This document shows positions 1-64,000 of a stretch of DNA of 64,000 bases, piece after piece. Both the position numbers and the translations under genes were made by a program. Source of the stretch: Aneurinibacillus thermoaerophilus (GTDB lineage: Bacteria; Bacillota; Bacilli; Aneurinibacillales; Aneurinibacillaceae); NCBI RefSeq assembly GCF_900099925.1, contig NZ_FNDE01000002.1, positions 124,001 to 188,000 on the forward strand, written 5' to 3'. The notes beneath the pieces were generated by a model. It searched no databases. It had not been told where the DNA came from and saw nothing but the letters and a program-made list of their open reading frames with translations. Every line of letters starts with the position of its first letter. Positions within the stretch are counted from its first letter, which is position 1.

Positions 1-1
1 G

Positions 2-943
2 GCGACCGTATCACGCGTACTGAATCGTAGCGGCTATGTTCACGAGGAAACGGAGCGCAAAGTGTTAAAGGCGATTAAAGAATTGAATTATACGCCCAAC
101 TTCGTTGCCCGGAGCTTAACCAACAAGAAAACGGGCACAATTGGCCTGATGGTGCCCGATATTACAAACCCGTTCTTTCCGGAATTGGCTCGTGCTGTGG
201 AAGACGTGATGCAACAGTATGGATATACAACCATTCTCGGCAATTCCGATGAAAACCCACAAAAAGAAAAGCAGTATATCCAATTGCTGAAACAAAAATA
301 TATTGATGGCGTGATCCTTGCTTCAACGGCGTTGACGGCAGAAGAGGTACATACGTTCAAAGTACCGGTTGTTGTATTGGATCGAGTGGTTTTATCCGAC
401 AACATTCCGATGGTGACTTCGAAAAACAGGGAAGGAGCCCGGGAGGCGACTCGCTTTCTTTTGGAACAAGGTTGCAGGAAAATCGCGCATCTTAGAGGGC
501 CTGTGCAGCTCAGAATTGCTGATGAGCGTTGCCATGGATACCTCGATGTGGTAGAAAAATTGGAATGGTTCCATCCAGGGCTTATTGTTGCCAGCAATTA
601 CGATATGCGCCAGGCTATGCAGGCGACGCTGGAACTCCTGAAGAAGCATCCGGATATTGACGGGATTTTTGCTGGAAACGATATAATAGCCATCGGCGCG
701 ATGCGGGCGGTGCAGATGCTTGGTATTTCAATACCAGAAGAAATGGCGATTATCGGCTACGATGGCATCACGATGGGAGAAATCGTGTATCCGGAACTGA
801 CGACAATGGCTCAGCCGATTTATGAGATGGGCGCGCTCGCCGCGCGTATGCTGATTAAGATGATCGAAAAACAGCCGCTTGATACTTTGTATTATGAACT
901 GGATGTGCAGCTCATCGAGCGAGGGACTACGAGGAAGGGATAA
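2..943 (+). CDS. rbsR: RbsR, LacI-family ribose operon repressor (5' partial)
   Basis: LacI/GalR-type transcriptional repressor that should bind the rbs operator and release it on ligand binding. The frame is open from base 2 and shows the end of the helix-turn-helix (ATVSRVLN) and the hinge helix, followed by the periplasmic-binding-like effector domain starting near TGTIGLMVPDI. The N-terminus, including the first HTH residues and the true start, lies outside the window. The stop is 3 bases before the rbsK start, so the two are co-transcribed, as in Bacillus subtilis rbsRKDACB. The ribose assignment rests on the operon context rather than on effector-pocket residues. Confidence 0.93.
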   Translation, partial: ATVSRVLNRSGYVHEETERKVLKAIKELNYTPNFVARSLTNKKTGTIGLMVPDITNPFFPELARAVEDVMQQYGYTTILGNSDENPQKEKQYIQLLKQKYIDGVILASTALTAEEVHTFKVPVVVLDRVVLSDNIPMVTSKNREGAREATRFLLEQGCRKIAHLRGPVQLRIADERCHGYLDVVEKLEWFHPGLIVASNYDMRQAMQATLELLKKHPDIDGIFAGNDIIAIGAMRAVQMLGISIPEEMAIIGYDGITMGEIVYPELTTMAQPIYEMGALAARMLIKMIEKQPLDTLYYELDVQLIERGTTRKG

Positions 944-946
944 ATA

Positions 947-1858
947 ATGAAACGACCAAAGATTGTTGTCATAGGCAGTATTAACATGGATCTGGTAACA
1001 GAGACACCGCGGGTACCCGCATTGGGGGAAACCGTGCTCGGCAGCAAATTTTCCACGCTTCCCGGCGGAAAAGGTGCTAATCAGGCAGTGGCCTGCGCAC
1101 GACTCGGAGCTGATGTTTATATGATTGGGTGCGTAGGAGAGGATAGCTTCGGCACCATGCTTATAGATAATCTCAAAAAAGAAGGGGTTCGCGTGGACGG
1201 TGTGGAACCGGTTACACAAACAGCGACAGGCATTGCTTCGATTGTGGTCGAGAATGGGGATAATTCCATTATTGTCGTCCCGGGCGCTAACCATGCCCTG
1301 ACCCCGAACAAAGTTCGCCGTGTCGAAGCCATGATTCGGGAAGCAGATGTGGTATTGCTGCAATTAGAAATTCCGCTGGACACTGTGGTAGAAGCGGTGC
1401 GTATTGCGCGCAAGGCTGATGTTCCGGTTATCGTAAATCCGGCCCCAGCGGCCGAATTGCCGCAGGAAGTGCTTAAAGATATTACCGTTCTGACGCCAAA
1501 CGAGTACGAACTGGCTATTCTCCTTGGCAAGAAGCCGGGGGAGCATGGGGACTTCAGGGGGCTTATGGCGTCGTATCACGGAAAGTTGGTGATGACCAAA
1601 GGAAGCGACGGTGCATACTACAGCGATGGTAACGGAAATATTCGACATCAGCCTGGCTTTCAAGTCGAAGTGGTGGATACGACGGGCGCAGGCGATACAT
1701 TCAACGCAGCGCTGGCCGTCATGATTGGCCAGGGCTGTTCGATAGCAGAAGCGGTACACTATGCGGTTGCGGCAAGTGCGTTATCGGTTACAAAGTTCGG
1801 GGCGCAAGGCGGCATGCCGTCTCATGAGCAGGTAGTTACTTTTTTGAAGCAAACATAG
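947..1858 (+). CDS. rbsK: Ribokinase
   Basis: Phosphorylates D-ribose to ribose 5-phosphate in the cytoplasm using ATP. The 303-residue protein is full length for a PfkB-family ribokinase. It carries the N-terminal substrate motif (GGKGANQAV, about residues 41-49) and the C-terminal catalytic/anion-hole motif DTTGAGDTFNAA, in which the second Asp is the catalytic base. It starts 3 bases after rbsR and is followed 22 bases later by rbsD, so it is the second gene of the ribose operon. Confidence 0.96.
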   Translation: MKRPKIVVIGSINMDLVTETPRVPALGETVLGSKFSTLPGGKGANQAVACARLGADVYMIGCVGEDSFGTMLIDNLKKEGVRVDGVEPVTQTATGIASIVVENGDNSIIVVPGANHALTPNKVRRVEAMIREADVVLLQLEIPLDTVVEAVRIARKADVPVIVNPAPAAELPQEVLKDITVLTPNEYELAILLGKKPGEHGDFRGLMASYHGKLVMTKGSDGAYYSDGNGNIRHQPGFQVEVVDTTGAGDTFNAALAVMIGQGCSIAEAVHYAVAASALSVTKFGAQGGMPSHEQVVTFLKQT

Positions 1859-1880
1859 TAAGACAACAAGGAGTAGAGTC

Positions 1881-2276
1881 ATGAAGAAAATTGGCGCTTT
1901 AAACAGCGAGATTACAGCCGTGATTTCTCAATTGGGGCATACGGATACGATTGTAATTGGTGATTGTGGGTTGCCGATTCCGGATGGGGTGAAGCGGATC
2001 GATCTGGCGCTGAAGCCGGGGCTTCCTTCCTTTATTGATACGCTGGAAGTTGTCCTGGAGGAAATGCAGGTCGAAGCAGCGGTGCTGGCGGAAGAAATTA
2101 AAACGCATAACCCGAAGATAGAGCAGCAGGTGCGGGAGATACTGCATGATGCAGAAGTGTCTTACGTATCCCATGAACAGCTCAAACGTTTGAGCGAGCG
2201 GGCGAAAGCGGTGATTCGCACGGGGGAAGCGACACCGTATGCCAACGTGGTTCTAAGATCCGGCGTAATTTTTTAA
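1881..2276 (+). CDS. rbsD: D-ribose pyranase
   Basis: Interconverts the beta-pyranose and beta-furanose forms of D-ribose so that ribokinase receives its furanose substrate. The 131-residue length and the N-terminal GHTDTIVIGDCGLPIP segment with the conserved His are typical of RbsD. A ribosome binding site (AAGGAG) precedes the ATG. It lies between rbsK and rbsA with short gaps, the canonical position. Confidence 0.95.
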   Translation: MKKIGALNSEITAVISQLGHTDTIVIGDCGLPIPDGVKRIDLALKPGLPSFIDTLEVVLEEMQVEAAVLAEEIKTHNPKIEQQVREILHDAEVSYVSHEQLKRLSERAKAVIRTGEATPYANVVLRSGVIF

Positions 2277-2294
2277 GCAAAAGGATGTTGCGCA

Positions 2295-3785
2295 ATGAGC
2301 AATCTGATTGAAATGACAGGCATTAGCAAATCGTTTGGCAAAGTGCAGGTGCTAAAAGATGTTTCATTTTCTCTAAAAAAAGGGGAAATTCATGCGCTGA
2401 TGGGTGAGAACGGTGCCGGGAAGTCAACGATGATGAAAATATTAACCGGCATTTATCCGAAGGATTCTGGTACGATCCGGGTTCGTGGCCAAGAAGTAAA
2501 TTTCAGTGGTCCGAAAGAAGCGGAACAGATGGGCATTGCTGTTATCCATCAGGAACTAAACATCATTCCGCAGCTGACGGTCATGGAGAACATGTTTCTT
2601 GGGCGCGATCTTTGCTATGGCAGAACAGGGATTTTACGCACGCGGGAAATGAAGCAAAAAACGCGTGAATACTTGGGGCGTCTAGGTGTCGACATTGACC
2701 CGGATGCGGAAGCGGGCTCTCTATCCATCGGGCAGCAGCAAATGATTGAAATCGCCCGCGCCTTGTCGTTGAACGCGGAGGTGCTGATTATGGACGAACC
2801 GACGGCGGCGCTGACCGACAGGGAAATTGAGGCACTGTTTGAAGTCATGCGCGATTTGCGGGCGCAAGGTGTCGGGATCGTATATGTATCGCACCGCATG
2901 GAGGAAATCTTCGCAATTTGTGATCGGATTTCTGTTTTGCGCGATGGTATCTTTGTCGGTACCGAAAATATTAAAGAGACGGATTTGGATACGATTGTCC
3001 ACATGATGGTCGGACGTCAGCTTGGTGAACGTTTCCCGGAACGCAACGTGGCAATTGGCGAAGAGCGTCTGCGAGTGGAGGGACTGAGCGATAGCGGGGC
3101 GATTCGGGATATCAGTTTTTCCGCGCGACGCGGCGAAGTGCTTGGCATCGCTGGCCTGATGGGCTCCGGACGGACGGAAATTGCGCGCGCGTTGTTTGGT
3201 GTAAGCGAGAAGCAAAGTGGCCGAATCTTCTTGGATGGCCAGGAGATTCACATCCGGAAACCGGACGATGCGATTCGGCACGGTATTGCGTTTGTAACGG
3301 AGGACAGAAAAGGAGAGGGGCTTGTGCTCGGATTGTCCGTGCGAGAAAATATTGCGCTGACCAATTTGGGGAGACTCTCGAAAAATGGCGTGGTATCTTC
3401 TGTGAAAGAAGCAGGGTTTGTGCGGGAGATGATTCAGCGGCTGAACATTAAAACGAGCAGCGGCGAGCAAACGGTAAAGTCGCTGAGCGGCGGAAATCAG
3501 CAGAAAGTCGTAATCGGCAAATGGCTGGGCATTCAGCCGAAAGTGCTCATCCTCGACGAACCGACACGTGGCGTTGATATCGGCGCCAAAAAAGAAATTT
3601 ATAACATTATCAATGAACTTACTGCTGTAGGTGTCACCATTATTATGATTTCATCAGAGCTGCCGGAAATTCTCGGTATGAGCGATCGCATTCTGGTTAT
3701 GCATGAAGGAAGGCTGGCAGCAGTTATGGATAAAACAGAGGCTACGCAGGAAAAAATCATGCATGCGGCCACCGGAGGAAAGTAA
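2295..3785 (+). CDS. rbsA: Ribose ABC transporter ATP-binding protein
   Basis: Double-ATPase subunit energising ribose import, peripheral to the membrane and partnered with RbsC and RbsB. At 496 residues it has two ABC cassettes. The first has a complete Walker A (GENGAGKST) and signature LSIGQQQM. The second has a degenerate P-loop (GLMGSGRTE) with signature LSGGNQQK and Walker [10 protein letters not shown]. The weaker second site is normal for the CUT2 sugar transporter class. The rbsC start follows one base after the stop codon. Confidence 0.96.
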
Positions 3786-3786
3786 T

Positions 3787-4728
3787 ATGGCAGATAAAAA
3801 ATCTTTTGTGATGAATTTTCAAAAGCTGGGGCCTTTTATCGGACTTTTGATTATTACGGTTATTCTTGCAGTGCTGAGCCCTAACTTTTTAACGTTGGAC
3901 AATATTTTAAATGTGTTGCGTCAGGTTTCGATTAACGCACTGATTGCGTTTGGCATGACTTTTGTCATTTTGACTGGCGGGATTGACCTGTCGGTTGGTG
4001 CGATTCTTGCGCTTGCGGGTGCGCTGACGGCCGGAATGATGACTGCGGGTATGGATCCGCTTCTGTCCATTCTCATTGCACTTCTCTCCGGCGTATTGAT
4101 GGGGACGGCGAACGGTCTTTTGATCGCGAAAGGAAAAGTAGCGCCATTTATTGCAACGCTTTCCACGATGACGATTTTCCGCGGTCTTACGCTTGTATAT
4201 ACAGAAGGAAGACCGATTACCGGATTTGACAGCGAGATGTTCACCATGCTCGGCGCCGGATACTTTTTCGTAATCCCAGTTCCGGTGCTCTGGATGCTTG
4301 GATGTTTCGCGGTGCTGTATTTTATCCTGAAGAAAACAGCGTTCGGCCGCCGCATCTACGCAATCGGCGGCAACGAAGAAGCGGCGATTCTGTCCGGCAT
4401 TAAAGCAGACAGGGTAAAAATTTATATTTATGCGCTGACTGGTTTGTTATCGGCGCTGGCAGGGGTTATCCTGACTTCGCGCCTCAATTCCGCGCAGGCA
4501 AACGCCGGAATGGGGTATGAATTGGATGCCATTGCTGCGGTCGTGCTGGGGGGAACCAGCCTATCTGGCGGTCGTGGCTGGATTTTTGGTACCCTTATCG
4601 GTGCGATGATTATCGGCGTGCTAAACAACGGTTTGAATTTGCTGGAAGTTTCTTCGTTCTACCAGCAGGTGGTAAAAGGAGCCGTGATTTTGCTTGCTGT
4701 TTTGCTTGATCGCAAAAAAACAGCGTAA
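3787..4728 (+). CDS. rbsC: Ribose ABC transporter permease
   Basis: Membrane subunit of the CUT2-type ribose importer. I chose the ATG at 3787, just after the rbsA stop and behind the GGAGG at the rbsA 3' end, which gives 313 residues, a usual RbsC length. A longer in-frame reading would overlap rbsA and start with hydrophilic sequence. Multiple hydrophobic segments are visible from about residue 17 onward. The C-terminal region has the family loop GGTSLSGGRGW. It is followed by rbsB after about 70 bases. Confidence 0.95.
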   Translation: MADKKSFVMNFQKLGPFIGLLIITVILAVLSPNFLTLDNILNVLRQVSINALIAFGMTFVILTGGIDLSVGAILALAGALTAGMMTAGMDPLLSILIALLSGVLMGTANGLLIAKGKVAPFIATLSTMTIFRGLTLVYTEGRPITGFDSEMFTMLGAGYFFVIPVPVLWMLGCFAVLYFILKKTAFGRRIYAIGGNEEAAILSGIKADRVKIYIYALTGLLSALAGVILTSRLNSAQANAGMGYELDAIAAVVLGGTSLSGGRGWIFGTLIGAMIIGVLNNGLNLLEVSSFYQQVVKGAVILLAVLLDRKKTA

Positions 4729-4798
4729 AAAACATATCCATCACCATACAAATGTACAAACATTAAATCAATATTTGTCTAAGGGGGATCAGAAGAAA

Positions 4799-5728
4799 AT
4801 GAAAAGATTAGTAAAAGGTTTTGCGGTAAGTTTGCTTGGTTTATCCATGCTGGTAGGTTGCACCACCCAGGCGCCAGGTACAGGAGATAAAGCAGCTGGC
4901 GACAAAAAAGAGCAGATTACGGTAGGGCTGGCTATTTCCACACAAAGCAACCCGTTCTTCGTGACGCTGAAAGAGGGGGCGGAGAAAGCGGCGCAGGAAA
5001 ACAATATAAAGCTAGTAACGGTTGACGCACAGGATGACCCAGCGAAACAAATCTCGGGAATCGAAGATTTAATCCAGCGGCAGGTGGATGTCATTCTTGT
5101 AAACCCGACCGACTCCGCAGCCGTTGTGTCTGCCATTAAATCCGCGAATCATGCCAACATCCCGGTCATTACCGTTGACCGTAGCGCCGAGGGAGGCGAG
5201 GTCGTATCACACGTAGCTTCCGACAACGTAGAAGGGGGCAGAATGGCGGCTAAATATTTGCTTGAAAAAATCGGAAAACAAGGCAATATCGTTGAACTTG
5301 AAGGGATTCCAGGTTCTTCCGCGGCACGGGAGCGCGGCAAAGGTTTCCATGAAATCATTGACAAAGAAAAAGGTGTGAAAGTGGTGGCCAAGCAGCCGGC
5401 CGATTTTGACCGCGCGAAAGGTATGAGTGTTATGGAAAACATTTTGCAGGGGAATAAGGATATTAAAGCCGTATTTGCTCATAATGATGAAATGGCGCTA
5501 GGGGCTCTGAAAGCGATTCAGGCTGCTGGATTGAAGGATGTAGTTGTTGTCGGCTTTGATGCAACGGATGACGCAGTGGCTGCGGTGAAAGAGGGCCGCA
5601 TGAGCGCGACTGTCGCGCAGAAACCCGAGCTTATCGGCAAGCAAGCGGTTGAACTTGCGAAGAAAGTAGCAAACGGCGAAAAAGTAGAGAAAAATGTGCC
5701 AGTGGAGCTTGAATTGATTAAAAAATAA
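4799..5728 (+). CDS. rbsB: Ribose-binding lipoprotein
   Basis: Substrate-binding protein that captures ribose outside the cell and delivers it to RbsAC. The ATG at 4799 follows AAGGGGGATCAG and begins a lipoprotein signal peptide with a basic N-terminus, hydrophobic core and lipobox LVGC (Cys21), so the mature protein should be membrane-anchored. The body is a peripl_BP_4-type fold with QSNPFF near the ribose-contact loop. It has 309 residues and is the last gene of the operon, followed by a strong terminator. Confidence 0.95.
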   Translation: MKRLVKGFAVSLLGLSMLVGCTTQAPGTGDKAAGDKKEQITVGLAISTQSNPFFVTLKEGAEKAAQENNIKLVTVDAQDDPAKQISGIEDLIQRQVDVILVNPTDSAAVVSAIKSANHANIPVITVDRSAEGGEVVSHVASDNVEGGRMAAKYLLEKIGKQGNIVELEGIPGSSAARERGKGFHEIIDKEKGVKVVAKQPADFDRAKGMSVMENILQGNKDIKAVFAHNDEMALGALKAIQAAGLKDVVVVGFDATDDAVAAVKEGRMSATVAQKPELIGKQAVELAKKVANGEKVEKNVPVELELIKK

Positions 5729-5745
5729 CGAATAGAATGATGAAA

Positions 5746-5788
5746 AATCCCCGGTTTCGGTTCGTAGCGGCCAATCCGGGGATTTTTT
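5746..5788 (+). terminator. Rho-independent terminator of the rbs operon
   Basis: The arms AATCCCCGG and CCGGGGATT flank a 21-base loop and are followed by a run of T. It sits 18 bases after the rbsB stop and before the convergent gene on the minus strand. Confidence 0.9.
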
Positions 5789-5797
5789 GATGCTTTT

Positions 5798-6142
5798 TTA
5801 ATATTCATTATTTTGCAAAAGGGAATTTCTGTGCATATATGCCCGTTCAAATGAACCGCTGGAGGAATAGATGCTGTCTTTGTAATCTTCATACCATCTG
5901 CGGATAAGTTCCAGCTTTTCGCGGTCGGATGCTTTTTTTAAATAGAGTAGTTTTGCTTTTTCATCAGGCGGCATGTTGTCAGTAACTTCGGCTTTTTCAG
6001 CAGCGAACAGTTGGTTCATGTTGCTGATAAAGAAATTGAACATATATTTTTGCGTAATCTCAAACGCATATTCTTCCGGATGTCCCTTGTCGCGTCGTTC
6101 GCAGTAGACGCCCAGCAGATCCGGTTCCTCAAACATTGCCAT
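5798..6142 (-). CDS. Hypothetical protein, 114 aa
   Basis: I do not recognise the family. The start at 6142 has a good ribosome binding site (AAGGAGAG, 6 bases upstream), which favours this ATG over the next in-frame Met two codons later. The protein is soluble and charged, with no signal peptide or membrane segment. It contains aromatic-rich stretches (KYMFNFFISNMNQLF) and a Lys/Glu-rich helix around KLLYLKKASDREKLELIRRW. It is a monocistronic gene convergent with the ribose operon. Confidence 0.7.
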   Translation of the reverse strand: MAMFEEPDLLGVYCERRDKGHPEEYAFEITQKYMFNFFISNMNQLFAAEKAEVTDNMPPDEKAKLLYLKKASDREKLELIRRWYEDYKDSIYSSSGSFERAYMHRNSLLQNNEY

Positions 6143-6345
6143 ATTGTTCTCTCCTTCATGTCCTTTTGCTTTTACTATAACAGAAAGTGAAACCGTATAA
6201 AAAGTCGGCCACTGTCGCTTTGTTCAACATGTAAAGCGGAGAAGTCAAAGTAAAGGACTAGACTTGCCCAAAATAAGAAACAAAATTACCATTTAGTGAT
6301 AGAAAAAGAGAAGGGATTCAAAAATGAAAAGGGCAGGAGATACAA

Positions 6346-6618
6346 ATGATTAAAAAAATCGAACACGTAGCATTGATTGTTTCCGATATGGATCGTTCCA
6401 TTGCGTTTTATTCATTTTGGGTACAGGGTACGCCTTCGCGGTCAGAACGCGGTGCGCGAGATGGCGTTTTTGTACTGATTGCTCATTACAAGGCGAAGGG
6501 AATTGTTTTTAACACTGAGGAACCGAAACCGACGCTTGAAGGCGGTCGGATGATTTTATTTTATGGCCCGGATCGAGAGCTCTTGCAATTCGTTGAACCG
6601 GGCCAGCGGGAGCGGTAG
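6346..6618 (+). pseudogene. VOC/glyoxalase-family gene with frameshift and internal deletion
   Basis: The first 24 residues (MIKKIEHVALIVSDMDRSI, then AFYS) and the last 35 or so (GIVFNTEEPKPTLEGGRMIL, ending LLQFVEP) are the two ends of a vicinal-oxygen-chelate (glyoxalase/bleomycin resistance) domain. Between them the annotated frame is nonsense, but one frame over the bases encode GYRVRLRGQNAVREMAFLY, which is the expected continuation, ended by a TGA. The open frame gives only 90 residues where about 125 are usual. I infer one frameshift after AFYS plus loss of about 30 codons. A functional metal site is unlikely. Confidence 0.72.
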
Positions 6619-6787
6619 CATTCGCTTGAACGGTAAGTTCAACATAGTGGCTATATTAACAATTTTTCTTAAAATATTGACGATTGGCTGTTTAAAACGA
6701 TATAATTTCTGATAAATAGTACGATTTTAAAACGTAATATTATATTTTTATGATATTAAGGTATTGATTTTTTATGGAGGGGATACG

Positions 6788-7087
6788 ATGGTTAAGCTGA
6801 TCGCGATTTACAAAAAGCCGGAAAATGTGGAGGAATTTGATAAACATTACAAAGAAGTACACGCGCCGCTCGCGGAAAAAATGCCGGGTCTTCTAAAGCT
6901 GGAAGTTAATAAAATTTATGGCTCTCCTGCAGGTGACAGCAATCTTCATTTGATTGCAGAAATGTATTTTGAAACAAAGGAAGCGCTTATGAACGCGCTT
7001 TCTTCTCCGGAAGGAAAAGCAGCAGGCAAAGATTTAATGGGCTTCGCTGGCAAGGTTGTATCCATGCACTTCGCGGAAGTAGTATAG
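6788..7087 (+). CDS. EthD-family protein
   Basis: Small dimeric alpha/beta-barrel (ferredoxin-like) protein of the EthD family. The original EthD is needed for ethyl tert-butyl ether oxidation, but most members have no known role. The ATG at 6788 follows GGAGGGG and gives 99 residues, the normal size. It contains the typical FDKHYKEVHAPLAEKMPGL stretch and a C-terminal MGFAGKVVSMHF. It is followed 18 bases later by a thioesterase gene and probably forms an operon with the hotdog genes downstream. Confidence 0.8.
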   Translation: MVKLIAIYKKPENVEEFDKHYKEVHAPLAEKMPGLLKLEVNKIYGSPAGDSNLHLIAEMYFETKEALMNALSSPEGKAAGKDLMGFAGKVVSMHFAEVV

Positions 7088-7105
7088 GAGAAAGGTTTAA
7101 AAAGC

Positions 7106-7567
7106 ATGTTGAGTGAAACGGAAACACATCGCAGGTACCGGGAACAAATCACTCGGTATGTGAGTCGCGATCCGTACGCGCGCCATTTAGGAATCCGGCT
7201 GGTTGAACTTGGAGAGGGAACGGCTGTGGCGGAAGTAGACGTGCGTGAGGAAATGTTGAATGCGCATGGCACAACACATGGAGCCGTCATTTTTGCGCTG
7301 GCTGATTTTGCGTTTGCTGCGGCCTGCAATTCATATGGACGTCCATGCGTGGCGTTATCGATGAACGTTCAGTATATGGCTCCAAGTGGAAAGGGCGCAC
7401 GGTTACGTGCAGTAGCGACAGAAAAGAAAAAAACAGCACGCGCCGGTTTTTACCAAATCGAGGTGGAACACGACGGCGAAAGCATCGCTCTGCTTGACGC
7501 GGTCGCTTACCGCAAGAGTGGGTTTTTTCTTGAGGAAATCGGACAGAACGCAGCTAATGAAGAGTAA
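7106..7567 (+). CDS. PaaI-type hotdog thioesterase
   Basis: Hotdog-fold acyl-CoA thioesterase of the PaaI class, 153 residues. The family signature is visible as HGTTHGAVIFALADFAFAAA, with the helix-initial Gly/Asp region that forms the active site. PaaI itself hydrolyses ring-hydroxylated phenylacetyl-CoA. The substrate here is unknown because no paa genes are near. An AGGAGAAAGG ribosome binding site precedes the ATG. It lies between the EthD-like gene and a second hotdog gene. Confidence 0.85.
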   Translation: MLSETETHRRYREQITRYVSRDPYARHLGIRLVELGEGTAVAEVDVREEMLNAHGTTHGAVIFALADFAFAAACNSYGRPCVALSMNVQYMAPSGKGARLRAVATEKKKTARAGFYQIEVEHDGESIALLDAVAYRKSGFFLEEIGQNAANEE

Positions 7568-7608
7568 CAGGACGCGTTGGCAGCGCTGGATTGGCAGGAG
7601 AGACTACC

Positions 7609-7998
7609 ATGAAATCAAACAATCGTTTTAACCAATATCTTGGTATTGAAATCGAGCACCAGGACGAAAATAGCTGCACGGCAGTGCTTCATATTCGCCC
7701 GGAATTGTACAATAGTATCGATGGAGTGGTGCATGGCGGAGTGACAAGCACGCTTGCTGATGTGGTCATGGGGCACGCGGCCGCGCCTCATGTTAACGGT
7801 GTGCAGCAGTGCGTAACATTGGAGAGCAAAATCAACTATTTGGCGCCTGCTAGGGGAAATAAGCTGATCGCACAATCTAGGGTAATCAAGCGCGGAGGCC
7901 GTACTATTATCATGCAAGCGGAAGTGCGCACGGACGATGGGGAGCTGGTTGCCGTCGCGCTTGGCACATATGCCCGTGTAAAGACAACTCCACAGTGA
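7609..7998 (+). CDS. PaaI/YigI-like hotdog thioesterase
   Basis: Second hotdog thioesterase, 129 residues, with the motif VHGGVTSTLADVVMGHAA. I chose ATG 7609 because CAGGAGAG lies about 8 bases upstream; a TTG 18 bases earlier is in frame but poorly placed. It is only distantly similar to the neighbour at 7106 outside the core motif, so it is not a recent duplicate. The stop codon lies in the loop of a 17-bp perfect inverted repeat. Confidence 0.83.
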   Translation: MKSNNRFNQYLGIEIEHQDENSCTAVLHIRPELYNSIDGVVHGGVTSTLADVVMGHAAAPHVNGVQQCVTLESKINYLAPARGNKLIAQSRVIKRGGRTIIMQAEVRTDDGELVAVALGTYARVKTTPQ

Positions 7999-8015
7999 TG
8001 TGGAGTTGTCTTTAC
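7978..8015 (+). terminator. 17-bp perfect inverted repeat overlapping a stop codon
   Basis: The arms at 7978-7994 and 7999-8015 are exact reverse complements with a 4-base loop that holds the TGA stop of the preceding thioesterase. There is no T-run on either side, so classical intrinsic termination is not assured. It may instead stabilise the mRNA 3' end or limit read-through into the next gene. Confidence 0.55.
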
Positions 8016-8063
8016 ATTCGTATAAGAAAGTATATGTTGCTTTATAAGGAAGGAGAAGAACGG

Positions 8064-8471
8064 GTGAAAGGATTACAACCGGGAGAGACAGAGACGTTGG
8101 AAATTGTCGTGCAGGACGATATGCGTCCTACGTTTGACGGCAACGTGGTTCACGATGTAATGTCGACCGTGACTATGATTTATTATATGGAAAAAGTCGG
8201 ACGCCATGTTATTTTGCCTTACCTTGAAGAGGGGGAGGAAGGAGCCGGATACGAAATTCAGGTTAAGCACATTGGGCCTGCGGTGGTGGGGCAACGGGTA
8301 AAATTTACAGCCTTATGTACGGAAGTTACTCCGAAGCGAGTCGTTTGTGAAGTGACCGCGGAAACATCAGAAAATATTGTTGGTACCGGAATTTTTACAC
8401 AGGCGATTTTTAAAAAAGAAAAAATGGAGGCACGTATCACGGAGTTACGGCAAACCATTGCACAAAAATAA
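8064..8471 (+). CDS. FlK-like (fluoroacetyl-CoA-type) thioesterase family protein
   Basis: A hotdog protein of the thioesterase family that includes fluoroacetyl-CoA thioesterase FlK. GTG at 8064 was chosen because AAGGAAGGAG lies directly upstream, giving 135 residues. Visible family segments are RPTFDGNVVHDVMST, the helix YYMEKVGRHVILPYL and GTGIFTQAIF. FlK uses a Thr-Glu-His set; the sequence shows a Glu in YYMEK, but I cannot confirm fluoroacetate specificity, and most relatives are general acyl-CoA thioesterases. It closes the cluster before a terminator. Confidence 0.78.
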   Translation: MKGLQPGETETLEIVVQDDMRPTFDGNVVHDVMSTVTMIYYMEKVGRHVILPYLEEGEEGAGYEIQVKHIGPAVVGQRVKFTALCTEVTPKRVVCEVTAETSENIVGTGIFTQAIFKKEKMEARITELRQTIAQK

Positions 8472-8480
8472 TGAAACAGG

Positions 8481-8514
8481 AAGACCGTGGAATTTTCAAT
8501 CGCGGTCTTTTTTA
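8481..8514 (+). terminator. Terminator of the thioesterase cluster
   Basis: The arms AAGACCG and CGGTCTT are followed by a T-run, 9 bases after the 8064 gene stop. Confidence 0.8.
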
Positions 8515-8720
8515 TCGGATCATTAACAACCTTATCAAAACAAATATTGCTACTATTCGATATAGTATTAAGAATTAAATGTAAATTTATTGACCGCGAA
8601 AATATACAGCTACTATAATCAATATAAATATGGTGTTATCTGCATATACAATGATAAACTGTGATGGTTTTTATATGTCTCAGCAATGTAGGAGAAAATT
8701 AAAAAATCTATAATTCCTAG

Positions 8721-8748
8721 TTGACATTATGGTTTAATGTGTTAGAAT
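8721..8748 (+). promoter_or_regulatory. Sigma-A-type promoter for the met operon
   Basis: A perfect -35 TTGACA at 8721-8726 and a -10 TAGAAT at 8743-8748 are separated by 16 bases. They lie about 35 bases before the SAM riboswitch aptamer. The preceding 8515-8720 is AT-rich with nothing else recognised. Confidence 0.75.
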
Positions 8749-8781
8749 AAAATCAACAAATTGAAAAGGCAAATGATTAGG

Positions 8782-8896
8782 ACTCTTATCCAGAGAGGTG
8801 GAGGGACTGGCCCAGTGAAGCCTCGGCAACCATCAAAGAAACTCTTTGACACGGTGCCAATTCCAGCAGCGCTCGCGCGCTGAAAGATGAGAGGTC
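8782..8896 (+). promoter_or_regulatory. SAM-I (S-box) riboswitch aptamer
   Basis: A classic S-box. The P1 5' strand ACTCTTATC is followed by CAGAGAGGTGGAGGGACTGG and the core segment CCTCGGCAACC. A variable hairpin and a GGTGCCAATTCCAGC-type segment come next, and the 3' P1 strand is GATGAGAG. SAM binding stabilises P1 and frees the downstream terminator, switching the methionine transporter off. The sequence GAGAGGTCCGGC at the aptamer 3' end can pair with GCCGACCTCT at 8920-8930, giving the expected antiterminator. Confidence 0.95.
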
Positions 8897-8922
8897 CGGC
8901 AAACTTGTGATGAGTGTACGCC

Positions 8923-8952
8923 GACCTCTTGCAGCGCAGGAGGTCGTTTTTA
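8923..8952 (+). terminator. SAM-I riboswitch expression-platform terminator
   Basis: A ten-base stem GACCTCTTGC / GCAGGAGGTC with a 3-base loop (one G-T pair) is followed by TTTTTATTT. Its 5' arm overlaps the proposed antiterminator strand, so the two structures are mutually exclusive. Confidence 0.88.
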
Positions 8953-8994
8953 TTTCCCCTTGTGCAATCTAGGAGGAATAAAGGAGTGAGGAGT

Positions 8995-9759
8995 ATGATT
9001 AAATTACAGAGTATTAGTAAAAGTTATACCACACCGAACGGGACATTTCAGGCAGTAGCTCCAACGTCGCTGCATGTGGAGCCAGGGGATGTGTACGGTA
9101 TTATCGGGTTCAGCGGTGCTGGTAAGTCAACTTTGCTTAGACTGGTTAATTTGCTGGAGCGACCGGACGAGGGAAAGGTATATGTGGATGGTCAGGAGTT
9201 AACCGGTCTATCAAATCGAGAGCTGCGCAAAGCGCGCCAGTCCATCGGCATGATTTTTCAGCATTTTAATCTGTTGAATAATCGGACGGTGGCGGACAAT
9301 GTGGCGTTTCCGCTAGAAATAGCCGGTCTTCCAAAAGAAGAGAGAAAAAAAAGAGTACAGGAGTGCTTGGAGATTGTAGGGCTGGCCGAGAAGGTGGACA
9401 GCTATCCTGCCAAGTTGAGCGGGGGACAAAAGCAGAGGGTCGCTATCGCCCGGGCGTTGGCCAGCCGGCCGAAAGTGCTGCTATGTGATGAGCCTACCTC
9501 AGCGCTTGATCCGCAGACGACGCGTACCATTTTATCTTTTCTTAAAGAAATCAACCAAAAGCTAGGCGTAACGATTCTCATCGTCACGCATGAAATGAGT
9601 GTAGTGAAAGAGATTTGCAACAAAGTAGCAGTCATGGAAAGAGGTCATCTCGTCGAAAAACTTTCGCTTTCTGAACGGGAAGTAAAGCCGAAAACTGAAA
9701 TCGCCCAGCTATTATTCGAAGAGGAAACAGGCAAGGAGAGAGGGATAGCCAATGTTTGA
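8995..9759 (+). CDS. metN: Methionine ABC transporter ATP-binding protein (short form)
   Basis: ATPase of the D/L-methionine importer. Start ATG 8995 follows GGAGTGAGGAG. It has Walker [10 protein letters not shown], signature LSGGQKQR, Walker [13 protein letters not shown] and the MetN-like FQHFNLL. At 254 residues it ends about 30 residues after the ABC core. The C-terminal NIL/ACT-like domain that gives methionine trans-inhibition in full-length MetN (about 340 residues) is absent. It overlaps metI by 8 bases. Assignment to methionine rests on the S-box and on MetI/MetQ neighbours. Confidence 0.9.
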
Positions 9760-10414
9760 TAATGTGATTGCTTTATTGCCGGAAATTGGGGTTTCTATCG
9801 TAGAAACTTCTATTATGGTTGGCATTTCAATAGGCTCAGCGCTTTTGCTTGGCATGCCGCTGGGGGTTCTGCTTTTTCTGACAGGTAAAGGACAATTGCT
9901 GGAAAGCCCCATTTTATTTCGAATTTTAAGTTCGCTCGTTAACATTGTCCGATCGTTTCCCTTTCTTATTTTGCTCGTGGCATTGATTCCGTTGACGCGA
10001 ACATTGGTCGGAACGACGATCGGTCCGGTGGCTGCGGCTGTTCCGTTGTCGATTGCAGCCATTCCATACTTTGCACGTCTGGTGGAGCAATCGCTTCGTG
10101 AAGTTTCGAGAGGAGTTATTGAAGCCGCGGTGGCAATGGGGGCGTCTACATATCAGATTGTTTGGAAAGTGTTATTGACAGAAGCGCGCGCTGGGCTTAC
10201 GCTCGGACTCACAGTATTGATTGTCAGTTTTCTTTCCTATTCTGCGATGGCCGGCGTTGTCGGAGGCGGAGGGATCGGGGATTTAGCGATTCGCTTCGGC
10301 TACTACCGATTCCAGACGGATGTTATGATTGTGACCGTGCTTTTATTGGTGGTGCTTGTACAAGTCATTCAATTTGCGGGCAATCGTCTTGCACATTATC
10401 TTGATAAACGTTAA
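9752..10414 (+). CDS. metI: Methionine ABC transporter permease
   Basis: Membrane subunit of the methionine importer, 220 residues with several hydrophobic helices. The ABC-docking EAA-like loop is visible as [19 protein letters not shown], and [17 protein letters not shown] is a hallmark of MetI. The start lies inside the metN 3' end, indicating translational coupling. metQ follows after 13 bases. Confidence 0.94.
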
Positions 10415-10427
10415 GGGAGAGATCTTT

Positions 10428-11267
10428 GTGAAACAAAAACCGTTTATTCTTATTGCATTAATTTCATTAATAGTAATCTTTTTGACAGCTTGCGGAGGAC
10501 AAGAGAGCGAAACGGCAACAGGAAAAACGCAGGGGAACAGTAAAGAACTGGTTATTGGTGCGACGGCGGGGCCGTATAGTGATCAGGTGCGTTTAGGAAT
10601 TAAACCTATTTTAGAAAAAAAAGGATACAACGTGAAGATTGTTGAGTTCAACGATTACGTGCAGCCGAACCAGGCGCTGGCTGAAGGTTCGCTGAATGCG
10701 AATGTGTTTCAACATGTCGTGTATTTGCAGAACTTTGCGAAAGAGCATAACTTGGATATTCAAGATGTTATCCAGGTTCCGACGGCTCCGATCGGCATTT
10801 ACTCGCATAAGCATAAAACACTGGAAGAAGTGCAGCCGGGAGCGACCGTTTCGCTTCCGAACGATCCTACTAATCAGGCCCGCGCGCTTGTCATGATGCA
10901 ACATTTCGGTTGGATCAAGTTAAAAGAAGGTGTAGATCTGCTTCGCGTATCGGAAAAGGATATCGTGGAGAACAAGAAAAATATCAAGCTCCTGCCGCTG
11001 GAAGCAGCCCAGCTTCCGCGCTCGCTTGAAGACGCAGACTACGCATTTGTCAACGGGAACTTCGCCATCGCATCGGGCTTGAAACTTACGGAAGCGCTGG
11101 CGCTCGAAAAGATTCCGGATCAATATATGAACGTGGTCGCTGTGAAAACGGCGGACAAAGACAGCCAGTTTGTTAAAGATTTAATCGAAGCATATAAATC
11201 TCCGGAGTTTAAAGAAGTTATCGAGAAAGAATTCCAGGGATTTGTCAAACCTGATTATTTAAAATAA
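10428..11267 (+). CDS. metQ: Methionine-binding lipoprotein
   Basis: NlpA/MetQ-type substrate-binding lipoprotein, 279 residues. I chose GTG 10428 behind AAGGGAGAG. The signal peptide ends in lipobox LTAC (Cys22). The mature part begins with VIGATAGPYSDQV and contains the family segments EFNDYVQPNQAL, NANVFQHVVYL, SLPNDPTNQARAL and YAFVNGNFA. It is the third gene of the S-box-controlled operon; the ligase gene follows within 22 bases with no terminator seen. Confidence 0.94.
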   Translation: MKQKPFILIALISLIVIFLTACGGQESETATGKTQGNSKELVIGATAGPYSDQVRLGIKPILEKKGYNVKIVEFNDYVQPNQALAEGSLNANVFQHVVYLQNFAKEHNLDIQDVIQVPTAPIGIYSHKHKTLEEVQPGATVSLPNDPTNQARALVMMQHFGWIKLKEGVDLLRVSEKDIVENKKNIKLLPLEAAQLPRSLEDADYAFVNGNFAIASGLKLTEALALEKIPDQYMNVVAVKTADKDSQFVKDLIEAYKSPEFKEVIEKEFQGFVKPDYLK

Positions 11268-11289
11268 GCACATAGGGGGGAAGAAAACG

Positions 11290-12858
11290 ATGAGCACAAC
11301 AATCGGAGATGTTCTTGAATGGTCAGTCCGTAATTTTCCGGATAAAATTAGCTTAATTTATGAATACGAAACGAAGCATCACCGCTGGACATATACAGAA
11401 TTGAATCAAAAAGTAAACCAATTTGCCCGGGCGCTTAAGCGCCTGGGTGTCCAAAAGGGTGACGTTGTTTCTTCCTTCTTATATAATACGAGCGAGTTTG
11501 TGGTTACATTGTTTGCGACGGCAAAAATCGGCGCCATTTTTAATCCGATTAACTATCGGCTAGCTGCACATGAATTGCAATATATCCTACAGGATGGAAA
11601 AGCAAAAGTATTGTTATATGAAAGACAGGGCTCAGACGTGGTGGAGAAAGCGCGTGAGCTTGGGAATCCGGTCGAACATTATATATATGTGGATGAACCG
11701 TTGACAGAAGGAGCGCTTGGATTTTACGAACTGCTTGAAGCAGAAGATGTTTCCCGTCCGGAAGTGGAGGTATCGGAAACCGATTATTGCATTATGATGT
11801 ACACAAGCGGTACTACCGGACGCCCGAAAGGCGTACTTCACACGCATCGCAGCAAAATTCATCATAATTTTATGATGATGCAATGCATGGGCCTAACAAA
11901 GGATGACATTGGTCTTGCCGCCGCGCCGCTCAACCATACGGCGGAATTGCATACTTCTTTCCTGCCGCGTGTGCAGGTGGGAGCGACTAATGTGCTTTTG
12001 CACCATTTTGACGCTTCCCGTGTGCTGTACACGATCGAAAAAGAAAAAGTCACGCATATGTTCGCGGCACCAACAATGGTCAATATGTTGCTGTATGCCG
12101 ACGATTTTGAAGCGTACGATTTATCATCATTGCGTCTGCTCGAATACGGCGGAGCGTCCATGGCTCCTGTCCTTATCCGCGAGTTTGAGGAGAAAGTAGG
12201 CGCGGACTTAATCCAGATTTACGGTACAACCGAAATGGGCCCGTGTATGTCTGTGCTGTACGCAGACGAACAATTAAAAAAAGCCGGCTCTGCTGGAAAG
12301 GCAAGTTTGACGCATGAGTTGCGTATTTGTCGCGTCAATCCGGACGGCACGCCAACGCATCCAGATAACATTTGCGAGCCAGGCGAAATCGGCGAAATTC
12401 TTGTCAAAGGTCCGTGCATGATGGAAGGTTACTACAACCGCCCCGAAGCGACGGAAAAAGCGCTGGCTTACGGCTGGTATCATACGGGCGATATGGGCGA
12501 GTACGATGAAGACGGCTACATTTGGATTCGTGATCGCATAGATCATATGATTATTTCCGGTGCAGAAAATATTTATCCGCGCGAAGTGGAGGATCAATTG
12601 CTGGAACATCCGGGCGTACGCGAAGTGGCCGTGGTGGGCAAACCGGATCCGAAGTGGGGACAAATTGTGTTTGCCTACATTGTCCGCAGCAAGGAAAGCA
12701 ATGTGACTGCGGAAGAGCTGGATACGTTTCTTGTGGAAGGAGAGCGACTGGCGAAATACAAACGTCCACGCGCTTACTGCTTTGTCGACGAGCTTCCGAA
12801 AACGGCCAGCGGCAAAATACAAAAATTCCTTCTCGAAAAGCAAGCGGTTCATGTGTAA
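11290..12858 (+). CDS. Acyl-CoA synthetase (AMP-forming), fatty-acid CoA ligase-like
   Basis: ANL-superfamily enzyme that adenylates a carboxylic acid and transfers it to CoA. At 522 residues it is full length. It contains the AMP-binding P-loop YTSGTTGRPKG (about residues 170-181), IYGTTEMG, the GWYHTGDMG hinge-region motif and the C-terminal catalytic Lys region LPKTASGKIQK. The substrate cannot be read from sequence. The ribosome binding site AGGGGGGAAG precedes the ATG. It lies directly after metQ, so it may be transcribed from the S-box promoter, which is unusual for such an enzyme. A terminator follows. Confidence 0.88.
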   Translation: MSTTIGDVLEWSVRNFPDKISLIYEYETKHHRWTYTELNQKVNQFARALKRLGVQKGDVVSSFLYNTSEFVVTLFATAKIGAIFNPINYRLAAHELQYILQDGKAKVLLYERQGSDVVEKARELGNPVEHYIYVDEPLTEGALGFYELLEAEDVSRPEVEVSETDYCIMMYTSGTTGRPKGVLHTHRSKIHHNFMMMQCMGLTKDDIGLAAAPLNHTAELHTSFLPRVQVGATNVLLHHFDASRVLYTIEKEKVTHMFAAPTMVNMLLYADDFEAYDLSSLRLLEYGGASMAPVLIREFEEKVGADLIQIYGTTEMGPCMSVLYADEQLKKAGSAGKASLTHELRICRVNPDGTPTHPDNICEPGEIGEILVKGPCMMEGYYNRPEATEKALAYGWYHTGDMGEYDEDGYIWIRDRIDHMIISGAENIYPREVEDQLLEHPGVREVAVVGKPDPKWGQIVFAYIVRSKESNVTAEELDTFLVEGERLAKYKRPRAYCFVDELPKTASGKIQKFLLEKQAVHV

Positions 12859-12863
12859 CCGAG

Positions 12864-12898
12864 AATCCCTCACTGCTCATTGCAGGGAGGGATTTTTT
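12864..12898 (+). terminator. Terminator after the acyl-CoA ligase
   Basis: The arms AATCCCTC and GAGGGATT are followed by TTTT. It closes the met operon plus ligase. Confidence 0.85.
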
Positions 12899-13029
12899 AG
12901 CGTACGTATAAGTAAGAAAATAAATGATAACGTTACGGGGTTTTATGCGTGGCTACACAGTAGAGAAAGGAAATATCAAGCTCATATCGAATATTTATAC
13001 TTAAGGAAAAATGGAGATGGGGTGGAAGC

Positions 13030-13854
13030 TTGAAACTGTATATTTCCGTTGATATGGAAGGAATTACTGGACTGGTGGATCAAACGTTTGTTGATTCAAC
13101 AGGACTCAACTACGCGCGTGGTCAAAAATTGATGACAGATGAGGTAAACCACGTGATTGAAACCGCGTTTCAGCAGGGGTTTAAAGAGATTATTGTCAAT
13201 GATAGCCACTCCAAGATGAACAATTTATTAATCGAACGACTGCATCCGGAAGCACAATTGATCTCTGGAGATGTGAAACCGTTCTCTATGGTGCAGGGGC
13301 TGGATGATACATATACGGGCGCGATATTTCTCGGCTACCATTCGCGCGCTGGCAGGAAAGGTGTATTGAGCCATACGATGATTTTCGGTGTGAGAAATAT
13401 GTATATTAATGACGCGCCTGTAGGTGAACTTGGTTTCAACGCGTATGTGGCCGGCCACTATGGCGTACCGCTTTTGATGGTAGCGGGCGATGACGGTGTG
13501 GCAGAAGAAGCGGAAGCGCTCATCCCTGGCATTACCACTGCGGTGGTGAAAAAACAAATGTCTCGTACATCCGCGCTGTGCCTGACACCGGAGAAAGCAG
13601 GCTGGTTGCTGCGCGAGAAAACGAAACTGGCGATTGAAAGCAGAGAAAACGTCGCCCCGCTTACACCGCCGGAAAATCCGGTATTAACGATTGAGTTTGC
13701 GAACTACGGGCAGGCGGAATGGGCACATCTATTGCCGGGAACGGAACTGGACGGGGAAGCGCCGCTCGTTCGCTATAAGGCGCAAGATATTCTTGAGGCG
13801 TATAAAGCGATGATTGTCATGACGGAATTAGCGATGAAGGCGAAATTTTGCTGA
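13030..13854 (+). CDS. dppA: M55-family D-aminopeptidase (DppA-like)
   Basis: Zinc D-aminopeptidase that releases N-terminal D-amino acids from peptides such as D-Ala-D-Ala, likely for cell-wall peptide recycling. The 274-residue protein starts at TTG 13030 behind GGGGTGGAAG. The metal and catalytic residues described for B. subtilis DppA are at the same positions: Asp8 and Glu10 (SVDMEG), His60 (NDSHS), His104 (GYHSRAG), His115 (LSHT) and Glu133 (VGELG). The B. subtilis dpp transporter genes do not follow here, so it is a stand-alone copy. Confidence 0.9.
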   Translation: MKLYISVDMEGITGLVDQTFVDSTGLNYARGQKLMTDEVNHVIETAFQQGFKEIIVNDSHSKMNNLLIERLHPEAQLISGDVKPFSMVQGLDDTYTGAIFLGYHSRAGRKGVLSHTMIFGVRNMYINDAPVGELGFNAYVAGHYGVPLLMVAGDDGVAEEAEALIPGITTAVVKKQMSRTSALCLTPEKAGWLLREKTKLAIESRENVAPLTPPENPVLTIEFANYGQAEWAHLLPGTELDGEAPLVRYKAQDILEAYKAMIVMTELAMKAKFC

Positions 13855-13902
13855 TGTTTATTGTATCAGACTACAAGAAAGGAAAATGAAGGGGGATATA
13901 AC

Positions 13903-14688
13903 ATGGATTTAAAACTAAACGGAAAAGTAGCGCTCGTTGTAGCATCAAGCCAGGGCCTTGGCCGGGCGATTGCCGAACAGCTCGTAAAAGAAGGTGCGCA
14001 TGTTATGATTACGAGCCGTAACGAAGAAAAGCTTCAGCAAGTAAAGCAGGAGCTTGAACAGTATGGGATGGGCAAAGTAGCCTATCACTGTGCCGATATT
14101 ACGAAATATGAAGATATTAAATCGCTCGTGCAGGCGACACGTGAGAAGCTTGGCAAGATTGACATCCTTATCAACAACGCGGGCGGCCCGCCGGGCGGCA
14201 CGTTTGAACAACTGGACGACGAACAGTGGCAACAAGCGTTTCAGTTGAACCTGTTAAGCTACATCCGCCTTATTCGCGAAGTATTACCTGATATGAAGCA
14301 GGGTGGCGGACGCATTATCAATATTGCCTCTTCTTCCGTTAAACAGCCGATTCCAGGCCTTATTCTTTCCAACACGTTCCGTCTCGGTATTGTCGGGCTT
14401 GCCAAGACACTGTCCGTAGAGTTAGCACCCTATAATATCCTTATTAACACGGTGGCGCCAGGTCGTATTGCAACTGACCGCGTAGCGCATCTGGACGAGA
14501 TGAACGCGCAGAAGCAAGGGATTTCCAAGGAAGAAGTGGAAGAAAAAGCGAAGCAGGACATCCCGCTTAAGCGGTATGGGGAACCGGAAGAGTTTGCAAA
14601 AGTGGTTACTTTCCTTGTATCAGACGCAAGTACATATATTACTGGAAGCACGTTGCTTGTGGACGGTGGAATGGTGAAGTCGATATAA
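13903..14688 (+). CDS. SDR-family oxidoreductase with altered catalytic site
   Basis: Short-chain dehydrogenase/reductase-like protein, 261 residues, starting at ATG 13903 behind GAAGGGGGA. It has a Rossmann fold, but the nucleotide motif reads VASSQGLG instead of TGxxxGIG. NNAG is intact (ILINNAGGP), and the usual Ser is present (IASSS). The catalytic YxxxK region is replaced by ILSNTFRLG, so Tyr and Lys are both missing. This variant is known in a Bacillus/Actinobacteria subgroup annotated as FabG-like. Oxidoreductase activity is uncertain. The next gene is an FAH hydrolase. Confidence 0.85.
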   Translation: MDLKLNGKVALVVASSQGLGRAIAEQLVKEGAHVMITSRNEEKLQQVKQELEQYGMGKVAYHCADITKYEDIKSLVQATREKLGKIDILINNAGGPPGGTFEQLDDEQWQQAFQLNLLSYIRLIREVLPDMKQGGGRIINIASSSVKQPIPGLILSNTFRLGIVGLAKTLSVELAPYNILINTVAPGRIATDRVAHLDEMNAQKQGISKEEVEEKAKQDIPLKRYGEPEEFAKVVTFLVSDASTYITGSTLLVDGGMVKSI

Positions 14689-14753
14689 ACCAGAGTTCAA
14701 ACCGCTGAAACAATAGTTATTGGACTGATATATTTATAGAAAGAAGGATTCTG

Positions 14754-15383
14754 ATGAACGAAATACGAAATATTTTTTGTGTGGGAAGAAACTATCGGCT
14801 GCATGCAGAAGAACTGGGGAATGCGGTGCCGACTTCCCCTTTTCTTTTTTCCAAACCGACCCATGCGCTTGTAGAGGCGAACGGGCAAACGATTACGTTG
14901 CCGGGCAACCGTGGTGAAGTGCATTATGAAACAGAGCTTGTGCTCTATATTGCTCGCCCTTTTGAACCCGGAATGAAAGTGGAAGATGTCGTGAACAAGA
15001 TGGCGCTTGGTATTGATTTTACGTTGCGTGACGTGCAGAATGAACTAAAGGAAAAGAGCCATCCCTGGCTGAAAGCTAAAGGTTTTCCGAATTCGGCCGT
15101 ACTTACGTCTTTTCGTCCATTTCCCGGCGTAGAAGCATGTCGTGGCACAGACTTTTCGCTATTTAAAAATGGGGAGCAGGTACAGTGTGGCAATATAAGC
15201 AATATGTTATTTGATATGCAGACCATTATTGAATTTACAGACGAACATTTCGGCCTGGGTGAAGGTGATATTATTTATACGGGTACACCGGAGGGTGTCG
15301 GTGCCGTGGCGGACGGCGATAAGCTGGAACTGCGCTGGGGTGAAGAGGTCTGGGGCACGTTCACTGTTCAATTGCAAAAATAA
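14754..15383 (+). CDS. Fumarylacetoacetate hydrolase (FAH) family protein
   Basis: FAH-superfamily enzyme, 209 residues, consistent with the short acylpyruvate hydrolase/oxaloacetate tautomerase-like group. Visible features are the metal-binding region EVHYETELVLYIAR, the DVQNELKEKSHPWLKAKGF segment, and the C-terminal DIIYTGTPEGVG. Members cleave or tautomerise beta-diketo acids with Mg or Mn; the physiological substrate is not evident. ATG is preceded by AGAAAGAAGG. The gene is followed by a strong terminator. Confidence 0.85.
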   Translation: MNEIRNIFCVGRNYRLHAEELGNAVPTSPFLFSKPTHALVEANGQTITLPGNRGEVHYETELVLYIARPFEPGMKVEDVVNKMALGIDFTLRDVQNELKEKSHPWLKAKGFPNSAVLTSFRPFPGVEACRGTDFSLFKNGEQVQCGNISNMLFDMQTIIEFTDEHFGLGEGDIIYTGTPEGVGAVADGDKLELRWGEEVWGTFTVQLQK

Positions 15384-15404
15384 GAAGAGCAAAGCAACAA
15401 AAGA

Positions 15405-15442
15405 AGCCACCGTATAGCCATCGACTGACGGTGGCTTTGCTT
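15405..15442 (+). terminator. Terminator after the FAH gene
   Basis: The arms AGCCACCGT and ACGGTGGCT are followed by TTGCTTT. About 125 bases with no recognised gene lie between it and the end of the minus-strand gldA remnant. Confidence 0.82.
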
Positions 15443-15566
15443 TACGGGCGGTACGTCACGCCAAGGATAGGATCAGCAGCCCTTTTTTCGGATCACGTCG
15501 CACAGAAGTGCTGGAAGGAAGGAGGATAACATTTTGAAAAATCTAGTCAGAAATTAGTTTTTTTGT

Positions 15567-16535
15567 TCATAGCATAATAGCAGATGATTGGAAGAACGCA
15601 TCTTCTTCGCTTTGCCTGTACGTACGACTAAGAGCGTCAGCAGCACTCCGGATTTGTTCTGGGGTTGCATTGCCCAAGCCGATATCGGCAAGCGTGGTCG
15701 GCAGTCCAACAGAACGGCAGAACACAATAACTTCCTCAAGTTCCTTCATGCTACGGTTCTCTAGGACAAGCTGAACAATCGTGCCGAACGCAACTTTTTC
15801 TCCGTGGCAGTATGGATGTGTTTCTTCGAGTATGGTTAATCCGTTGTGAATGGCATGGCACGCGGCGAGCCCTGCGCTTTCGAAGCCAAGACCGCTTAGA
15901 AGCGTATTTGCTTCTACAATATTGTTCAATGCTTCCGTTACCACGTTTTGCTCGCAGGCAATTTTCGCTTGATAGCCGTCACGTAACAAAATTTCATAGC
16001 ACAGCTTAGCGATAGCCAGCGCTGCCTGCGTCATGGTGCCGCCCGCTATGTTCCTGGCCCGGGCACGGGCGCAAGCGGCCGCTTCAAAATATGTGGATAG
16101 TGCGTCGCCCATTCCAGCTACCAGTTGACGAACCGGCGAATGGGCGATTACTTTTGTATCAAGTAAAACCAAATCCGGATTTCGCGGAAGCACAAGATAC
16201 TGTTCGAATACGCCCTCGTCATTGTAAATAACGGAGAGGGCGCTGCATGGTGCATCAGTGGAAGCGATGGTTGGTACGATAGCGACAGGACAATTTAATT
16301 TAAAGCTTACTGCTTTAGCCGTATCGATCGCCTTCCCACCGCCCACGCCGATAATAATATCAACCGCTTGGGCTTGTCCGATTTTTTTCATTCGGTTAAT
16401 TTCATTGTTGGAGCATTCCCCTTTAAATGGTTCAATTTGATAGCTTATGCCGTGAGAATTTAAGCTTGTCGTAATGTTTTGCTTTATCGCTTCAATTCCT
16501 TGTTGTCCACCGAGAATAAGTGATTTTTTACCCAA
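15567..16535 (-). pseudogene. gldA: Glycerol dehydrogenase, N-terminally truncated
   Basis: Iron-containing-alcohol-dehydrogenase-family protein most like NAD-dependent glycerol dehydrogenase. Metal ligands are present: Asp in GMGDALSTY, His in HAIHNG and His in CHGEKVAFG. The NAD motif GVGGGKAIDTAKA and TIASTDAPCSALSVIY are also intact. The first plausible start (TTG 16535) begins at GKKSLI, so roughly 28 N-terminal residues, including the first Rossmann strand, are lost. Upstream in-frame codons still read KEIGHYIAPLGKK but run into a stop at 16590. Homology ends right where a yycC-like remnant ends, suggesting a deletion junction. The C-terminus may also be short. Confidence 0.7.
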
Positions 16536-16569
16536 AGGAGCAATGTAGTGGCCAATTTCCTTTGCTTCT

Positions 16570-16701
16570 TTATTTTCGAGCCAGTTCCGTTAATCTTTGC
16601 AACAGAATATGTTGGGGCGTATGCGTAACTTGCTCGATAGGCACATTTAATTCTTCAGACAGCCTTTTTGCGGTTCCTAGGGAGACAGGATTTGGTTTTA
16701 T
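16570..16701 (-). pseudogene. yycC-like gene copy lacking a start codon
   Basis: Reading from 16701 down, 43 codons encode KPNPVSLGTAKRLSEELN, then VPIEQVTHTPQHILLQ and RLTELARK. This is a clear relative of the intact YycC-family gene at 21247-21402. The first codon is ATA where the intact copy has ATG, the conserved MHM is THT, and there is no ribosome binding site. It abuts the truncated gldA. I read it as a decayed paralogue. Confidence 0.7.
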
Positions 16702-16800
16702 AGTTCTATAAATATTATATGGAGATGAAGATGCTTATTGCACTTGTGAGCTTTTTTTCTGCGTGTTAGATTTATCATGATAAGCAAACGGAGGAACTGC

Positions 16801-16986
16801 ATGGAAAGAAAATATCATTGCTGTGCTACATGCCGTCATTTTCAAGTGGTAAAGCAACCGGGACAGAAAACATCGTATCGATGCGCACGGCTCGGCTATG
16901 AGACCCGGCCTGTCTACCAATTTAACTGCTGGAATCCGAAAGAAATTGTTTCGGAACGAATGAAACAAGAAAAAAAGAGCGAATAA
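16801..16986 (+). CDS. Small cysteine-rich protein, 61 aa
   Basis: ATG 16801 is preceded by GGAGGAACTGC; an upstream in-frame ATG lacks such a site. The protein has a CCATCRHF motif, then YRCARLGYETRP, then FNCWNPK. Together these give two CxxC/His-like half sites that could bind zinc or iron. Similar short uncharacterised proteins occur in Bacilli, but I cannot name the family. It lies 10 bases before the PocR chimera and may have been part of the glycerol locus. Confidence 0.65.
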   Translation: MERKYHCCATCRHFQVVKQPGQKTSYRCARLGYETRPVYQFNCWNPKEIVSERMKQEKKSE

Positions 16987-16996
16987 GGAGGATACG

Positions 16997-17731
16997 ATGG
17001 GCGCTCTAACACTTCGTGACATTGTGGATGTGGAAGTGTTGCAGGAAGTTCAAGACCGTTTTGCGGACGCTACCGGCTTTGCGGTGATTATTGGTGATGA
17101 GCAAGGAAATCCGATTACTAGGCCGAGCAATTTTACCTCTTTTTGCTCCTATATCCGTTCCTGCCCGGAGGGTTTGCGCCGCTGTATTCTGTCGGATGAG
17201 CGGGTAGGAATTCTCGTGGCAAAAAAAGGAAGACCGGTCATTCATCGTTGCCATTCAGGGTTGGTAGATTTGGCGGCACCTATTATTCATAATGAGAAAT
17301 ATCTTGGTGCCGTACTATGTGGACAGGTGTTGATGACAGGGCATGAGGAAGAACAATTGCAAAATGTTTATCAAAATATCAGCGAGCTTCCGGAAGGGAA
17401 GGCGATGATGGTTCGTGTATTGGGCCGGTATGAGGAAGACAAGATTTTATTTGAGGTAGAGGGTAATGGAAAAGGGATGCCAGACATCCGGTTGGAAGAT
17501 ATGTTGTCCACCATCCAGCGTCATGCCGTCGGACATACTACCGGGATTGGGATTTATAATATTCATCGCAGACTTCAATGTCAATTCGGTGAACAATACG
17601 GTTTTCCGGATTCGAATTATTTTTCGCGTATATTCCGTAAACGTGAAGGGATAGCACCGACTGAATATCGGAAATGGCAGCGAACGATAACAGTTTTGCC
17701 TACTTATCAATTCCAAAACTCGCTTTTCTAG
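16997..17731 (+). pseudogene. Chimeric regulator: PocR domain + kinase fragment + AraC tail
   Basis: The 244-residue open frame is a patchwork. Residues 1-135 or so are a PocR ligand-binding domain (EVQDRFADATGFAVIIGDEQ, CSYIRSCPEGLRRC, DLAAPII). About residues 138-195 are the ATP-binding end of a YesM/LytS-type histidine kinase (EVEGNGKGMP, GIGIYNIHRRLQ). The last 40 residues are only the final part of an AraC HTH (FPDSNYFSRIFRKREGIAPT). PocR proteins regulate B12-dependent propanediol/glycerol utilisation, which matches the dehydratase remnants that follow. I infer in-frame deletions through a PocR kinase gene and its AraC response regulator. Half an HTH is unlikely to bind DNA. Confidence 0.75.
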
Positions 17732-17833
17732 TAAAGAAAGTGCTAATAAAGGTTATTTGAATACAGATACAAAAAATAGATTGAAAATTATAATTATTCT
17801 TGAAAGAGAAGGATTAAGAGGAGAAGAGGTGAA

Positions 17834-19508
17834 ATGATGCAGGTTTCACAGTTGACAAAGCGCTCTCAGCGCTTTTTGATGCTTGAACGGCAACCGATTA
17901 ATCAGGATGGGTTTGTCACGGAATGGCCGGAAATGGGGTTTGTGGCTATGTCGAGCCCGAACGATCCGAATCCTTCCGTGAAAGTGGAGAATGGAAAGAT
18001 CGTTGAGTTGGACGGAAAGTCGAGAGCTGGATCGTTTTATCGCCGATTATGCGATAAACGCGAAGATAACCGAAAAAGTCATGGAGATGGACGGGCTGGA
18101 TATCGCGCGTATGCTCGTGGACATTCATGTTCCGCGCGCAGAGATTGTTAAACTGGCGGAGGGCATGACCCCGGCGAAAGTCGTTGAAGTTCTTAATCAT
18201 ATGAACGTGGTTGAAATGATGATGGAGCTTCAGAAAATGCGGGCCCGGAAAACTCCTTCCAACCAATGTCATGTTACCAATGTGAGGGACAATCCGGTTC
18301 TTATGGCCGCTGATGCCGCGGAGGCGGGGCTTAGGGGATTTGATGAACAAGAAACGACCGTAGGCATTGTGCGCTACGCACCGTTTAACGCCTTGGCGCT
18401 TCTTGTGGGTTCCCAGACTGCGCGCGGCGGTATTTTAACGCAGGATGCGCTGGAAGAAGCGACTGAATTGCGGCTTGCTATGCTGGGTCTGACTTCTTAC
18501 GCGGAAACGATTTCGATCTACGGTACCGAGTCCGTATTCGTTGACGGGGATGATACGCCGTGGTCGAAGTCATTTCTTGCTTCCGCATACGCATCCAGAG
18601 GAGCAAAAATGCGCTTTACGTCAGGCACAGGATCAGAGGTACAGATGGCAGGCGCGGAAGGAAAGTCAATGCTTTATCTGGAAGTGCGCTGCATCATGAT
18701 GGCCAAAGGCGCAGGAGTCCAAGGATTACAGAACGGATCGATCAGCTGCATCGGCGTACCGGCAGCCGTGCCGAGCGGCCTTAGAGCCGTACTGGCTGAA
18801 AATTTAGCGGCCATGATATTCGGTTTAGAAGTAGCATCTGGAAATGATCAGACGTTTTCCCATTCGGCAATACGCCGTAGCGCTAAAATGCTTTGTCAAA
18901 TGTTGCCGGGAACAGACTTTATTTTTTCCGGCTACAGCGCTGTACCGAACAGTGACAATATGTTTGCGGGATCGAATATGGATATCACCGATATGGACGA
19001 TTATTTAGTATTGCAGCGCGATATGATGGTGGACGGAGGCCTCAGGCCGGTAGACGAAGAAAGCGTGATTCAAATCCGGTATGAAGCGGCCAAGGCGCTC
19101 CAGGCAGTGTTTGATGAACTGGGCTTCCCCGTCATTACGGACGAAGAAGTGGAATGCGCGGCGTACGCCAGCAGCAGCGAAAACATGCCGCCACGGAACG
19201 TGGTAGAAGATTTAAAAGCAGCAGAACGGATTTTAACTGAAGGGATTACAGGATTGGATGTGGCATTAGCGCTTGCAAAACGTGGATACGGAGAAATTGC
19301 CGAGCGTGTGTTTGCTATGCTGAAACAGCGGGTCGCCGGAGATTATTTGCACACGTCGGCTATCATTAATAAAAACAATGTCGTCATTAGCGCGGTAAAT
19401 GATGAAAACGATTACGGAGGTCCGGGTACGGGATATCGCCTCAGTCCGGAAAGATGGGAGGAAATAAAAAATATCCGCCAAGCTATCAGCCCGCAGGACT
19501 TTGACTAA
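17834..19508 (+). pseudogene. pduC: B12-dependent diol/glycerol dehydratase large subunit, frameshifted
   Basis: Large (catalytic) subunit of adenosylcobalamin-dependent diol/glycerol dehydratase. The N-terminus (RFLMLERQPINQDGFVTEWP, ending KIVELDGK) is in one frame. From about 18020 the rest (LDRFIADYAIN, MTPAKVVEV, DGDDTPWSKSFLAS, FTSGTGSEVQM, QNGSISCIGVP and so on to the end) is in the next. Relative to the family about 5-8 residues are missing at the switch, so this is an out-of-frame deletion rather than a simple base slip. The downstream frame is otherwise intact for about 490 residues. Medium and small subunits are broken or absent, so no enzyme can be made. Confidence 0.88.
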
Positions 19509-19520
19509 GGAGGAGAGGGT

Positions 19521-19795
19521 ATGCCATCTACTGCTGTTGCGTTCAAAATAAACTGGAAGGAAAAAGGAACGGCAAAAAAAGGTGACGATCCGCATGAAGT
19601 AGTGGTTGCCGTCGGCCCGGCCTTCGGTGCGGCGATAAATAAGACGATCGTTCAAGTGGATCACGCGAGCGTGTTGCGAGAAGTTCTCGCCGGTATTGAA
19701 GAGCAGGGTGTAAAAGCACGTGTTATCCGCAGTCTTTCAACAGCGGATTTGGCATTTATGGCGCATCAGGCAGCTAAGCTTAGCGGTTCCGGTTA
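19521..19795 (+). pseudogene. pduD: Dehydratase medium subunit, N-terminal fragment
   Basis: Begins normally 12 bases after the large subunit stop behind AAGGAGGAGAG. It encodes the medium-subunit segment FKINWKEKG, EVVVAVGPAFG, VLREVLAGIEEQGVKARVIR, and DLAFMAHQAAKLSGSG. At GSG the homology stops and the frame runs on for about 40 meaningless residues to 19919. The rest of the medium subunit and the whole small subunit are missing, replaced by reactivase sequence in another frame. Confidence 0.82.
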
Positions 19796-20730
19796 TCGGC
19801 GATTTGGCGATGGATGTGATAAGCGAAACGGTCATTACCGAATCATCTATGATCGGTCACAATCCAGATACACCCGGCGGCACCGGATTAGGAATCGGGA
19901 CGACCGTGCAACTCGATGAACTTCCTGATACATGTGACGGTCAGGATTATATTGTAGTTATTCCTGAGGGAACTGACTACGAATGGGCGGCTTACCGCAT
20001 GAATCGAGCCTGTGGACAGGGATGCTCTATAACGGGCGCGATCGTGCAGAAAGATGACGGGGTGCTCATTTATAATCGTTTGCAACGCAAGATTCCGATC
20101 GTGGACGAAGTGGCGTATATCGAAAAAATTCCACTCGGAAAACGCGCGGCTGTAGAGGTAGCATTGCCTGGACATGTGATTCGCACGCTTAGCAACCCGT
20201 ATGGTCTGGCAACCGTTTTCGGGTTAACGCCGGAGGAGACGAAACGGATCGCCCCAATTGCCCGGGCGCTTGTCGGTAATAGGTCCGCGGTTGTTATCCG
20301 CACACCGCAGGGGGAAGTGATAGAGCGGAAAGTGGAAGCTGGTCGCATCACTTTCCACGGTCAAAGAAACAAGGTAGAAGTATCGATAAACGACGGAGCT
20401 GACATAATTATGCAGGGAATGGAGAGAGCGGGGCAGTTGCTGGATGCGGTTGGAGAAGCTGGTACCAACGTAGGGGGGATGCTCAACGGATTACGCCAGA
20501 ATCTGGCCGATGCAACCGGACAACCGTTTGACGCGATAACCATTGGCGATTTGCTGGCGGTCGATGCGATGATTCCGGTATCAGTTAGCGGGGCGATAGC
20601 AGGAGAACTTTCTATGGAAAGCGGTGTGGCCATTGCGTCCATGGTCAAGACGGAGCGGGTTCCGGTGCAGAAAGTGGCGCAGGCCGCGGTCAAAGCGTTT
20701 GAGAAGATGGCAACGCAGGTTAAGGCATAA
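19789..20730 (+). pseudogene. Diol dehydratase reactivase large subunit, internal fragment
   Basis: From PVIGDLAMDVISETVITES onward the frame matches the large subunit of diol/glycerol dehydratase reactivating factor (PduG/DdrA/DhaF), an ATP-dependent Hsp70-like chaperone that exchanges damaged cobalamin. Recognisable parts are MIGHNPDTPGG, QKDDGVLIYNRL, NPYGLATVFGLTPEETK, GTNVGGMLNGLRQ and DLLAVDAMIPVSVSG. The family is about 610 residues. Here about 90 N-terminal residues are missing and the match ends at MVKTER, so roughly 250 C-terminal residues are also gone. The final 25 residues are of unknown origin. Confidence 0.82.
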
Positions 20731-20757
20731 CTTTTCATTATGTAAAAAATGAAAAAA

Positions 20758-20788
20758 ACAAGCTCGCGGTCATTGCCTGCGAGCTTGT
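20758..20788 (-). terminator. Terminator between the dehydratase remnant and the GNAT gene
   Basis: The stem ACAAGCTCGC / GCGAGCTTGT has a run of A on its left side, so the T-run serves the minus-strand GNAT gene. It may also stop read-through from the plus strand. Confidence 0.82.
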
Positions 20789-20792
20789 CTTA

Positions 20793-21257
20793 CTACAATA
20801 ACCGCTTTTTCATAACATAATTCAAAAAAACCGAACCGTTGTGTTCTTTATTTTGGCTTTGTACGCACTGATAGCCCTGTGCTAAAAAGAACGGACGGGC
20901 TGTAATGCTCGCTTCTGCAAATACTTCCGTAAGACCGAGCGCTCTGGCTTCGGTTTCAAGCTGAGCTAACAAGCCGGAGCCTACGCCTTTGCGCTGAAAG
21001 TCTTTGTGCGCATACAGGCAATTGATATAGCCGTTGCGCGCCAAGTCGCCGAAGCCAATAATAACGCTATCTTGTTCGGCTACGTATGAGATATTATACG
21101 CAAGCATTTGTCCCCACTTATCGGCAGCCAGTGCTTCCGGAGCCCAAGCGTCTACCTGTTCTTTTGAATAGTCTCTGGCGTTAATCGTATGAACCGTATC
21201 GTAGAACAACTGCCGAATTTGTTCTGCGTCCTGTGGTTCAAATCTTCTAATCTTCAT
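20793..21257 (-). CDS. GNAT-family N-acetyltransferase
   Basis: Acetyl-CoA-dependent acyltransferase of unknown substrate, 154 residues. The pyrophosphate-binding loop is visible as QRKGVGSGLLAQLE, with the preceding strand NCLYAHKDF and a C-terminal FLAQGYQCVQ segment typical of YafP-like GNATs. Its ATG overlaps the 3' end of the small yycC gene upstream by 11 bases, so they are translationally coupled. It is intact although it lies inside a region rich in broken genes. Confidence 0.87.
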   Translation of the reverse strand: MKIRRFEPQDAEQIRQLFYDTVHTINARDYSKEQVDAWAPEALAADKWGQMLAYNISYVAEQDSVIIGFGDLARNGYINCLYAHKDFQRKGVGSGLLAQLETEARALGLTEVFAEASITARPFFLAQGYQCVQSQNKEHNGSVFLNYVMKKRLL

Positions 21258-21402
21258 TTTTCTCCGTTTTTTCTTGTTTGGCCAGTTCGGTTATTTTTTG
21301 GAGCAGAATGTGCTGGGGCATATGCATAATCTGCTCAATCGGTATATTTAGCTTTTCAGATAGCATTTTAGCTGTTTCAAGTGAAATAGGGTTTGGTCTC
21401 AT
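21247..21402 (-). CDS. yycC: YycC-family small protein, 51 aa
   Basis: A 51-residue protein starting at 21402 behind GAGGAGGC. It begins MRPNPISLETAKMLSEKLN and has the conserved core IEQIMHMPQHILLQK, characteristic of the Bacillus YycC family of unknown function. The C-terminal tail is charged (KQEKTEKNED). Its stop lies inside the start of the GNAT gene. A degenerate paralogue without a start codon is at 16570-16701. Confidence 0.85.
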   Translation of the reverse strand: MRPNPISLETAKMLSEKLNIPIEQIMHMPQHILLQKITELAKQEKTEKNED

Positions 21403-21444
21403 AGTATAAGCCTCCTCTTTTTATATCATACCATTATAGCAGAC

Positions 21445-21471
21445 AAAAAAAGAACGACGCTAAGGTCGTTC
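21445..21471 (-). terminator. Terminator of the thioredoxin-like gene
   Basis: The stem GAACGAC / GTCGTTC is followed on the minus strand by seven T. It lies just past the 21476 stop. Confidence 0.8.
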
Positions 21472-21475
21472 CCGG

Positions 21476-21817
21476 TTAACATGACAGGGAGGAGAGAACC
21501 TCGCGCAGCTCACGGACAATCGTCTCCTGGTATTTCGTGCCTTCACCATACTCCGCAAGCATTTTTGCGCGCGCTTCTTTGATTTTTTCTTCGTAATCGG
21601 GCGCGTTGCGTACTACGTCGCCGCACCAATCGGCTGCAAGGATCAAACAACGCCAGTCACTCTTTTGGCGCAGAGATGTGAAAAACGCCTTTTCTCCTTT
21701 CGGCCACGTAAAGCGGTGGTACCAATCATGGAACACTTCCTTGTTTTTTGTCATTCCTTCCATAAATTGAGCCGGAGTCAATCCTGTGTTGAACTTTTCT
21801 TTCAAGTTTATGCCCAC
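21476..21817 (-). pseudogene. Thioredoxin-like family protein with internal deletion
   Basis: Start GTG 21817 behind AAGGAGG. The N-terminal part (NLKEKFNTGLTPAQFMEGMT, DWYHRFTWP, CLILAADWCGDVVRN) matches a Bacillus thioredoxin-like family of about 185-190 residues. The C-terminal part (APDYEEKIKEARAKMLAEYG, ETIVRELREVL) matches its end. From my memory of the family, about 70 central residues, including the cis-Pro strand of the thioredoxin fold, are missing and the join at VVRN/APDYE is in frame. The product is 113 residues. It is probably non-functional, but because the frame is open it could be expressed. Confidence 0.65.
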
Positions 21818-21970
21818 TATTAAAGCCTCCTTACAGGATATATATTTCCTAATGTTTCGACATTCTGTTTTGCCAAAGAGCATATATTATGTGTGTTTCG
21901 GTAAAAGAAAAAAACTCCTGCCTACAGATGTGCGATAAGGTTCTTGATTTTTTGGTGGCAATAAGGAAAA

Positions 21971-22213
21971 GTGTACATGTGCGGAAGAATGGTATATCGT
22001 ACCAGGCGCACAATTACGACGGAAGCACGGGTGGAAGCGGAAAGCGGAACGTTGCTGGCGATGGCGACGGGAAGTTTTCGGGTGTTGAAATCATCAAGCG
22101 ACACAAGCGATAGGAGGAAAATCAAAAGAAAAGAACGAGGCGATCTTATGCATGATTACGAACCGCCTCGTTTTTTATTCATTCCTTTTAAATATCCGAA
22201 CAAAATTTATTGA
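21971..22213 (+). pseudogene. Hotdog thioesterase C-terminal remnant
   Basis: Only the segment VYRTRRTITTEARVEAESG followed by TLLAMATGSFRVL resembles a known family, namely the last two strands of a PaaI-type thioesterase. The upstream portion of such a protein is partly visible in another frame (DFLVAIRKSVHVRK at about 21945-21985) and then disappears. The frame runs past the expected end to 22213 through the terminator hairpin. No ribosome binding site is visible. I read it as a 5'-deleted, frameshifted relic. Confidence 0.45.
22134..22177 (+). terminator. Terminator hairpin
   Basis: The arms AACGAGGCG and CGCCTCGTT are followed by TTTTATT. Reading leftward a mixed T-rich tract also follows, so it can serve the minus-strand small gene at 22188-22349 as well. 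Confidence 0.75.
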
Positions 22214-22349
22214 ACTCTTCACGCGAGACTTTGCATCGTCCATCCGGAAACAGGAGGTAGACGTCGTTCTCCGTTTCTTTAATCACCATGCCGTGTTGCG
22301 GCAGAATTTTATCGTAACCTTTTGTTGTACGGATTTGTACAAGTTTCAT
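22188..22349 (-). CDS. Hypothetical small protein, 53 aa
   Basis: ATG 22349 lies behind GAGGAGGTTGTATGTC; a longer in-frame reading lacks a ribosome binding site. The sequence (MKLVQIRTTKGYDKILPQHG, VYLLFPDGRCKVSREEF) has a regular beta-rich, charged composition. I do not recognise the family. It is monocistronic, with the terminator at 22134-22177 downstream. The 290 bases between its start and lutA are AT-rich with no firm promoter call. Confidence 0.6.
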   Translation of the reverse strand: MKLVQIRTTKGYDKILPQHGMVIKETENDVYLLFPDGRCKVSREEFNKFCSDI

Positions 22350-22643
22350 GACATACAACCTCCTCGTTTGGATTGGTTTTGTAATTAACATATTAACATT
22401 TCATTAATTTAATGTAAAGATTTTGTTAAAAAATATTCCAATCTATTGACAAACCTGTCTTTTTTGAGTTTTCATGGCTTTTCGCAAAGAAGAAGATTGG
22501 CCCGTATTATTCTTATATATATATGAGATAAAATTTTTTAATTCCAAAGAAATTTCTATATCGTGGATATTTATTGGCAGTGGTTTTTCTATTCTGTAAA
22601 ATAAAAAAATACAAAAAATAAAACGGCAGAGAGGGGAGAAGAA

Positions 22644-23372
22644 ATGAAAGTTTCTTTGTTTATCACCTGTCTTTCAGATGTGTTTTTTCCACATGTTGGA
22701 CAGAGTGTGGTAGAAGTATTAGAACGGTATGGAGTAGAAGTCGATTTTTCGCAGGCGCAAACGTGTTGCGGCCAGCCCGCGTACAATAGCGGTTACCATA
22801 AAGACGCTCGCAAAGCGGCGAAACACATGGTGGAAGTGTTCGGAGACAGCGAATATGTGGTTGCCCCTTCAGGTTCCTGTGTGGCGATGATTCGCCATTA
22901 TTATCCTGAGTTGTTAAAAGACAATGCGCTCTGGTATAAGCGTGCTAAAGCGGTAGCCGAGAAAACATATGAGTTCTCCGAATTTCTTGTTCATGTGTTA
23001 AAAGTGGATAAAGTTGACGCCCATTTGCGGACGACTGCGACATATCATCACTCCTGTCATATGAGCCGCGGCCTTGGGCTTAAGCAAGAACCAGCGGCGC
23101 TGCTGTCGCAGGTGGAGGGTCTCAGAATGGAAGAGTTGCCCTATTGTCAGGATTGTTGTGGCTTCGGGGGAACGTTTGCAGCGAAAATGAGCGCGATTTC
23201 AGAAGCGATGGTAGATGAAAAAATTAAGCATATCGAAGAGACGGGAGCGAACGTCCTTATTGGCTCAGATATGGGGTGCTTAATGAACATTGGCGGACGG
23301 CTGCGCCGGAGTGGAAAAGAGATACAAGTGATGCATGTAGCCGAAGTGCTGGCGAGAGGAGGAACGAAATGA
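22644..23372 (+). CDS. lutA: L-lactate utilisation protein LutA
   Basis: Subunit of the iron-sulfur LutABC complex that oxidises L-lactate to pyruvate for growth on lactate. The 242-residue protein has two CCG domains ([10 protein letters not shown] and CQDCCGFGG) that bind a heterodisulfide-reductase-type cluster. The ATG is preceded by GAGGGGAGAAG. Its TGA overlaps the lutB ATG (ATGA), showing tight coupling. No LutR repressor gene is adjacent. Confidence 0.95.
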
Positions 23373-24790
23373 GCGGGCAACCGATCACGTTTTTTGGGCG
23401 TGTAGAAAAAGCGCTTGGTGATGAACAGCTGCGCAAAGCGGTGCCGTTTACGCAGGATAGGCTGCGCGCTGGTCGATTTCAGGCGGCGGACGAGCTGGGG
23501 AATATAGAAGAATGGCGCGATTTAGCGGCACAAATACGGGCCCATACGCTTGAAAATTTAGATAGCTATTTGGAACAGCTGGCGCTGAACGTAGAGAAGA
23601 ACGGGGGGTATGTTCATTTTGCTTCTACGGCGGCGGATGCGGTAAATCACGTACTTCGCATCGCGCAAGAAAAAAACGCACGTTCCGTTGTGAAATCAAA
23701 ATCCATGGTTTCGGAAGAGATTCACTTAAACAAGCACTTGGAAGCACAAGGGTTGCGCGTCATTGAATCCGACTTGGGCGAATATATTATCCAGCTGGCC
23801 AAAGAGACGCCCTCCCATTTGATCGCGCCCGCTATTCATAAAACGAGGGCGCAAGTAGCGGAGCTGTTTTCAGAAGTGGCGGGACGTGCGCTTTCGGATG
23901 AGACGGAAGTGTTGTGCCAGTTCGCGCGCGAAGAATTGAGACGCGAGTTTCTGGAAGCGGACATTGGCATTTCTGGCTGTAATTTCGCTGTAGCAGAATC
24001 AGGCTCAATTGTGTTAATCAGTAATGAAGGCAATGCGCGTCTGACGACGACACTGCCGAAGGTTCATATCGCCATTATGGGCATGGAGCGGCTTGTCCCG
24101 ACTTGGAGCGAACTCGACATTGTGGTTTCGATGCTGACACGCAGCGCGACCGGACAAAAAATCAGCGTATACATGACGGTAATGAGCGGACCGCGGCGTC
24201 GTGGAGATATTGACGGGCCAGAGGAGTTTCACTTGATTGTGCTGGACAATGGGCGCTCCGACATTCTTGGCACGGCTTATCAAGAGGTGCTGAAATGCAT
24301 TCGCTGTGGAGCTTGTTTAAATGTATGTCCGGTATACCGTCATATCGGCGGCCATGCGTACGGCGGCGTATACAGCGGACCGATCGGAGCTGTGTTGACA
24401 CCGCTTTTCGAAGGGTACGAAGAATGGAAAGAGTTGCCGTATTCATCGAGCTTGTGCGGCGCCTGTACCGAAGTTTGTCCGGTCAAAATTCCGCTTCATG
24501 ATTTGCTGATTGAGCACAGGAAAGATGAAGTGGAACAGGGACATGTCTCTTGGCAGGAGAAGTTTGCATTTAAAGTGTTCGGCTATTTAACCTCTCATCC
24601 TTCCCTGTACGACAAAGCGGTACGTACGGGGCACGTAGCCACCGGTTGGCTTGCGAAAGAAGGTGTCATCGAAAAGGGACCTGGCCTGCTTGCTGGTTGG
24701 ACAAGCATACGCGATTTGCCGCGCCCGGCCAAGCAATCGTTTCGTGAATGGTGGAAGCAAGAGAAGGAGGGACGAGGACGTGACAATTAA
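23369..24790 (+). CDS. lutB: Iron-sulfur electron-transfer protein LutB
   Basis: Central subunit of the lactate oxidation complex, 473 residues. It combines a LUD domain ([27 protein letters not shown]) with two 4Fe-4S ferredoxin motifs, [14 protein letters not shown] and [11 protein letters not shown], in the C-terminal third. The start at 23369 overlaps lutA; a longer in-frame reading inside lutA is not supported by a ribosome binding site. It overlaps lutC by 11 bases. Confidence 0.95.
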
Positions 24791-25490
24791 GCAGCGGGAA
24801 GAATTTTTGGCACGGATCGCTAACCGCCTTGGACGTCCACGGCGCAGTGGAGTGATGCCGCCTGATTGGATGGTGAAACCGTATGTGCATTTGCATGCAG
24901 GGTTGAACCAGGAAACGTTAATCAAGCAGTTTATCGAAAACCTGCGGGCATTGCACACTGAAGTGCTACGGGCTTCGCGCGGGGAGCTCGGGAAGGCGTT
25001 GGAGCGTATTGTTGAAGATTCTGCGGCACGTTCTGTCGTTTATTGGAATGATGAACGGTTACAGAAGATTGGACTCGACGATTGGCTGACACAGCGCGGG
25101 ATTGCGCATCAAGTTTGGGATGTTTTGTTAGATGAACAGGAACTCCGCCATCGTGCAGCAGGGGTTGATATGGGGATTGCATACGCCGAACTGGGATTGT
25201 CGGAAACAGGAACAGTTATGCTCTGGAATGGCGGCGGACGCGGTCGCTTGGTAAGCTTGCTCCCGCCTGTGTTTGTCGCTGTGATTTCCGAAAATACGAT
25301 CATTCCGCGTCTTACCGAAGCGATGGCGTATGTACGTGGGAAGATGTCAGAAGGATTGCCGGCTTGCATTAATTTTATTACGGGACCGAGCCGGACAGGG
25401 GATATTGAGGCAGATCTTGCGTTTGGTGTACACGGGCCTGGCAAGGTTTATGTCATACTGTTGCAAGAGCAAGAAAATATCTACGAATAA
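24780..25490 (+). CDS. lutC: Lactate utilisation protein LutC
   Basis: LUD-domain protein of 236 residues, third member of the L-lactate oxidation operon. GTG 24780 is behind AAGGAGGGACGAGG and gives the usual LutC N-terminus with the REEFLARIANRLGR segment. The conserved region GIAYAELGLSETGTVML and FITGPSRTGDIEADLAFGVH are present. The terminator at 25557 closes the operon. Confidence 0.94.
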   Translation: MTIKQREEFLARIANRLGRPRRSGVMPPDWMVKPYVHLHAGLNQETLIKQFIENLRALHTEVLRASRGELGKALERIVEDSAARSVVYWNDERLQKIGLDDWLTQRGIAHQVWDVLLDEQELRHRAAGVDMGIAYAELGLSETGTVMLWNGGGRGRLVSLLPPVFVAVISENTIIPRLTEAMAYVRGKMSEGLPACINFITGPSRTGDIEADLAFGVHGPGKVYVILLQEQENIYE

Positions 25491-25556
25491 AGGGGACGAA
25501 AAGCTTATTTCTCTTTTAAAGATGAAACAAAAATAATAGAATAAAAATGAGATAGA

Positions 25557-25581
25557 AGCGGCACGCGGGCCGCTTTTTTCT
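25557..25581 (+). terminator. Terminator of the lut operon
   Basis: The arms AGCGGC and GCCGCT are followed by six T, 67 bases after lutC. Confidence 0.82.
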
Positions 25582-25650
25582 TTGTTGGCTCGCGGAATAA
25601 AGACGATGTTTTCTTTCGCTTAATGCGCGAGCTGAGAGAAAGGAGAAAAG

Positions 25651-25929
25651 ATGGATCAAGAAATGACATGGCTAATTGGCTACGCTGTGGTGATAAATGT
25701 AGCAGGGTTTATTTTGATGGGGGCTGACAAGCGGAGGGCCCGGCGCGGTTTGTGGCGGATTAAAGAAAAAACGCTGTTTCTTGCGGCGCTGCTCGGCGGA
25801 GCGGTTGGTTGTTTGGCGGGAATGTACACATTCAGGCATAAGACGAAGCATTGGCGGTTCGTTGCCGGGATTCCCACTATTTTGTTGCTGGAAATACTAC
25901 TCGTATGGTTCTTGATGAATGAGAGGTAA
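25651..25929 (+). CDS. DUF1294 family membrane protein
   Basis: A 92-residue integral membrane protein with an N-terminal helix (LIGYAVVINVAGFILMGADKRRA), the basic cytoplasmic loop RRARRGLWRIKEKTL, a glycine-rich second helix (FLAALLGGAVGCLAGMYTF), then HKTKHWRF and a third helix. This layout is diagnostic of DUF1294, whose function is unknown. AGAAAGGAGAAAAG precedes the ATG. It is followed 3 bases later by the DUF218 gene. Confidence 0.85.
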   Translation: MDQEMTWLIGYAVVINVAGFILMGADKRRARRGLWRIKEKTLFLAALLGGAVGCLAGMYTFRHKTKHWRFVAGIPTILLLEILLVWFLMNER

Positions 25930-25932
25930 ACT

Positions 25933-26562
25933 TTGGACATGATGAAGAGAATTTTCATGAAGAAAAAAAGAATCGTATTTGGTGCGTGCGTATTTTTTTT
26001 GATTGCTATTTTTTTATTATACAAACCGATTTTAAATGGAATGGCACACTATCTTGTATATCCTGACAAAAAGCAAAAAAGCGATTATATCATTCTGCTT
26101 GGCGGAGAGAGGGATGGCCAGCGCACGCGTAAAGCGGCTGAATTATATAAAGCCGGGCTTGCACCCAAAATTATCGTATCGTCCGGCGCGCGAATTTCCT
26201 GGCGCACAACCGAGAGCAAAGAGATGGTGGCGCTGCTTAAGCAACTGGGTGTTCCGAATGAAGACATTATTCTTGAACAGAAATCGCGCAGCACGTACGA
26301 GAACGCATTGTATACGCGGGAATTGCTGAAAGGGAAAACGCTGCATCATAAGCGCATTACACTGGTAACGGACAACTGGCATACACGTCGCTCCATATTT
26401 ATTTTCCGGAAGGTGTTTATGGACAGTGGGATCGAAGTGAATAGTGTTGCCTCTTATTCATTGGAAAAGGTGTGGCTGGACAACTGGTGGCAAGACCATG
26501 AAAGCACGCAGGAAATTTTAACGGAATGGGCGCGCCTGGTTGTATATTGGATTAAATACTAG
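25933..26562 (+). CDS. YdcF/DUF218 family protein
   Basis: Membrane-anchored DUF218 (SanA/YdcF-type) protein, 209 residues from TTG 25933 (AGAGGT just upstream; ATG 25939 is an alternative). A basic N-terminus and one transmembrane helix are followed by the DUF218 core SDYIILLGGERDGQRTRKAAEL, with later motifs SGARISWRTTESKEM, SRSTYENALYTRELL and TDNWHTRRS. The family is thought to act near the cell envelope, but the reaction is not established. Confidence 0.82.
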   Translation: MDMMKRIFMKKKRIVFGACVFFLIAIFLLYKPILNGMAHYLVYPDKKQKSDYIILLGGERDGQRTRKAAELYKAGLAPKIIVSSGARISWRTTESKEMVALLKQLGVPNEDIILEQKSRSTYENALYTRELLKGKTLHHKRITLVTDNWHTRRSIFIFRKVFMDSGIEVNSVASYSLEKVWLDNWWQDHESTQEILTEWARLVVYWIKY

Positions 26563-26638
26563 CTTTCTTATGCTTTCTGGTGCGAATAATTTGGTAAGAT
26601 GGAAATGAGTACGTAATCCAGCGTGAAAGGAAGATAGT

Positions 26639-27601
26639 ATGGAGCAACTGAAGCAATACGGCATTCATCAGGTTACCGTACCGCTGCCGTTCCGTCTAAA
26701 TCATGTACATTGCTACCTTGCACGTGTTGAGAATAAATGGACGGTTATCGATACGGGATTGAACCGTGAAGAAACGAAGCGGACGTGGCAGGCAGCGTTT
26801 CGTGAATACGGAATCGCGCCTGAAGATGTGGGAAGGATTATTCTTACGCATTATCATCCGGATCATTTTGGGTACGCAGGCGGCTTGCAGAAATGGACAG
26901 GCGCCGACGTTTACATAAGCGAAACTGCTCAAGACCGGGGGCTTTACGTCTGGACCGAAGAAAATTTTGAACGCAATGAACAATTTTATCTTGCCGCCGG
27001 AATGCCGGAGGAGTTGGTTCGTAAGCTCAGAGAAAATGACGATGCGTTTTACGGATTAGTTCGCCCGTTTCCTGAACAAACACAAATCATTCATGAGGGC
27101 GATACATACCGTATTGGAGAGCTTACATATGAAGCGATTCATACGCCCGGCCATGCGGAAGGACATATGTGTTTTTATAACAAAGAAGAAAAAGTATTGC
27201 TGGCAGGTGATCATCTGCTGAAGAAAATTACGCCTAATATATCTTACCATGGCTATGGAGACCCGAATCCGCTACGCACCTATCTTGCCTCGCTTGAAAA
27301 AATCAAGACATTGGAGATTTCACTTGTGGTGCCGGGGCACGGTCCTGTATTTACGGATGCGCAGGAAAGAATTGAAGAATTATTGCGCCATCATGAAGAA
27401 CGGCTGGCCTTCGTGCTGGAACAAGTTCGGGGTGAAATGACGGCTTATCAGGTTTCGCAACAATTGTTTTCCCGTGTTCTGACCGTGCATGAGCAACGGT
27501 TTGCTATTGGTGAAACCATCGCCCACCTTTCGTATCTGGAGGAAAAAGGGGAATTGGAGCTGTGCCGCGATACAACTCCGTACGTGTATAAAAGGAGATA
27601 A
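26639..27601 (+). CDS. MBL-fold metallo-hydrolase
   Basis: Metallo-beta-lactamase-fold hydrolase, 320 residues. The dinuclear zinc motif is seen as ILTHYHPDHFGYAGG (HxHxDH variant with Tyr-His), with further ligands in HTPGHAEGHM, LLAGDHLLKKITPN and VPGHGPVF. A C-terminal winged-helix-like extension (EERLAFVLEQVRGEMTAYQV to the end) is common in YflN/lactonase-like members. Substrate unknown. AAAGGAAG precedes the ATG. A 14-bp terminator stem follows. Confidence 0.86.
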   Translation: MEQLKQYGIHQVTVPLPFRLNHVHCYLARVENKWTVIDTGLNREETKRTWQAAFREYGIAPEDVGRIILTHYHPDHFGYAGGLQKWTGADVYISETAQDRGLYVWTEENFERNEQFYLAAGMPEELVRKLRENDDAFYGLVRPFPEQTQIIHEGDTYRIGELTYEAIHTPGHAEGHMCFYNKEEKVLLAGDHLLKKITPNISYHGYGDPNPLRTYLASLEKIKTLEISLVVPGHGPVFTDAQERIEELLRHHEERLAFVLEQVRGEMTAYQVSQQLFSRVLTVHEQRFAIGETIAHLSYLEEKGELELCRDTTPYVYKRR

Positions 27602-27603
27602 GC

Positions 27604-27643
27604 AAAGGAAAAACTCGCGGGCTCTGCCTGCGAGTTTTTCCTT
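27604..27643 (+). terminator. Terminator after the MBL hydrolase gene
   Basis: The arms AAGGAAAAACTCGC and GCGAGTTTTTCCTT form a 14-bp stem. The A- and T-rich stem base allows bidirectional termination. Confidence 0.88.
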
Positions 27644-27700
27644 CTAACTTGCTTGCAAAAATATGATTGGTAAATCATTGGCCTGAATGTACAAAAAGAG

Positions 27701-27724
27701 AAAAAACCCGGGAAGACCCGGGAT
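27701..27724 (-). terminator. Terminator of pckA
   Basis: CCCGGG-AAGA-CCCGGG is followed on the minus strand by six T. It lies 22 bases beyond the pckA stop. Confidence 0.85.
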
Positions 27725-27746
27725 ATTAGTCAGCATATAAAAGAAT

Positions 27747-29327
27747 TTATTCCGCTTTCGGTGCGGCATTTTTGATGCTTTCCGGCATATCGGCGAACTT
27801 CTCGAAGTTTTTAATGAACAGATCGGCAAGTTTCTTTGCCTGCGCATCATATGCTTCTTTATCTGTCCATGTGTTGCGAGGATTGAGAATTTCGGATGGT
27901 ACGCCTGGGCAGTTCTTCGGCATAAGAACGCCGAATACCGGATGGCTTACGAATTCCTCTTTATCCAGTTCACCGTTCAGCGCGGCGGTTATCATCGCGC
28001 GGGTATATGGTAAATTCATGCGTTTGCCGACACCGTACGGTCCGCCGGACCAACCAGTGTTTACAAGATATACTTTCGCCTTATGCTTGTCGATCTTTTC
28101 ACCCAGCATTTCTGCGTATACGCGAGGCGGGAGCGGAAGAAATGGGGCACCAAAGCAGGTAGAGAACGTCGCTTCCGGCTCGGTTACGCCGCGTTCTGTT
28201 CCAGCAAGCTTGCTAGTGTAGCCAGACAAGAAATGGAACATTGCCTGTTCTTTTGTTAATTTTGCGATGGGCGGCAGCACGCCGAACGCGTCCGCAGTCA
28301 GGAAGATAATAACGTTCGGATGCCCGGCCACGCTCGGAATTAGAGCGTTCGGAATATAATGCAGCGGATAAGCCGCACGTGTATTTTCCGTCAGGCTGTT
28401 GTCATTATAATCAGCTTCGTGCGTTTTTTCATTGATTACAACATTTTCAAGTACAGAACCGAATTTAATTGCATTGAAAATTTCAGGTTCTTTTTCAGCG
28501 GATAGGTTAATGCATTTTGCGTAGCAGCCGCCTTCGATGTTGAATACGCCGTCATCTGACCAGCCATGTTCGTCATCCCCGATTAGTTTACGATCCGGAT
28601 CAGCGGACAGCGTCGTTTTGCCTGTACCGGAAAGACCAAAGAATAGCGCCACATCCCCGTCTTTTCCCATATTGGCAGAGCAGTGCATAGAAAGCACGCC
28701 TTTTTGCGGTAACAGGTAGTTCATAACGGAGAAGATGGATTTCTTCATTTCGCCTGCGTAACGCGTGCCGCCGATAAGTACGATTTTTTTCGCAAAGTTA
28801 ATAATGATGAACGTTTCAGAGTTCGTGCCATGAATTTTTGGATCAGCTTCAAATGTTGGGGCGCTGATTACTGTGAATTCAGGTGTGTGAGTTTTCAGCT
28901 CTTCTTCCGTCGGACGAATAAAGAGCTGGTGCGCGAACAGGTTATGCCATGCAAATTCGTTTACCACGCGGATTGGCAGACGGTAGCGTTTATCGGCGCC
29001 GGCGAAACCGTCAAAGACGAGCAATTCTTTTCCGTACAGGTAGTTGATAACGTCTTGGTATAGTTTATCGAACTTTTCTTCGGAAATTGGCTGATTTACG
29101 GTACCCCATGCGATTTTATCATGTACGGAAGGTTCGTCTACAATAAATTTGTCTTTCGGGGAACGACCTGTATATTTTCCGGTTTTAGCAGTGAGCGCAC
29201 CTGTGGAGGTCAGTTGGCTGCGTTTGCGTAGAACAGCCATTTCAACAAGCTGTGCTACGGATAAATTAAAATGTACATTCTCTCCGTTGAGAATATCCTT
29301 CAACTCTTTGTTTGTTTGTGTTTCCAT
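27747..29327 (-). CDS. pckA: Phosphoenolpyruvate carboxykinase (ATP)
   Basis: Gluconeogenic enzyme converting oxaloacetate and ATP to phosphoenolpyruvate. With ATG 29327 it has 526 residues, like B. subtilis PckA. An upstream in-frame ATG seven codons earlier is less likely because GGATAGGG lies just ahead of 29327. The kinase-1a loop [11 protein letters not shown], the substrate-site segments TGRSPKDKF and [13 protein letters not shown], and [10 protein letters not shown] are present. It is monocistronic and divergent from the gene at 29703. Confidence 0.96.
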
Positions 29328-29556
29328 TTTCCCTATCCTTTCCTGCATTCTTTCATTATTATCGAAAGATTAGTATGTCACTTATACAGTTATTAGTATG
29401 TCTTAATAATAGTATGCTTTCCTCCATTGTGCAACCTTTCCGCGAAAAATTCCTAAGAAGTTGCTGGTTTTTAAAAGGAATATTAAAGAAATGTTAAGAT
29501 AAAGCGGTCATTCAGAAGAAATGTTCTAAATTCGATGAAATATTACAAAAAATGAC

Positions 29557-29588
29557 CGGATGTTTCATTTTTCATCCGCTTTTTTTTA
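29557..29588 (+). terminator. Orphan terminator-like hairpin between divergent genes
   Basis: CGGATG and CATCCG arms are followed by nine T on the plus strand, about 115 bases before the gene at 29703. No plus-strand gene precedes it, because pckA is divergent. It could end a short RNA or act as an attenuator. The rest of 29349-29702 is AT-rich and shows no other recognised element. Confidence 0.5.
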
Positions 29589-29702
29589 TGATAAGATAAC
29601 TTTACAATTAAATATTCGTTGCAATGCCACCACGAAGTTAACTTCTCGCATGATTTGTAGCCCTATTTCTTGTAAGTGTATAACAAGAAGGAGGATGGAA
29701 GA

Positions 29703-30062
29703 GTGCTGAGAAATAAGGAACTGTCAGGTGTTTCGAAGCCGTTGAGTCTGGTGGAAGAAATTTTAACAAAACAGGGGTTCCAGCGCAAGGGAAGCAAGGA
29801 AGAGCCGGTGTTTCGGATTCATATGCGGGATGCCTCGACCAATAAAATATACGCGCTGGAGATTCCTTTTAAAGAAGAAGGAACCAGTTCCGAACGTATT
29901 GCCCGTTTTGGTGAACCGTATATTGCTGTAAGTTCGTCTTCGGCTATGCACAATGGAGGGATTGATGATATTCCGCTCTCCATCTCCTGGGCTGCGGAAA
30001 GCAAATTGGCGGAGGTGGCTGATTATTTAGCGACGGCATACCGTTCCAATCATGCAGGATAA
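29703..30062 (+). CDS. Hypothetical protein, 119 aa
   Basis: GTG 29703 sits behind AAGGAGGATGGAAGA. The protein is soluble, with alternating charged and hydrophobic strands (KPLSLVEEILTKQGFQRKG, FRIHMRDASTNKIYALEIPF, RFGEPYIAVSSS) and a C-terminal helix LAEVADYLATAY. I do not recognise a family. The codon pattern is like its neighbours and a terminator follows, so it looks real. Confidence 0.65.
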   Translation: MLRNKELSGVSKPLSLVEEILTKQGFQRKGSKEEPVFRIHMRDASTNKIYALEIPFKEEGTSSERIARFGEPYIAVSSSSAMHNGGIDDIPLSISWAAESKLAEVADYLATAYRSNHAG

Positions 30063-30082
30063 CTGTAAGTGACAGATATATC

Positions 30083-30114
30083 AAAACCTCTCCCGCAGTG
30101 GAGAGGTTTTTTAT
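30083..30114 (+). terminator. Terminator after the 29703 gene
   Basis: AAAACCTCTC and GAGAGGTTTT arms with a 10-base loop, then TTATTT. The following 180 bases to the hydrolase gene hold nothing recognised. Confidence 0.83.
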
Positions 30115-30297
30115 TTACCAATTGTTGGAGAGGAAAAATTTGTGAAAGGTTTACCTGCAATGATATAAAGCTGTCATTTGGCTTTTCGGAGGAAAAAGGG
30201 CGAGAGGCAACGCCCGGGAGTTTTTCTAACATAGAGTGAGGAATTGGCTTCCTCGTCCGTAGAATGATAATGGAAAGACGGTGGAGGATAAAAACGG

Positions 30298-31086
30298 ATG
30301 AAGGTTTATCATGAGGCTTGGCCTGTCGAAGAAGAAAGAGGCAGCGTTGTGATTATCCACGGTGCAGGAGAATATTTTGGACGTTACCATTGGGTGGCGG
30401 AAAAATTAAATGAAGCTGGCTATTCAGTATTTGGCGGGGATTTACCGGGATTAGGCCGTTCAGAGGGACGCAGGGGTCACATTGACACCTTTGACGAATA
30501 TTTGGCGGCTGTTGATGATTGGCTTGCAGCGGCTCATGACAGAAAGCGTCCTGTGTTTTTGCTCGGACACAGCATGGGAGGGCTTATTGTAGTGAGGTAT
30601 GTAGAAGACAGAAGGCCGGATGTGGATGGGCTCGTTCTTTCTTCTCCTTGCCTTGGAATTGCACGTAAGATTCCCCCGGTTTTGGAACGTTTTGCTTCGC
30701 TTTTAAATAAGGTAGCGCCCGGCGTTCGGCTTTCCACAGGAATTAAAGCGGAAGCGATTAGTCGGGATGAAGCTGTAACGATGAAATACGTAAATGATCC
30801 GTTCATCACGATGAAAGTGAGCGTACGCTGGTATAAAGAACTGAAAAAAGCGGTTCGGCTTGCTCATGAAGAAATAGACGCGTATCCCAATATTCCTACG
30901 CTTGTGATGCAGGCAGGGGCCGATCAGATTGTTCGTCCTTCCGCTACGAGGGAGTGGGTAAGAAAGTTGCCTGTTGATGCAAAGAAATACATAGAGTGGC
31001 CGGAGTGTTACCATGAGATTTTCAATGAACCGGAGAGAGAAGAAGTGGTAGCGGCTATGCTTGAATGGATGAAAATTATAGCGTAG
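30298..31086 (+). CDS. Alpha/beta hydrolase, monoacylglycerol lipase-like
   Basis: Serine hydrolase of the Hydrolase_4/lysophospholipase class, 262 residues, no signal peptide. The nucleophile elbow GHSMGG is at about residue 91, the oxyanion region is VVIIHGAGEYFGRY, the acid is in VMQAGADQIV, and the His is in WPECYHEIFNE. These match bacterial monoacylglycerol lipases such as the Geobacillus enzyme family. The ATG has AGGATAAAAACGG upstream. It is monocistronic. Confidence 0.88.
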   Translation: MKVYHEAWPVEEERGSVVIIHGAGEYFGRYHWVAEKLNEAGYSVFGGDLPGLGRSEGRRGHIDTFDEYLAAVDDWLAAAHDRKRPVFLLGHSMGGLIVVRYVEDRRPDVDGLVLSSPCLGIARKIPPVLERFASLLNKVAPGVRLSTGIKAEAISRDEAVTMKYVNDPFITMKVSVRWYKELKKAVRLAHEEIDAYPNIPTLVMQAGADQIVRPSATREWVRKLPVDAKKYIEWPECYHEIFNEPEREEVVAAMLEWMKIIA

Positions 31087-31269
31087 GCGTAAGTAGTGGG
31101 AGTGTTCAATATAGTAGAGAGGAACGATGACAGAAAAAATATTGCGAAGAAAGGACTTGCATAATTTACTAAACTTTATTATCGTTGTTTTAGCTATAGG
31201 CAAAAAAAGAAACTTTTCTTTTTGCCAAAGCGTCAAAAAATAGACTACTAGTTTAGGAGAAAGCTGGAG

Positions 31270-32757
31270 GTGCGAGATTCCTATATGTCGCAGGAACTAT
31301 CTCGCAAAGCGAGTAAAAGCAAAGAAAAAGCTCGCAAAGCGAAACGGAAGCGAAAGTGGTTGACTATTTTTACTATTATATTATTTATTATGGGCGGCTC
31401 GGCGACCGCCGCGTATTTGAAGTTTCAAAGCTTTATACATAATATTCAGGATAAAGCCGAGCTGTCGACGAAAGAGGCTGGTGTGGCCAAAGCAGAAACG
31501 ATTTATGAAGCGGATAAGCCGATGTCAATTGTGCTGCTCGGCAAAGACTCACGCGGAGAAAATGAGGAGTACGGAGGCGGTCTGACAGATGTTATGATTT
31601 TGATGACGCTGAATCCGGAAACGAAGAAAATCACAATGCTTTCTATTCCGCGTGATACACGGGTTGTTATTCCGGGAGAAACGCTTGATCATAAGATTAA
31701 CTTCGTATATAAGCGTGGCGAGATGATGCGTGAAGAAGCGGAACAAAAAAAGGAAGAGCCAGAAGAGACCGGGGTTTCACTGGTAAAAAAAACGCTTGAG
31801 AGTATCTATGGTATTCCGGTTAATAATTATGTGCTTATCGACTTCGAAGGATTTAGAAAAGGGATTGACGCGCTTGGTGGCATTGAGGTCAATGTGGATC
31901 GCAGGCTTGTATATCACGACCCGACGGACGGGACGAGCATTGATTTAAATCCCGGATTGCAAACATTAAATGGGAAGCAGGCGCTTGACTTTGTACGTCA
32001 TCGCCACGATGATCGCGGCCTGAAATATTATTCAACCGATTATGAGCGAAATGATCGACAGGTGGCTGTTATCCAGGCGGCAATGGAAAAGATGAAGTCG
32101 TTTTCAGGTATCGCGAATTTCTTTAAAGTGTTGGATGCGGTTGGAGAAAATGTAAAGACCGACCTTTCCCTTGAGCAAATGAAGGCACTTGCTATGACAT
32201 TCGGCAAACTTGACGCCTCCAGCATTGTAAAGCTTGAGAATACGGGCGTTGATTGGGATGCTAAAACAAGTCGCACAATTATCCCGCAGGAAACGTTGGA
32301 CAAAAACCGGGTTGCGCTGCAATTGTCCATGGGTATTGATCCTTCTACGGTAACCAGCTATAATGATTCACCGGCTGGCGGAAGAACTCGTTCTAAAAAA
32401 ACGCTTGGTGAAGAAGAGATAAAGAAAACCGCTGCAGAAGGAGAAAAAAAGCCAGCCCATTCGAAGCGAGGCGAAGCCTGGAAAGAAGAGGAGCCCAAGA
32501 AGCAAACAAGAAAGACAAAATCGAGCGAGGAAGAGGATAAGCACAGCAAATCTTCTGAACGCAAGAAAAAATCATCCGATAATGACAGTGAACATAACAA
32601 AGAGAGTAATCGGTTAGACCGGGAAAAGTCGGTAAGTGAAAACGTATCTTCTCATTCTAAAAACGAGCGTCCGGATGCACCGGAGGCCCCGACTCCGCCG
32701 GAGGCTCCTGAGGAGCCTCGTGTTCCAAAGGTTGAGGGAAATAAGGATGAAAAGTAA
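31270..32757 (+). CDS. LytR-CpsA-Psr (LCP) family cell-wall protein with charged tail
   Basis: LCP phosphotransferases attach teichoic acids or other anionic polymers to peptidoglycan. The protein has a basic cytoplasmic N-terminus, one membrane helix (about residues 31-52), an LCP catalytic domain (SIVLLGKDSRGE, MLSIPRDTRV, HKINFVYK, VNVDRRLVYHDP, DFVRHRHDD), then a roughly 125-residue tail very rich in Lys, Glu and Ser and ending in a Pro-rich stretch. I used GTG 31270; ATG 31285 is an alternative. The tail is unusual for the family and may contact the anionic wall. Confidence 0.9.
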   Translation: MRDSYMSQELSRKASKSKEKARKAKRKRKWLTIFTIILFIMGGSATAAYLKFQSFIHNIQDKAELSTKEAGVAKAETIYEADKPMSIVLLGKDSRGENEEYGGGLTDVMILMTLNPETKKITMLSIPRDTRVVIPGETLDHKINFVYKRGEMMREEAEQKKEEPEETGVSLVKKTLESIYGIPVNNYVLIDFEGFRKGIDALGGIEVNVDRRLVYHDPTDGTSIDLNPGLQTLNGKQALDFVRHRHDDRGLKYYSTDYERNDRQVAVIQAAMEKMKSFSGIANFFKVLDAVGENVKTDLSLEQMKALAMTFGKLDASSIVKLENTGVDWDAKTSRTIIPQETLDKNRVALQLSMGIDPSTVTSYNDSPAGGRTRSKKTLGEEEIKKTAAEGEKKPAHSKRGEAWKEEEPKKQTRKTKSSEEEDKHSKSSERKKKSSDNDSEHNKESNRLDREKSVSENVSSHSKNERPDAPEAPTPPEAPEEPRVPKVEGNKDEK

Positions 32758-32796
32758 GCGAAAAAAGAGAGCCAAACTTGGCTCTCTTTTTTCGCT
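32758..32796 (+). terminator. Bidirectional terminator between the LCP gene and typA
   Basis: GCGAAAAAAGAGAGCC pairs with GGCTCTCTTTTTTCGC around a 7-base loop. It serves both convergent genes. Confidence 0.9.
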
Positions 32797-34632
32797 TTAC
32801 ACGTTGACTCCATATTTCGCTTGCTTTGCGGCCTTTTCACGCTCGGATTTTTTCAGATATTTTTTGCGTAAACGGATCGATTGCGGCGTTACCTCACAAT
32901 ATTCATCGTCATTCAGGTATTCCAGCGCCTCTTCCAATGTCATGATGCGCGGCGTTTTCAGTTTTACCGTCTCTTCCTTTGTCGCGGAACGAACATTGGT
33001 GGCGTGCTTCTCTTTACAGATGTTGACCACCAAATCATTGTCGCGGTTGTGTTCACCAACAATCATACCTTCGTAAATCTCCGTTCCTGGATTCACAAAT
33101 AGGGTGCCACGGTCTTCTACGCTCAGCATGCCGTATGTGGTGGCTGTACCATCAATCATAGATACGAGAACACCTGCACGGCGTCCGCCGATACTTCCAG
33201 ATACAACTGGACGGTAACTGTCGAATGAATGGTTCATAATGCCGTATCCACGCGTTTGGGTCAAAAATTCAGTCCGGTAACCAATAAGCCCGCGGGATGG
33301 GATTAGAAATTCCAGGCGTACAGAACCAAAACCATTGTTTACCATATTAATCATTTCTGCTTTGCGCGCGCCGAGAGATTCCATAACAGCTCCTGTATAT
33401 TCCTCTGGAACGTCAATGATAAGACGTTCGGTTGGCTCGCATTTTACGCCGTCGATTTCCCGGATAATGACTTCAGGTTTAGATACTTGAAGCTCATACC
33501 CCTCACGGCGCATATTTTCAATCAGGATGGACAGATGTAATTCCCCACGCCCGGATACAGTAAATTGCTCTGGTGTTACTTCTTCGACGCGCAGGCTAAC
33601 GTCCGTTTCCAGTTCAGCCATCAGACGCTCGCGCAGTTTGCGGGAAGTTACGTGTTTCCCTTCGCGTCCGGCAAATGGGCTATTGTTGACGAGGAACGAC
33701 ATTTGTAGGGTCGGCTCGTCAATTTTTAGCAGCGGTAATGCTTCCGGCTGTTCCGCATCCGCGATTGTTTCTCCGACATTAATATCTTCCACTCCAGCAA
33801 CCGCGATAATATCTCCGGATTTTGCTTCTTCAATTTCAATTCGTTTCAATCCGCTAAATCCGAACAGTTTATTGATGCGTACTTGCTTGATGGAGCCGTC
33901 ACGTTTGATGTGGGCGACCGTATCGCCTTTGCGGATGGTTCCTCTGTGAATGCGCCCAATACCAATTCGGCCAATGTAATCATTGTAGTCAAGCATGGTT
34001 ACCTGGAATTGCAGCGGGGCGTCAGCATCGCCACCAGGACCTGGGATATGCTCTAGGATGGTATCGAACAGAGCTCGTAGATCGCTATCCTGTTTATCCG
34101 GTTCTATGCTTGCGGTTCCGTTAATGCCAGAAGCATAAACAATCGGGAAATCTAATTGTTCTTCTGTAGCGTCCAAGTCGATAAAGAGGTCATACACTTC
34201 GTCGACCACTTCCGCTGGACGTGCATTTTCGCGGTCGATTTTATTAATGACAAGAATGGGTGTTACGTTTTGCTCGAGCGCTTTCTTTAGTACGAAGCGC
34301 GTTTGTGGCATACAACCTTCGAACGCATCCACAACGAGCAGGACACCGTCTACCATTTTCATGATACGCTCCACTTCGCCGCCGAAATCGGCATGTCCGG
34401 GCGTATCCAGAATGTTAATGGTCACGTCTTTATACGTAATCGCGGTATTTTTAGCAAGAATTGTAATTCCGCGTTCCCGTTCTAGATCATTCGAATCCAT
34501 TACCCGCTCTTGCACCTGTTCGTTAGAGCGGAAGGTTCCGGATTGGATCAACATTTTGTCGACCAGTGTCGTTTTTCCGTGGTCGACGTGGGCAATAATC
34601 GCGATGTTGCGAATATCGTGGCGTATACTCAT
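32797..34632 (-). CDS. typA: Ribosome-associated GTPase TypA/BipA
   Basis: Translational GTPase of the EF-G family that binds the ribosome and aids 50S assembly at low temperature and under stress. ATG 34632 is behind AAGGAGC and gives 611 residues, the normal length. The GTPase motifs are AHVDHGKTT, DTPGHADFGGE and INKIDR; the BipA-specific C-terminal domain with HSFDSYRPV and EEYTGAVMESLG is present. A long leader with a terminator-like hairpin precedes it. Confidence 0.96.
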   Translation of the reverse strand: MSIRHDIRNIAIIAHVDHGKTTLVDKMLIQSGTFRSNEQVQERVMDSNDLERERGITILAKNTAITYKDVTINILDTPGHADFGGEVERIMKMVDGVLLVVDAFEGCMPQTRFVLKKALEQNVTPILVINKIDRENARPAEVVDEVYDLFIDLDATEEQLDFPIVYASGINGTASIEPDKQDSDLRALFDTILEHIPGPGGDADAPLQFQVTMLDYNDYIGRIGIGRIHRGTIRKGDTVAHIKRDGSIKQVRINKLFGFSGLKRIEIEEAKSGDIIAVAGVEDINVGETIADAEQPEALPLLKIDEPTLQMSFLVNNSPFAGREGKHVTSRKLRERLMAELETDVSLRVEEVTPEQFTVSGRGELHLSILIENMRREGYELQVSKPEVIIREIDGVKCEPTERLIIDVPEEYTGAVMESLGARKAEMINMVNNGFGSVRLEFLIPSRGLIGYRTEFLTQTRGYGIMNHSFDSYRPVVSGSIGGRRAGVLVSMIDGTATTYGMLSVEDRGTLFVNPGTEIYEGMIVGEHNRDNDLVVNICKEKHATNVRSATKEETVKLKTPRIMTLEEALEYLNDDEYCEVTPQSIRLRKKYLKKSEREKAAKQAKYGVNV

Positions 34633-34773
34633 ACAGTATGAAAGCTCCTTTCCATATTTCCGCTTGTAGCGGGCAACATGCAGGTTCAATTATACCATGC
34701 ATATTTCGTATTATAAAACGGTACGGTGTTTTCCGCCTACTTCTTTTTTGGATATTAAGGAAGTTTCCCTATC

Positions 34774-34801
34774 AAAAAAAGCCTTCCGGAAGCCGGAAGG
34801 C
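34774..34801 (-). terminator. Terminator-like hairpin in the typA leader
   Basis: On the minus strand GCCTTCCGG-CTT-CCGGAAGGC is followed by TTTTTTT. It lies 142 bases upstream of the typA start and about 120 bases downstream of the proposed promoter, with no minus-strand gene before it, so it would stop transcription inside the typA leader. A second hairpin, ACGAAAC / GTTTCGT, lies further upstream in the leader (about 34846-34872). Confidence 0.65.
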
Positions 34802-34927
34802 AGGGAGGTTAGAGTGTATAATCTGGGGGGTTCACTATATAGCATACGAAACGAAATGGAAAAAGGTTTCGTTTTTTGTCATCATCAAACGCGCTCTCTA
34901 TCCACACTTACATAAAAGGAGTATACT

Positions 34928-34955
34928 GTTATAGGTGTGGAATTAAGAGTGTCAA
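34928..34955 (-). promoter_or_regulatory. Sigma-A-type promoter for typA
   Basis: Minus-strand TTGACA, a 16-base spacer, then TATAAC. This predicts a transcript starting near 34921 and a leader of about 290 bases before typA. Confidence 0.65.
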
Positions 34956-35129
34956 CTGTCCAATTATGACCGTTTTCATTATACAATCGTTTTTAAGTTT
35001 TTAGTGGATGGAAACGAGGGATTTACGCAAAACATGAAAAAGAAATGAACAACAGATTGAAAAGGGAACATGCTCATCTTCGCAGGAAGAAGGCGCTGTT
35101 CTTTCTCATTTGGAAAGGAGAGAGAGTCG

Positions 35130-35573
35130 GTGGATGCTTTTATTATATTAGCAATTATTATTGCGCTCGGTATTTTTTCAAAAAATGCGGCAGTCTGGAT
35201 CGCGTCCGGCGCGCTTATTGTGTTCAGGTTACTTCCGAACGAGCAACTGTTGAACTGGACGAACCAATATGCGGTCAAAATTGGCATCGCCATTCTTACA
35301 ATGGGGGTACTTGCACCAATCGCACTGGGGAAAATTACAATAGCAAACTTGCTTGATACCGTAAAAAGCGGAGCGGGTATTTTGGCGATAATTATAGGGA
35401 TTGGTGTGGCTTATCTTGGCGGAAAGGGAACTGGCCTGCTGGCTGCTCAACCTCAAATTGTAACAGGACTGATGGTTGGGACAATTATTGGTGTTGCGTT
35501 TTTTCGCGGTGTTCCGGTGGGACCGCTTATTGCTGCAGGTATACTGGCCCTGTTTGCGAATTTGCTAAAGTGA
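35130..35573 (+). CDS. DUF441 (YeaL-like) membrane protein
   Basis: A 147-residue integral membrane protein starting at GTG 35130 behind AAAGGAGAGAG. It has four hydrophobic helices with the DUF441 pattern (ILAIIIALGIFSKNAAVWIA, KIGIAILTMGVLAPIALGK, GIGVAYLGGKGTGLL, GTIIGVAFFRGVPVGPLIAAG). Function unknown. It is followed 30 bases later by the radical SAM gene. Confidence 0.86.
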   Translation: MDAFIILAIIIALGIFSKNAAVWIASGALIVFRLLPNEQLLNWTNQYAVKIGIAILTMGVLAPIALGKITIANLLDTVKSGAGILAIIIGIGVAYLGGKGTGLLAAQPQIVTGLMVGTIIGVAFFRGVPVGPLIAAGILALFANLLK

Positions 35574-35603
35574 TTTATACTTTCTGTATGGAGGTTAAGA
35601 GTA

Positions 35604-36563
35604 ATGAATCAAGCCCAACCAACAACACTCCCATTGATGTGGGGGGATAAAAGATACCATACATGGAATTACCATTTGCGTCAGCAATTTGGTGATAAAG
35701 TGTTCAAAGTGATGCTTGACGCGGGATTTACTTGCCCGAACCGAGACGGTACGATCGCGATCGGCGGTTGCACATTCTGTAGTGCCCGGGGATCGGGAGA
35801 TTTCGCCGGTTGGCGCCGTGATGATTTGGTGACACAGTTTAATGAGGTAAAAGAAAGACAGCATAAAAAATGGCCGAATGCTAAGTACATCGGATACTTT
35901 CAGGCATACAGCAACACATATGCTCCGGTAGATGTACTGCGGGATTACTATGAAGTAATTCTGAAGCAGGAAGGCGTGGTCGGGCTCTCCATTGCGACGC
36001 GTCCAGATTGCCTGCCGGATGATGTGGTGGAACTTTTGGCGGAGATAAACGAGAGGACGTATCTTTGGATCGAACTCGGTCTGCAAACGATTCACGAATC
36101 AACATCAAAATTGATTAACCGCGCGCACGATACGGCTTGTTACTATGAAGGCGTAGAGAAACTGCGCAAGCATAATATTCGTGTATGCTCGCATATCATT
36201 TTTGGTCTGCCGGGCGAAACGGAGGAAATGATGATGGAGACCGTGCAGGCAGTGGCCAATATGGATGTACAGGGAATCAAGATTCATTTGTTACATTTGC
36301 TGCGCAAAACACCGATGGTAAAGCAGTATGAAGCTGGTCTAGTGAAATTTTTAGAGAGAGATCAGTACGTTCGTCTTGTCGTAGACGCGCTTGAAATCTT
36401 GCCGCCGGAAATGATTGTCCACCGCTTAACGGGAGATGGGCCACCGGATTTGCTTATCGGTCCGATGTGGAGCCGGAAAAAATGGGAAGTGTTGAACGCG
36501 ATTGATGCGGAATTAAAGCGCAGAGACACGTGGCAAGGAAAGAAATTTGCTCGGAAATGGTAA
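35604..36563 (+). CDS. TIGR01212-family radical SAM protein (YtqA-like)
   Basis: Radical SAM enzyme of 319 residues related to B. subtilis YtqA and similar to the ELP3/TIGR01212 group. The cluster motif is spread as CPNRDGTIAIGGCTFC, an extended spacing typical of this family. Later segments are IGYFQAYSNTYAP, SIATRPDCLPD, WIELGLQT, HIIFGLPGETEEMM and HLLRKTPM. The substrate is not established; a role in tRNA modification has been suggested for relatives. It starts at ATG 35604 behind GGAGG, and a strong terminator follows. Confidence 0.9.
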   Translation: MNQAQPTTLPLMWGDKRYHTWNYHLRQQFGDKVFKVMLDAGFTCPNRDGTIAIGGCTFCSARGSGDFAGWRRDDLVTQFNEVKERQHKKWPNAKYIGYFQAYSNTYAPVDVLRDYYEVILKQEGVVGLSIATRPDCLPDDVVELLAEINERTYLWIELGLQTIHESTSKLINRAHDTACYYEGVEKLRKHNIRVCSHIIFGLPGETEEMMMETVQAVANMDVQGIKIHLLHLLRKTPMVKQYEAGLVKFLERDQYVRLVVDALEILPPEMIVHRLTGDGPPDLLIGPMWSRKKWEVLNAIDAELKRRDTWQGKKFARKW

Positions 36564-36564
36564 T

Positions 36565-36607
36565 AAAGCCCGGAATACGGCTACGTATAGCCGCATTCCG
36601 GGCTTTT
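36565..36607 (+). terminator. Terminator after the radical SAM gene
   Basis: AAAGCCCGGAAT and ATTCCGGGCTTT arms, with an inner ACGGCT/AGCCG pairing, then TTAG. Very stable. Confidence 0.88.
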
Positions 36608-36676
36608 AGTTTTCTTCTTATTTATTTTTATTTGTATTCTACGCGATGCAATTCGGAACAAAACTGATAAACAAAG

Positions 36677-37192
36677 TTAGCTAACCGGCAAAGGAGTAGG
36701 GGTCGGCTTGGCAAATCCTTCTTTATATTTGTTGTCGATATATTTACGGATGTCCAGCAGGCTTTTGCCTTCCTGCTTCATCATGATCGATTCTGCCGCG
36801 ATATGAAGGCAATTCACACAAGTCGTCCCATGCGAATTCCATACGATCTTGCCGTCCGGCTTTACTTCGTGAATGAAACAATCGCGGTTGCTTTTGTGTC
36901 CTACGCTTTCGCCACATCCGCAATAGCAGGCTATATTTTCTACCACTTTGTAATTGTGCCCAACCGCCTGATACACTTTGGCGACTTGCGGATCGAAATC
37001 TTTGAGAAATGATGGAAGCTGGTCTGGGCCGGCTGTTGTTTCCAAAATGTCTCCTCCCGGCAATTGTTGCTGATGAGCCGCATGTCCGCCTTGGTCTGGC
37101 TGCTCTTCCTTGGACGAGCAGCCCGTAAGTGCTCCTGTAAGCAGCATAAAAGCGCAGGCAGCAAATAAAAGTTTTTTTGTTCTATGCATCAT
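36677..37192 (-). CDS. PCYCGC-motif lipoprotein
   Basis: Exported lipoprotein of 171 residues with a signal peptide and lipobox LTGC (Cys25). The conserved family motif is NIACYCGCGESVGHKSNRDC, followed by a CVNC pair in GTTCVNCLHIA. The cysteines suggest metal or heme handling, but the role of the PCYCGC family is unknown. The C-terminus is Pro-rich. It is followed 54 bases downstream by the start-proximal end of no other gene in the same direction except the hypothetical gene upstream at 37247-37606, with which it may be co-transcribed. Confidence 0.85.
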   Translation of the reverse strand: MMHRTKKLLFAACAFMLLTGALTGCSSKEEQPDQGGHAAHQQQLPGGDILETTAGPDQLPSFLKDFDPQVAKVYQAVGHNYKVVENIACYCGCGESVGHKSNRDCFIHEVKPDGKIVWNSHGTTCVNCLHIAAESIMMKQEGKSLLDIRKYIDNKYKEGFAKPTPTPLPVS

Positions 37193-37246
37193 GCTCAGTT
37201 TCCCTCTCTTCCGCCAAATTTCTTTTCGTAATTTTCAATGAAGAAA

Positions 37247-37606
37247 TTAGCTAGTGAATCTTGCGACAAAATACTCCCATTCTTCTTCCGTGTCCGTATT
37301 CATAATTTCGTCATACACTTCCAGCAACCATCCTTCTTCATCTTCTGGTTCGGGGAGCGAATTTCCGGTCATCAATTCCGCCGCTCGATTATCATATCGC
37401 CACTTTTCTTTATAGAGGGACAGAAGGGGAGTGATAGCTTCTTTTAATAGCGCAGTTTCGCGCAACGGGTCCCGTTCTACTCGTGTTTCGTACAGTTCAA
37501 GGTATTCTTCCTGCGTTTTTGGCTTTGTTCCCTCTTTTAGTTCTTCACCGAGAAATATGGCATGCCTTGCTTTATCCAGAAAGCCGCGAATCTGCTCCTT
37601 GTTCAT
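37247..37606 (-). CDS. Hypothetical protein, 119 aa
   Basis: An acidic soluble protein, mostly helical by pattern (NKEQIRGFLDKARHAIF, EEYLELYETRVERD, ETALLKEAITPLLSLYKEKW) with an acidic C-terminal part (PEPEDEEGWLLEVYDEIM). AGGGAGATGT precedes the ATG. No family recognised. It lies directly upstream of the PCYCGC lipoprotein gene in the same direction. Confidence 0.65.
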   Translation of the reverse strand: MNKEQIRGFLDKARHAIFLGEELKEGTKPKTQEEYLELYETRVERDPLRETALLKEAITPLLSLYKEKWRYDNRAAELMTGNSLPEPEDEEGWLLEVYDEIMNTDTEEEWEYFVARFTS

Positions 37607-37727
37607 ACATCTCCCTCCATCGTTATTATTACATTTCAGTCTTGTCTGTAACTGATAACTATAGTAGCGTATTTTGCATAAAGAATCGACTGGAGATAGA
37701 GACGTAATATGAAGAAAGAGGGAAAAA

Positions 37728-38579
37728 ATGAATCGAAGAAGTTTTTTAAAGCGTCTTATTGCTGGGTTTGGTGGACTGATGCTGCTTATAGGCTTGGATG
37801 CTCTGTTTATTGAGCGGCGTCAGCTTTTGTGGCACGATATGACGATTTTGTTGCCGGAGCTGCCAAAAGCTTTTGAAGGAATGCGCATTGCACACTTTTC
37901 AGACATGCATCTTGGACACGGCTTGACCGCGGAAGACATTAAGCCGCTTGTCTCCCGGATAAATGAAGCGCGGCCGGACATCGTTGCGTTTACGGGAGAT
38001 TTAGTTGATGATGGAATGGAAGAACTGGAAGCGGCAGCGGATGTGTTGGCAGGCCTCCAGGCTCCTTACGGCAAATATGCGGTATTGGGAAATCATGATG
38101 TGCGCGGAAAAGCGGACCCGGACCGGATTATCCAGGCATACCGTGCGGCGGGATTCGTGCCACTTGTTAACGAACATGTAAAGATTACGCACGAAAGAAC
38201 AGGGCAAAGTATTTGGATTGCGGGTTTAGATGATTTTTGGAGGAAGCCGAATTGGAACAAAACGTTTGCTGATATTCCGGAAGGCGGTTGTACAATCGCA
38301 TTAATTCATGAGCCGGATTTAGCCGATCTTGCGAAAGATTATGGTGTTTGCTTGCAACTTTCGGGGCACAGTCACGGTGGGCAGATTCGCTTTCCGTTTG
38401 TAGGAGGTATATTATACCCGCCATATGGCCGAAAATATCCCGATGGTTTGCAGAAGGTGGAGAATAGTTCCATGTTTGTCCATACTTCACGCGGCATCGG
38501 TACGACGATTCTGCCGATTCGCTTTTTGTGCCGTCCGGAATGGCACGTTCTTACCTTGAGTCGTTTCACGAATTTGTGA
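37728..38579 (+). CDS. Tat-type metallophosphoesterase (YkuE-like)
   Basis: Calcineurin-like phosphoesterase of 283 residues. The N-terminus MNRRSFLKRL followed by a hydrophobic stretch is a twin-arginine signal or anchor (RRxFLK). The metal-binding motifs are FSDMHLGHG, FTGDLVDDG, LGNHDVRG, LIHEPDLAD and LSGHSHGGQIRFP. In B. subtilis YkuE has the same architecture and is exported by TatAyCy to the cell wall. The tatA gene lies 85 bases downstream, which supports Tat export. GAGGGAAAAA precedes the ATG. Confidence 0.9.
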   Translation: MNRRSFLKRLIAGFGGLMLLIGLDALFIERRQLLWHDMTILLPELPKAFEGMRIAHFSDMHLGHGLTAEDIKPLVSRINEARPDIVAFTGDLVDDGMEELEAAADVLAGLQAPYGKYAVLGNHDVRGKADPDRIIQAYRAAGFVPLVNEHVKITHERTGQSIWIAGLDDFWRKPNWNKTFADIPEGGCTIALIHEPDLADLAKDYGVCLQLSGHSHGGQIRFPFVGGILYPPYGRKYPDGLQKVENSSMFVHTSRGIGTTILPIRFLCRPEWHVLTLSRFTNL

Positions 38580-38663
38580 TAATTAGGTGGGCTTATTTTA
38601 TGTATTTTTTTCAATTTTCGTTTATAATAAGATTATGAATGTCTATATAAGGAGAGAGCACGT

Positions 38664-38858
38664 ATGTTTACAAACATCGGATTTCCCGGCGTTATTTTAA
38701 TTCTTGTAATTGCGCTCATCGTGTTTGGCCCCAAGAAATTGCCTGAAATCGGACGTGCGTTTGGACAGACATTGAAAGAATTTAAAAATTCGGCGCGTGA
38801 GTTGACGTTAGATGATGATGATGACAAAAAGACATCGCAGTTAAAAGAAATTAAATAA
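38664..38858 (+). CDS. tatA: Twin-arginine translocase subunit TatA
   Basis: A 64-residue TatA/E protein with a short N-terminal transmembrane helix ([15 protein letters not shown]), the conserved [14 protein letters not shown] hinge and amphipathic helix, and an acidic/basic tail. It forms the Tat pore with a TatC that is not in this window. AGGAGAGAGC precedes the ATG. Confidence 0.94.
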
Positions 38859-38865
38859 AGAAATG

Positions 38866-38890
38866 AAGGGTGCATAAGCATCCTTTTTTG
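38866..38890 (+). terminator. Terminator of tatA
   Basis: AAGGGTGC-ATAA-GCATCCTT (one G-T pair) followed by six T. Confidence 0.85.
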
Positions 38891-38963
38891 TTGTATTAAG
38901 AATATAGTTGCGGAAAAAAGCGAGCGGGCATAAGTCTGCGAGTTTCCCTATTTGATAAGTTCT

Positions 38964-38992
38964 TTTACTTTTTATAGCAAGGGAGCTATAAT
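38964..38992 (+). promoter_or_regulatory. Promoter of the MFS transporter gene
   Basis: TTTACT, a 17-base spacer, and a consensus TATAAT at 38987-38992. The predicted leader is about 120 bases. Confidence 0.6.
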
Positions 38993-39025
38993 AAAATATA
39001 GTAGCGATAAAGTAACGGTAAGCAG

Positions 39026-39097
39026 TTGAAGACTCGGCTCTGGTTTGTCCCTTACACGTACGGTGTGTTAGGGCTTTTTGTGTTTGGTCAGCTTTAG
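39026..39097 (+). promoter_or_regulatory. Attenuator-like leader with possible 23-codon leader ORF
   Basis: The arms CCCTTACAC and GTGTTAGGG (one mismatch) at 39049-39073 are followed by CTTTTTG, a terminator-like hairpin within the transporter leader. A TTG-initiated frame from 39026 encodes MKTRLWFVPYTYGVLGLFVF-GQL and spans the hairpin, ending at 39097, just before the transporter ribosome binding site. Only a weak ribosome binding site precedes it. The arrangement resembles ribosome-controlled attenuators of drug-efflux genes; that reading is inference. Confidence 0.45.
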
Positions 39098-39120
39098 GCG
39101 AAAGGAAGGTGAGTATATTT

Positions 39121-40356
39121 ATGGAAATATGGAAGCGGAATTTATATATATTGTGGTTTGCCCAGTTTATGGTGCTTGCCGCTATGAATTTGATCATTCC
39201 GTTTTTGCCGATGTTTTTGCAACATGATTTGGGCGTCAGCGATCCGGTTGCGGCTCAGCGCTGGACCGGTTGGATTTTTGGGGCGAACTTTCTGACTGCA
39301 TTTCTGCTGGCGCCGGTCTGGGGCAAGCTTGCTGACAGAGCTGGGCGCAAAGTGATGCTGATTCGTTCCAGTATCGGAATGTCACTTGTGACGTTCTGCA
39401 TGGGATTTGTTGCTTCGCCTGTGCAACTGCTTGTCCTCCGTCTGCTTAACGGTTTAATTTCTGGATTTGTGCCCGCGGCTGTAGCGCTTGTATCTACCAA
39501 TACACCGAAAGAAAAGACCGGCTACGCGCTTGGTTTTTTGCAGTCCGGCGCGGTCGCAGGAACGATTCTTGGCCCATTGCTTGGCGGACTTTTGGCGGAA
39601 TGGGTTACTTTTCGCGACATTTTCCGCATCACCGGGATGATGCTGTTTGGTGCCTCGATGCTGGTTATTCTTTTCGTTAGGGAAATCAACAAGCCGCAGC
39701 CGAAGTCAAAAGCGGCGATAGAGACAAAAGAAGAAAAAGGATTCCGCAAAATTTTGCACACATCTCCCCTGCCAGGATTGTTTTTGACTGGTTTCTTGAT
39801 TCAATTTGCAATAATGAGCACGAATCCATTCATGTCTTCGTACGTACAGGAATTATGGGACAGCGGAGCGTTTGTGTCGCTTATGGTAGGCATCGTCATT
39901 TCGGCTTCAGGCATTTCCACCATGCTATTTGCGCCTCTGCTTGGTAGGTGGGGTGACAAAATCGGTTCACAGTACGTATTATTAATTTGCCTTATCGGTG
40001 CAGTTGTCTTTTTTATTCCGCAGGGTCTTGTGCATTCCGTCTGGCCTTTGATTATCCTCAGATTCCTGCTTGGCATGTGTATAGGTGGCCTTGTGCCTTC
40101 GGTCAATAACCTTATTCGCAAGTATGCGCCGGAAGGGATGGAGAGCCAGACGTTTGCATACAGTACGAGCGCGATGAATCTGGGGAATTTGCTTGGTCCG
40201 ATAGCAGGTGGGATGTTGAGCGGCTTCATTGGTTTGCACGGTCTATTTTTTATGGCCGCTTCGCTATTTTTGATGAACACCTTGTGGGTGAAATATACGT
40301 TGCACCGTACGGAAACGCCGCGTACTTTGCTCGCTCATATGTTGCATTCAAAATGA
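39121..40356 (+). CDS. MFS transporter, multidrug-efflux-like
   Basis: A 411-residue major facilitator with twelve predicted helices in two halves. The loop 2-3 motif is GKLADRAGRKVMLI and the corresponding second-half loop is GRWGDKIGSQYVL. The motif-C-like segment LGFLQSGAVAGTILGPLLGG in helix 5 marks drug:proton antiporters. I chose ATG 39121 because GAAAGGAAGG lies about 11 bases upstream; an in-frame GTG directly on the ribosome binding site is unlikely. The substrate is unknown. Confidence 0.88.
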   Translation: MEIWKRNLYILWFAQFMVLAAMNLIIPFLPMFLQHDLGVSDPVAAQRWTGWIFGANFLTAFLLAPVWGKLADRAGRKVMLIRSSIGMSLVTFCMGFVASPVQLLVLRLLNGLISGFVPAAVALVSTNTPKEKTGYALGFLQSGAVAGTILGPLLGGLLAEWVTFRDIFRITGMMLFGASMLVILFVREINKPQPKSKAAIETKEEKGFRKILHTSPLPGLFLTGFLIQFAIMSTNPFMSSYVQELWDSGAFVSLMVGIVISASGISTMLFAPLLGRWGDKIGSQYVLLICLIGAVVFFIPQGLVHSVWPLIILRFLLGMCIGGLVPSVNNLIRKYAPEGMESQTFAYSTSAMNLGNLLGPIAGGMLSGFIGLHGLFFMAASLFLMNTLWVKYTLHRTETPRTLLAHMLHSK

Positions 40357-40395
40357 GAAAAACTCGCAAGTGGTTCCTCATTTGCGATAAAAAAC

Positions 40396-40426
40396 GGCCG
40401 GGAGATTCGCATTCCCGGCCATTTTT
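40396..40426. terminator. Bidirectional terminator
   Basis: GGCCGGGA and TCCCGGCC arms with T-run on the right and A-run on the left, between the convergent MFS and PCP_red-like genes. A weaker hairpin (TCGCAA / TTGCGA) precedes it at about 40366-40388. Confidence 0.83.
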
Positions 40427-40457
40427 AGAATGGAATAAAATAATATGTTAATTTTTG

Positions 40458-40712
40458 TTATTTTAGAAGATCGGCATACGGAGAAAGGTCGATTTGGTTT
40501 GCTTCAAGTGCCGTTACCGCCCGGCTTTTGTCCGGTGCGGCCATAATATAGCCGCGCACAACGTGATCCTTGTTTACTTCTTCGGCCCCTGCCTGCTGGG
40601 CTACTTGCTCGACTTTACTTTTGATTGATTTTTTTGCCATTGGTCGCACAAATACCGGCAGCGGTTTCATAAGTTCATCAAGAAGTTGGGCTGACTCATC
40701 CTGCCATTTCAT
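40458..40712 (-). CDS. PCP_red-domain protein, 84 aa
   Basis: Small protein with the domain found at the C-terminus of light-independent protochlorophyllide reductase B subunits (LMKPLPVFVRPMAKKSIKSK, QAGAEEVNKDHVVRGYI). In non-photosynthetic Bacilli it occurs as a short stand-alone protein of unknown function. I chose the ATG at 40712 (start MKWQDES). A longer reading from 40793 would add a poorly conserved Cys-rich N-terminus without a ribosome binding site. Confidence 0.78.
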   Translation of the reverse strand: MKWQDESAQLLDELMKPLPVFVRPMAKKSIKSKVEQVAQQAGAEEVNKDHVVRGYIMAAPDKSRAVTALEANQIDLSPYADLLK

Positions 40713-40795
40713 GATTTTTTGAACATCCTTTCTGGATTCATAATCGTCCTTATTATTATACCTGCAACAGGAGAAAAATAGAAGGTTACCCATTT

Positions 40796-41551
40796 TTATT
40801 CGCTATGAAGGAGGGCTTCAATTTCCTGTACAGTGCGCTCTCCCCAGTACGTAGCGAGCAAACTGCGGGCCCATGTCCATGCTGGAACGTAGCCTTCAGG
40901 CGCAAAGTAGTTTTTTGGTGAGCCGGCGGGGCGGCGTTTTGGATTGACGCATGCGTAATTTTTCCTATAATAATCGCCCCACCGGCTAAAACTTTCTGTT
41001 TCGCGGATGGCTGCCGTGATTAAAAGACCGAGGTCGCACTCGATGATTTCGAGAGGGAACAAAGAGCAGCTAAAAGGTTTAATTTGGGATGGGTTCATTC
41101 CTTTATCCAGCGCGTACTTATGGATGGCGCAGATACGCTTTCCATTTTCTTCTATTAAATAAAGACAATTTTCTTCAAACGTACGGATAGAAGAATAGTA
41201 GTTCGTATGGATCGTTTTCTCGAACACCCCTTTTTCCCTTGCTTCTTGCGCGCGCCCGTCGTTCGTATACGTTTCCAAGATCGTAAACGCATGTTTTTCA
41301 AATAGCGCCAGGTTATCGCCGTGCATGGAGTAGGGCTGCCCCTTTTCGCAGCAATTGTGGCCGTGCACGAGATGGCAGTGGAAGCAATCAAGATTTACCG
41401 GGGTAAGCAGGGCATTTATATCAATTAAGTACGAACCGTGTCGGAGAATGGTTTTCCCGAGACGTGGCACGATGTATTCATATACTGCTAACGATTCGGC
41501 GAATCCTAGTTCTTCCGGTGTGCCATAATAACGACTGCGCATAAACATCAC
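40796..41551 (-). CDS. DUF3109-like cysteine-rich protein
   Basis: A 251-residue cytosolic protein with a cysteine/histidine-rich core: LDCFHCHLVHGHNCCEKG, ENCLYLIEENGKRICAIHKY and KPFSCSLFPLEI. The pattern resembles DUF3109/YkgJ-type proteins that bind zinc or an iron-sulfur centre. Function unknown. It is divergent from cimA and lies upstream of the PCP_red-like gene in the same direction. Confidence 0.72.
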   Translation of the reverse strand: MMFMRSRYYGTPEELGFAESLAVYEYIVPRLGKTILRHGSYLIDINALLTPVNLDCFHCHLVHGHNCCEKGQPYSMHGDNLALFEKHAFTILETYTNDGRAQEAREKGVFEKTIHTNYYSSIRTFEENCLYLIEENGKRICAIHKYALDKGMNPSQIKPFSCSLFPLEIIECDLGLLITAAIRETESFSRWGDYYRKNYACVNPKRRPAGSPKNYFAPEGYVPAWTWARSLLATYWGERTVQEIEALLHSE

Positions 41552-41708
41552 ACTTTCGTTTCGTAATTCTTACTTATAATAATCAAAAAAGCTTCTTATA
41601 GCTACCCTCTATGTGATATGATATACTTTACAGAAAAAAATAATCAATTGCGAATAATCGCTCAAAGGAGCTACTGAGAGATTAAGAGAAGGGGAGAATG
41701 ATGGAACA

Positions 41709-43334
41709 ATGAAAACTCAGATATTTATTTATGATACAACACTGAGGGATGGCACCCAGGGAGAAGGTGTCAGTCTCTCGGTGGATGACAAACTGAAAAT
41801 CGCAAAAAAACTCGATCAGCTTGGTGTCCATTATATTGAAGGTGGCTGGCCGGGAAGCAATCCAAAGGATATGGAGTTTTTTTTACGGGCAAAAGAACTG
41901 AAGCTGAAACACGCGAAGATTACGGCGTTTGGCAGTACACGCCGCTTTGGCGTAACGGCGGAAGCAGATGCAAATTTGAATATGATTCTCAAGAGCGGAG
42001 TCGAAGCTGTTGCAATTTTTGGGAAAAGCTGGGACTTTCATGTGACTGAAGCGCTCGGTACGACGCTGGAGGAAAATTTGAGCATGATTTATGAATCGGT
42101 TCGCTTTCTGAAAGACAAAGGTTTGGAAGTCATTTACGATGCTGAACACTTTTTTGATGGCTACAAGCACAATCCGGAATATGCGATGGTAACGATCCGC
42201 AAAGCCATGGAGGCCGGAGCGGACTGGTTGACGCTTTGCGACACGAACGGTGGTTCCTTGCCGCATGAAATCAGCGAGATTGTAGCGCGAGTATGCGAAG
42301 AAGTAGGAACGAAGATCGGCATTCATTGCCATAACGACGGAGAGCTGGCAGTGGCGAATTCCCTGGCAGCGGTGGCGGCGGGAGCAACGCAAGTTCAGGG
42401 AACAATCAATGGATTGGGAGAACGATGCGGCAATGCCAATCTGATTTCTATTATTCCGAATCTTCAGTTAAAGCTTGGCTATGCTTGTGTATCGGACGAA
42501 CAATTGAAGCAGTTGACCAACACGTCGCGCTATGTGTATGAAATTGCAAACATCGTACCCCAAAACACACAGCCATTTGTAGGTCAGAGCGCCTTTGCGC
42601 ATAAAGGTGGAATGCATGTGAGCGCGATTTTGAAAGACGCGGAAACGTACGAGCATATTAAACCGGAAACAGTAGGAAACACGCGTCGGGTATTGGTGTC
42701 AGAATTATCTGGACAAAGCAATTTGCTGTTTAAAGCGCAGGAACTGAATATTGATTTAGACAAAAATAAACCGGAAGGGCGCGCCATTATCCAGAAGGTA
42801 AAAGAGCTTGAATACCAGGGGTACCAGTACGAAGGTGCAGAAGCTTCGTTTGAACTGCTGGTGCGTAAAGGACTCGGCGATTATGAAGAAGTATTTACCG
42901 TCGAGTCATTTAAAGTTTTGATGGAAAAGATCGGGGAACAGGACGTTGTAACAGAAGCGACCGTCAAGGTGAAGGTAAATGGACAGACCGTACATACGGT
43001 AGCGGAAGGAAACGGGCCGGTTAATGCGCTGGACAATGCGCTGCGCAAAGCGCTTGAAGTATTCTTTCCTGATCTTAAGGAAATGTATTTGACCGATTAT
43101 AAAGTACGCGTGTTAAGTGAACACGAGGCGACTGCTTCAAAAGTGCGTGTGCTGGTAGAATCAACAAAAGATGGCCGCGATAGTTGGAGTACGGTCGGCG
43201 TGTCGACAAACGTAATCGAAGCAAGTTGGGAAGCGCTGCTTGACAGTATGCGTTACGCGCTTTTGGGGCGCCATGAAGAAGCGGTGGACATCCAGCTGGA
43301 AGAGAAGGAACGTCTGGGAATTTTAAATCATTGA
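41709..43334 (+). CDS. cimA: (R)-citramalate synthase
   Basis: Condenses pyruvate and acetyl-CoA to citramalate, the first step of the threonine-independent isoleucine route. The 541-residue protein has the HMGL-like TIM barrel ([47 protein letters not shown]) and the C-terminal LeuA allosteric dimer domain, where isoleucine feedback would act. It is distinguished from 2-isopropylmalate synthase by the CimA-type GWPGSNPKD and overall length. It is monocistronic, with no other ilv/leu genes nearby. Confidence 0.9.
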
Positions 43335-43794
43335 TGACAAGAGGATGAAGAAGGGGAAGGGGAGAAACGATCCGAACAGCGATAAAGAGTGATGTCGTTC
43401 TTTTCCTTCTCCTCTTCAACCTCAAGTCATGATTTATCAAGCCGAATAGTATTGAACTGTTTGATGATATCTTTATTCCTCGTCTTATTATAACTAGGCC
43501 CCTCAACCTCATGGACATTTCATTATATCCTCTTTAATCATTTATGACCGCTTTATTCATTCAGCTTTATACATTTATGTTTCGTTTTGACGTGGTTATA
43601 GTGCTGAAAAAAAAGTTTTCACTATGTATATATTACTTAATTTCTTCTAATAATAAATGATGTCTTAATAAAATAATGGTTTAACATCCAAAAAATGTAT
43701 TACTAAAAATGAAAAGACAAGCGTGCATGCTAAATCGTCAACTGCAGATTTTGGTGTTGAACCTAAATGTTACATTTTAACAAAGGGTGATTTC
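43335..43794. other. Intergenic region between cimA and the activase gene
   Basis: An imperfect long inverted repeat (GAAGAAGGGGAAGGGGAG pairing roughly with CCTTCTCCTCTTC, about 43345-43425) is the likely cimA terminator. From 43500 to 43790 the sequence is very AT-rich. I see no ORF, known riboswitch or clear -35/-10 pair. Confidence 0.4.
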
Positions 43795-46700
43795 GTGAAA
43801 AACGAAACCAAAGGATTAGACTCTTTAATCATAGGGATCGACGTTGGTTCTACGACCGTCAAAGCAACCGTGGTAGACCCAAAAACCAAAGAAATTCTTT
43901 GGTCAGACTATCAACGTCACCACACGAAGCAGGCGGAGAAGGTTTTAGAATTCTTGATTGTTATCGGTAATGAGTTTTCCCACGTTAAACAAGAAAATAT
44001 TCGCGTATTTATGACGGGCTCCGGTAGCGGCCCAATTGCTGAGCACATTGGTGCGAAGTTCGTTCAAGAAGTGAATGCTGTCACGATGGCGGTAGAACAT
44101 CTTCATCCCGATGTAGGAAGCGTAATTGAATTGGGAGGTCAGGATGCTAAGATTATCATTTTCAAGGAAAACGAGGAAACAGGCAACAAGCAAGCGCTTA
44201 CCTCGATGAATGACAAATGTGCATCCGGTACAGGTGCCACGATTGACAAGTGCATGATCAAAGTGGGAATGCCGATGGAAGAGGTCGGCCGGCTACACTT
44301 TGACGATACCAAACTGCACCATGTAGCCGCAAAGTGTGGTGTATTTGCTGAAACGGATATTGTTAATCTGGTGAAAAGCGGGATTCCGTCCGCGGAAATT
44401 ATGTGTTCTCTGGCGGATGCCATTGTTATGCAGAACCTTTCCGTTCTGACTCGCGGAAACACGCTGCGGCACCGCGTTCTTTTGCTGGGTGGTCCGAATA
44501 CATATTTGCCTTTTCTGCAAGAATGCTGGCGAAAACGTATCCCTGAAACCTGGCAAGAACGAGGATACAATTACCCTAAAGACATACCGATTGATGAATT
44601 GATTTTTGTGCCTAAGAATTCACAGTATTATGCAGCTTACGGTGCCGTTATGTACGGGATGCATGAACCGACTGGTGTAGGTACTTACACGGGCTTGAAA
44701 GGGCTGAAGGAATTTATCGCTCATGGCCGAAAAGCAAAACTGGGTGAGAATGCCGGCCCGCCTCTGGTGAGTAGTGAAAAAGAACTGGAAGAATTCCGCA
44801 AGAATTATACGATTCCTTCGTTCACACCAGCTTCCTTTGCGCCGGGACAGAAGGTAAGGGCAGTTATTGGCCTCGACGGTGGTTCCACGTCATCCAAAGC
44901 CGTGCTCGTTGATGAAAGCGGGAATATTCTGCTTAAGGAATATCAACTTTCTAAGGGGAACCCGCTCGAAGATACGAAAGAAATGTTAAAGCGGATTCGG
45001 GATAAGGTAGAGGGTCAAGGAACCGAATTAGAGATCATTGGTTTTGGCGCCACAGGATATGCGGCAGATGTGCTGGAAAAAACGTTGAAGGCGGATGTCA
45101 ATATTGTGGAAACGGTTGCTCATATGATGAGCGCTGTTCATCAATTTGGCGATATCGATGTTATCTGTGATATCGGCGGGCAGGATATCAAGGTGCTTTT
45201 CCTTAAAAACGGAGATATTCGTAACTTTAGATTGTCAAATCAATGCTCCGCCGGGAACGGGATGTTGCTGCAAGCCATGGCCGACCAGTTCGGCATTCCG
45301 ATTCAGGAGTATGCGGATACTGCTTTCAGGGCTGACCTCACTCCGAAATTTTCATATGGTTGTGCTGTATTTCTTGATGCAGATCGGGTGAATTTCCAGA
45401 AGGAAGGGTATTCTAAGGAAGAATTGTTGGCAGGTTTGGCACTGGTATTGCCAAAAAATGTATGGCAGTATGTGGTGCAGATCCCGCGTATGGCTGAATT
45501 GGGGCGCAAGTTTGTCTTACAGGGAGGAACCCAATATAATCTAGCCGCAGTAAAAGCTCAGGTCGACTACATTAAACAGCGGGTTCCCGATGCAGAGGTT
45601 TACGTTCATCCCCATCCGGGGGAAGCAGGAGCGATCGGAGCCGCGATGGAAACGTTGCGTGTTGTAAAACGTCGGGGGTATTCAACGTTCTTAGGGCTGG
45701 ATGCCGCTATTCATTTACGTTATGTGACTCGCAACGATGAATCTACCCGGTGCACCTTCTGTCCCAATCATTGCAGCCGAACCTTTATTGATTCGCAAAC
45801 GCCAGATGGACAAACAGCGCGTTATATCTCCGGTTTTAGCTGTGAAAAAGGAACCGTTGAAAACAAAGAAGCCGTCATCAAACTGACTAAGGAGCGGCAA
45901 GAACTCAAAAAGCATTATCCAAACTTGGTGGAGTACGAGGCGCGCCGCATGTTTCAACACTTCTATGAACCGCAAGCTTTGCCTGAACCAGGTACGATAG
46001 TGGATGATATACAGGTAGCACGCCGCTGGTTTGGGCTAGGTGGGCTCCGAAAAACATCATATAAGCGACGTTTTAGGCGCTCTTCGCATGAAGCGATGGA
46101 AAGGCGGAAGCAAATTCGGATCGGAATTCCCCGGGTGCTCAATATTTGGTCTACAGCTCCTTTTTGGCGTACATATTTCGAGACGCTTGGTGTTGACCAA
46201 CGAAACATTGTTTTCAGCGACTATACAAGCGAGGAAATGTGGCAGGAAGGTGGAAAGTACGGCTCGATAGACCCTTGCTATCCTTCGAAGGTAGCTCAGG
46301 CCCATATCCATAATTTATTGTTTAAGCATCATGAGCGAAAGCCTCTTGACTACATCTTTTTCCCATGCATTACCCATATTCCGACCCACTTGCAAAATGT
46401 GATGGATTCGGCCAGTTGCCCAATTGTGGCCGGTGCTCCGAATGTAATTAAGGCCGCCTTTACAAAAGAAATTGACTTTTTTGCCACGAAAGGGGTTACC
46501 TATCTTGATCCGGCGGTAACCTTTACGGAACATAACTTGATGAAAAAGCAGCTGTATGAAGCGTTTAGAGAACATCTTCAAATCACAGAAGATGAAAGCG
46601 ATTTCGATGTGGAGCAAGGCTTTAAGGCGATGGAGATGTTCGATATGGAAATGCAGGAAAAGGGTCGGATAATTCTTGAACAGGTAGAAAAAGAAAATCG

Positions 46701-47298
46701 TCTTGCCATTTTGATGATTGGGCGTCCTTATCATTCCGATCCGGGACTTAATCACGGTGTATTGGAAGAGTTTCAAGTGCTGGGCTATCCCATTCTGTCC
46801 ATGCGCTCTATTCCGAAAGATGAAACATGGCTGAGACGCTTTTTTGAAGATGATTTAAAAAGTGGGCGTGTCGATTACGCATTGGAAGTAACCGATGTGT
46901 GGCCAGAAAACTTCAGTTCCAATAGTGTACAAAAGGTCTGGGCGGCCAAATTTGCCGCGCGCCACCCCAATGTGGCGGTATTAGATTTGTCCAGTTTTAA
47001 GTGTGGACATGACGCTCCTACCTATGGGTTGATTGATTCGATTATTTCAACCGCAGGTACCCCTTATTCGGCATTGCATGACATTGATGCCAATAAACCA
47101 AGCGGTTCGATTAAGATTCGGGTGAAGACATATGCTCATAGCCTGGGACTTAACGAAGAGCGTCTACAGGATATGGCTCAGAAAAAGGTAGAATTGCAGC
47201 AGCGTCTTGAACAAAAACGCGCCGAGCTGCTGAATCGGCAACAAACCAAACAAATTGAGTTATATGTGGAAGGAAGTATTTCCAAAACAGGAAATTAA
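43795..47298 (+). CDS. Fused tandem 2-hydroxyacyl-CoA dehydratase activase-like protein with DUF2229
   Basis: A 1167-residue protein from GTG 43795 (AAAGGGTGA upstream). It carries two BadF/HgdC-type ATPase domains: domain 1 with GIDVGSTTVKA (about residue 14), KCASGTG (140) and AAKCGVFAETD (180); domain 2 with GLDGGSTSSKAV (360), QCSAGNG (482) and GCAVFLDADR (521). A Cys cluster CTFCPNHC follows at about 652, then DUF2229 (IRIGIPRVLNIW from about 774). HgdC is a homodimer with one bridging 4Fe-4S cluster held by two Cys per subunit. Here both halves keep both Cys, so one chain could form the cluster. The likely role is ATP-driven low-potential electron transfer to a partner such as the next gene product; substrate unknown. 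Confidence 0.85.
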   Translation: MKNETKGLDSLIIGIDVGSTTVKATVVDPKTKEILWSDYQRHHTKQAEKVLEFLIVIGNEFSHVKQENIRVFMTGSGSGPIAEHIGAKFVQEVNAVTMAVEHLHPDVGSVIELGGQDAKIIIFKENEETGNKQALTSMNDKCASGTGATIDKCMIKVGMPMEEVGRLHFDDTKLHHVAAKCGVFAETDIVNLVKSGIPSAEIMCSLADAIVMQNLSVLTRGNTLRHRVLLLGGPNTYLPFLQECWRKRIPETWQERGYNYPKDIPIDELIFVPKNSQYYAAYGAVMYGMHEPTGVGTYTGLKGLKEFIAHGRKAKLGENAGPPLVSSEKELEEFRKNYTIPSFTPASFAPGQKVRAVIGLDGGSTSSKAVLVDESGNILLKEYQLSKGNPLEDTKEMLKRIRDKVEGQGTELEIIGFGATGYAADVLEKTLKADVNIVETVAHMMSAVHQFGDIDVICDIGGQDIKVLFLKNGDIRNFRLSNQCSAGNGMLLQAMADQFGIPIQEYADTAFRADLTPKFSYGCAVFLDADRVNFQKEGYSKEELLAGLALVLPKNVWQYVVQIPRMAELGRKFVLQGGTQYNLAAVKAQVDYIKQRVPDAEVYVHPHPGEAGAIGAAMETLRVVKRRGYSTFLGLDAAIHLRYVTRNDESTRCTFCPNHCSRTFIDSQTPDGQTARYISGFSCEKGTVENKEAVIKLTKERQELKKHYPNLVEYEARRMFQHFYEPQALPEPGTIVDDIQVARRWFGLGGLRKTSYKRRFRRSSHEAMERRKQIRIGIPRVLNIWSTAPFWRTYFETLGVDQRNIVFSDYTSEEMWQEGGKYGSIDPCYPSKVAQAHIHNLLFKHHERKPLDYIFFPCITHIPTHLQNVMDSASCPIVAGAPNVIKAAFTKEIDFFATKGVTYLDPAVTFTEHNLMKKQLYEAFREHLQITEDESDFDVEQGFKAMEMFDMEMQEKGRIILEQVEKENRLAILMIGRPYHSDPGLNHGVLEEFQVLGYPILSMRSIPKDETWLRRFFEDDLKSGRVDYALEVTDVWPENFSSNSVQKVWAAKFAARHPNVAVLDLSSFKCGHDAPTYGLIDSIISTAGTPYSALHDIDANKPSGSIKIRVKTYAHSLGLNEERLQDMAQKKVELQQRLEQKRAELLNRQQTKQIELYVEGSISKTGN

Positions 47299-47340
47299 AA
47301 CATGTCTGAATGTTATTAAGACAAGGAGTGGAGTACATCA

Positions 47341-48999
47341 ATGAATAGGATAGGGAAGTCTGTAAACACCAAGGACAATGGTCAATTCCAAGTTCAGCAT
47401 TCTCACGAAGACGAATTGCGTCGGTTTCAGATAGAACTGGAAAAAGAGTTGGGTTTACATCAGCAAAAAAAGAACCAATGGTTTGATCCGGTTCCCCGCC
47501 AGTTTTTGGCTAAAGACAGAGCGACCACGACTATTTTGTTTGGTGGACTGACGATGGTTCACGATTATCTGGTAGAGGGCGCTCTAAAAGGGTTGGGATA
47601 TCAGATCAAGCATTTGGACTGCCCGGACAACGAGTCGCTTCGGTTCGGCAAGGAGTTTGGCAACCGTGGGCAGTGCAACCCGACATATTTCACTGTAGGC
47701 AATTTAATCAAATACCTGTGTTATTTGCGGGATGTGGAAGGGAAATCGAAAGAGGAAATCATCCGCAACTATCTGTTTATTACTAGCGGTTCCTGCGGCC
47801 CTTGTCGCTTTGGCACTTATGTCACGGAGTACCGGAAGGCCTTGCGGGATGCTGGATTTGACGGTTTTCGTGTTCTGTTGTTTCAGCAGCAAGACGGTTT
47901 AAAGCAGGCAACTGGTGGAGAATCAGCCCTCAAATTAGACACTTCCTTTTTCATCAGTTTTCTAAAAGCGGTTCTTTTAGGAGACATTTTGAATGCATTA
48001 GGGTACCGTATTCGTCCTTATGAAGTGGAAAAAGGCGCGACGGAGGCAGCCTTAAGCCGTTGCAAACAACACTTGTATGACGCCTTAAGCAGGCGGAGGT
48101 GGCTCATTCCAGCGCTCATTAGATGCCGTAAGGAATTGCAAGCTGTTCGGGTAGACCGGACACAGGTAAAGCCTAAAGTAAGCATTATCGGTGAGTTTTG
48201 GGCCATGACAACAGAAGGGGACGGCAATTATCAATTGCAGCGTTTTCTGGAGCAGGAAGGGGCTGAAGTCGACGTACAGTCAGTGACAGCTTGGATTCTG
48301 TATCTTATCTGGGAGGGTCGCTATGATACTCTGAGGCGAATGAATCTGCGCGAGTCGGACTCTGGACGTTACGGCCTGCAGGGAAAAAAACCTATTTTGC
48401 ATTTGCGTATGTTATGGGTGGCTGATCGTGCTCTTCGGATCATGTTTCAGATGTACGCCAAGATAATCGGTTTGTATAATTACCATTTACCTGACATGGA
48501 TGAGATTGCCCGAGTTGCCCATGAACACTATGACAATCACTTGCGCGGCGGGGAAGGGCATATGGAAGTAGGCAAGTTAATCCTTAATGTGAAAAAACGA
48601 AAAGTAAACATGACCATCTCCGTTAAGCCATTTGGATGCATGCCGTCTTCCGGGGTATCCGACGGGGTTCAGTCATTGATTACTGAGAAGTATCCCGAAA
48701 CGATCTTTCTTCCGATTGAAACGACGGGAGACGGAGCGATTAATGTATACAGCAGAGTGCAGATGATGCTATTTAAGGCAAAACAGGCTGCGCAGCAGGA
48801 GTTTAACGAAGCATTAACGAAAAAAGGTTTTACGGTCGAACAGCTTCAGAAGGTAGCGACTCGTTCAAAGTTTATCCATCCTTTGCAAACAAGCCGTCAC
48901 GTCGTTGCTTGTACGGCGGCGAATGCGGTATATGGTACGTGCAGGTTTACAGGCGAATTGTTCTTCCGACGCAACAAAGAGGAAATAGAAGGAGTGTGA
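47341..48999 (+). CDS. 2-hydroxyglutaryl-CoA dehydratase-like / activase-associated protein
   Basis: A 552-residue cytosolic protein, 42 bases after the tandem activase gene and behind AAGGAGTGGAG. It belongs to the HgdB/BcrC-like and DUF2229-associated group. Cysteine motifs suited to an iron-sulfur site are visible (CNPTYFTVGN, SGSCGPCRFGTY, KPFGCMPSSGVSDGV). It should be the electron acceptor or catalytic partner of the activase. The reaction is unknown because no hydroxyacyl-CoA pathway genes adjoin. Its TGA stop falls inside a transposon-end-like sequence, so the native C-terminus may have been altered. Confidence 0.78.
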   Translation: MNRIGKSVNTKDNGQFQVQHSHEDELRRFQIELEKELGLHQQKKNQWFDPVPRQFLAKDRATTTILFGGLTMVHDYLVEGALKGLGYQIKHLDCPDNESLRFGKEFGNRGQCNPTYFTVGNLIKYLCYLRDVEGKSKEEIIRNYLFITSGSCGPCRFGTYVTEYRKALRDAGFDGFRVLLFQQQDGLKQATGGESALKLDTSFFISFLKAVLLGDILNALGYRIRPYEVEKGATEAALSRCKQHLYDALSRRRWLIPALIRCRKELQAVRVDRTQVKPKVSIIGEFWAMTTEGDGNYQLQRFLEQEGAEVDVQSVTAWILYLIWEGRYDTLRRMNLRESDSGRYGLQGKKPILHLRMLWVADRALRIMFQMYAKIIGLYNYHLPDMDEIARVAHEHYDNHLRGGEGHMEVGKLILNVKKRKVNMTISVKPFGCMPSSGVSDGVQSLITEKYPETIFLPIETTGDGAINVYSRVQMMLFKAKQAAQQEFNEALTKKGFTVEQLQKVATRSKFIHPLQTSRHVVACTAANAVYGTCRFTGELFFRRNKEEIEGV

Positions 49000-49120
49000 A
49001 CTACCCACCACCTGCGCTTCGCTTAGAGGTGGGGGCTTCTCAGCTCCACGAAGAAAGCAACCTTTCTTCTCCCTGAGCGTTACTTCGGGTAGTCCCTACC
49101 CTAGATGTCCGACGTTTCGG
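48996..49120 (-). mobile_element. Orphan IS200/IS605-type right end with omegaRNA-like sequence
   Basis: Read on the minus strand, this stretch has GTAACGCTCAGGGAGAAG, a hairpin AAGAAAG / CTTTCTT, CGTGGAGCTGAGAAGCCCC, a second stem CCCACCTC / GGTGGG and the terminal GGGTAGTTCAC. From memory of these elements, this matches the 3' end of IS605-family tnpB genes and their guide RNA. No tnpA or tnpB frame is present. The element terminus coincides with the stop codon of the dehydratase-like gene. Confidence 0.6.
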
Positions 49121-49280
49121 AGTTCTTCATTCCCTTGGATATTTTACGCATGGAAGGGATCGCTTGGTTTTCGCATTTTTCATTTCTCCATGCAACCTCA
49201 TATATCCAGTTGTCGAAGAATATCATATTTTTAGTTTACCAAATTGTTGGATAACTGAACAGGCTAACGCTTGTCCTTAT

Positions 49281-49335
49281 CCGAAGCCCATTCATCTCAC
49301 CGCTTATCGAAGCGGGAGACTTTTGGGCTATTCGG
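49281..49335 (+). mobile_element. Second transposon-end-like nested hairpin
   Basis: An outer stem (CCGAA...GCCCA pairing with TGGGC...TTCGG) encloses an inner stem CTC-CCGCTT-ATCG-AAGCGG-GAG. The nested form and the TTCATCTC / GAGACTTTTGG spacing resemble subterminal ends of other Firmicute IS605-type elements. With the end at 48996 it would delimit a non-autonomous element of about 340 bases. A short open frame across it (49164-49352) looks spurious. Confidence 0.4.
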
Positions 49336-49356
49336 TTAAAAAAATTCCTTAAAGTA

Positions 49357-49390
49357 AAGCCTCCATATTTTTTTGGAGGTTTTTTATTTT
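49357..49390 (+). terminator. Terminator-like hairpin
   Basis: CCTCCA and TGGAGG arms followed by TTTTTTATTTT. No gene directly precedes it on the plus strand after the dehydratase-like gene, so it may serve that operon or the inserted debris. Confidence 0.7.
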
Positions 49391-49599
49391 GCCATAAATG
49401 ATCGAAACGTCGAATTGACGCTGTAGAGTCACTTTTGGAGTGGAGAAGTCGCCAGCATTTTCTGCGTTTTATGATGATGAATTTGATAAAGAATTTGAAG
49501 GGGAGAAGAGATGTGAGAAACGACGTCGGGATGGAGTGGGGAAACGCTCAGGGAAATATAAGGTTCAGATGAGTGTGATAGGTGGTAAAGAATAAAAAC

Positions 49600-49716
49600 A
49601 TGAAAATTGAGTGGTGCATGTGGATGGAAAGAAGCACACGTTTTTCGATGATTTTGGAAATTGTTACATTAATGGTATTAGTGGCTAAGGGGATAGCCAT
49701 GCTCGTTACCCTCTAA
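49600..49716 (+). CDS. Possible small membrane peptide, 38 aa
   Basis: ATG 49600 opens a 38-codon frame with a charged N-terminal third (MKIEWCMWMERSTR) and a hydrophobic remainder (MILEIVTLMVLVAKGIAML), ending just before a strong hairpin. The ribosome binding site (GGTGGT) is weak. It could be real, part of a small transcript of unknown role, or chance. The flanking 49391-49599 shows no recognised gene. Confidence 0.3.
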   Translation: MKIEWCMWMERSTRFSMILEIVTLMVLVAKGIAMLVTL

Positions 49717-49718
49717 AA

Positions 49719-49757
49719 GATATTTCTCCCATCACATCAATGATGGGAGAAATATTT
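49719..49757. terminator. Bidirectional terminator
   Basis: ATATTTCTCCCATCA pairs exactly with TGATGGGAGAAATAT around a 6-base loop. It lies 25 bases downstream of the thiG stop (minus strand) and just after the small plus-strand frame. Confidence 0.8.
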
Positions 49758-49781
49758 GGATAAACGATCCGAATGATTGAT

Positions 49782-50546
49782 TTAGTTAACCATGCCCTCC
49801 ATCGGACTGCTAGCTTGGGCATATCGTTTCTTCGGAATTCGACCCGCTTCAAAGCCCAGTCGTCCGGCTTGAATAGCCAGTTTCATGGCTTCCGCCATTT
49901 TTACAGGGTCTTGTGCGCCGGAGACTGACGTGTTCAACAACACACCATCCGCGCCGAGTTCCATCGCAATCGTTGCGTCGGATGGCGTGCCGATTCCGGC
50001 GTCAATAATGATTGGCACGGTAGCTTCTTCGATGATGATGCTGATGTTAAGCGGATTAAGGATTCCCTGTCCGCTGCCGATCGGGGATGCGCCTGGCATC
50101 ACCGCATGTGCCCCGGCTTCTTGCAGGCGGCGGGCCAGCACCGGATCGTCATTTGTGTATGGCAATACGACAAATCCTTCTTCTACAAGGATTTTAGTCG
50201 CCTCTAGCGTGGCGAGTGGATCCGGCAGCAAAGTTTTCGTATCTGCGATCACTTCTACTTTAATCATGTCACACAATCCGGATGCGCGCGCCAGACGAGC
50301 GATGCGAACCGCTTCTTCCGCTGTGCTGGCTCCGGCTGTATTGGGCAGAAGTTTGTATTTGGTTAAATCGAGCTGTTCCAAAAAGTTCGGTTGTGCTGGG
50401 TCGTAAATATTCATCCGGCGAACGGCAAATGTCAAAATTTCCGTTTCCGAAGCTTCCACCGCGCGGCGTTGCACTTCAAAATCTGGAAATTTTCCTGTGC
50501 CGAGCAGCAGGCGGGATGAAAATTCGTAGGGACCAATTTTAAGCAT
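49782..50546 (-). CDS. thiG: Thiazole synthase
   Basis: Forms the thiazole phosphate of thiamine from deoxyxylulose phosphate, dehydroglycine and ThiS thiocarboxylate. I chose ATG 50546 behind GGTGGAGG, giving 254 residues. Family motifs are [26 protein letters not shown], the Schiff-base Lys in [19 protein letters not shown] and [10 protein letters not shown]. It starts immediately downstream of thiS with overlapping ribosome binding site and is the last gene of the operon. Confidence 0.96.
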
Positions 50547-50551
50547 ATGTA

Positions 50552-50755
50552 TCAACCTCCACCAACAAAGTGTACTAATTCAATCGTGTCGCCGTTTGAA
50601 AGCCTAGTTACGGCGTGCTGTTCCTTTTGCAAAATTTCGCGGTTCACTTCCACAATAACGATGCGGTTTTGGATGTGTAAGTACTCAAGCAATTGCCGTA
50701 CGTTTTCAATTGTGTCGGGAACGGTTTGCGTTTCGCCGTTGATTGTCAAAGTCAT
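50552..50755 (-). CDS. thiS: Sulfur carrier protein ThiS
   Basis: Ubiquitin-like 67-residue carrier that brings sulfur to ThiG as a C-terminal thiocarboxylate. It has the N-terminal MTLTINGE strand and the obligatory Gly-Gly end, here FVGGG. The ATG has GAGAGGAAGG upstream. The adenylating enzyme ThiF is not in the window. Confidence 0.94.
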
Positions 50756-50774
50756 GCGGCTTCACCTTCCTCTC

Positions 50775-51899
50775 TTATGAAGTTACAGGGACATGACGTT
50801 TGTCGGAAAAGGGGGCAAGTTCAACGTCCAGAGCCTCCCCGGCAATCATTTGCGCGATGATCTCCCCGGTCAGGGGACTCAAAAGAATACCATTACGGTA
50901 ATGTCCTGTGGCGATTAGCAAATTTTTGCAGGAAGAGACAGAACCGAAATAAGGGAGGCCGTCATTGGTTTGTGGGCGCAAACTAACCCACGTTTTTTCG
51001 AGCGTGCAATCTTTGAGCGCCGGCAGAAGACGCACCGCTTTCGTCATCAATTCCTGCAAACCGCCTAAAGTCAAGCGCTCGTCAAATCCACAGTCCGCGG
51101 AAGATGCACCGACGAGTAAGCGATTGCCGCTTTTCGGAACGATGTAGCATCCGTGTGAGTAAATGGTTTTCTGGATTGGCTGCGGCATGCATAGTACGGA
51201 GAACGCTTCGCCTTTGATCGGAAAAACGGAAACAGATAGGCCAAGTTTACGCGCGATTCGTCCGCTCCAGGCTCCGGCGGCGAGCACGTAATGTTCGGCT
51301 GTAAATGGCCCCTGCGTAGTGCTAAGCCTGGTGATCTGTCCATCGGCGACTTCGATATCCAGCACTTCACAACGCTCGAGAATCGTAGCTCCGTGTTTGA
51401 CGGCGGCGACAGCGAATGCGCGTGTAAGATCCGGCGCGGACACTTGCGTATCATCCGGCAAATAGAGCGCTCCGTTCATTTCGTCGCTGACAGCGGGTTC
51501 AATATGTTTTACTTCGGTTCGATCCAGCCATTCGACACGCAGGCCCAGGTCATGCTGCCAACTTGCCCGATGTTTTAGCATGTCGCCTTCTTCTTCTGTC
51601 CAAGCAACACGCAACATTCCCGCATGATTAAGTCCGATATCAATGCCTGAAACAGCGTATAGTTCTTGTTGCAAATCGGGAAATAGGCTGCGGCTGCGTA
51701 GAGAAAGCTCTACTAATGGTCCCGGCTCAGAAAATTCGACCTGCGCTCCTAGCATGCCGCCTGCTGCGCTCGAAGCATGCGCGCCGATGGTATCTTTTTC
51801 AAGAACGGTGACTGTTTTTCCGCGCTTGGCCAACTGATAGGCAATGGAGACGCCAATAATTCCGCCGCCGATAATGACGGCGTCCTGTTGTTTTTTCAA
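50775..51899 (-). CDS. thiO: Glycine oxidase
   Basis: FAD flavoenzyme that oxidises glycine to the dehydroglycine used by ThiG. TTG 51899 behind GGAGGGATC gives 374 residues and places the FAD motif VIIGGGIIGVSIAYQLAKRG at residues 8-27. A much longer open frame upstream is just tenI in another frame. The C-terminal part has WVSLRPQTNDGLPYFG and GHYRNGILLSP. It overlaps the end of tenI by 4 bases. Confidence 0.95.
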   Translation of the reverse strand: MKKQQDAVIIGGGIIGVSIAYQLAKRGKTVTVLEKDTIGAHASSAAGGMLGAQVEFSEPGPLVELSLRSRSLFPDLQQELYAVSGIDIGLNHAGMLRVAWTEEEGDMLKHRASWQHDLGLRVEWLDRTEVKHIEPAVSDEMNGALYLPDDTQVSAPDLTRAFAVAAVKHGATILERCEVLDIEVADGQITRLSTTQGPFTAEHYVLAAGAWSGRIARKLGLSVSVFPIKGEAFSVLCMPQPIQKTIYSHGCYIVPKSGNRLLVGASSADCGFDERLTLGGLQELMTKAVRLLPALKDCTLEKTWVSLRPQTNDGLPYFGSVSSCKNLLIATGHYRNGILLSPLTGEIIAQMIAGEALDVELAPFSDKRHVPVTS

Positions 51900-52561
51900 T
51901 GTGATCCCTCCGTTTTTGCCGTCGGCCAGACGTGACGTGGAGATGTTCGTACCTGGCTGATGGCCTGTTGAAATTGTTGCACAGAAAGCACAGGTTCCTT
52001 CGCTTGCATGACAGCTGACAGTACCGCGATGCCGGTGCAGCCGGTTGCAAGTATCTCTACTGTATTTTCTGGTGTGATCCCTCCAAGGGCAATGACGGGA
52101 ATGGAAACGCTTTCCACTACTTCCCGAAGCGCCGCTAGCCCACGGCCTGCCTGTCCTGGTTTGGAAGCGGAGGCAAACACGTGGCCGAATAATACATAAT
52201 TCGCCCCTGCTGCTTCTGCCGCCTTTGCTTCCTCTACGCTGTGTACGGAGACACCGAGAAGGAGAGAAGGGGCGAGGTGGCGCATAACCGGGGCTGGAAG
52301 ACTGTGATAAGCCGTTTGAATCCCGACAGCTCCAGCTGCAAGGGCAACATCGGCCCGGTCGTTTATGATTAGTTTTTCGCGCGTAAGTCCGACCTTGCCG
52401 AGCGTTTGCGTCCACTCCCATAGTTCGCGTGCGGTTCGCTGCTTTTCCCGCAAGTGGAAGGCATCAATATAGGGATGAATATTTGCAATGATTTGTTTTG
52501 CTTCAACGAGCGATTGTTTGCCGCTACTGATTACGTGAAAAACATGTTTTTGCATTTGCAT
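51896..52561 (-). CDS. tenI: Thiazole tautomerase
   Basis: ThiE-like TIM barrel of 221 residues. In B. subtilis TenI aromatises the ThiG product to the carboxythiazole phosphate. The place (first gene before thiO-thiS-thiG behind a TPP riboswitch) is the same as in Bacillus tenAI-thiOSGFD. Segments seen: DAFHLREKQRTARELWEW, LIINDRADVALAAGAVGIQ, LGVSVHSVEEA and PVIALGGITPEN. A ThiE (thiamine phosphate synthase) identity is less likely from the context. Confidence 0.87.
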   Translation of the reverse strand: MQMQKHVFHVISSGKQSLVEAKQIIANIHPYIDAFHLREKQRTARELWEWTQTLGKVGLTREKLIINDRADVALAAGAVGIQTAYHSLPAPVMRHLAPSLLLGVSVHSVEEAKAAEAAGANYVLFGHVFASASKPGQAGRGLAALREVVESVSIPVIALGGITPENTVEILATGCTGIAVLSAVMQAKEPVLSVQQFQQAISQVRTSPRHVWPTAKTEGSH

Positions 52562-52677
52562 ACCTCTTTATATCTCGCTCCCGTTCCACACGCTTCCTTA
52601 GGAAGAAATGGACGGTGGGCGTAAGCGCAGGAAGAAGAGGCGGAGTTTTTATTCCTAAATCTTAGTCATTGTACATT

Positions 52678-52712
52678 AAAAAAAGCCGGGATCTTATGCT
52701 GGGACCCGGCCT
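52678..52712 (-). terminator. TPP riboswitch expression-platform terminator
   Basis: On the minus strand GCCGGG and CCCGGC arms are followed by seven T, between the TPP aptamer and tenI. TPP binding should favour it and shut off thiazole synthesis. Confidence 0.82.
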
Positions 52713-52743
52713 GTACGTTACAGTAACGAATGGATTAAATGCC

Positions 52744-52845
52744 TACTACTTTCCTACGCTGGTACGAACCAGATCAGGTCCCAAGAGTTTAGAAACTTCA
52801 TCGCGTTTCATTCTCAGCCCGGCTCATCGGGCTCCCCTAGTAGTG
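52744..52845 (-). promoter_or_regulatory. TPP (THI-element) riboswitch aptamer
   Basis: On the minus strand P1 (ACTACT ... AGTAGT, 52745-52750 with 52839-52844) encloses the consensus: AGGGGAGCCCGATGAGCCGGG, then GGCTGAGAATGAAA, the variable arm, and GACCTGATCTGGTTCGTACC. It is followed by the terminator at 52678-52712 and the tenI operon. Confidence 0.96.
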
Positions 52846-52869
52846 CTTTCTATATAATATTTTTTTATC

Positions 52870-52898
52870 ATTATAATAGATTTAGAAAAGCATGTGAA
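52870..52898 (-). promoter_or_regulatory. Promoter of the thiazole operon
   Basis: Minus-strand TTCACA, 17-base spacer, TATAAT, placed about 25 bases ahead of the TPP aptamer. The remaining 52899-53087 is AT-rich without further features. Confidence 0.7.
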
Positions 52899-53087
52899 GA
52901 TGCTTTTATTATAAAATGAGTTTATATCAATAAAATTCAGAATTAATTTTCGATTTTTAGAAAGAATGAAGAATAGGAGCAAACGTCGGGAAGTTTTGTT
53001 CCTGTTTTCCTTTTTTGGGTAGAAATAATTAAGAGAATTCGGGTAGAATAAAAAATAGTTTGTTTTTGCGAAGAAAGGAAGGAAGCT

Positions 53088-54449
53088 ATGAGTTCATTCG
53101 CGGATTTTCAGTTAAAACCGGAAATTCTGCAAGCGATTGTGGATCTGTATTATAAAGAACCGACACCGATTCAGAAAGAAGCGATTCCGCTTGCGCTTCA
53201 AGGCAAAGATGTTATTGGTCAGGCGCAGACCGGAACGGGTAAAACCGCCGCTTTCGTTATCCCGATGCTTCAGATGTTAGAGATACAAAAGAAAGATGTG
53301 CAGGCGCTGATTATGACGCCGACGCGGGAGCTTGCTATTCAGATTGCAGACGACGTTGCCGATTTGGGCAAGTATTTGGGCGTACATGTATTGTCGTTAC
53401 ACGGCGGACAGGATATTGCGCGCCAGATTAGCAAGTTGTCCGGCCAGGTGCATATCGTGGTCGGTACACCGGGGCGTATTCTTGATCACCTGCGCCGAGA
53501 AACGCTACATTTCGGCCGCATCAAAATGCTCGTGCTGGATGAAGCGGACAAAATGCTAGAGATGGGTTTTTTGGAAGAAGTGGAAGAGGTATTCATTCAG
53601 ACGGCGCAGAAAAAGCAAGTATTATTGTTCTCGGCGACGATGCCGGATGCGGTACGTAAGCTTGCTCATCGTTTTATGAATCAGCCGCAAATTGTGCGGA
53701 TTGAAAAGCGGCAGATTACGGCAGAAAATACGAAAGAATCATATTATGTAGTAAATCAGAGCGATAAATCGGATGTGTTAATGGAACTTGTCAAGGAGGC
53801 CCGTCCGTATTTGGCTGTGATTTTTGCTAATACAAAACAACGGGTAAATGAACTGGTACGTCGCCTGCAAGAAAACGGAATCGAAGCGGAGGCATTGCAT
53901 GGCGATTTGACCCAGAAGAAAAGGGAGCAGATTATGGAGCGGTTCCGCCAGGCCAAATTCCAGTATCTTGTCGCTACAGACATTGCGGCGCGTGGCCTTG
54001 ATGTGGAAGGGATTACCCATGTATTCAATTACGATATGCCCTCCGATTTAGAAAGTTATATTCATCGTGTTGGACGTACTGGCCGGGCCGGGCAGCAAGG
54101 TGAAGCCATTTCTTTAGTTTCGCCGCGCCAGAAGCAGTGGTTCAACCGCTTCGCTCGGGCGATTAGCGGCGGCGTGGAGCAGAAGTTTCTTGGCGGCAAG
54201 CCACGTGAGGAACGAAAACTGCGCAAGCGGGACGAAGCGGTCACGATAGAGGCACAGGAAGCGAAAACAACGGAGCAGGTCGCAGCGAAGGAGACGGAGA
54301 AGAAGCGCCAGGGCGGACGCGCCAAAGCGAAGCCGCCGAAAGTAAAGCCAGGTTATAAAAAGAAAATGCGGCTTGAACGGGAAAAGCAGTTGCGCAAAGA
54401 ACGCCGCCGCAAGATAGAAGAAATATACAAGAGAAGAAATAAGAAATAA
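53088..54449 (+). CDS. DEAD-box RNA helicase
   Basis: ATP-dependent RNA helicase of the CshA/CshB type, 453 residues. All core motifs are present: AQTGTGKT, PTRELAIQ, VGTPGRILDH, VLDEADKM, FSATM, HGDLTQKKRE, ATDIAARGLD and HRVGRTGRAG. The C-terminal roughly 80 residues are very basic (KKRQGGRAKAKPPKVKP, then repeated RRRK), typical of RNA-binding tails. No separate RRM domain is present. GAAAGGAAGG precedes the ATG. A short tandem AAATAAG repeat overlaps the stop. Confidence 0.92.
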   Translation: MSSFADFQLKPEILQAIVDLYYKEPTPIQKEAIPLALQGKDVIGQAQTGTGKTAAFVIPMLQMLEIQKKDVQALIMTPTRELAIQIADDVADLGKYLGVHVLSLHGGQDIARQISKLSGQVHIVVGTPGRILDHLRRETLHFGRIKMLVLDEADKMLEMGFLEEVEEVFIQTAQKKQVLLFSATMPDAVRKLAHRFMNQPQIVRIEKRQITAENTKESYYVVNQSDKSDVLMELVKEARPYLAVIFANTKQRVNELVRRLQENGIEAEALHGDLTQKKREQIMERFRQAKFQYLVATDIAARGLDVEGITHVFNYDMPSDLESYIHRVGRTGRAGQQGEAISLVSPRQKQWFNRFARAISGGVEQKFLGGKPREERKLRKRDEAVTIEAQEAKTTEQVAAKETEKKRQGGRAKAKPPKVKPGYKKKMRLEREKQLRKERRRKIEEIYKRRNKK

Positions 54450-54464
54450 GAAATAAGAGGGGCA

Positions 54465-54497
54465 GGGAGACGTGTTCTTGTGAACGCCTCCCTTTTT
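54465..54497 (+). terminator. Terminator after the helicase gene
   Basis: GGGAG/CTCCC stem with inner CGTGTTC/GAACG pairing, followed by TTTTTG. Confidence 0.78.
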
Positions 54498-54536
54498 GTA
54501 TCCTTCTATTTCCTCGTTTATAGCCAAAATGTCGGA

Positions 54537-54565
54537 TTGACAGTAAGCCTAATACATTGTACTTT
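54537..54565 (+). promoter_or_regulatory. Promoter of the TerC gene leader
   Basis: Consensus TTGACA, 17-base spacer and TACTTT with a TG just upstream (extended -10). It lies about 20 bases before the riboswitch. Confidence 0.55.
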
Positions 54566-54582
54566 ATAGTTAAAAGTAAATA

Positions 54583-54666
54583 AGCCCATAGGGGAGTAGC
54601 TTTGAAAACGATAGGGTCGTCATTACGGGAACTCGGCGGGAACCCCGGCTCTATCGGCAGCATATT
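54583..54666 (+). promoter_or_regulatory. yybP-ykoY manganese riboswitch
   Basis: The conserved core is visible: AGGGGAGTAGC, then GGGTCGTCATTACGGGAAC, then AACCCCGGCTCTATCGGCAG. Mn binding stabilises the aptamer and prevents terminator formation, turning on export or metalation genes. It is followed by a terminator at 54679-54712 and a TerC-family gene, a known target class. Confidence 0.93.
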
Positions 54667-54678
54667 CATGTTGTAAGC

Positions 54679-54712
54679 AAGACCTTTGCCGTATTCGGCA
54701 AGGTCTTTTTGT
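54679..54712 (+). terminator. Mn riboswitch expression-platform terminator
   Basis: AAGACCTTTGCCG-TATT-CGGCAAGGTCTT followed by TTTG. It is the default OFF structure in the absence of Mn. Confidence 0.88.
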
Positions 54713-54786
54713 GTTTTTTAGAAAGAAATCCATTTTTTTAGGTTGCTTTTCACACAGTAGAAAATATTGAGAGGAGGATGATTGTA

Positions 54787-55470
54787 ATGGATTTTTTATC
54801 CACAGAATTTTTTTCCATGCTTTTTTCCATTATTATTATTGATTTGGTACTGGCCGGCGACAACGCGATTGTAATCGGGCTCGCGTCTCGCAATTTGCCG
54901 AAAGAGCAGCAGAAAAAAGCGATTATCTGGGGGACAGCCGGTGCAATTGCGATACGCGCGCTGGCTACAATCTTTGTCGTTTGGCTGTTGAAAATTCCGG
55001 GCTTGCATTTTGTCGGCGGCGTGATTCTTGTATGGATCGCGTATAAGCTTCTTATTGGCGAGGAAGAAGAAGAAAATATTAAGAGCAGTTCATCGTTGTT
55101 GGGAGCCATTCGTACCATTATTGTCGCTGACGTGATGATGGGTCTTGACAACGTACTGGCGGTAGCGGGAGCCGCTCAGGGACATATGGGCATGGTCGTG
55201 CTCGGTCTGTTAATAAGCATTCCGCTCGTTGTTTGGGGCAGTCAAATTATCATCAAATTAATGGAGCGCTTCCCGATTTTGATTTATGTTGGAGCAGGGG
55301 TACTTGCTTTTACTGCTGCTAAAATGCTCGTTACCGAAAAATTGGTTGTTCCTTTCTTTGCAGAAAATCCGGTTATTAAATGGGCCGTTATTGTTGTTGT
55401 CGTTGCAGGTGTGCTCATTAGTGGTAAGATAAAAAAAGACAAACAATCAACAACAACAGCCTCTGCGTAA
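54787..55470 (+). CDS. TerC-family membrane protein (YkoY-like)
   Basis: Integral membrane protein of 227 residues with seven or so helices. It keeps the TerC acidic motifs LAGDNAIVIGLASRNLP and DVMMGLDNVLAVAGAAQG, which line the metal path. In B. subtilis the TerC proteins YkoY/YceF export Mn for metalation of secreted proteins, and ykoY is controlled by the same riboswitch class. I chose ATG 54787 with GGAGG about 9 bases upstream; an ATG at 54778 is on the ribosome binding site itself. Confidence 0.9.
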   Translation: MDFLSTEFFSMLFSIIIIDLVLAGDNAIVIGLASRNLPKEQQKKAIIWGTAGAIAIRALATIFVVWLLKIPGLHFVGGVILVWIAYKLLIGEEEEENIKSSSSLLGAIRTIIVADVMMGLDNVLAVAGAAQGHMGMVVLGLLISIPLVVWGSQIIIKLMERFPILIYVGAGVLAFTAAKMLVTEKLVVPFFAENPVIKWAVIVVVVAGVLISGKIKKDKQSTTTASA

Positions 55471-55675
55471 TGTAGAGGCTTCTTTTTTACTCGTATATGA
55501 GTTTGCTTACATTTCTTCTTTATCTTGTTGATGGATTTCATTACTATATTATTATGAATTATTATGAGAAGCTCATGGATTGTGAGAAACTCGTGCTTTT
55601 TTACTTTTCCGGGTCTAATATATTATTAAATGTAAAGAAGTAAAGGAATTGACGAAAGAGAGAAGGTGATGCACG

Positions 55676-56479
55676 TTGGAGCCACTTTCCCGTGTGGAGA
55701 AGTATCGCCAACGCAAGGAAAGAAAAAAAGGGAATCGTTCCCTTTTTTGGATGGTATTAATTATTTTGTACATATTTGTTCTATATATCCTTATTTATTT
55801 TATTAAGCTACCTACTGATTATGCGTGGCGCATCGGACTAGAAGCTGGATTGTTTTTTTTAAGTGTGATTTTTCTTGACGCATATTTACAGGCGTTTACT
55901 ACCATTTCTACACGGCCGGTGCAGAAGATGGAAACGCGCTTGATTCGTCCTAATTCGTTTATTATCGGGGCGTGGGTAATTTCTCTTTGTTATCATTTGG
56001 GCGTTGGTTTGTTTAGTTCAATGTATTTGCCGGATTGGATGTATTACGCGGGTTTTGTGTTTACACTGGCTTTATTTTTGGCGACGATCATTCATTTTCT
56101 CACCTATTTCGCCTACAACAAAAAAGAGCGCCAGTGGTTGCTTGAAGAGATGTACGCAAGCGACCAGCGCAGAGCGTATGAAATGATTCGTGATAACCAG
56201 TCGCAGTATTACTGGATTCGTAATGTCATGGAAACGAATGAAGAAGTACGACAGATGATGAAATGGAACGGTTTTGACCGTAATTTGGAAGAAAGGATGT
56301 ATGAGCTACAACCGTATTTTCAGCGCACGATTTTTACGAAGAAAGATTTGGATAAGATTGCAGGTATAAGTGCGTGGTTGGAGAACATGCGCCGTATTAT
56401 TGAGGAGCATCCGAGCTATAGTTCATTGAAGATCCATTCCGATCATCTGCCGCTGCGAAGCAAAAGGGGACAGGATTGA
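55676..56479 (+). CDS. Hypothetical membrane protein, 267 aa
   Basis: TTG 55676 behind GAAGGTGATGCACG. A highly basic N-terminus (RVEKYRQRKERKKGNR) precedes four hydrophobic segments (about residues 25-45, 52-70, 98-115 and 123-142), then a soluble C-terminal half rich in charged residues (NKKERQWLLEEMYASDQRRA, WNGFDRNLEERMYEL). No family recognised. It is monocistronic and convergent with the lipoprotein gene. Confidence 0.72.
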   Translation: MEPLSRVEKYRQRKERKKGNRSLFWMVLIILYIFVLYILIYFIKLPTDYAWRIGLEAGLFFLSVIFLDAYLQAFTTISTRPVQKMETRLIRPNSFIIGAWVISLCYHLGVGLFSSMYLPDWMYYAGFVFTLALFLATIIHFLTYFAYNKKERQWLLEEMYASDQRRAYEMIRDNQSQYYWIRNVMETNEEVRQMMKWNGFDRNLEERMYELQPYFQRTIFTKKDLDKIAGISAWLENMRRIIEEHPSYSSLKIHSDHLPLRSKRGQD

Positions 56480-56559
56480 TGAATATGCTCGCTATCTTCT
56501 TCCCGCGCCATTGAGCTCGGGAAGAAGAGGCAGGATCATCAACCATCTGATTGTATCTT

Positions 56560-57072
56560 TTATCTATCGATTTCAAAATACTCGATTTTACCATTTTTGC
56601 CGACGCGGACGGTAATGATGACGGGATAGAGTTTATCGGGTTTGGAAGTGAATACTTTTCCTGCAAGGCGATATAATGTTTTTCCTTCGTCTAGCTGATT
56701 TTTTTCTACAAGCTGCAACGAAGAAAGCGAAGGTAGATTGAGCGATTCGATCGGGCTTTGCTTTTCCTGTTTCATTACACTTGCGAGTAATGCCGGTTTG
56801 TCGTTTCCGTTTTTTTCAATTAGCGATACGATATTTTTAGACAGAACATTGATCGCTAACTGCGCGATGGCTCGGTCAGCCGCTGATGCGTTTTTCTGCG
56901 CGGCGGCTGTCTCCCAGTCATTGATGGCTTTTTGCTTCGCTTGCATCTGCTGTTTTACCCAGGTCGTCGATTCGGCGGTTTGTACGCGCGTGTCGTCGGA
57001 AGAACAGCCTGTCCCTGCCAGTGCAATTCCTGTCCCTAATAAAAGCACAGCTGCGATATGTTGCCACCTCAT
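56560..57072 (-). CDS. Hypothetical lipoprotein, 170 aa
   Basis: Signal peptide with lipobox GTGC (Cys23), then a Gln/Ala/Lys-rich helical stretch (TWVKQQMQAKQKAINDWETA) and a C-terminal beta-rich part (KTLYRLAGKVFTSKPDKLYP, VRVGKNGKIEYFEI). It should be anchored on the outer face of the membrane. No family recognised. AGGGGAATGG precedes the start. Confidence 0.72.
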   Translation of the reverse strand: MRWQHIAAVLLLGTGIALAGTGCSSDDTRVQTAESTTWVKQQMQAKQKAINDWETAAAQKNASAADRAIAQLAINVLSKNIVSLIEKNGNDKPALLASVMKQEKQSPIESLNLPSLSSLQLVEKNQLDEGKTLYRLAGKVFTSKPDKLYPVIITVRVGKNGKIEYFEIDR

Positions 57073-57197
57073 TTTCGTCCATTCCCCTTTTTCTTAAGCT
57101 TTCACATGCGTTTCATAAAGTTAAACGGTTCACAGGCAAATTAGTTGCGCTTACGTAAAAGAAATTCTTCCGTATAATCCAATGAGGCGACATAAGT

Positions 57198-57893
57198 TTA
57201 TTTTGCGGGATTGCAAGGACGTACATAGAACATCCACAAAAAGCTTAGCGCTTGGCGTAATTCTAACGAAAGCGTGTTTGTCATTTCTTCTGTAACGCCC
57301 CGCTTGTATACGCCTTCCTGATGAAGGATGGTATAGCCGATTTCTGTGAGCAGTCTCCCGCATTCCCACGGCATCATCGTGTTAATTACAACATCTTCGC
57401 CGTACAAGCGCCGGTAGCCGTGTTCACGTGGAGCGGCGGTTGGACCGAGGATGCCGAGCGCCAGCAAGCCACCCGGTTTCAGATATTCCTTTAACGAGAT
57501 GAGCATCCTGCGCGGGTCATCTGTCCACTCGATAACATTAATGGCCATAATTGCCTGGAAGCTTTGTTTTTCAAACGGCAGTTCGCGCAGGTCAGCTTTG
57601 ACGAATGAAAGCCGAAGGCCGGGTTTTATTCGCTTTTCCGCCTTTTTGATCATTTCTTCTGAAATGTCGAGCCCGATGACACTAAATCCGAGTTCTGCCA
57701 GTTTAGCGCTGCCGTAGCCGTCGCCGCATCCTGCGTCAAGCACGGGTCCAAGTTCCGGCTTGATATATGACGAAAGCGTTGGCAATATTGTTTTACGACT
57801 GCCGTTCTCCCACATTTCTCGGCTGTTTGCTTGCCAGTGCCCGGACATTTTGTTCCAATGTGTTTCGCATGCTGCGTGCCAATTAAACGCCAT
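57198..57893 (-). CDS. Class I SAM-dependent methyltransferase
   Basis: 231 residues from ATG 57893 (AGAGAAGGAAA upstream). Motif I is VLDAGCGDGYGS, motif II VIGLDISEEMI and motif III FQAIMAINVIEWTDDPRRM, characteristic of Methyltransf_11-type enzymes acting on small molecules. The N-terminal FNWHAACETHWNKMSGHW segment is typical of Bacillus homologues. Substrate unknown. Confidence 0.87.
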   Translation of the reverse strand: MAFNWHAACETHWNKMSGHWQANSREMWENGSRKTILPTLSSYIKPELGPVLDAGCGDGYGSAKLAELGFSVIGLDISEEMIKKAEKRIKPGLRLSFVKADLRELPFEKQSFQAIMAINVIEWTDDPRRMLISLKEYLKPGGLLALGILGPTAAPREHGYRRLYGEDVVINTMMPWECGRLLTEIGYTILHQEGVYKRGVTEEMTNTLSLELRQALSFLWMFYVRPCNPAK

Positions 57894-58068
57894 TTTCCTT
57901 CTCTCCTTTTTCTTTATTTTATTGTTTACTGAAAAAGTAACACAATTATTGTCAAAAAGCGAGAGGGATGGCACATAGTGGTCAAGCAAAAAAATTTCTT
58001 TATACGCCCCAAAGAAATAGGGTAAAGTTATAAAGAGAATGACGAAACGAGAGTGTGAGGCGAGAAGA

Positions 58069-58875
58069 TTGCAGAATACGGAAAAAAAAGATTGGGGAAT
58101 GTTAGCCAGACGTTGTGCGTTAAGCGCGGGAAAGCTAATTGAGGAAATGCTGGTTCATCCGTTGGAAGTTATGTACAAGACGTCTTCTTCCGATTTAGTT
58201 ACGTCGGTGGATCGGGCGGTTGAACAAATGGTGATCGATGAAATCTTTAAAGTATATCCGGATCACGGAATTCTTGGAGAAGAGGGATTGGTCGCCTGCG
58301 AGCCGTCCAAATTCGAGACAGTATGGATGATTGATCCGATCGACGGGACGACCAATTTTGTTCACCAGCGGCAGAACTATTGTGTCTCGATTGCCGCATA
58401 TCATCGAGGCGTATGCGAAGTGGGCGTTGTGTATGACCCAACACGTCAGGAATTGTTTTACGCGGAGCGGGGTGGGGGCATTTTTTTGAACGATGCCCCT
58501 CTTCGAGTGAAGCGGAATAAAGAAATGAAAGAGGCGCTAATTTCGACAAGCCTTTTTTGGAATCGGCGGGCAATGAAGAATGGCCTTTCGGAAAAAGCGC
58601 AACGGCTCGCGCACAGGGCGCGTGGTGTCCGGATTTATGGTGTGGCAGCGCTAGAACTTGCGTACGTCGCGGCTGGACGGCTTGATGCCTATATCAGCCC
58701 CGGTCTGAATGCGTGGGATCTGGGTGCTGGAAGACTGCTGGTGGAAGAATCCGGCTGTAAAATTAGCACAATAGAAGGGAAAGAGCTTCCGTTTGCAGAG
58801 CGGACGAGTGTGCTTGCTGCCAACCCGAATATATATGACTTTTTGCTTGAATTCTTAACAGAACATACTGTATAA
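58069..58875 (+). CDS. Inositol monophosphatase family protein
   Basis: Mg-dependent sugar/inositol phosphatase of the IMPase/FBPase superfamily, about 268 residues. Metal motifs: ILGEEG (Glu), WMIDPIDGTTNFVH (Asp-Pro-Ile-Asp-Gly-Thr) and NAWDLGAGRLLVEESG. The substrate could be inositol phosphate, NADP or fructose bisphosphate. TTG 58069 has GTGAGGCGAG upstream; an ATG at 58039 is in frame but has a poor ribosome binding site. The que operon promoter overlaps its 3' end. Confidence 0.88.
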   Translation: MQNTEKKDWGMLARRCALSAGKLIEEMLVHPLEVMYKTSSSDLVTSVDRAVEQMVIDEIFKVYPDHGILGEEGLVACEPSKFETVWMIDPIDGTTNFVHQRQNYCVSIAAYHRGVCEVGVVYDPTRQELFYAERGGGIFLNDAPLRVKRNKEMKEALISTSLFWNRRAMKNGLSEKAQRLAHRARGVRIYGVAALELAYVAAGRLDAYISPGLNAWDLGAGRLLVEESGCKISTIEGKELPFAERTSVLAANPNIYDFLLEFLTEHTV

Positions 58876-58876
58876 T
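58847..58876 (+). promoter_or_regulatory. Promoter of the queuosine operon leader
   Basis: TTGAAT, 18-base spacer, consensus TATAAT at 58871-58876. It overlaps the end of the inositol-phosphatase-family gene and predicts a transcript start near 58884. Confidence 0.6.
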
Positions 58877-58914
58877 ATAATATTAAGTAAAGCATGATCT
58901 TTGATAATTGAATC

Positions 58915-58999
58915 ATACTCTACGCGTTAGCGTAGGTGAGAAAGGTTCATTATATCGTTGTTTGTGGCGAAACCAACGTTAAAAATACCACCGGAGTAT
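58915..58999 (+). promoter_or_regulatory. Unidentified riboswitch-like three-way junction before queD
   Basis: Closing stem ATACTC (58915-58920) with GAGTAT (58994-58999). Inside are a perfect hairpin CTACGC-GTTA-GCGTAG (58920-58935) and a second arm CGTTG/CAACG (58956-58960 with 58974-58978). A terminator follows 11 bases later and then the preQ1 pathway operon. I could not fit it to preQ1-I, preQ1-II or other aptamers I know. The layout is that of a ligand-controlled attenuator. Confidence 0.5.
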
Positions 59000-59009
59000 T
59001 GTCTGTTTC

Positions 59010-59036
59010 ATCCCCTGGTGAAGGGGATTTTTTTGT
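59010..59036 (+). terminator. First terminator in the que leader
   Basis: ATCCCCT-GGTGA-AGGGGAT followed by seven or more T. Directly downstream of the junction structure. Confidence 0.82.
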
Positions 59037-59059
59037 TTTTTGTATAAAACGGACAACGC

Positions 59060-59085
59060 AAGGGGCCGCCGCAGGTCCCTTTTTC
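59060..59085 (+). terminator. Second terminator-like hairpin in the que leader
   Basis: AAGGGGCC and GGTCCCTT arms (G-T pairs allowed) around a 5- to 6-base loop, followed by TTTTC. It lies 45 bases before the queD start. Confidence 0.6.
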
Positions 59086-59129
59086 TTTTCCGGATGGTGA
59101 GCTTTGAATGTTAGATGGGAGGGGAAAAC

Positions 59130-59609
59130 ATGTCCGAATTCCAGATTCCACGCAAGGTGCAGCGATTGCATGAAGACATTCGGCCGGAACAGCTGCGCTA
59201 CCACAGTCGGAGGGTTGCCGTAACGAAAGAGTTTACGTTTGATTCCGCGCACCATCTTCACTTATATGAAGGAAAATGCAAAAGCTTACATGGGCATACG
59301 TACAAACTGGTAATTACCATGAGCGGTTTTGTCAACGAAATAGGGATTTGTGTCGATTTCGGAGATATCAAGGAAGTGTATGAAGAAATAATTAAATCGC
59401 AGCTTGACCATAAATATTTAAATGAGGTGCTGCCGCCAATGAATACAACGGCAGAGAACATGGTTGTCTGGATATGGGAAGAACTGGATTGCGCTATTGA
59501 ACAGCGCGGCTGGAAACAGCGCGGAACGCGCCTAGAAGAGCTTGTGCTGTATGAGACACCGACAAGCTACGCGACGCTTAAGCGGGAATGGATGGAAAGC
59601 AATGCATAA
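59130..59609 (+). CDS. queD: 6-carboxy-5,6,7,8-tetrahydropterin synthase
   Basis: Converts 7,8-dihydroneopterin triphosphate to 6-carboxytetrahydropterin, the second step of preQ1 synthesis. ATG 59130 behind GGAGGGG gives 159 residues. The zinc/catalytic motifs are FDSAHHLHLYEGKCKSLHGH (Cys nucleophile and His ligands) and DFGDIKEV; the C-terminal active-site Glu is in LEELVLYETP. It overlaps queE by 8 bases. Confidence 0.95.
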   Translation: MSEFQIPRKVQRLHEDIRPEQLRYHSRRVAVTKEFTFDSAHHLHLYEGKCKSLHGHTYKLVITMSGFVNEIGICVDFGDIKEVYEEIIKSQLDHKYLNEVLPPMNTTAENMVVWIWEELDCAIEQRGWKQRGTRLEELVLYETPTSYATLKREWMESNA

Positions 59610-60330
59610 TTTGGCTTGGGAAGAGCTGCACACTGACCTGAAAGTGCCGATGGTTGAGCTGTTTGAAACGGTGGAAGGAGAAGGCAGGATGGCCGGTTAT
59701 CCGACCGTTTTCATCAGAATTTTTCACTGTAATCTACGCTGTACATGGTGTGATACTACGTATAGCTACGCGCCGGAGAAACCGGCTTTTACCGCTAGCA
59801 TTTGTGAGATTGTTGACCGGGTCTCCGCCTATGGACATGGCGTAGTTTGTCTGACTGGTGGCGAACCGTTGATGCACGGTGTAAAATCGCTTGCGCTTGT
59901 CTATCATCTAGCACGGATTCCACACGTTTGGGATATCCATATTGAGACGAATGGGGCGATTGATTTGCAGCCGTTTCAAGCGCTGCGCGAGCGCGAGAAA
60001 GAAGTGCGGGAGAAAGTACGTTTTGTCATGGACTACAAACTTCCAGCGAGCGGAGAGACGGAGCGCATGCATGTGCCCAATCTCGCGCTTCTGGAAGAAC
60101 GTGATGAAGTGAAGTTTGTTGTAGGGAATGAAGCAGATTTTATGTACGCTTTGGATGTGCTAAAACGACATCCGACGCGCGCTACCGCGCTTTTCAGTCC
60201 CGTATGGGAAACGATGCCGCCCGCGGATTTGGTTTCATTCTTGCTTAAATATAGGCCGCAGGAAGGGCGGGCGCGCTTGAATATGCAGATTCATAAAGTG
60301 ATCTGGGATCCGGAGGCGCGCGGAGTATGA
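59602..60330 (+). CDS. queE: 7-carboxy-7-deazaguanine synthase
   Basis: Radical SAM enzyme that rearranges carboxytetrahydropterin to 7-carboxy-7-deazaguanine. ATG 59602 gives 242 residues. The cluster motif FHCNLRCTWCDTTY has the CX3CX2C spacing. Other landmarks are ELFETVEGEGRMAGYPTVFI, VCLTGGEPL and HIETNGAI. It is coupled to queD by an 8-base overlap. Confidence 0.95.
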   Translation: MHNLAWEELHTDLKVPMVELFETVEGEGRMAGYPTVFIRIFHCNLRCTWCDTTYSYAPEKPAFTASICEIVDRVSAYGHGVVCLTGGEPLMHGVKSLALVYHLARIPHVWDIHIETNGAIDLQPFQALREREKEVREKVRFVMDYKLPASGETERMHVPNLALLEERDEVKFVVGNEADFMYALDVLKRHPTRATALFSPVWETMPPADLVSFLLKYRPQEGRARLNMQIHKVIWDPEARGV

Positions 60331-60401
60331 GGATCGTTCTGTGCGTATTTTCGCCTAGCTTATTTTTTGATCACTTCATGAGATAAAGGGGGAAAAAGAC
60401 G

Positions 60402-61088
60402 GTGAAGAAAGCAGTAGTTGTGCTGAGCGGTGGTCTGGACAGTACGACTTGCATGGGAATTGCCCGCGATGCGGGATATGAATTATATCCGTTGACGTTT
60501 CACTATGGCCAGCGCCACGATCGGGAAGTAGAGCAAGCGAAGAAAATTGCTGCCTTCTATCGTGTACCGCATCACCGAATTGTTACGCTTGATTTTTTGA
60601 AGCAGATCGGTGGCAGCGCGTTGACGGATGAAACGATCGCTGTGCCGGTAGGAGGTGTGAACGAAGCCGGGGAGAATGATATTCCGTCTACGTATGTGCC
60701 GGCGCGCAATCTGATTTTTCTCTCATTGGCTACCGCGTATGCGGAAGTGGTCGGAGCGGAAGTCGTTTATATCGGCGTTAGCGCTGTTGATTATAGCGGC
60801 TATCCCGACTGCCGGCCGGAATTTATTCGCGCGATGAATGAGACGATCGGTCTAGCGACTAAAGCGGGCATAGCCGGTGCAGGCATCCGGATTGAAGCAC
60901 CGCTTGTGCATTTATCCAAGAAAGAAACGATTGAATGGGGGCTGCGTCTTGGCGTTCCATACGAATTGAGCACCTCGTGCTATCAGGGAGGCGAGGAAGC
61001 ATGCGGCGAATGCGATAGCTGCCGTCTGCGCCTTAAAGGATTCGCTGATGCCGGAGCTAAAGATCCGATTCCGTATAAGAAACGATAA
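60402..61088 (+). CDS. queC: 7-cyano-7-deazaguanine synthase
   Basis: ATP-dependent ligase making preQ0 from carboxydeazaguanine and ammonia. 228 residues from GTG 60402 behind AAAGGGGGA. It has the PP-loop VVVLSGGLDSTT and the C-terminal zinc motif CGECDSC with the preceding Cys in STSCYQGGEEAC. Third gene of the operon. Confidence 0.96.
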   Translation: MKKAVVVLSGGLDSTTCMGIARDAGYELYPLTFHYGQRHDREVEQAKKIAAFYRVPHHRIVTLDFLKQIGGSALTDETIAVPVGGVNEAGENDIPSTYVPARNLIFLSLATAYAEVVGAEVVYIGVSAVDYSGYPDCRPEFIRAMNETIGLATKAGIAGAGIRIEAPLVHLSKKETIEWGLRLGVPYELSTSCYQGGEEACGECDSCRLRLKGFADAGAKDPIPYKKR

Positions 61089-61105
61089 GAAAGGATGAGT
61101 CAACA

Positions 61106-61534
61106 ATGGCACAAGTAGAGCACAATCACGCGAAATATAACAACATTCGATTTGACATTCAGGACGAGTCGGCGATCATGGTCGATATTCTTGAAACCAT
61201 TCCTTACGAATACGTCGGAAAAAAAACGGAAGTCACCATTCCGACAAGTGAGTTTACATCCGTATGTCCATGGTCCGGTTTGCCGGATTTCGCGGATATT
61301 AAGATTACATTTATTCCTAACGAAAAATTAATCGAGATGAAATCGTTGAAATACTATTTGACTTCTTACCGGAATGTGGGCATTTATCAGGAGCACGCTA
61401 CGAATAAAATTTTGGAAGACCTCGTCAAATTGGCAGATCCGCTGTATATGCGCGTGGAAGCGATCTGGAACGCCCGCGGTGGACTTGGAACGGAAGTTAT
61501 TGTAGAATACCGTAAGGAAGGATATGAAGGGTAG
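61106..61534 (+). CDS. queF: NADPH-dependent 7-cyano-7-deazaguanine reductase
   Basis: Reduces the nitrile of preQ0 to the amine preQ1, completing the queuosine precursor. This is the short, single-domain Bacillus-type QueF (142 residues). The thioimide-forming Cys is in FTSVCPWSGLPDFA, and the QueF motif ESKSLKYY-like segment appears as EMKSLKYYLTSYRN. AGAAAGGATG precedes the ATG. It ends the que operon. Confidence 0.96.
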   Translation: MAQVEHNHAKYNNIRFDIQDESAIMVDILETIPYEYVGKKTEVTIPTSEFTSVCPWSGLPDFADIKITFIPNEKLIEMKSLKYYLTSYRNVGIYQEHATNKILEDLVKLADPLYMRVEAIWNARGGLGTEVIVEYRKEGYEG

Positions 61535-61544
61535 CGTGCAGTAA

Positions 61545-61751
61545 ATGGATGAAATCAAAACCATCCTTGATGTAAAAGCTTTGCTTCGCCGGTTTGGCAT
61601 CGTTATTTACACGGGCGACAGGTTGACTGACTATGAATTGTTGGAAGAAGAAGTGCGCGAACTTTATCAGGAGAAGCTTATCAATATTACGGAATTTCGC
61701 GCAGCGATGACCGTTCTGCAACGGGCGAAACGGGATAATGAAGAAATATAG
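61545..61751 (+). CDS. yqgQ: YqgQ family protein
   Basis: A 68-residue DUF910/YqgQ protein (VKALLRRFGIVIYTGDRLTD, ELLEEEVRELYQEKLI), a small three-helix fold of unknown function found across Bacilli. It starts 10 bases after queF, so it is probably read from the que transcript. Confidence 0.9.
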   Translation: MDEIKTILDVKALLRRFGIVIYTGDRLTDYELLEEEVRELYQEKLINITEFRAAMTVLQRAKRDNEEI

Positions 61752-61752
61752 A

Positions 61753-61786
61753 GAAAAAGAGCCTGCGCTACGGCTCTTTTTCTTTT
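61753..61786 (+). terminator. Terminator of the que operon and yqgQ
   Basis: AAAAAGAGCC and GGCTCTTTTT arms with a 7- to 8-base loop, then TCTTTTT. Confidence 0.88.
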
Positions 61787-61909
61787 TGCGGATTGCGCGG
61801 GAGAATTTTGCAATATTTTGCAACTTTTGTCGGTTTTATGCTGTGTTATTATGTGTATTATTATGTAGTATTGTTATCCTTCCGCATATTTTAGGGGGTT
61901 AAACGAAAC

Positions 61910-64000
61910 ATGAGGACAAGACGAACAACAAAACAGGGCCGGAAAAAGCGCAAACCATTTTGGAGACGAGGGCCTTGGGGCATCGTGCTTCTGATGACCG
62001 CGCTATTCGTCCTGTTAAGCGTTGGAGGCTGTTCGGCGCTGTACATCGCCGGCAACCAGATGATTGACATGAAAAAGCTAGATTTGATGGAGACATCGAC
62101 GGTATATGATGCTACAGGCAATGAAATTACAAAGCTTTGGGTTGAAAATCGGGAAAAAGTGCCATTTTCTCGAATACCGAAGCACGTTGTTGACGCCTTC
62201 GTTGCGACGGAGGACAGCCGTTTTTACGAGCATAACGGGATTGATCCAATCGGGATCGGGCGCGCTATTGTCAAGGACATTATTACACGAAGCAAAGCGG
62301 AAGGCGCAAGTACAATTACTCAACAGTTAGCGCGCAATGTGTTTTTGACGAATGATAAAACGTTTATGCGAAAAACGAAAGAAATGATGATCGCGCTGAA
62401 TCTAGAACGCCAACTTTCAAAACAACAAATTTTAGAAATGTATTTAAACCGCTTCTATGCGGGCGACGGTATTTTTGGCGTGCAGACGGCTGCTAAATAT
62501 TTTTTCGGTAAACCAGTAGAGCAATTATCGCTGGCTGAAGGTGCGATGCTTGCTGCCTTACCGAAAGCGCCCAACACGTATGATCCGCGCGATCATCCGG
62601 ATAAAGCGCTCCAGCGACGCAATCTTGTGCTGAAATTGATGCAAGAGAATGGCTATATTACGAAAGAGCAGATGGAACAGGCACAGAAAGAAGAGCTGAA
62701 GACGGTGCCTAAACCGACGAAAAAAGCAAATGAAGCGTATCAGGCATACATTGATTACCTTGAGAAAGAAGCCGAGGATTTGCTTGGAATTACTGGCGAT
62801 CAGTTATACCAAGGTGGCTATCAGATTTATACGTATCTGGATCGCGATGCGCAAAAGGCAATGTTTGAAGAATATGAGCGAGAGAGCAACTTCCCACAAG
62901 GAAAATCAGATCAGAAGGTGCAATCCGCCATGGTCATCATGGAGACGAAAACCGGCGGCATCACCGCCATGGTGGGGGGGCGCGATTATGAGCGGAAAGG
63001 ATTGAACCGTGCTACAGTGAGACTGCAGCCAGGTTCTACCATTAAACCGTTGATTGCTTACGCACCAGCGCTTGAAAAGGGATGGACACCGTATACGATC
63101 GTTAAAGATGAAAAGAAGACGTACCGTAAATATAATAACTGGACACCAAGGAACTATCGCGGTGAAGGATACGCGGGAAGCATTACGATGAACAAGGCGC
63201 TCGTTGAATCCCGCAACGCCGCAACCGTTTGGACGCTTGATAAGATAGGTCTTTCAACAGGCGTCAGCTACTTGAAAAAGTTTGGCCTTACCGTGGAACC
63301 TGATGAAGAAAATAATTTAGCCTTAGCTTTGGGGGGCATGAAACACGGGGCATCTCCAATTCAAATGGCGCAGGCGTATTCCACCTTTGCCAATGAAGGA
63401 AAGATGCACAAAGCGCATGTCATTAAGAAGATTACAACGAAGGACGGTACAGTCGTTGCCGAAGAAAAGAACGATGAAATGCAGGTCGTTAGTCCACAGA
63501 CCGCGTATTACATGACGGAAATGCTTCAGAATGCCGTTCGAGAAGGAACGGGCAGAAAAGCGCAATTCGGCCATCCGCTGGCCGGGAAAACTGGAACGCA
63601 GCAGTATGACAGCAAGAGAGTCTCGGGCGGTACGCGCTACGCGTGGTTTGTGGGATATACTCCAGATTACGTTGGCGCCGTTTATATGGGGTATGATAAG
63701 ACGGACGACGAACATTATTTACGCACGTCAGGAGGCGGCGCGCCTGCTCAGTTGTTCAGCCGCGTGATGCGGAAAGCAATGGAAGGTAAGGAGCGCAAAG
63801 ACTTTAAGCGCCCAGAAGGCGTGGAGCCGGTGAAACCGCCTGTATCGCTTCCATCGATCAGTGATTTGTCCGCGACTGTCGTGGATGAAGGCGGACTAAA
63901 AGTCAAAGTGAATTGGAGCGGCAGCAATGATGATCGGATTAAATATCGTCTGTATCGTTTCCTTGGCTCACCGGCCGACAAGCAATTGATTGCTGATACC
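61910..64000 (+). CDS. Class A penicillin-binding protein 1A (3' partial)
   Basis: Bifunctional peptidoglycan glycosyltransferase/transpeptidase, cut by the window after 697 codons. It has a basic N-terminus, one membrane anchor (about residues 24-48), and a GT51 domain with EDSRFYEHNGID and ITQQLARN. The transpeptidase motifs are SxxK in GSTIKPLIAY (near residue 376), SRN (near 432) and KTG in LAGKTGTQ (near 560). A fibronectin-III-like domain begins after about residue 640 (LKVKVNWSGSNDDRIKYRLY). ATG 61910 is behind TAGGGGGTT. No stop is reached. Confidence 0.93.
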   Translation, partial: MRTRRTTKQGRKKRKPFWRRGPWGIVLLMTALFVLLSVGGCSALYIAGNQMIDMKKLDLMETSTVYDATGNEITKLWVENREKVPFSRIPKHVVDAFVATEDSRFYEHNGIDPIGIGRAIVKDIITRSKAEGASTITQQLARNVFLTNDKTFMRKTKEMMIALNLERQLSKQQILEMYLNRFYAGDGIFGVQTAAKYFFGKPVEQLSLAEGAMLAALPKAPNTYDPRDHPDKALQRRNLVLKLMQENGYITKEQMEQAQKEELKTVPKPTKKANEAYQAYIDYLEKEAEDLLGITGDQLYQGGYQIYTYLDRDAQKAMFEEYERESNFPQGKSDQKVQSAMVIMETKTGGITAMVGGRDYERKGLNRATVRLQPGSTIKPLIAYAPALEKGWTPYTIVKDEKKTYRKYNNWTPRNYRGEGYAGSITMNKALVESRNAATVWTLDKIGLSTGVSYLKKFGLTVEPDEENNLALALGGMKHGASPIQMAQAYSTFANEGKMHKAHVIKKITTKDGTVVAEEKNDEMQVVSPQTAYYMTEMLQNAVREGTGRKAQFGHPLAGKTGTQQYDSKRVSGGTRYAWFVGYTPDYVGAVYMGYDKTDDEHYLRTSGGGAPAQLFSRVMRKAMEGKERKDFKRPEGVEPVKPPVSLPSISDLSATVVDEGGLKVKVNWSGSNDDRIKYRLYRFLGSPADKQLIADT

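Follow-up and report, generated by a model that had tools for sequence, protein, structure and literature searches.

Class I preQ1 riboswitches have in common a P1 stem of 5–6 bp closed by a G-C pair, a U directly after P1, a specificity C before the 3' strand of P1 (P1'), an A-rich L3, and an A by which preQ1 is read; the letters before P1' are UC in type I and AC in types II and III, type III combining UU with AC (PMC11625349, PMC8752633, PMC10622847). Neither a preQ1 riboswitch of a fourth class nor one for preQ0 came up in the literature library searched. In the window, i.e. the whole 64,000-nt stretch of Aneurinibacillus thermoaerophilus DNA analysed here, the leader of the queDECF operon very probably holds a tiny conserved metabolite-sensing switch that, judged from its sequence, is built like class I with letters of its own. 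The features of the locus are:

58847–59130, plus strand: queDECF leader
58847–58876, plus strand: sigma-A-like promoter, TTGAAT-18-TATAAT, the same layout being readable in relatives
58914–58950, plus strand: inserted hairpin, IS200/IS605 (TnpB)-type right end, outside the switch (from congener identity and absence in relatives)
58956–59035, plus strand: conserved core, aptamer plus terminator
58956–58996, plus strand: candidate aptamer, 41 nt (BLAST; covariance model R1, 65.4 bits)
58956–58960, plus strand: 5' strand of P1, CGUUG, partner 58974–58978, invariant in 13 distinct members
58961–58963, plus strand: L1, UUU, first U invariant and equivalent to class I U6 (PMC11625349)
58964–58967, plus strand: 5' strand of P2, GUGG
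58973, plus strand: candidate specificity cytosine, with an A before it, invariant
58974–58978, plus strand: 3' strand of P1, CAACG
58979–58987, plus strand: A-rich linker L3 (UUAAAAAUA), its last A being the candidate preQ1 reader
58988–58991, plus strand: 3' strand of P2, CCAC
58989–58994, plus strand: CACCGG, candidate antiterminator strand, partner 59015–59020, complementary in 12/12 sequences
59010–59035, plus strand: intrinsic terminator, AUCCCC-UGGUGAA-GGGGAU plus U tract, with CUGGUG (59015–59020) invariant
59060–59086, plus strand: second terminator-like hairpin, stem 59060–59081
59130–59609, plus strand: queD, first gene of queDECF (59130–61534)
59599–60330, plus strand: queE-like gene, radical-SAM protein
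60402–61088, plus strand: queC
61106–61534, plus strand: queF, last gene of queDECF

A sequence-only reading of this locus had proposed a promoter and two successive terminator hairpins ahead of queDECF. The promoter was found, QueD, QueE-like, QueC and QueF coding was confirmed, and both hairpins (59010–59028 and 59060–59081) are intrinsic-terminator-like; they belong to 4 such sites observed in the region, where 0.5 would be expected. The 59060–59081 hairpin is present in the window and four congeners and absent from the other relatives. Folded as a single sequence, the leader is no more stable than its shuffles (z about -1.2). The same reading had seen no known preQ1 aptamer, and the Rfam scan agreed: at the gathering score no family matched the leader site, and at relaxed thresholds none of the preQ1 families (RF00522, RF01054, RF02680) appeared there.

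The leader was located by BLAST directly 5' of queD in every one of the 11 family genomes searched, its own included. What exceeds chance in the leader is this conservation: positions 58956–59040 aligned at 76–94% identity in 10/10 relatives (best E 1e-31), among them Aneurinibacillus aneurinilyticus, A. danicus, A. tyrosinisolvens and A. terranovensis, with alignments starting at about 58951–58956 and stopping at or before 59048. A covariance model, R1, built from nine family sequences, gave new matches only in two genomes of a sister family (G013, 39.9 bits; G012, 27.6 bits) and in two Tepidibacillaceae (58.1 and 52.1 bits), one of them Tepidibacillus decaturensis. The element lies 5' of queF in the former two, which keep the aptamer with a different terminator, and 5' of a Vut_1 transporter gene followed by queF in the latter two, which are exactly those of five Tepidibacillaceae genomes that have queF. 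It is thus found in 15 genomes from three families, 11 times at queD, twice at queF and twice at Vut_1-queF. In the sister family queF sits after an inositol-phosphatase-like gene, as queD does in the window, and this shared upstream neighbour suggests that the position beside the phosphatase gene is ancestral. Read by eye, the queF site of sister-family genome G014 has no element and that of G011 has an apparent broken remnant.

A covariance model loosened by artificial variation of the P1 letters (A4/R2, a search device whose variants are not natural sequences) detected no additional que-gene member in 398 class and 398 phylum genomes; those weak matches that were read were coding or unrelated. 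A DNA pattern run over GTDB genomes gave 23 stretches. The true members among them come from Aneurinibacillus, from a related MAG and from Tepidibacillus; the remainder have no P1 or look unrelated. Plasmid and phage BLAST found nothing.

Each element opens with CGUUG, followed by UU and some additional loop letters, then GUGG, a short loop whose last letter is A, a C, and CAACG; next come an A-rich linker with a final A, the CCAC strand and, in most members, C(G/A)G. The conserved aptamer measures 41–45 nt. The loop GUGG is complementary to the CCAC after the linker, giving a candidate H-type pseudoknot, and the terminator CUGGUG is complementary to CACC(G/A)G, whose 5' part overlaps the 3' strand of P2, in all 12 sequences with this platform, which come from two families. 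The layout of an attenuator is present (promoter, candidate sensor, candidate mutually exclusive pairings, intrinsic terminator and operon), but the energies do not favour the antiterminator: the partition function without ligand gives it at most 4% and the terminator 94% or more, so that switching must be kinetic, or else the platform has been misread.

The stems differ in how they vary. P1 (CGUUG/CAACG) is the same in every bacterial member of the three families while the loops vary, and consequently offers no covariation; such invariance is unusual for a simple stem. P2 is fully paired in 11/12 platform sequences, with one mismatch in G021 and no compensatory change among bacterial members, and reaches 6 bp (AUGUGG/CCACAU) in G012. 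For a single sequence, P2 complementarity would arise by chance with p about 0.2–0.3 in typical members and 0.04 in G012. Compensatory changes between families were found in the terminator stem.

Set against class I types I–III (RF00522; B. subtilis queCDEF, Tte, Can and Eco), the element has a candidate H-type layout of the same kind, a 5-bp P1, an A-rich L3 and a location before genes of queuosine biosynthesis or transport, and all class I pocket letters are present: the closing G-C, UU after P1 (as in types I/III), AC before P1' (as in types II/III) and A before P2. Its terminator platform resembles that of the B. subtilis class I riboswitch. In contrast, P2 is GUGG/CCAC, the tail CCAC replacing the CUA, CAAGG or AAGG tails of types I–III, and P1, unlike that of class I, is invariant. 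Since the Rfam model and all three tail consensuses fail, the element was not filed under RF00522. With preQ1-II (RF01054) and preQ1-III (RF02680) it would share the ligand pathway and pseudoknotting, whereas the folds differ and neither model matches. It most probably works like a class I preQ1 riboswitch.

RNAs closer to the canonical design occur in the same lineages, in two sets that score below the RF00522 gathering score of 39 bits:

L044, L119, L120, L122 and L123, positions 1501–1545: preQ1-I-like RNA before a YhhQ-like Vut_1 gene, overlapping the likely ribosome-binding site
L124, L125 and L126, positions about 1501–1550: diverged preQ1-I-like RNA with a longer loop and CUAGGGAG tail, below the Rfam gathering score

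The first set (27–37 bits) comes from the window's own genome and four congeners, just 5' of the YhhQ-like Vut_1 transporter gene, and the second (22–24 bits) from sister-family genomes G014, G011 and G013, 5' of queDEC. G013 has both designs: its queDEC is preceded by the preQ1-I-like RNA, its queF by the new element. Like the element, these RNAs stand before queuosine genes, within a single genome or in sister ones; unlike it, they are scored by RF00522 (22–37 bits), carry an ACUA(A/G)G tail and lie at the YhhQ-like transporter gene or at queDEC. These sequences indicate that preQ1 control is usual in these lineages and set the new element apart from the canonical RNAs.

We consider it probable that the element, which escapes existing models, is a preQ1 riboswitch that terminates transcription, with a class-I-like H-type pseudoknot. 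At low preQ1, CACCGG just 3' of the A-rich linker would pair with CUGGUG of the terminator and hinder it, so that queDECF would be read. At high preQ1, the ligand would pair with C58973, be read by U58961 and A58987, and stack on the closing G-C of P1, stabilising P2 (GUGG/CCAC); formation of P2 would take CCAC from the antiterminator, the terminator would form and the operon would be off. The overall logic would be feedback repression of queDECF by preQ1. Observed in this scheme are the RNA's conservation, the que genes beside it, the complementary strands and the terminator; the pseudoknot, its ligand, and both the direction and the kinetics of switching are proposed.

Several findings support this reading: i) the core is conserved at queD in all 11 family genomes, ii) R1 finds it at queF or Vut_1-queF in other families, iii) the pocket letters agree with class I, and iv) the same lineages carry canonical-like preQ1-I RNAs at further que genes. 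Also in its favour are the terminator CUGGUG, which would normally be free to vary and is both invariant and complementary in 12/12 sequences, and the 6-bp P2 of G012. The preQ1 reading is weakened in that P1 never varies, P2 shows the G021 mismatch and lacks compensatory change, P2 complementarity is common by chance in typical members, and the energies would leave control to kinetics. If it is correct, the family of very small preQ1-reading RNA switches gains one more sequence type, and two preQ1 sensor designs share one pathway within single lineages, the canonical-like one at the transporter or queDEC and the new one at operons containing queF. Such operons look unregulated in annotation because RF00522 does not report the element.

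An unlikely alternative is that the element represents a separate riboswitch class, or responds to a different ligand from the same pathway, for instance preQ0, through a similar small pseudoknot. Several features would suit a separate class: the unmatched Rfam preQ1 models, a P2 and tail unlike those of types I–III, the invariant P1, and the coexistence with a canonical-like preQ1-I RNA in G013. Wherever queF was located, no element was seen that lacks it as a near gene, and preQ0 is the substrate of QueF; an off-switch on queF governed by the enzyme's own substrate would, however, be odd, and a separate class would have to account for the presence of all class I pocket letters. A wider proposal, that the element is either a separate preQ1-pathway class or a fourth class I type with its own ligand preference (preQ1/preQ0), and may reach bacterial viruses, is put forward only tentatively. 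Pattern scans brought up three viral contigs with look-alike H-type pseudoknots:

L137:4405–4440, minus strand: viral look-alike, P2 pairs differ
L143:635–672, minus strand: viral look-alike, P1 CUUG/CAAG
L236:2918–2955, plus strand: viral look-alike, P2 pairs differ

Their P2 pairs are AGGGG/CCCCU, UUGGGG/CCCCAA and GUGAAG/CUUCAC, and 31/33 positions are identical between L137 and L143. None adjoins que genes; the genes that follow are unrelated or unknown. As two of the three also surfaced through patterns holding P2 letters, they were not used as covariation evidence. A P2 of at least 5 bp was seen in 3/92 viral pattern matches against 0.18 expected by shuffling, a soft statistic that serves only as a lead, since the patterns themselves selected the matches.

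A protein-binding attenuator, in which termination depends on a regulatory protein that recognises the CGUUG hairpin, seems improbable. A P1 sequence invariant in three families is more usual where a protein binds than in a plain stem, and P2 is statistically weak, both of which would favour such an attenuator; the class I pocket letters and A-rich linker would then be coincidence, and we know of no candidate regulator at these operons. Still less credence can be given to ordinary terminators alone, with a terminator of the upstream gene and a leader that does not regulate: this would fit the dominance of the terminator without ligand, but the promoter separates the element from the upstream gene, placing the terminators inside the queDECF transcript, and different families keep the 41-nt core 5' of que genes. 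Finally, the closed, preQ1-III-like three-way junction drawn in the sequence-only reading can hardly be the true fold and was rejected: the complementarity 58915–58920/58994–58999 exists on paper, but this closing stem appears in neither of two predicted folds, RF02680 does not match, and the 5' strand together with the hairpin 58920–58935 (half of the proposed fold) falls in inserted, transposon-derived sequence that relatives lack. The other part of that reading, a ligand-sensing attenuator of preQ1 synthesis outside the Rfam models, is well supported by its conservation, its gene context in three families and its anatomy, with preQ1 as the probable ligand.

The insertion accounts for about 57 extra nt between TATAAT and the element in the window, four congeners having about 22 nt there in total. 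Positions 58918–58950 matched two loci of a congener at 94% identity by BLAST, and one of these loci lies just 3' of a TnpB gene (Pfam OrfB_IS605, Cas12f1-like_TNB). Hairpins of this IS200/IS605 type were found at L013, L024, L018 and L030 besides 58914–58950, which is inserted 3' of the que promoter and 5' of the aptamer; those at L018 and L030, elsewhere in the window's own genome, are similar and have AGGTTCAT at the end. The window also contains two ordinary riboswitches identified by Rfam, a SAM riboswitch at 8783–8893 on the plus strand (98.8 bits) and a TPP riboswitch at 52734–52848 on the minus strand (75.5 bits).
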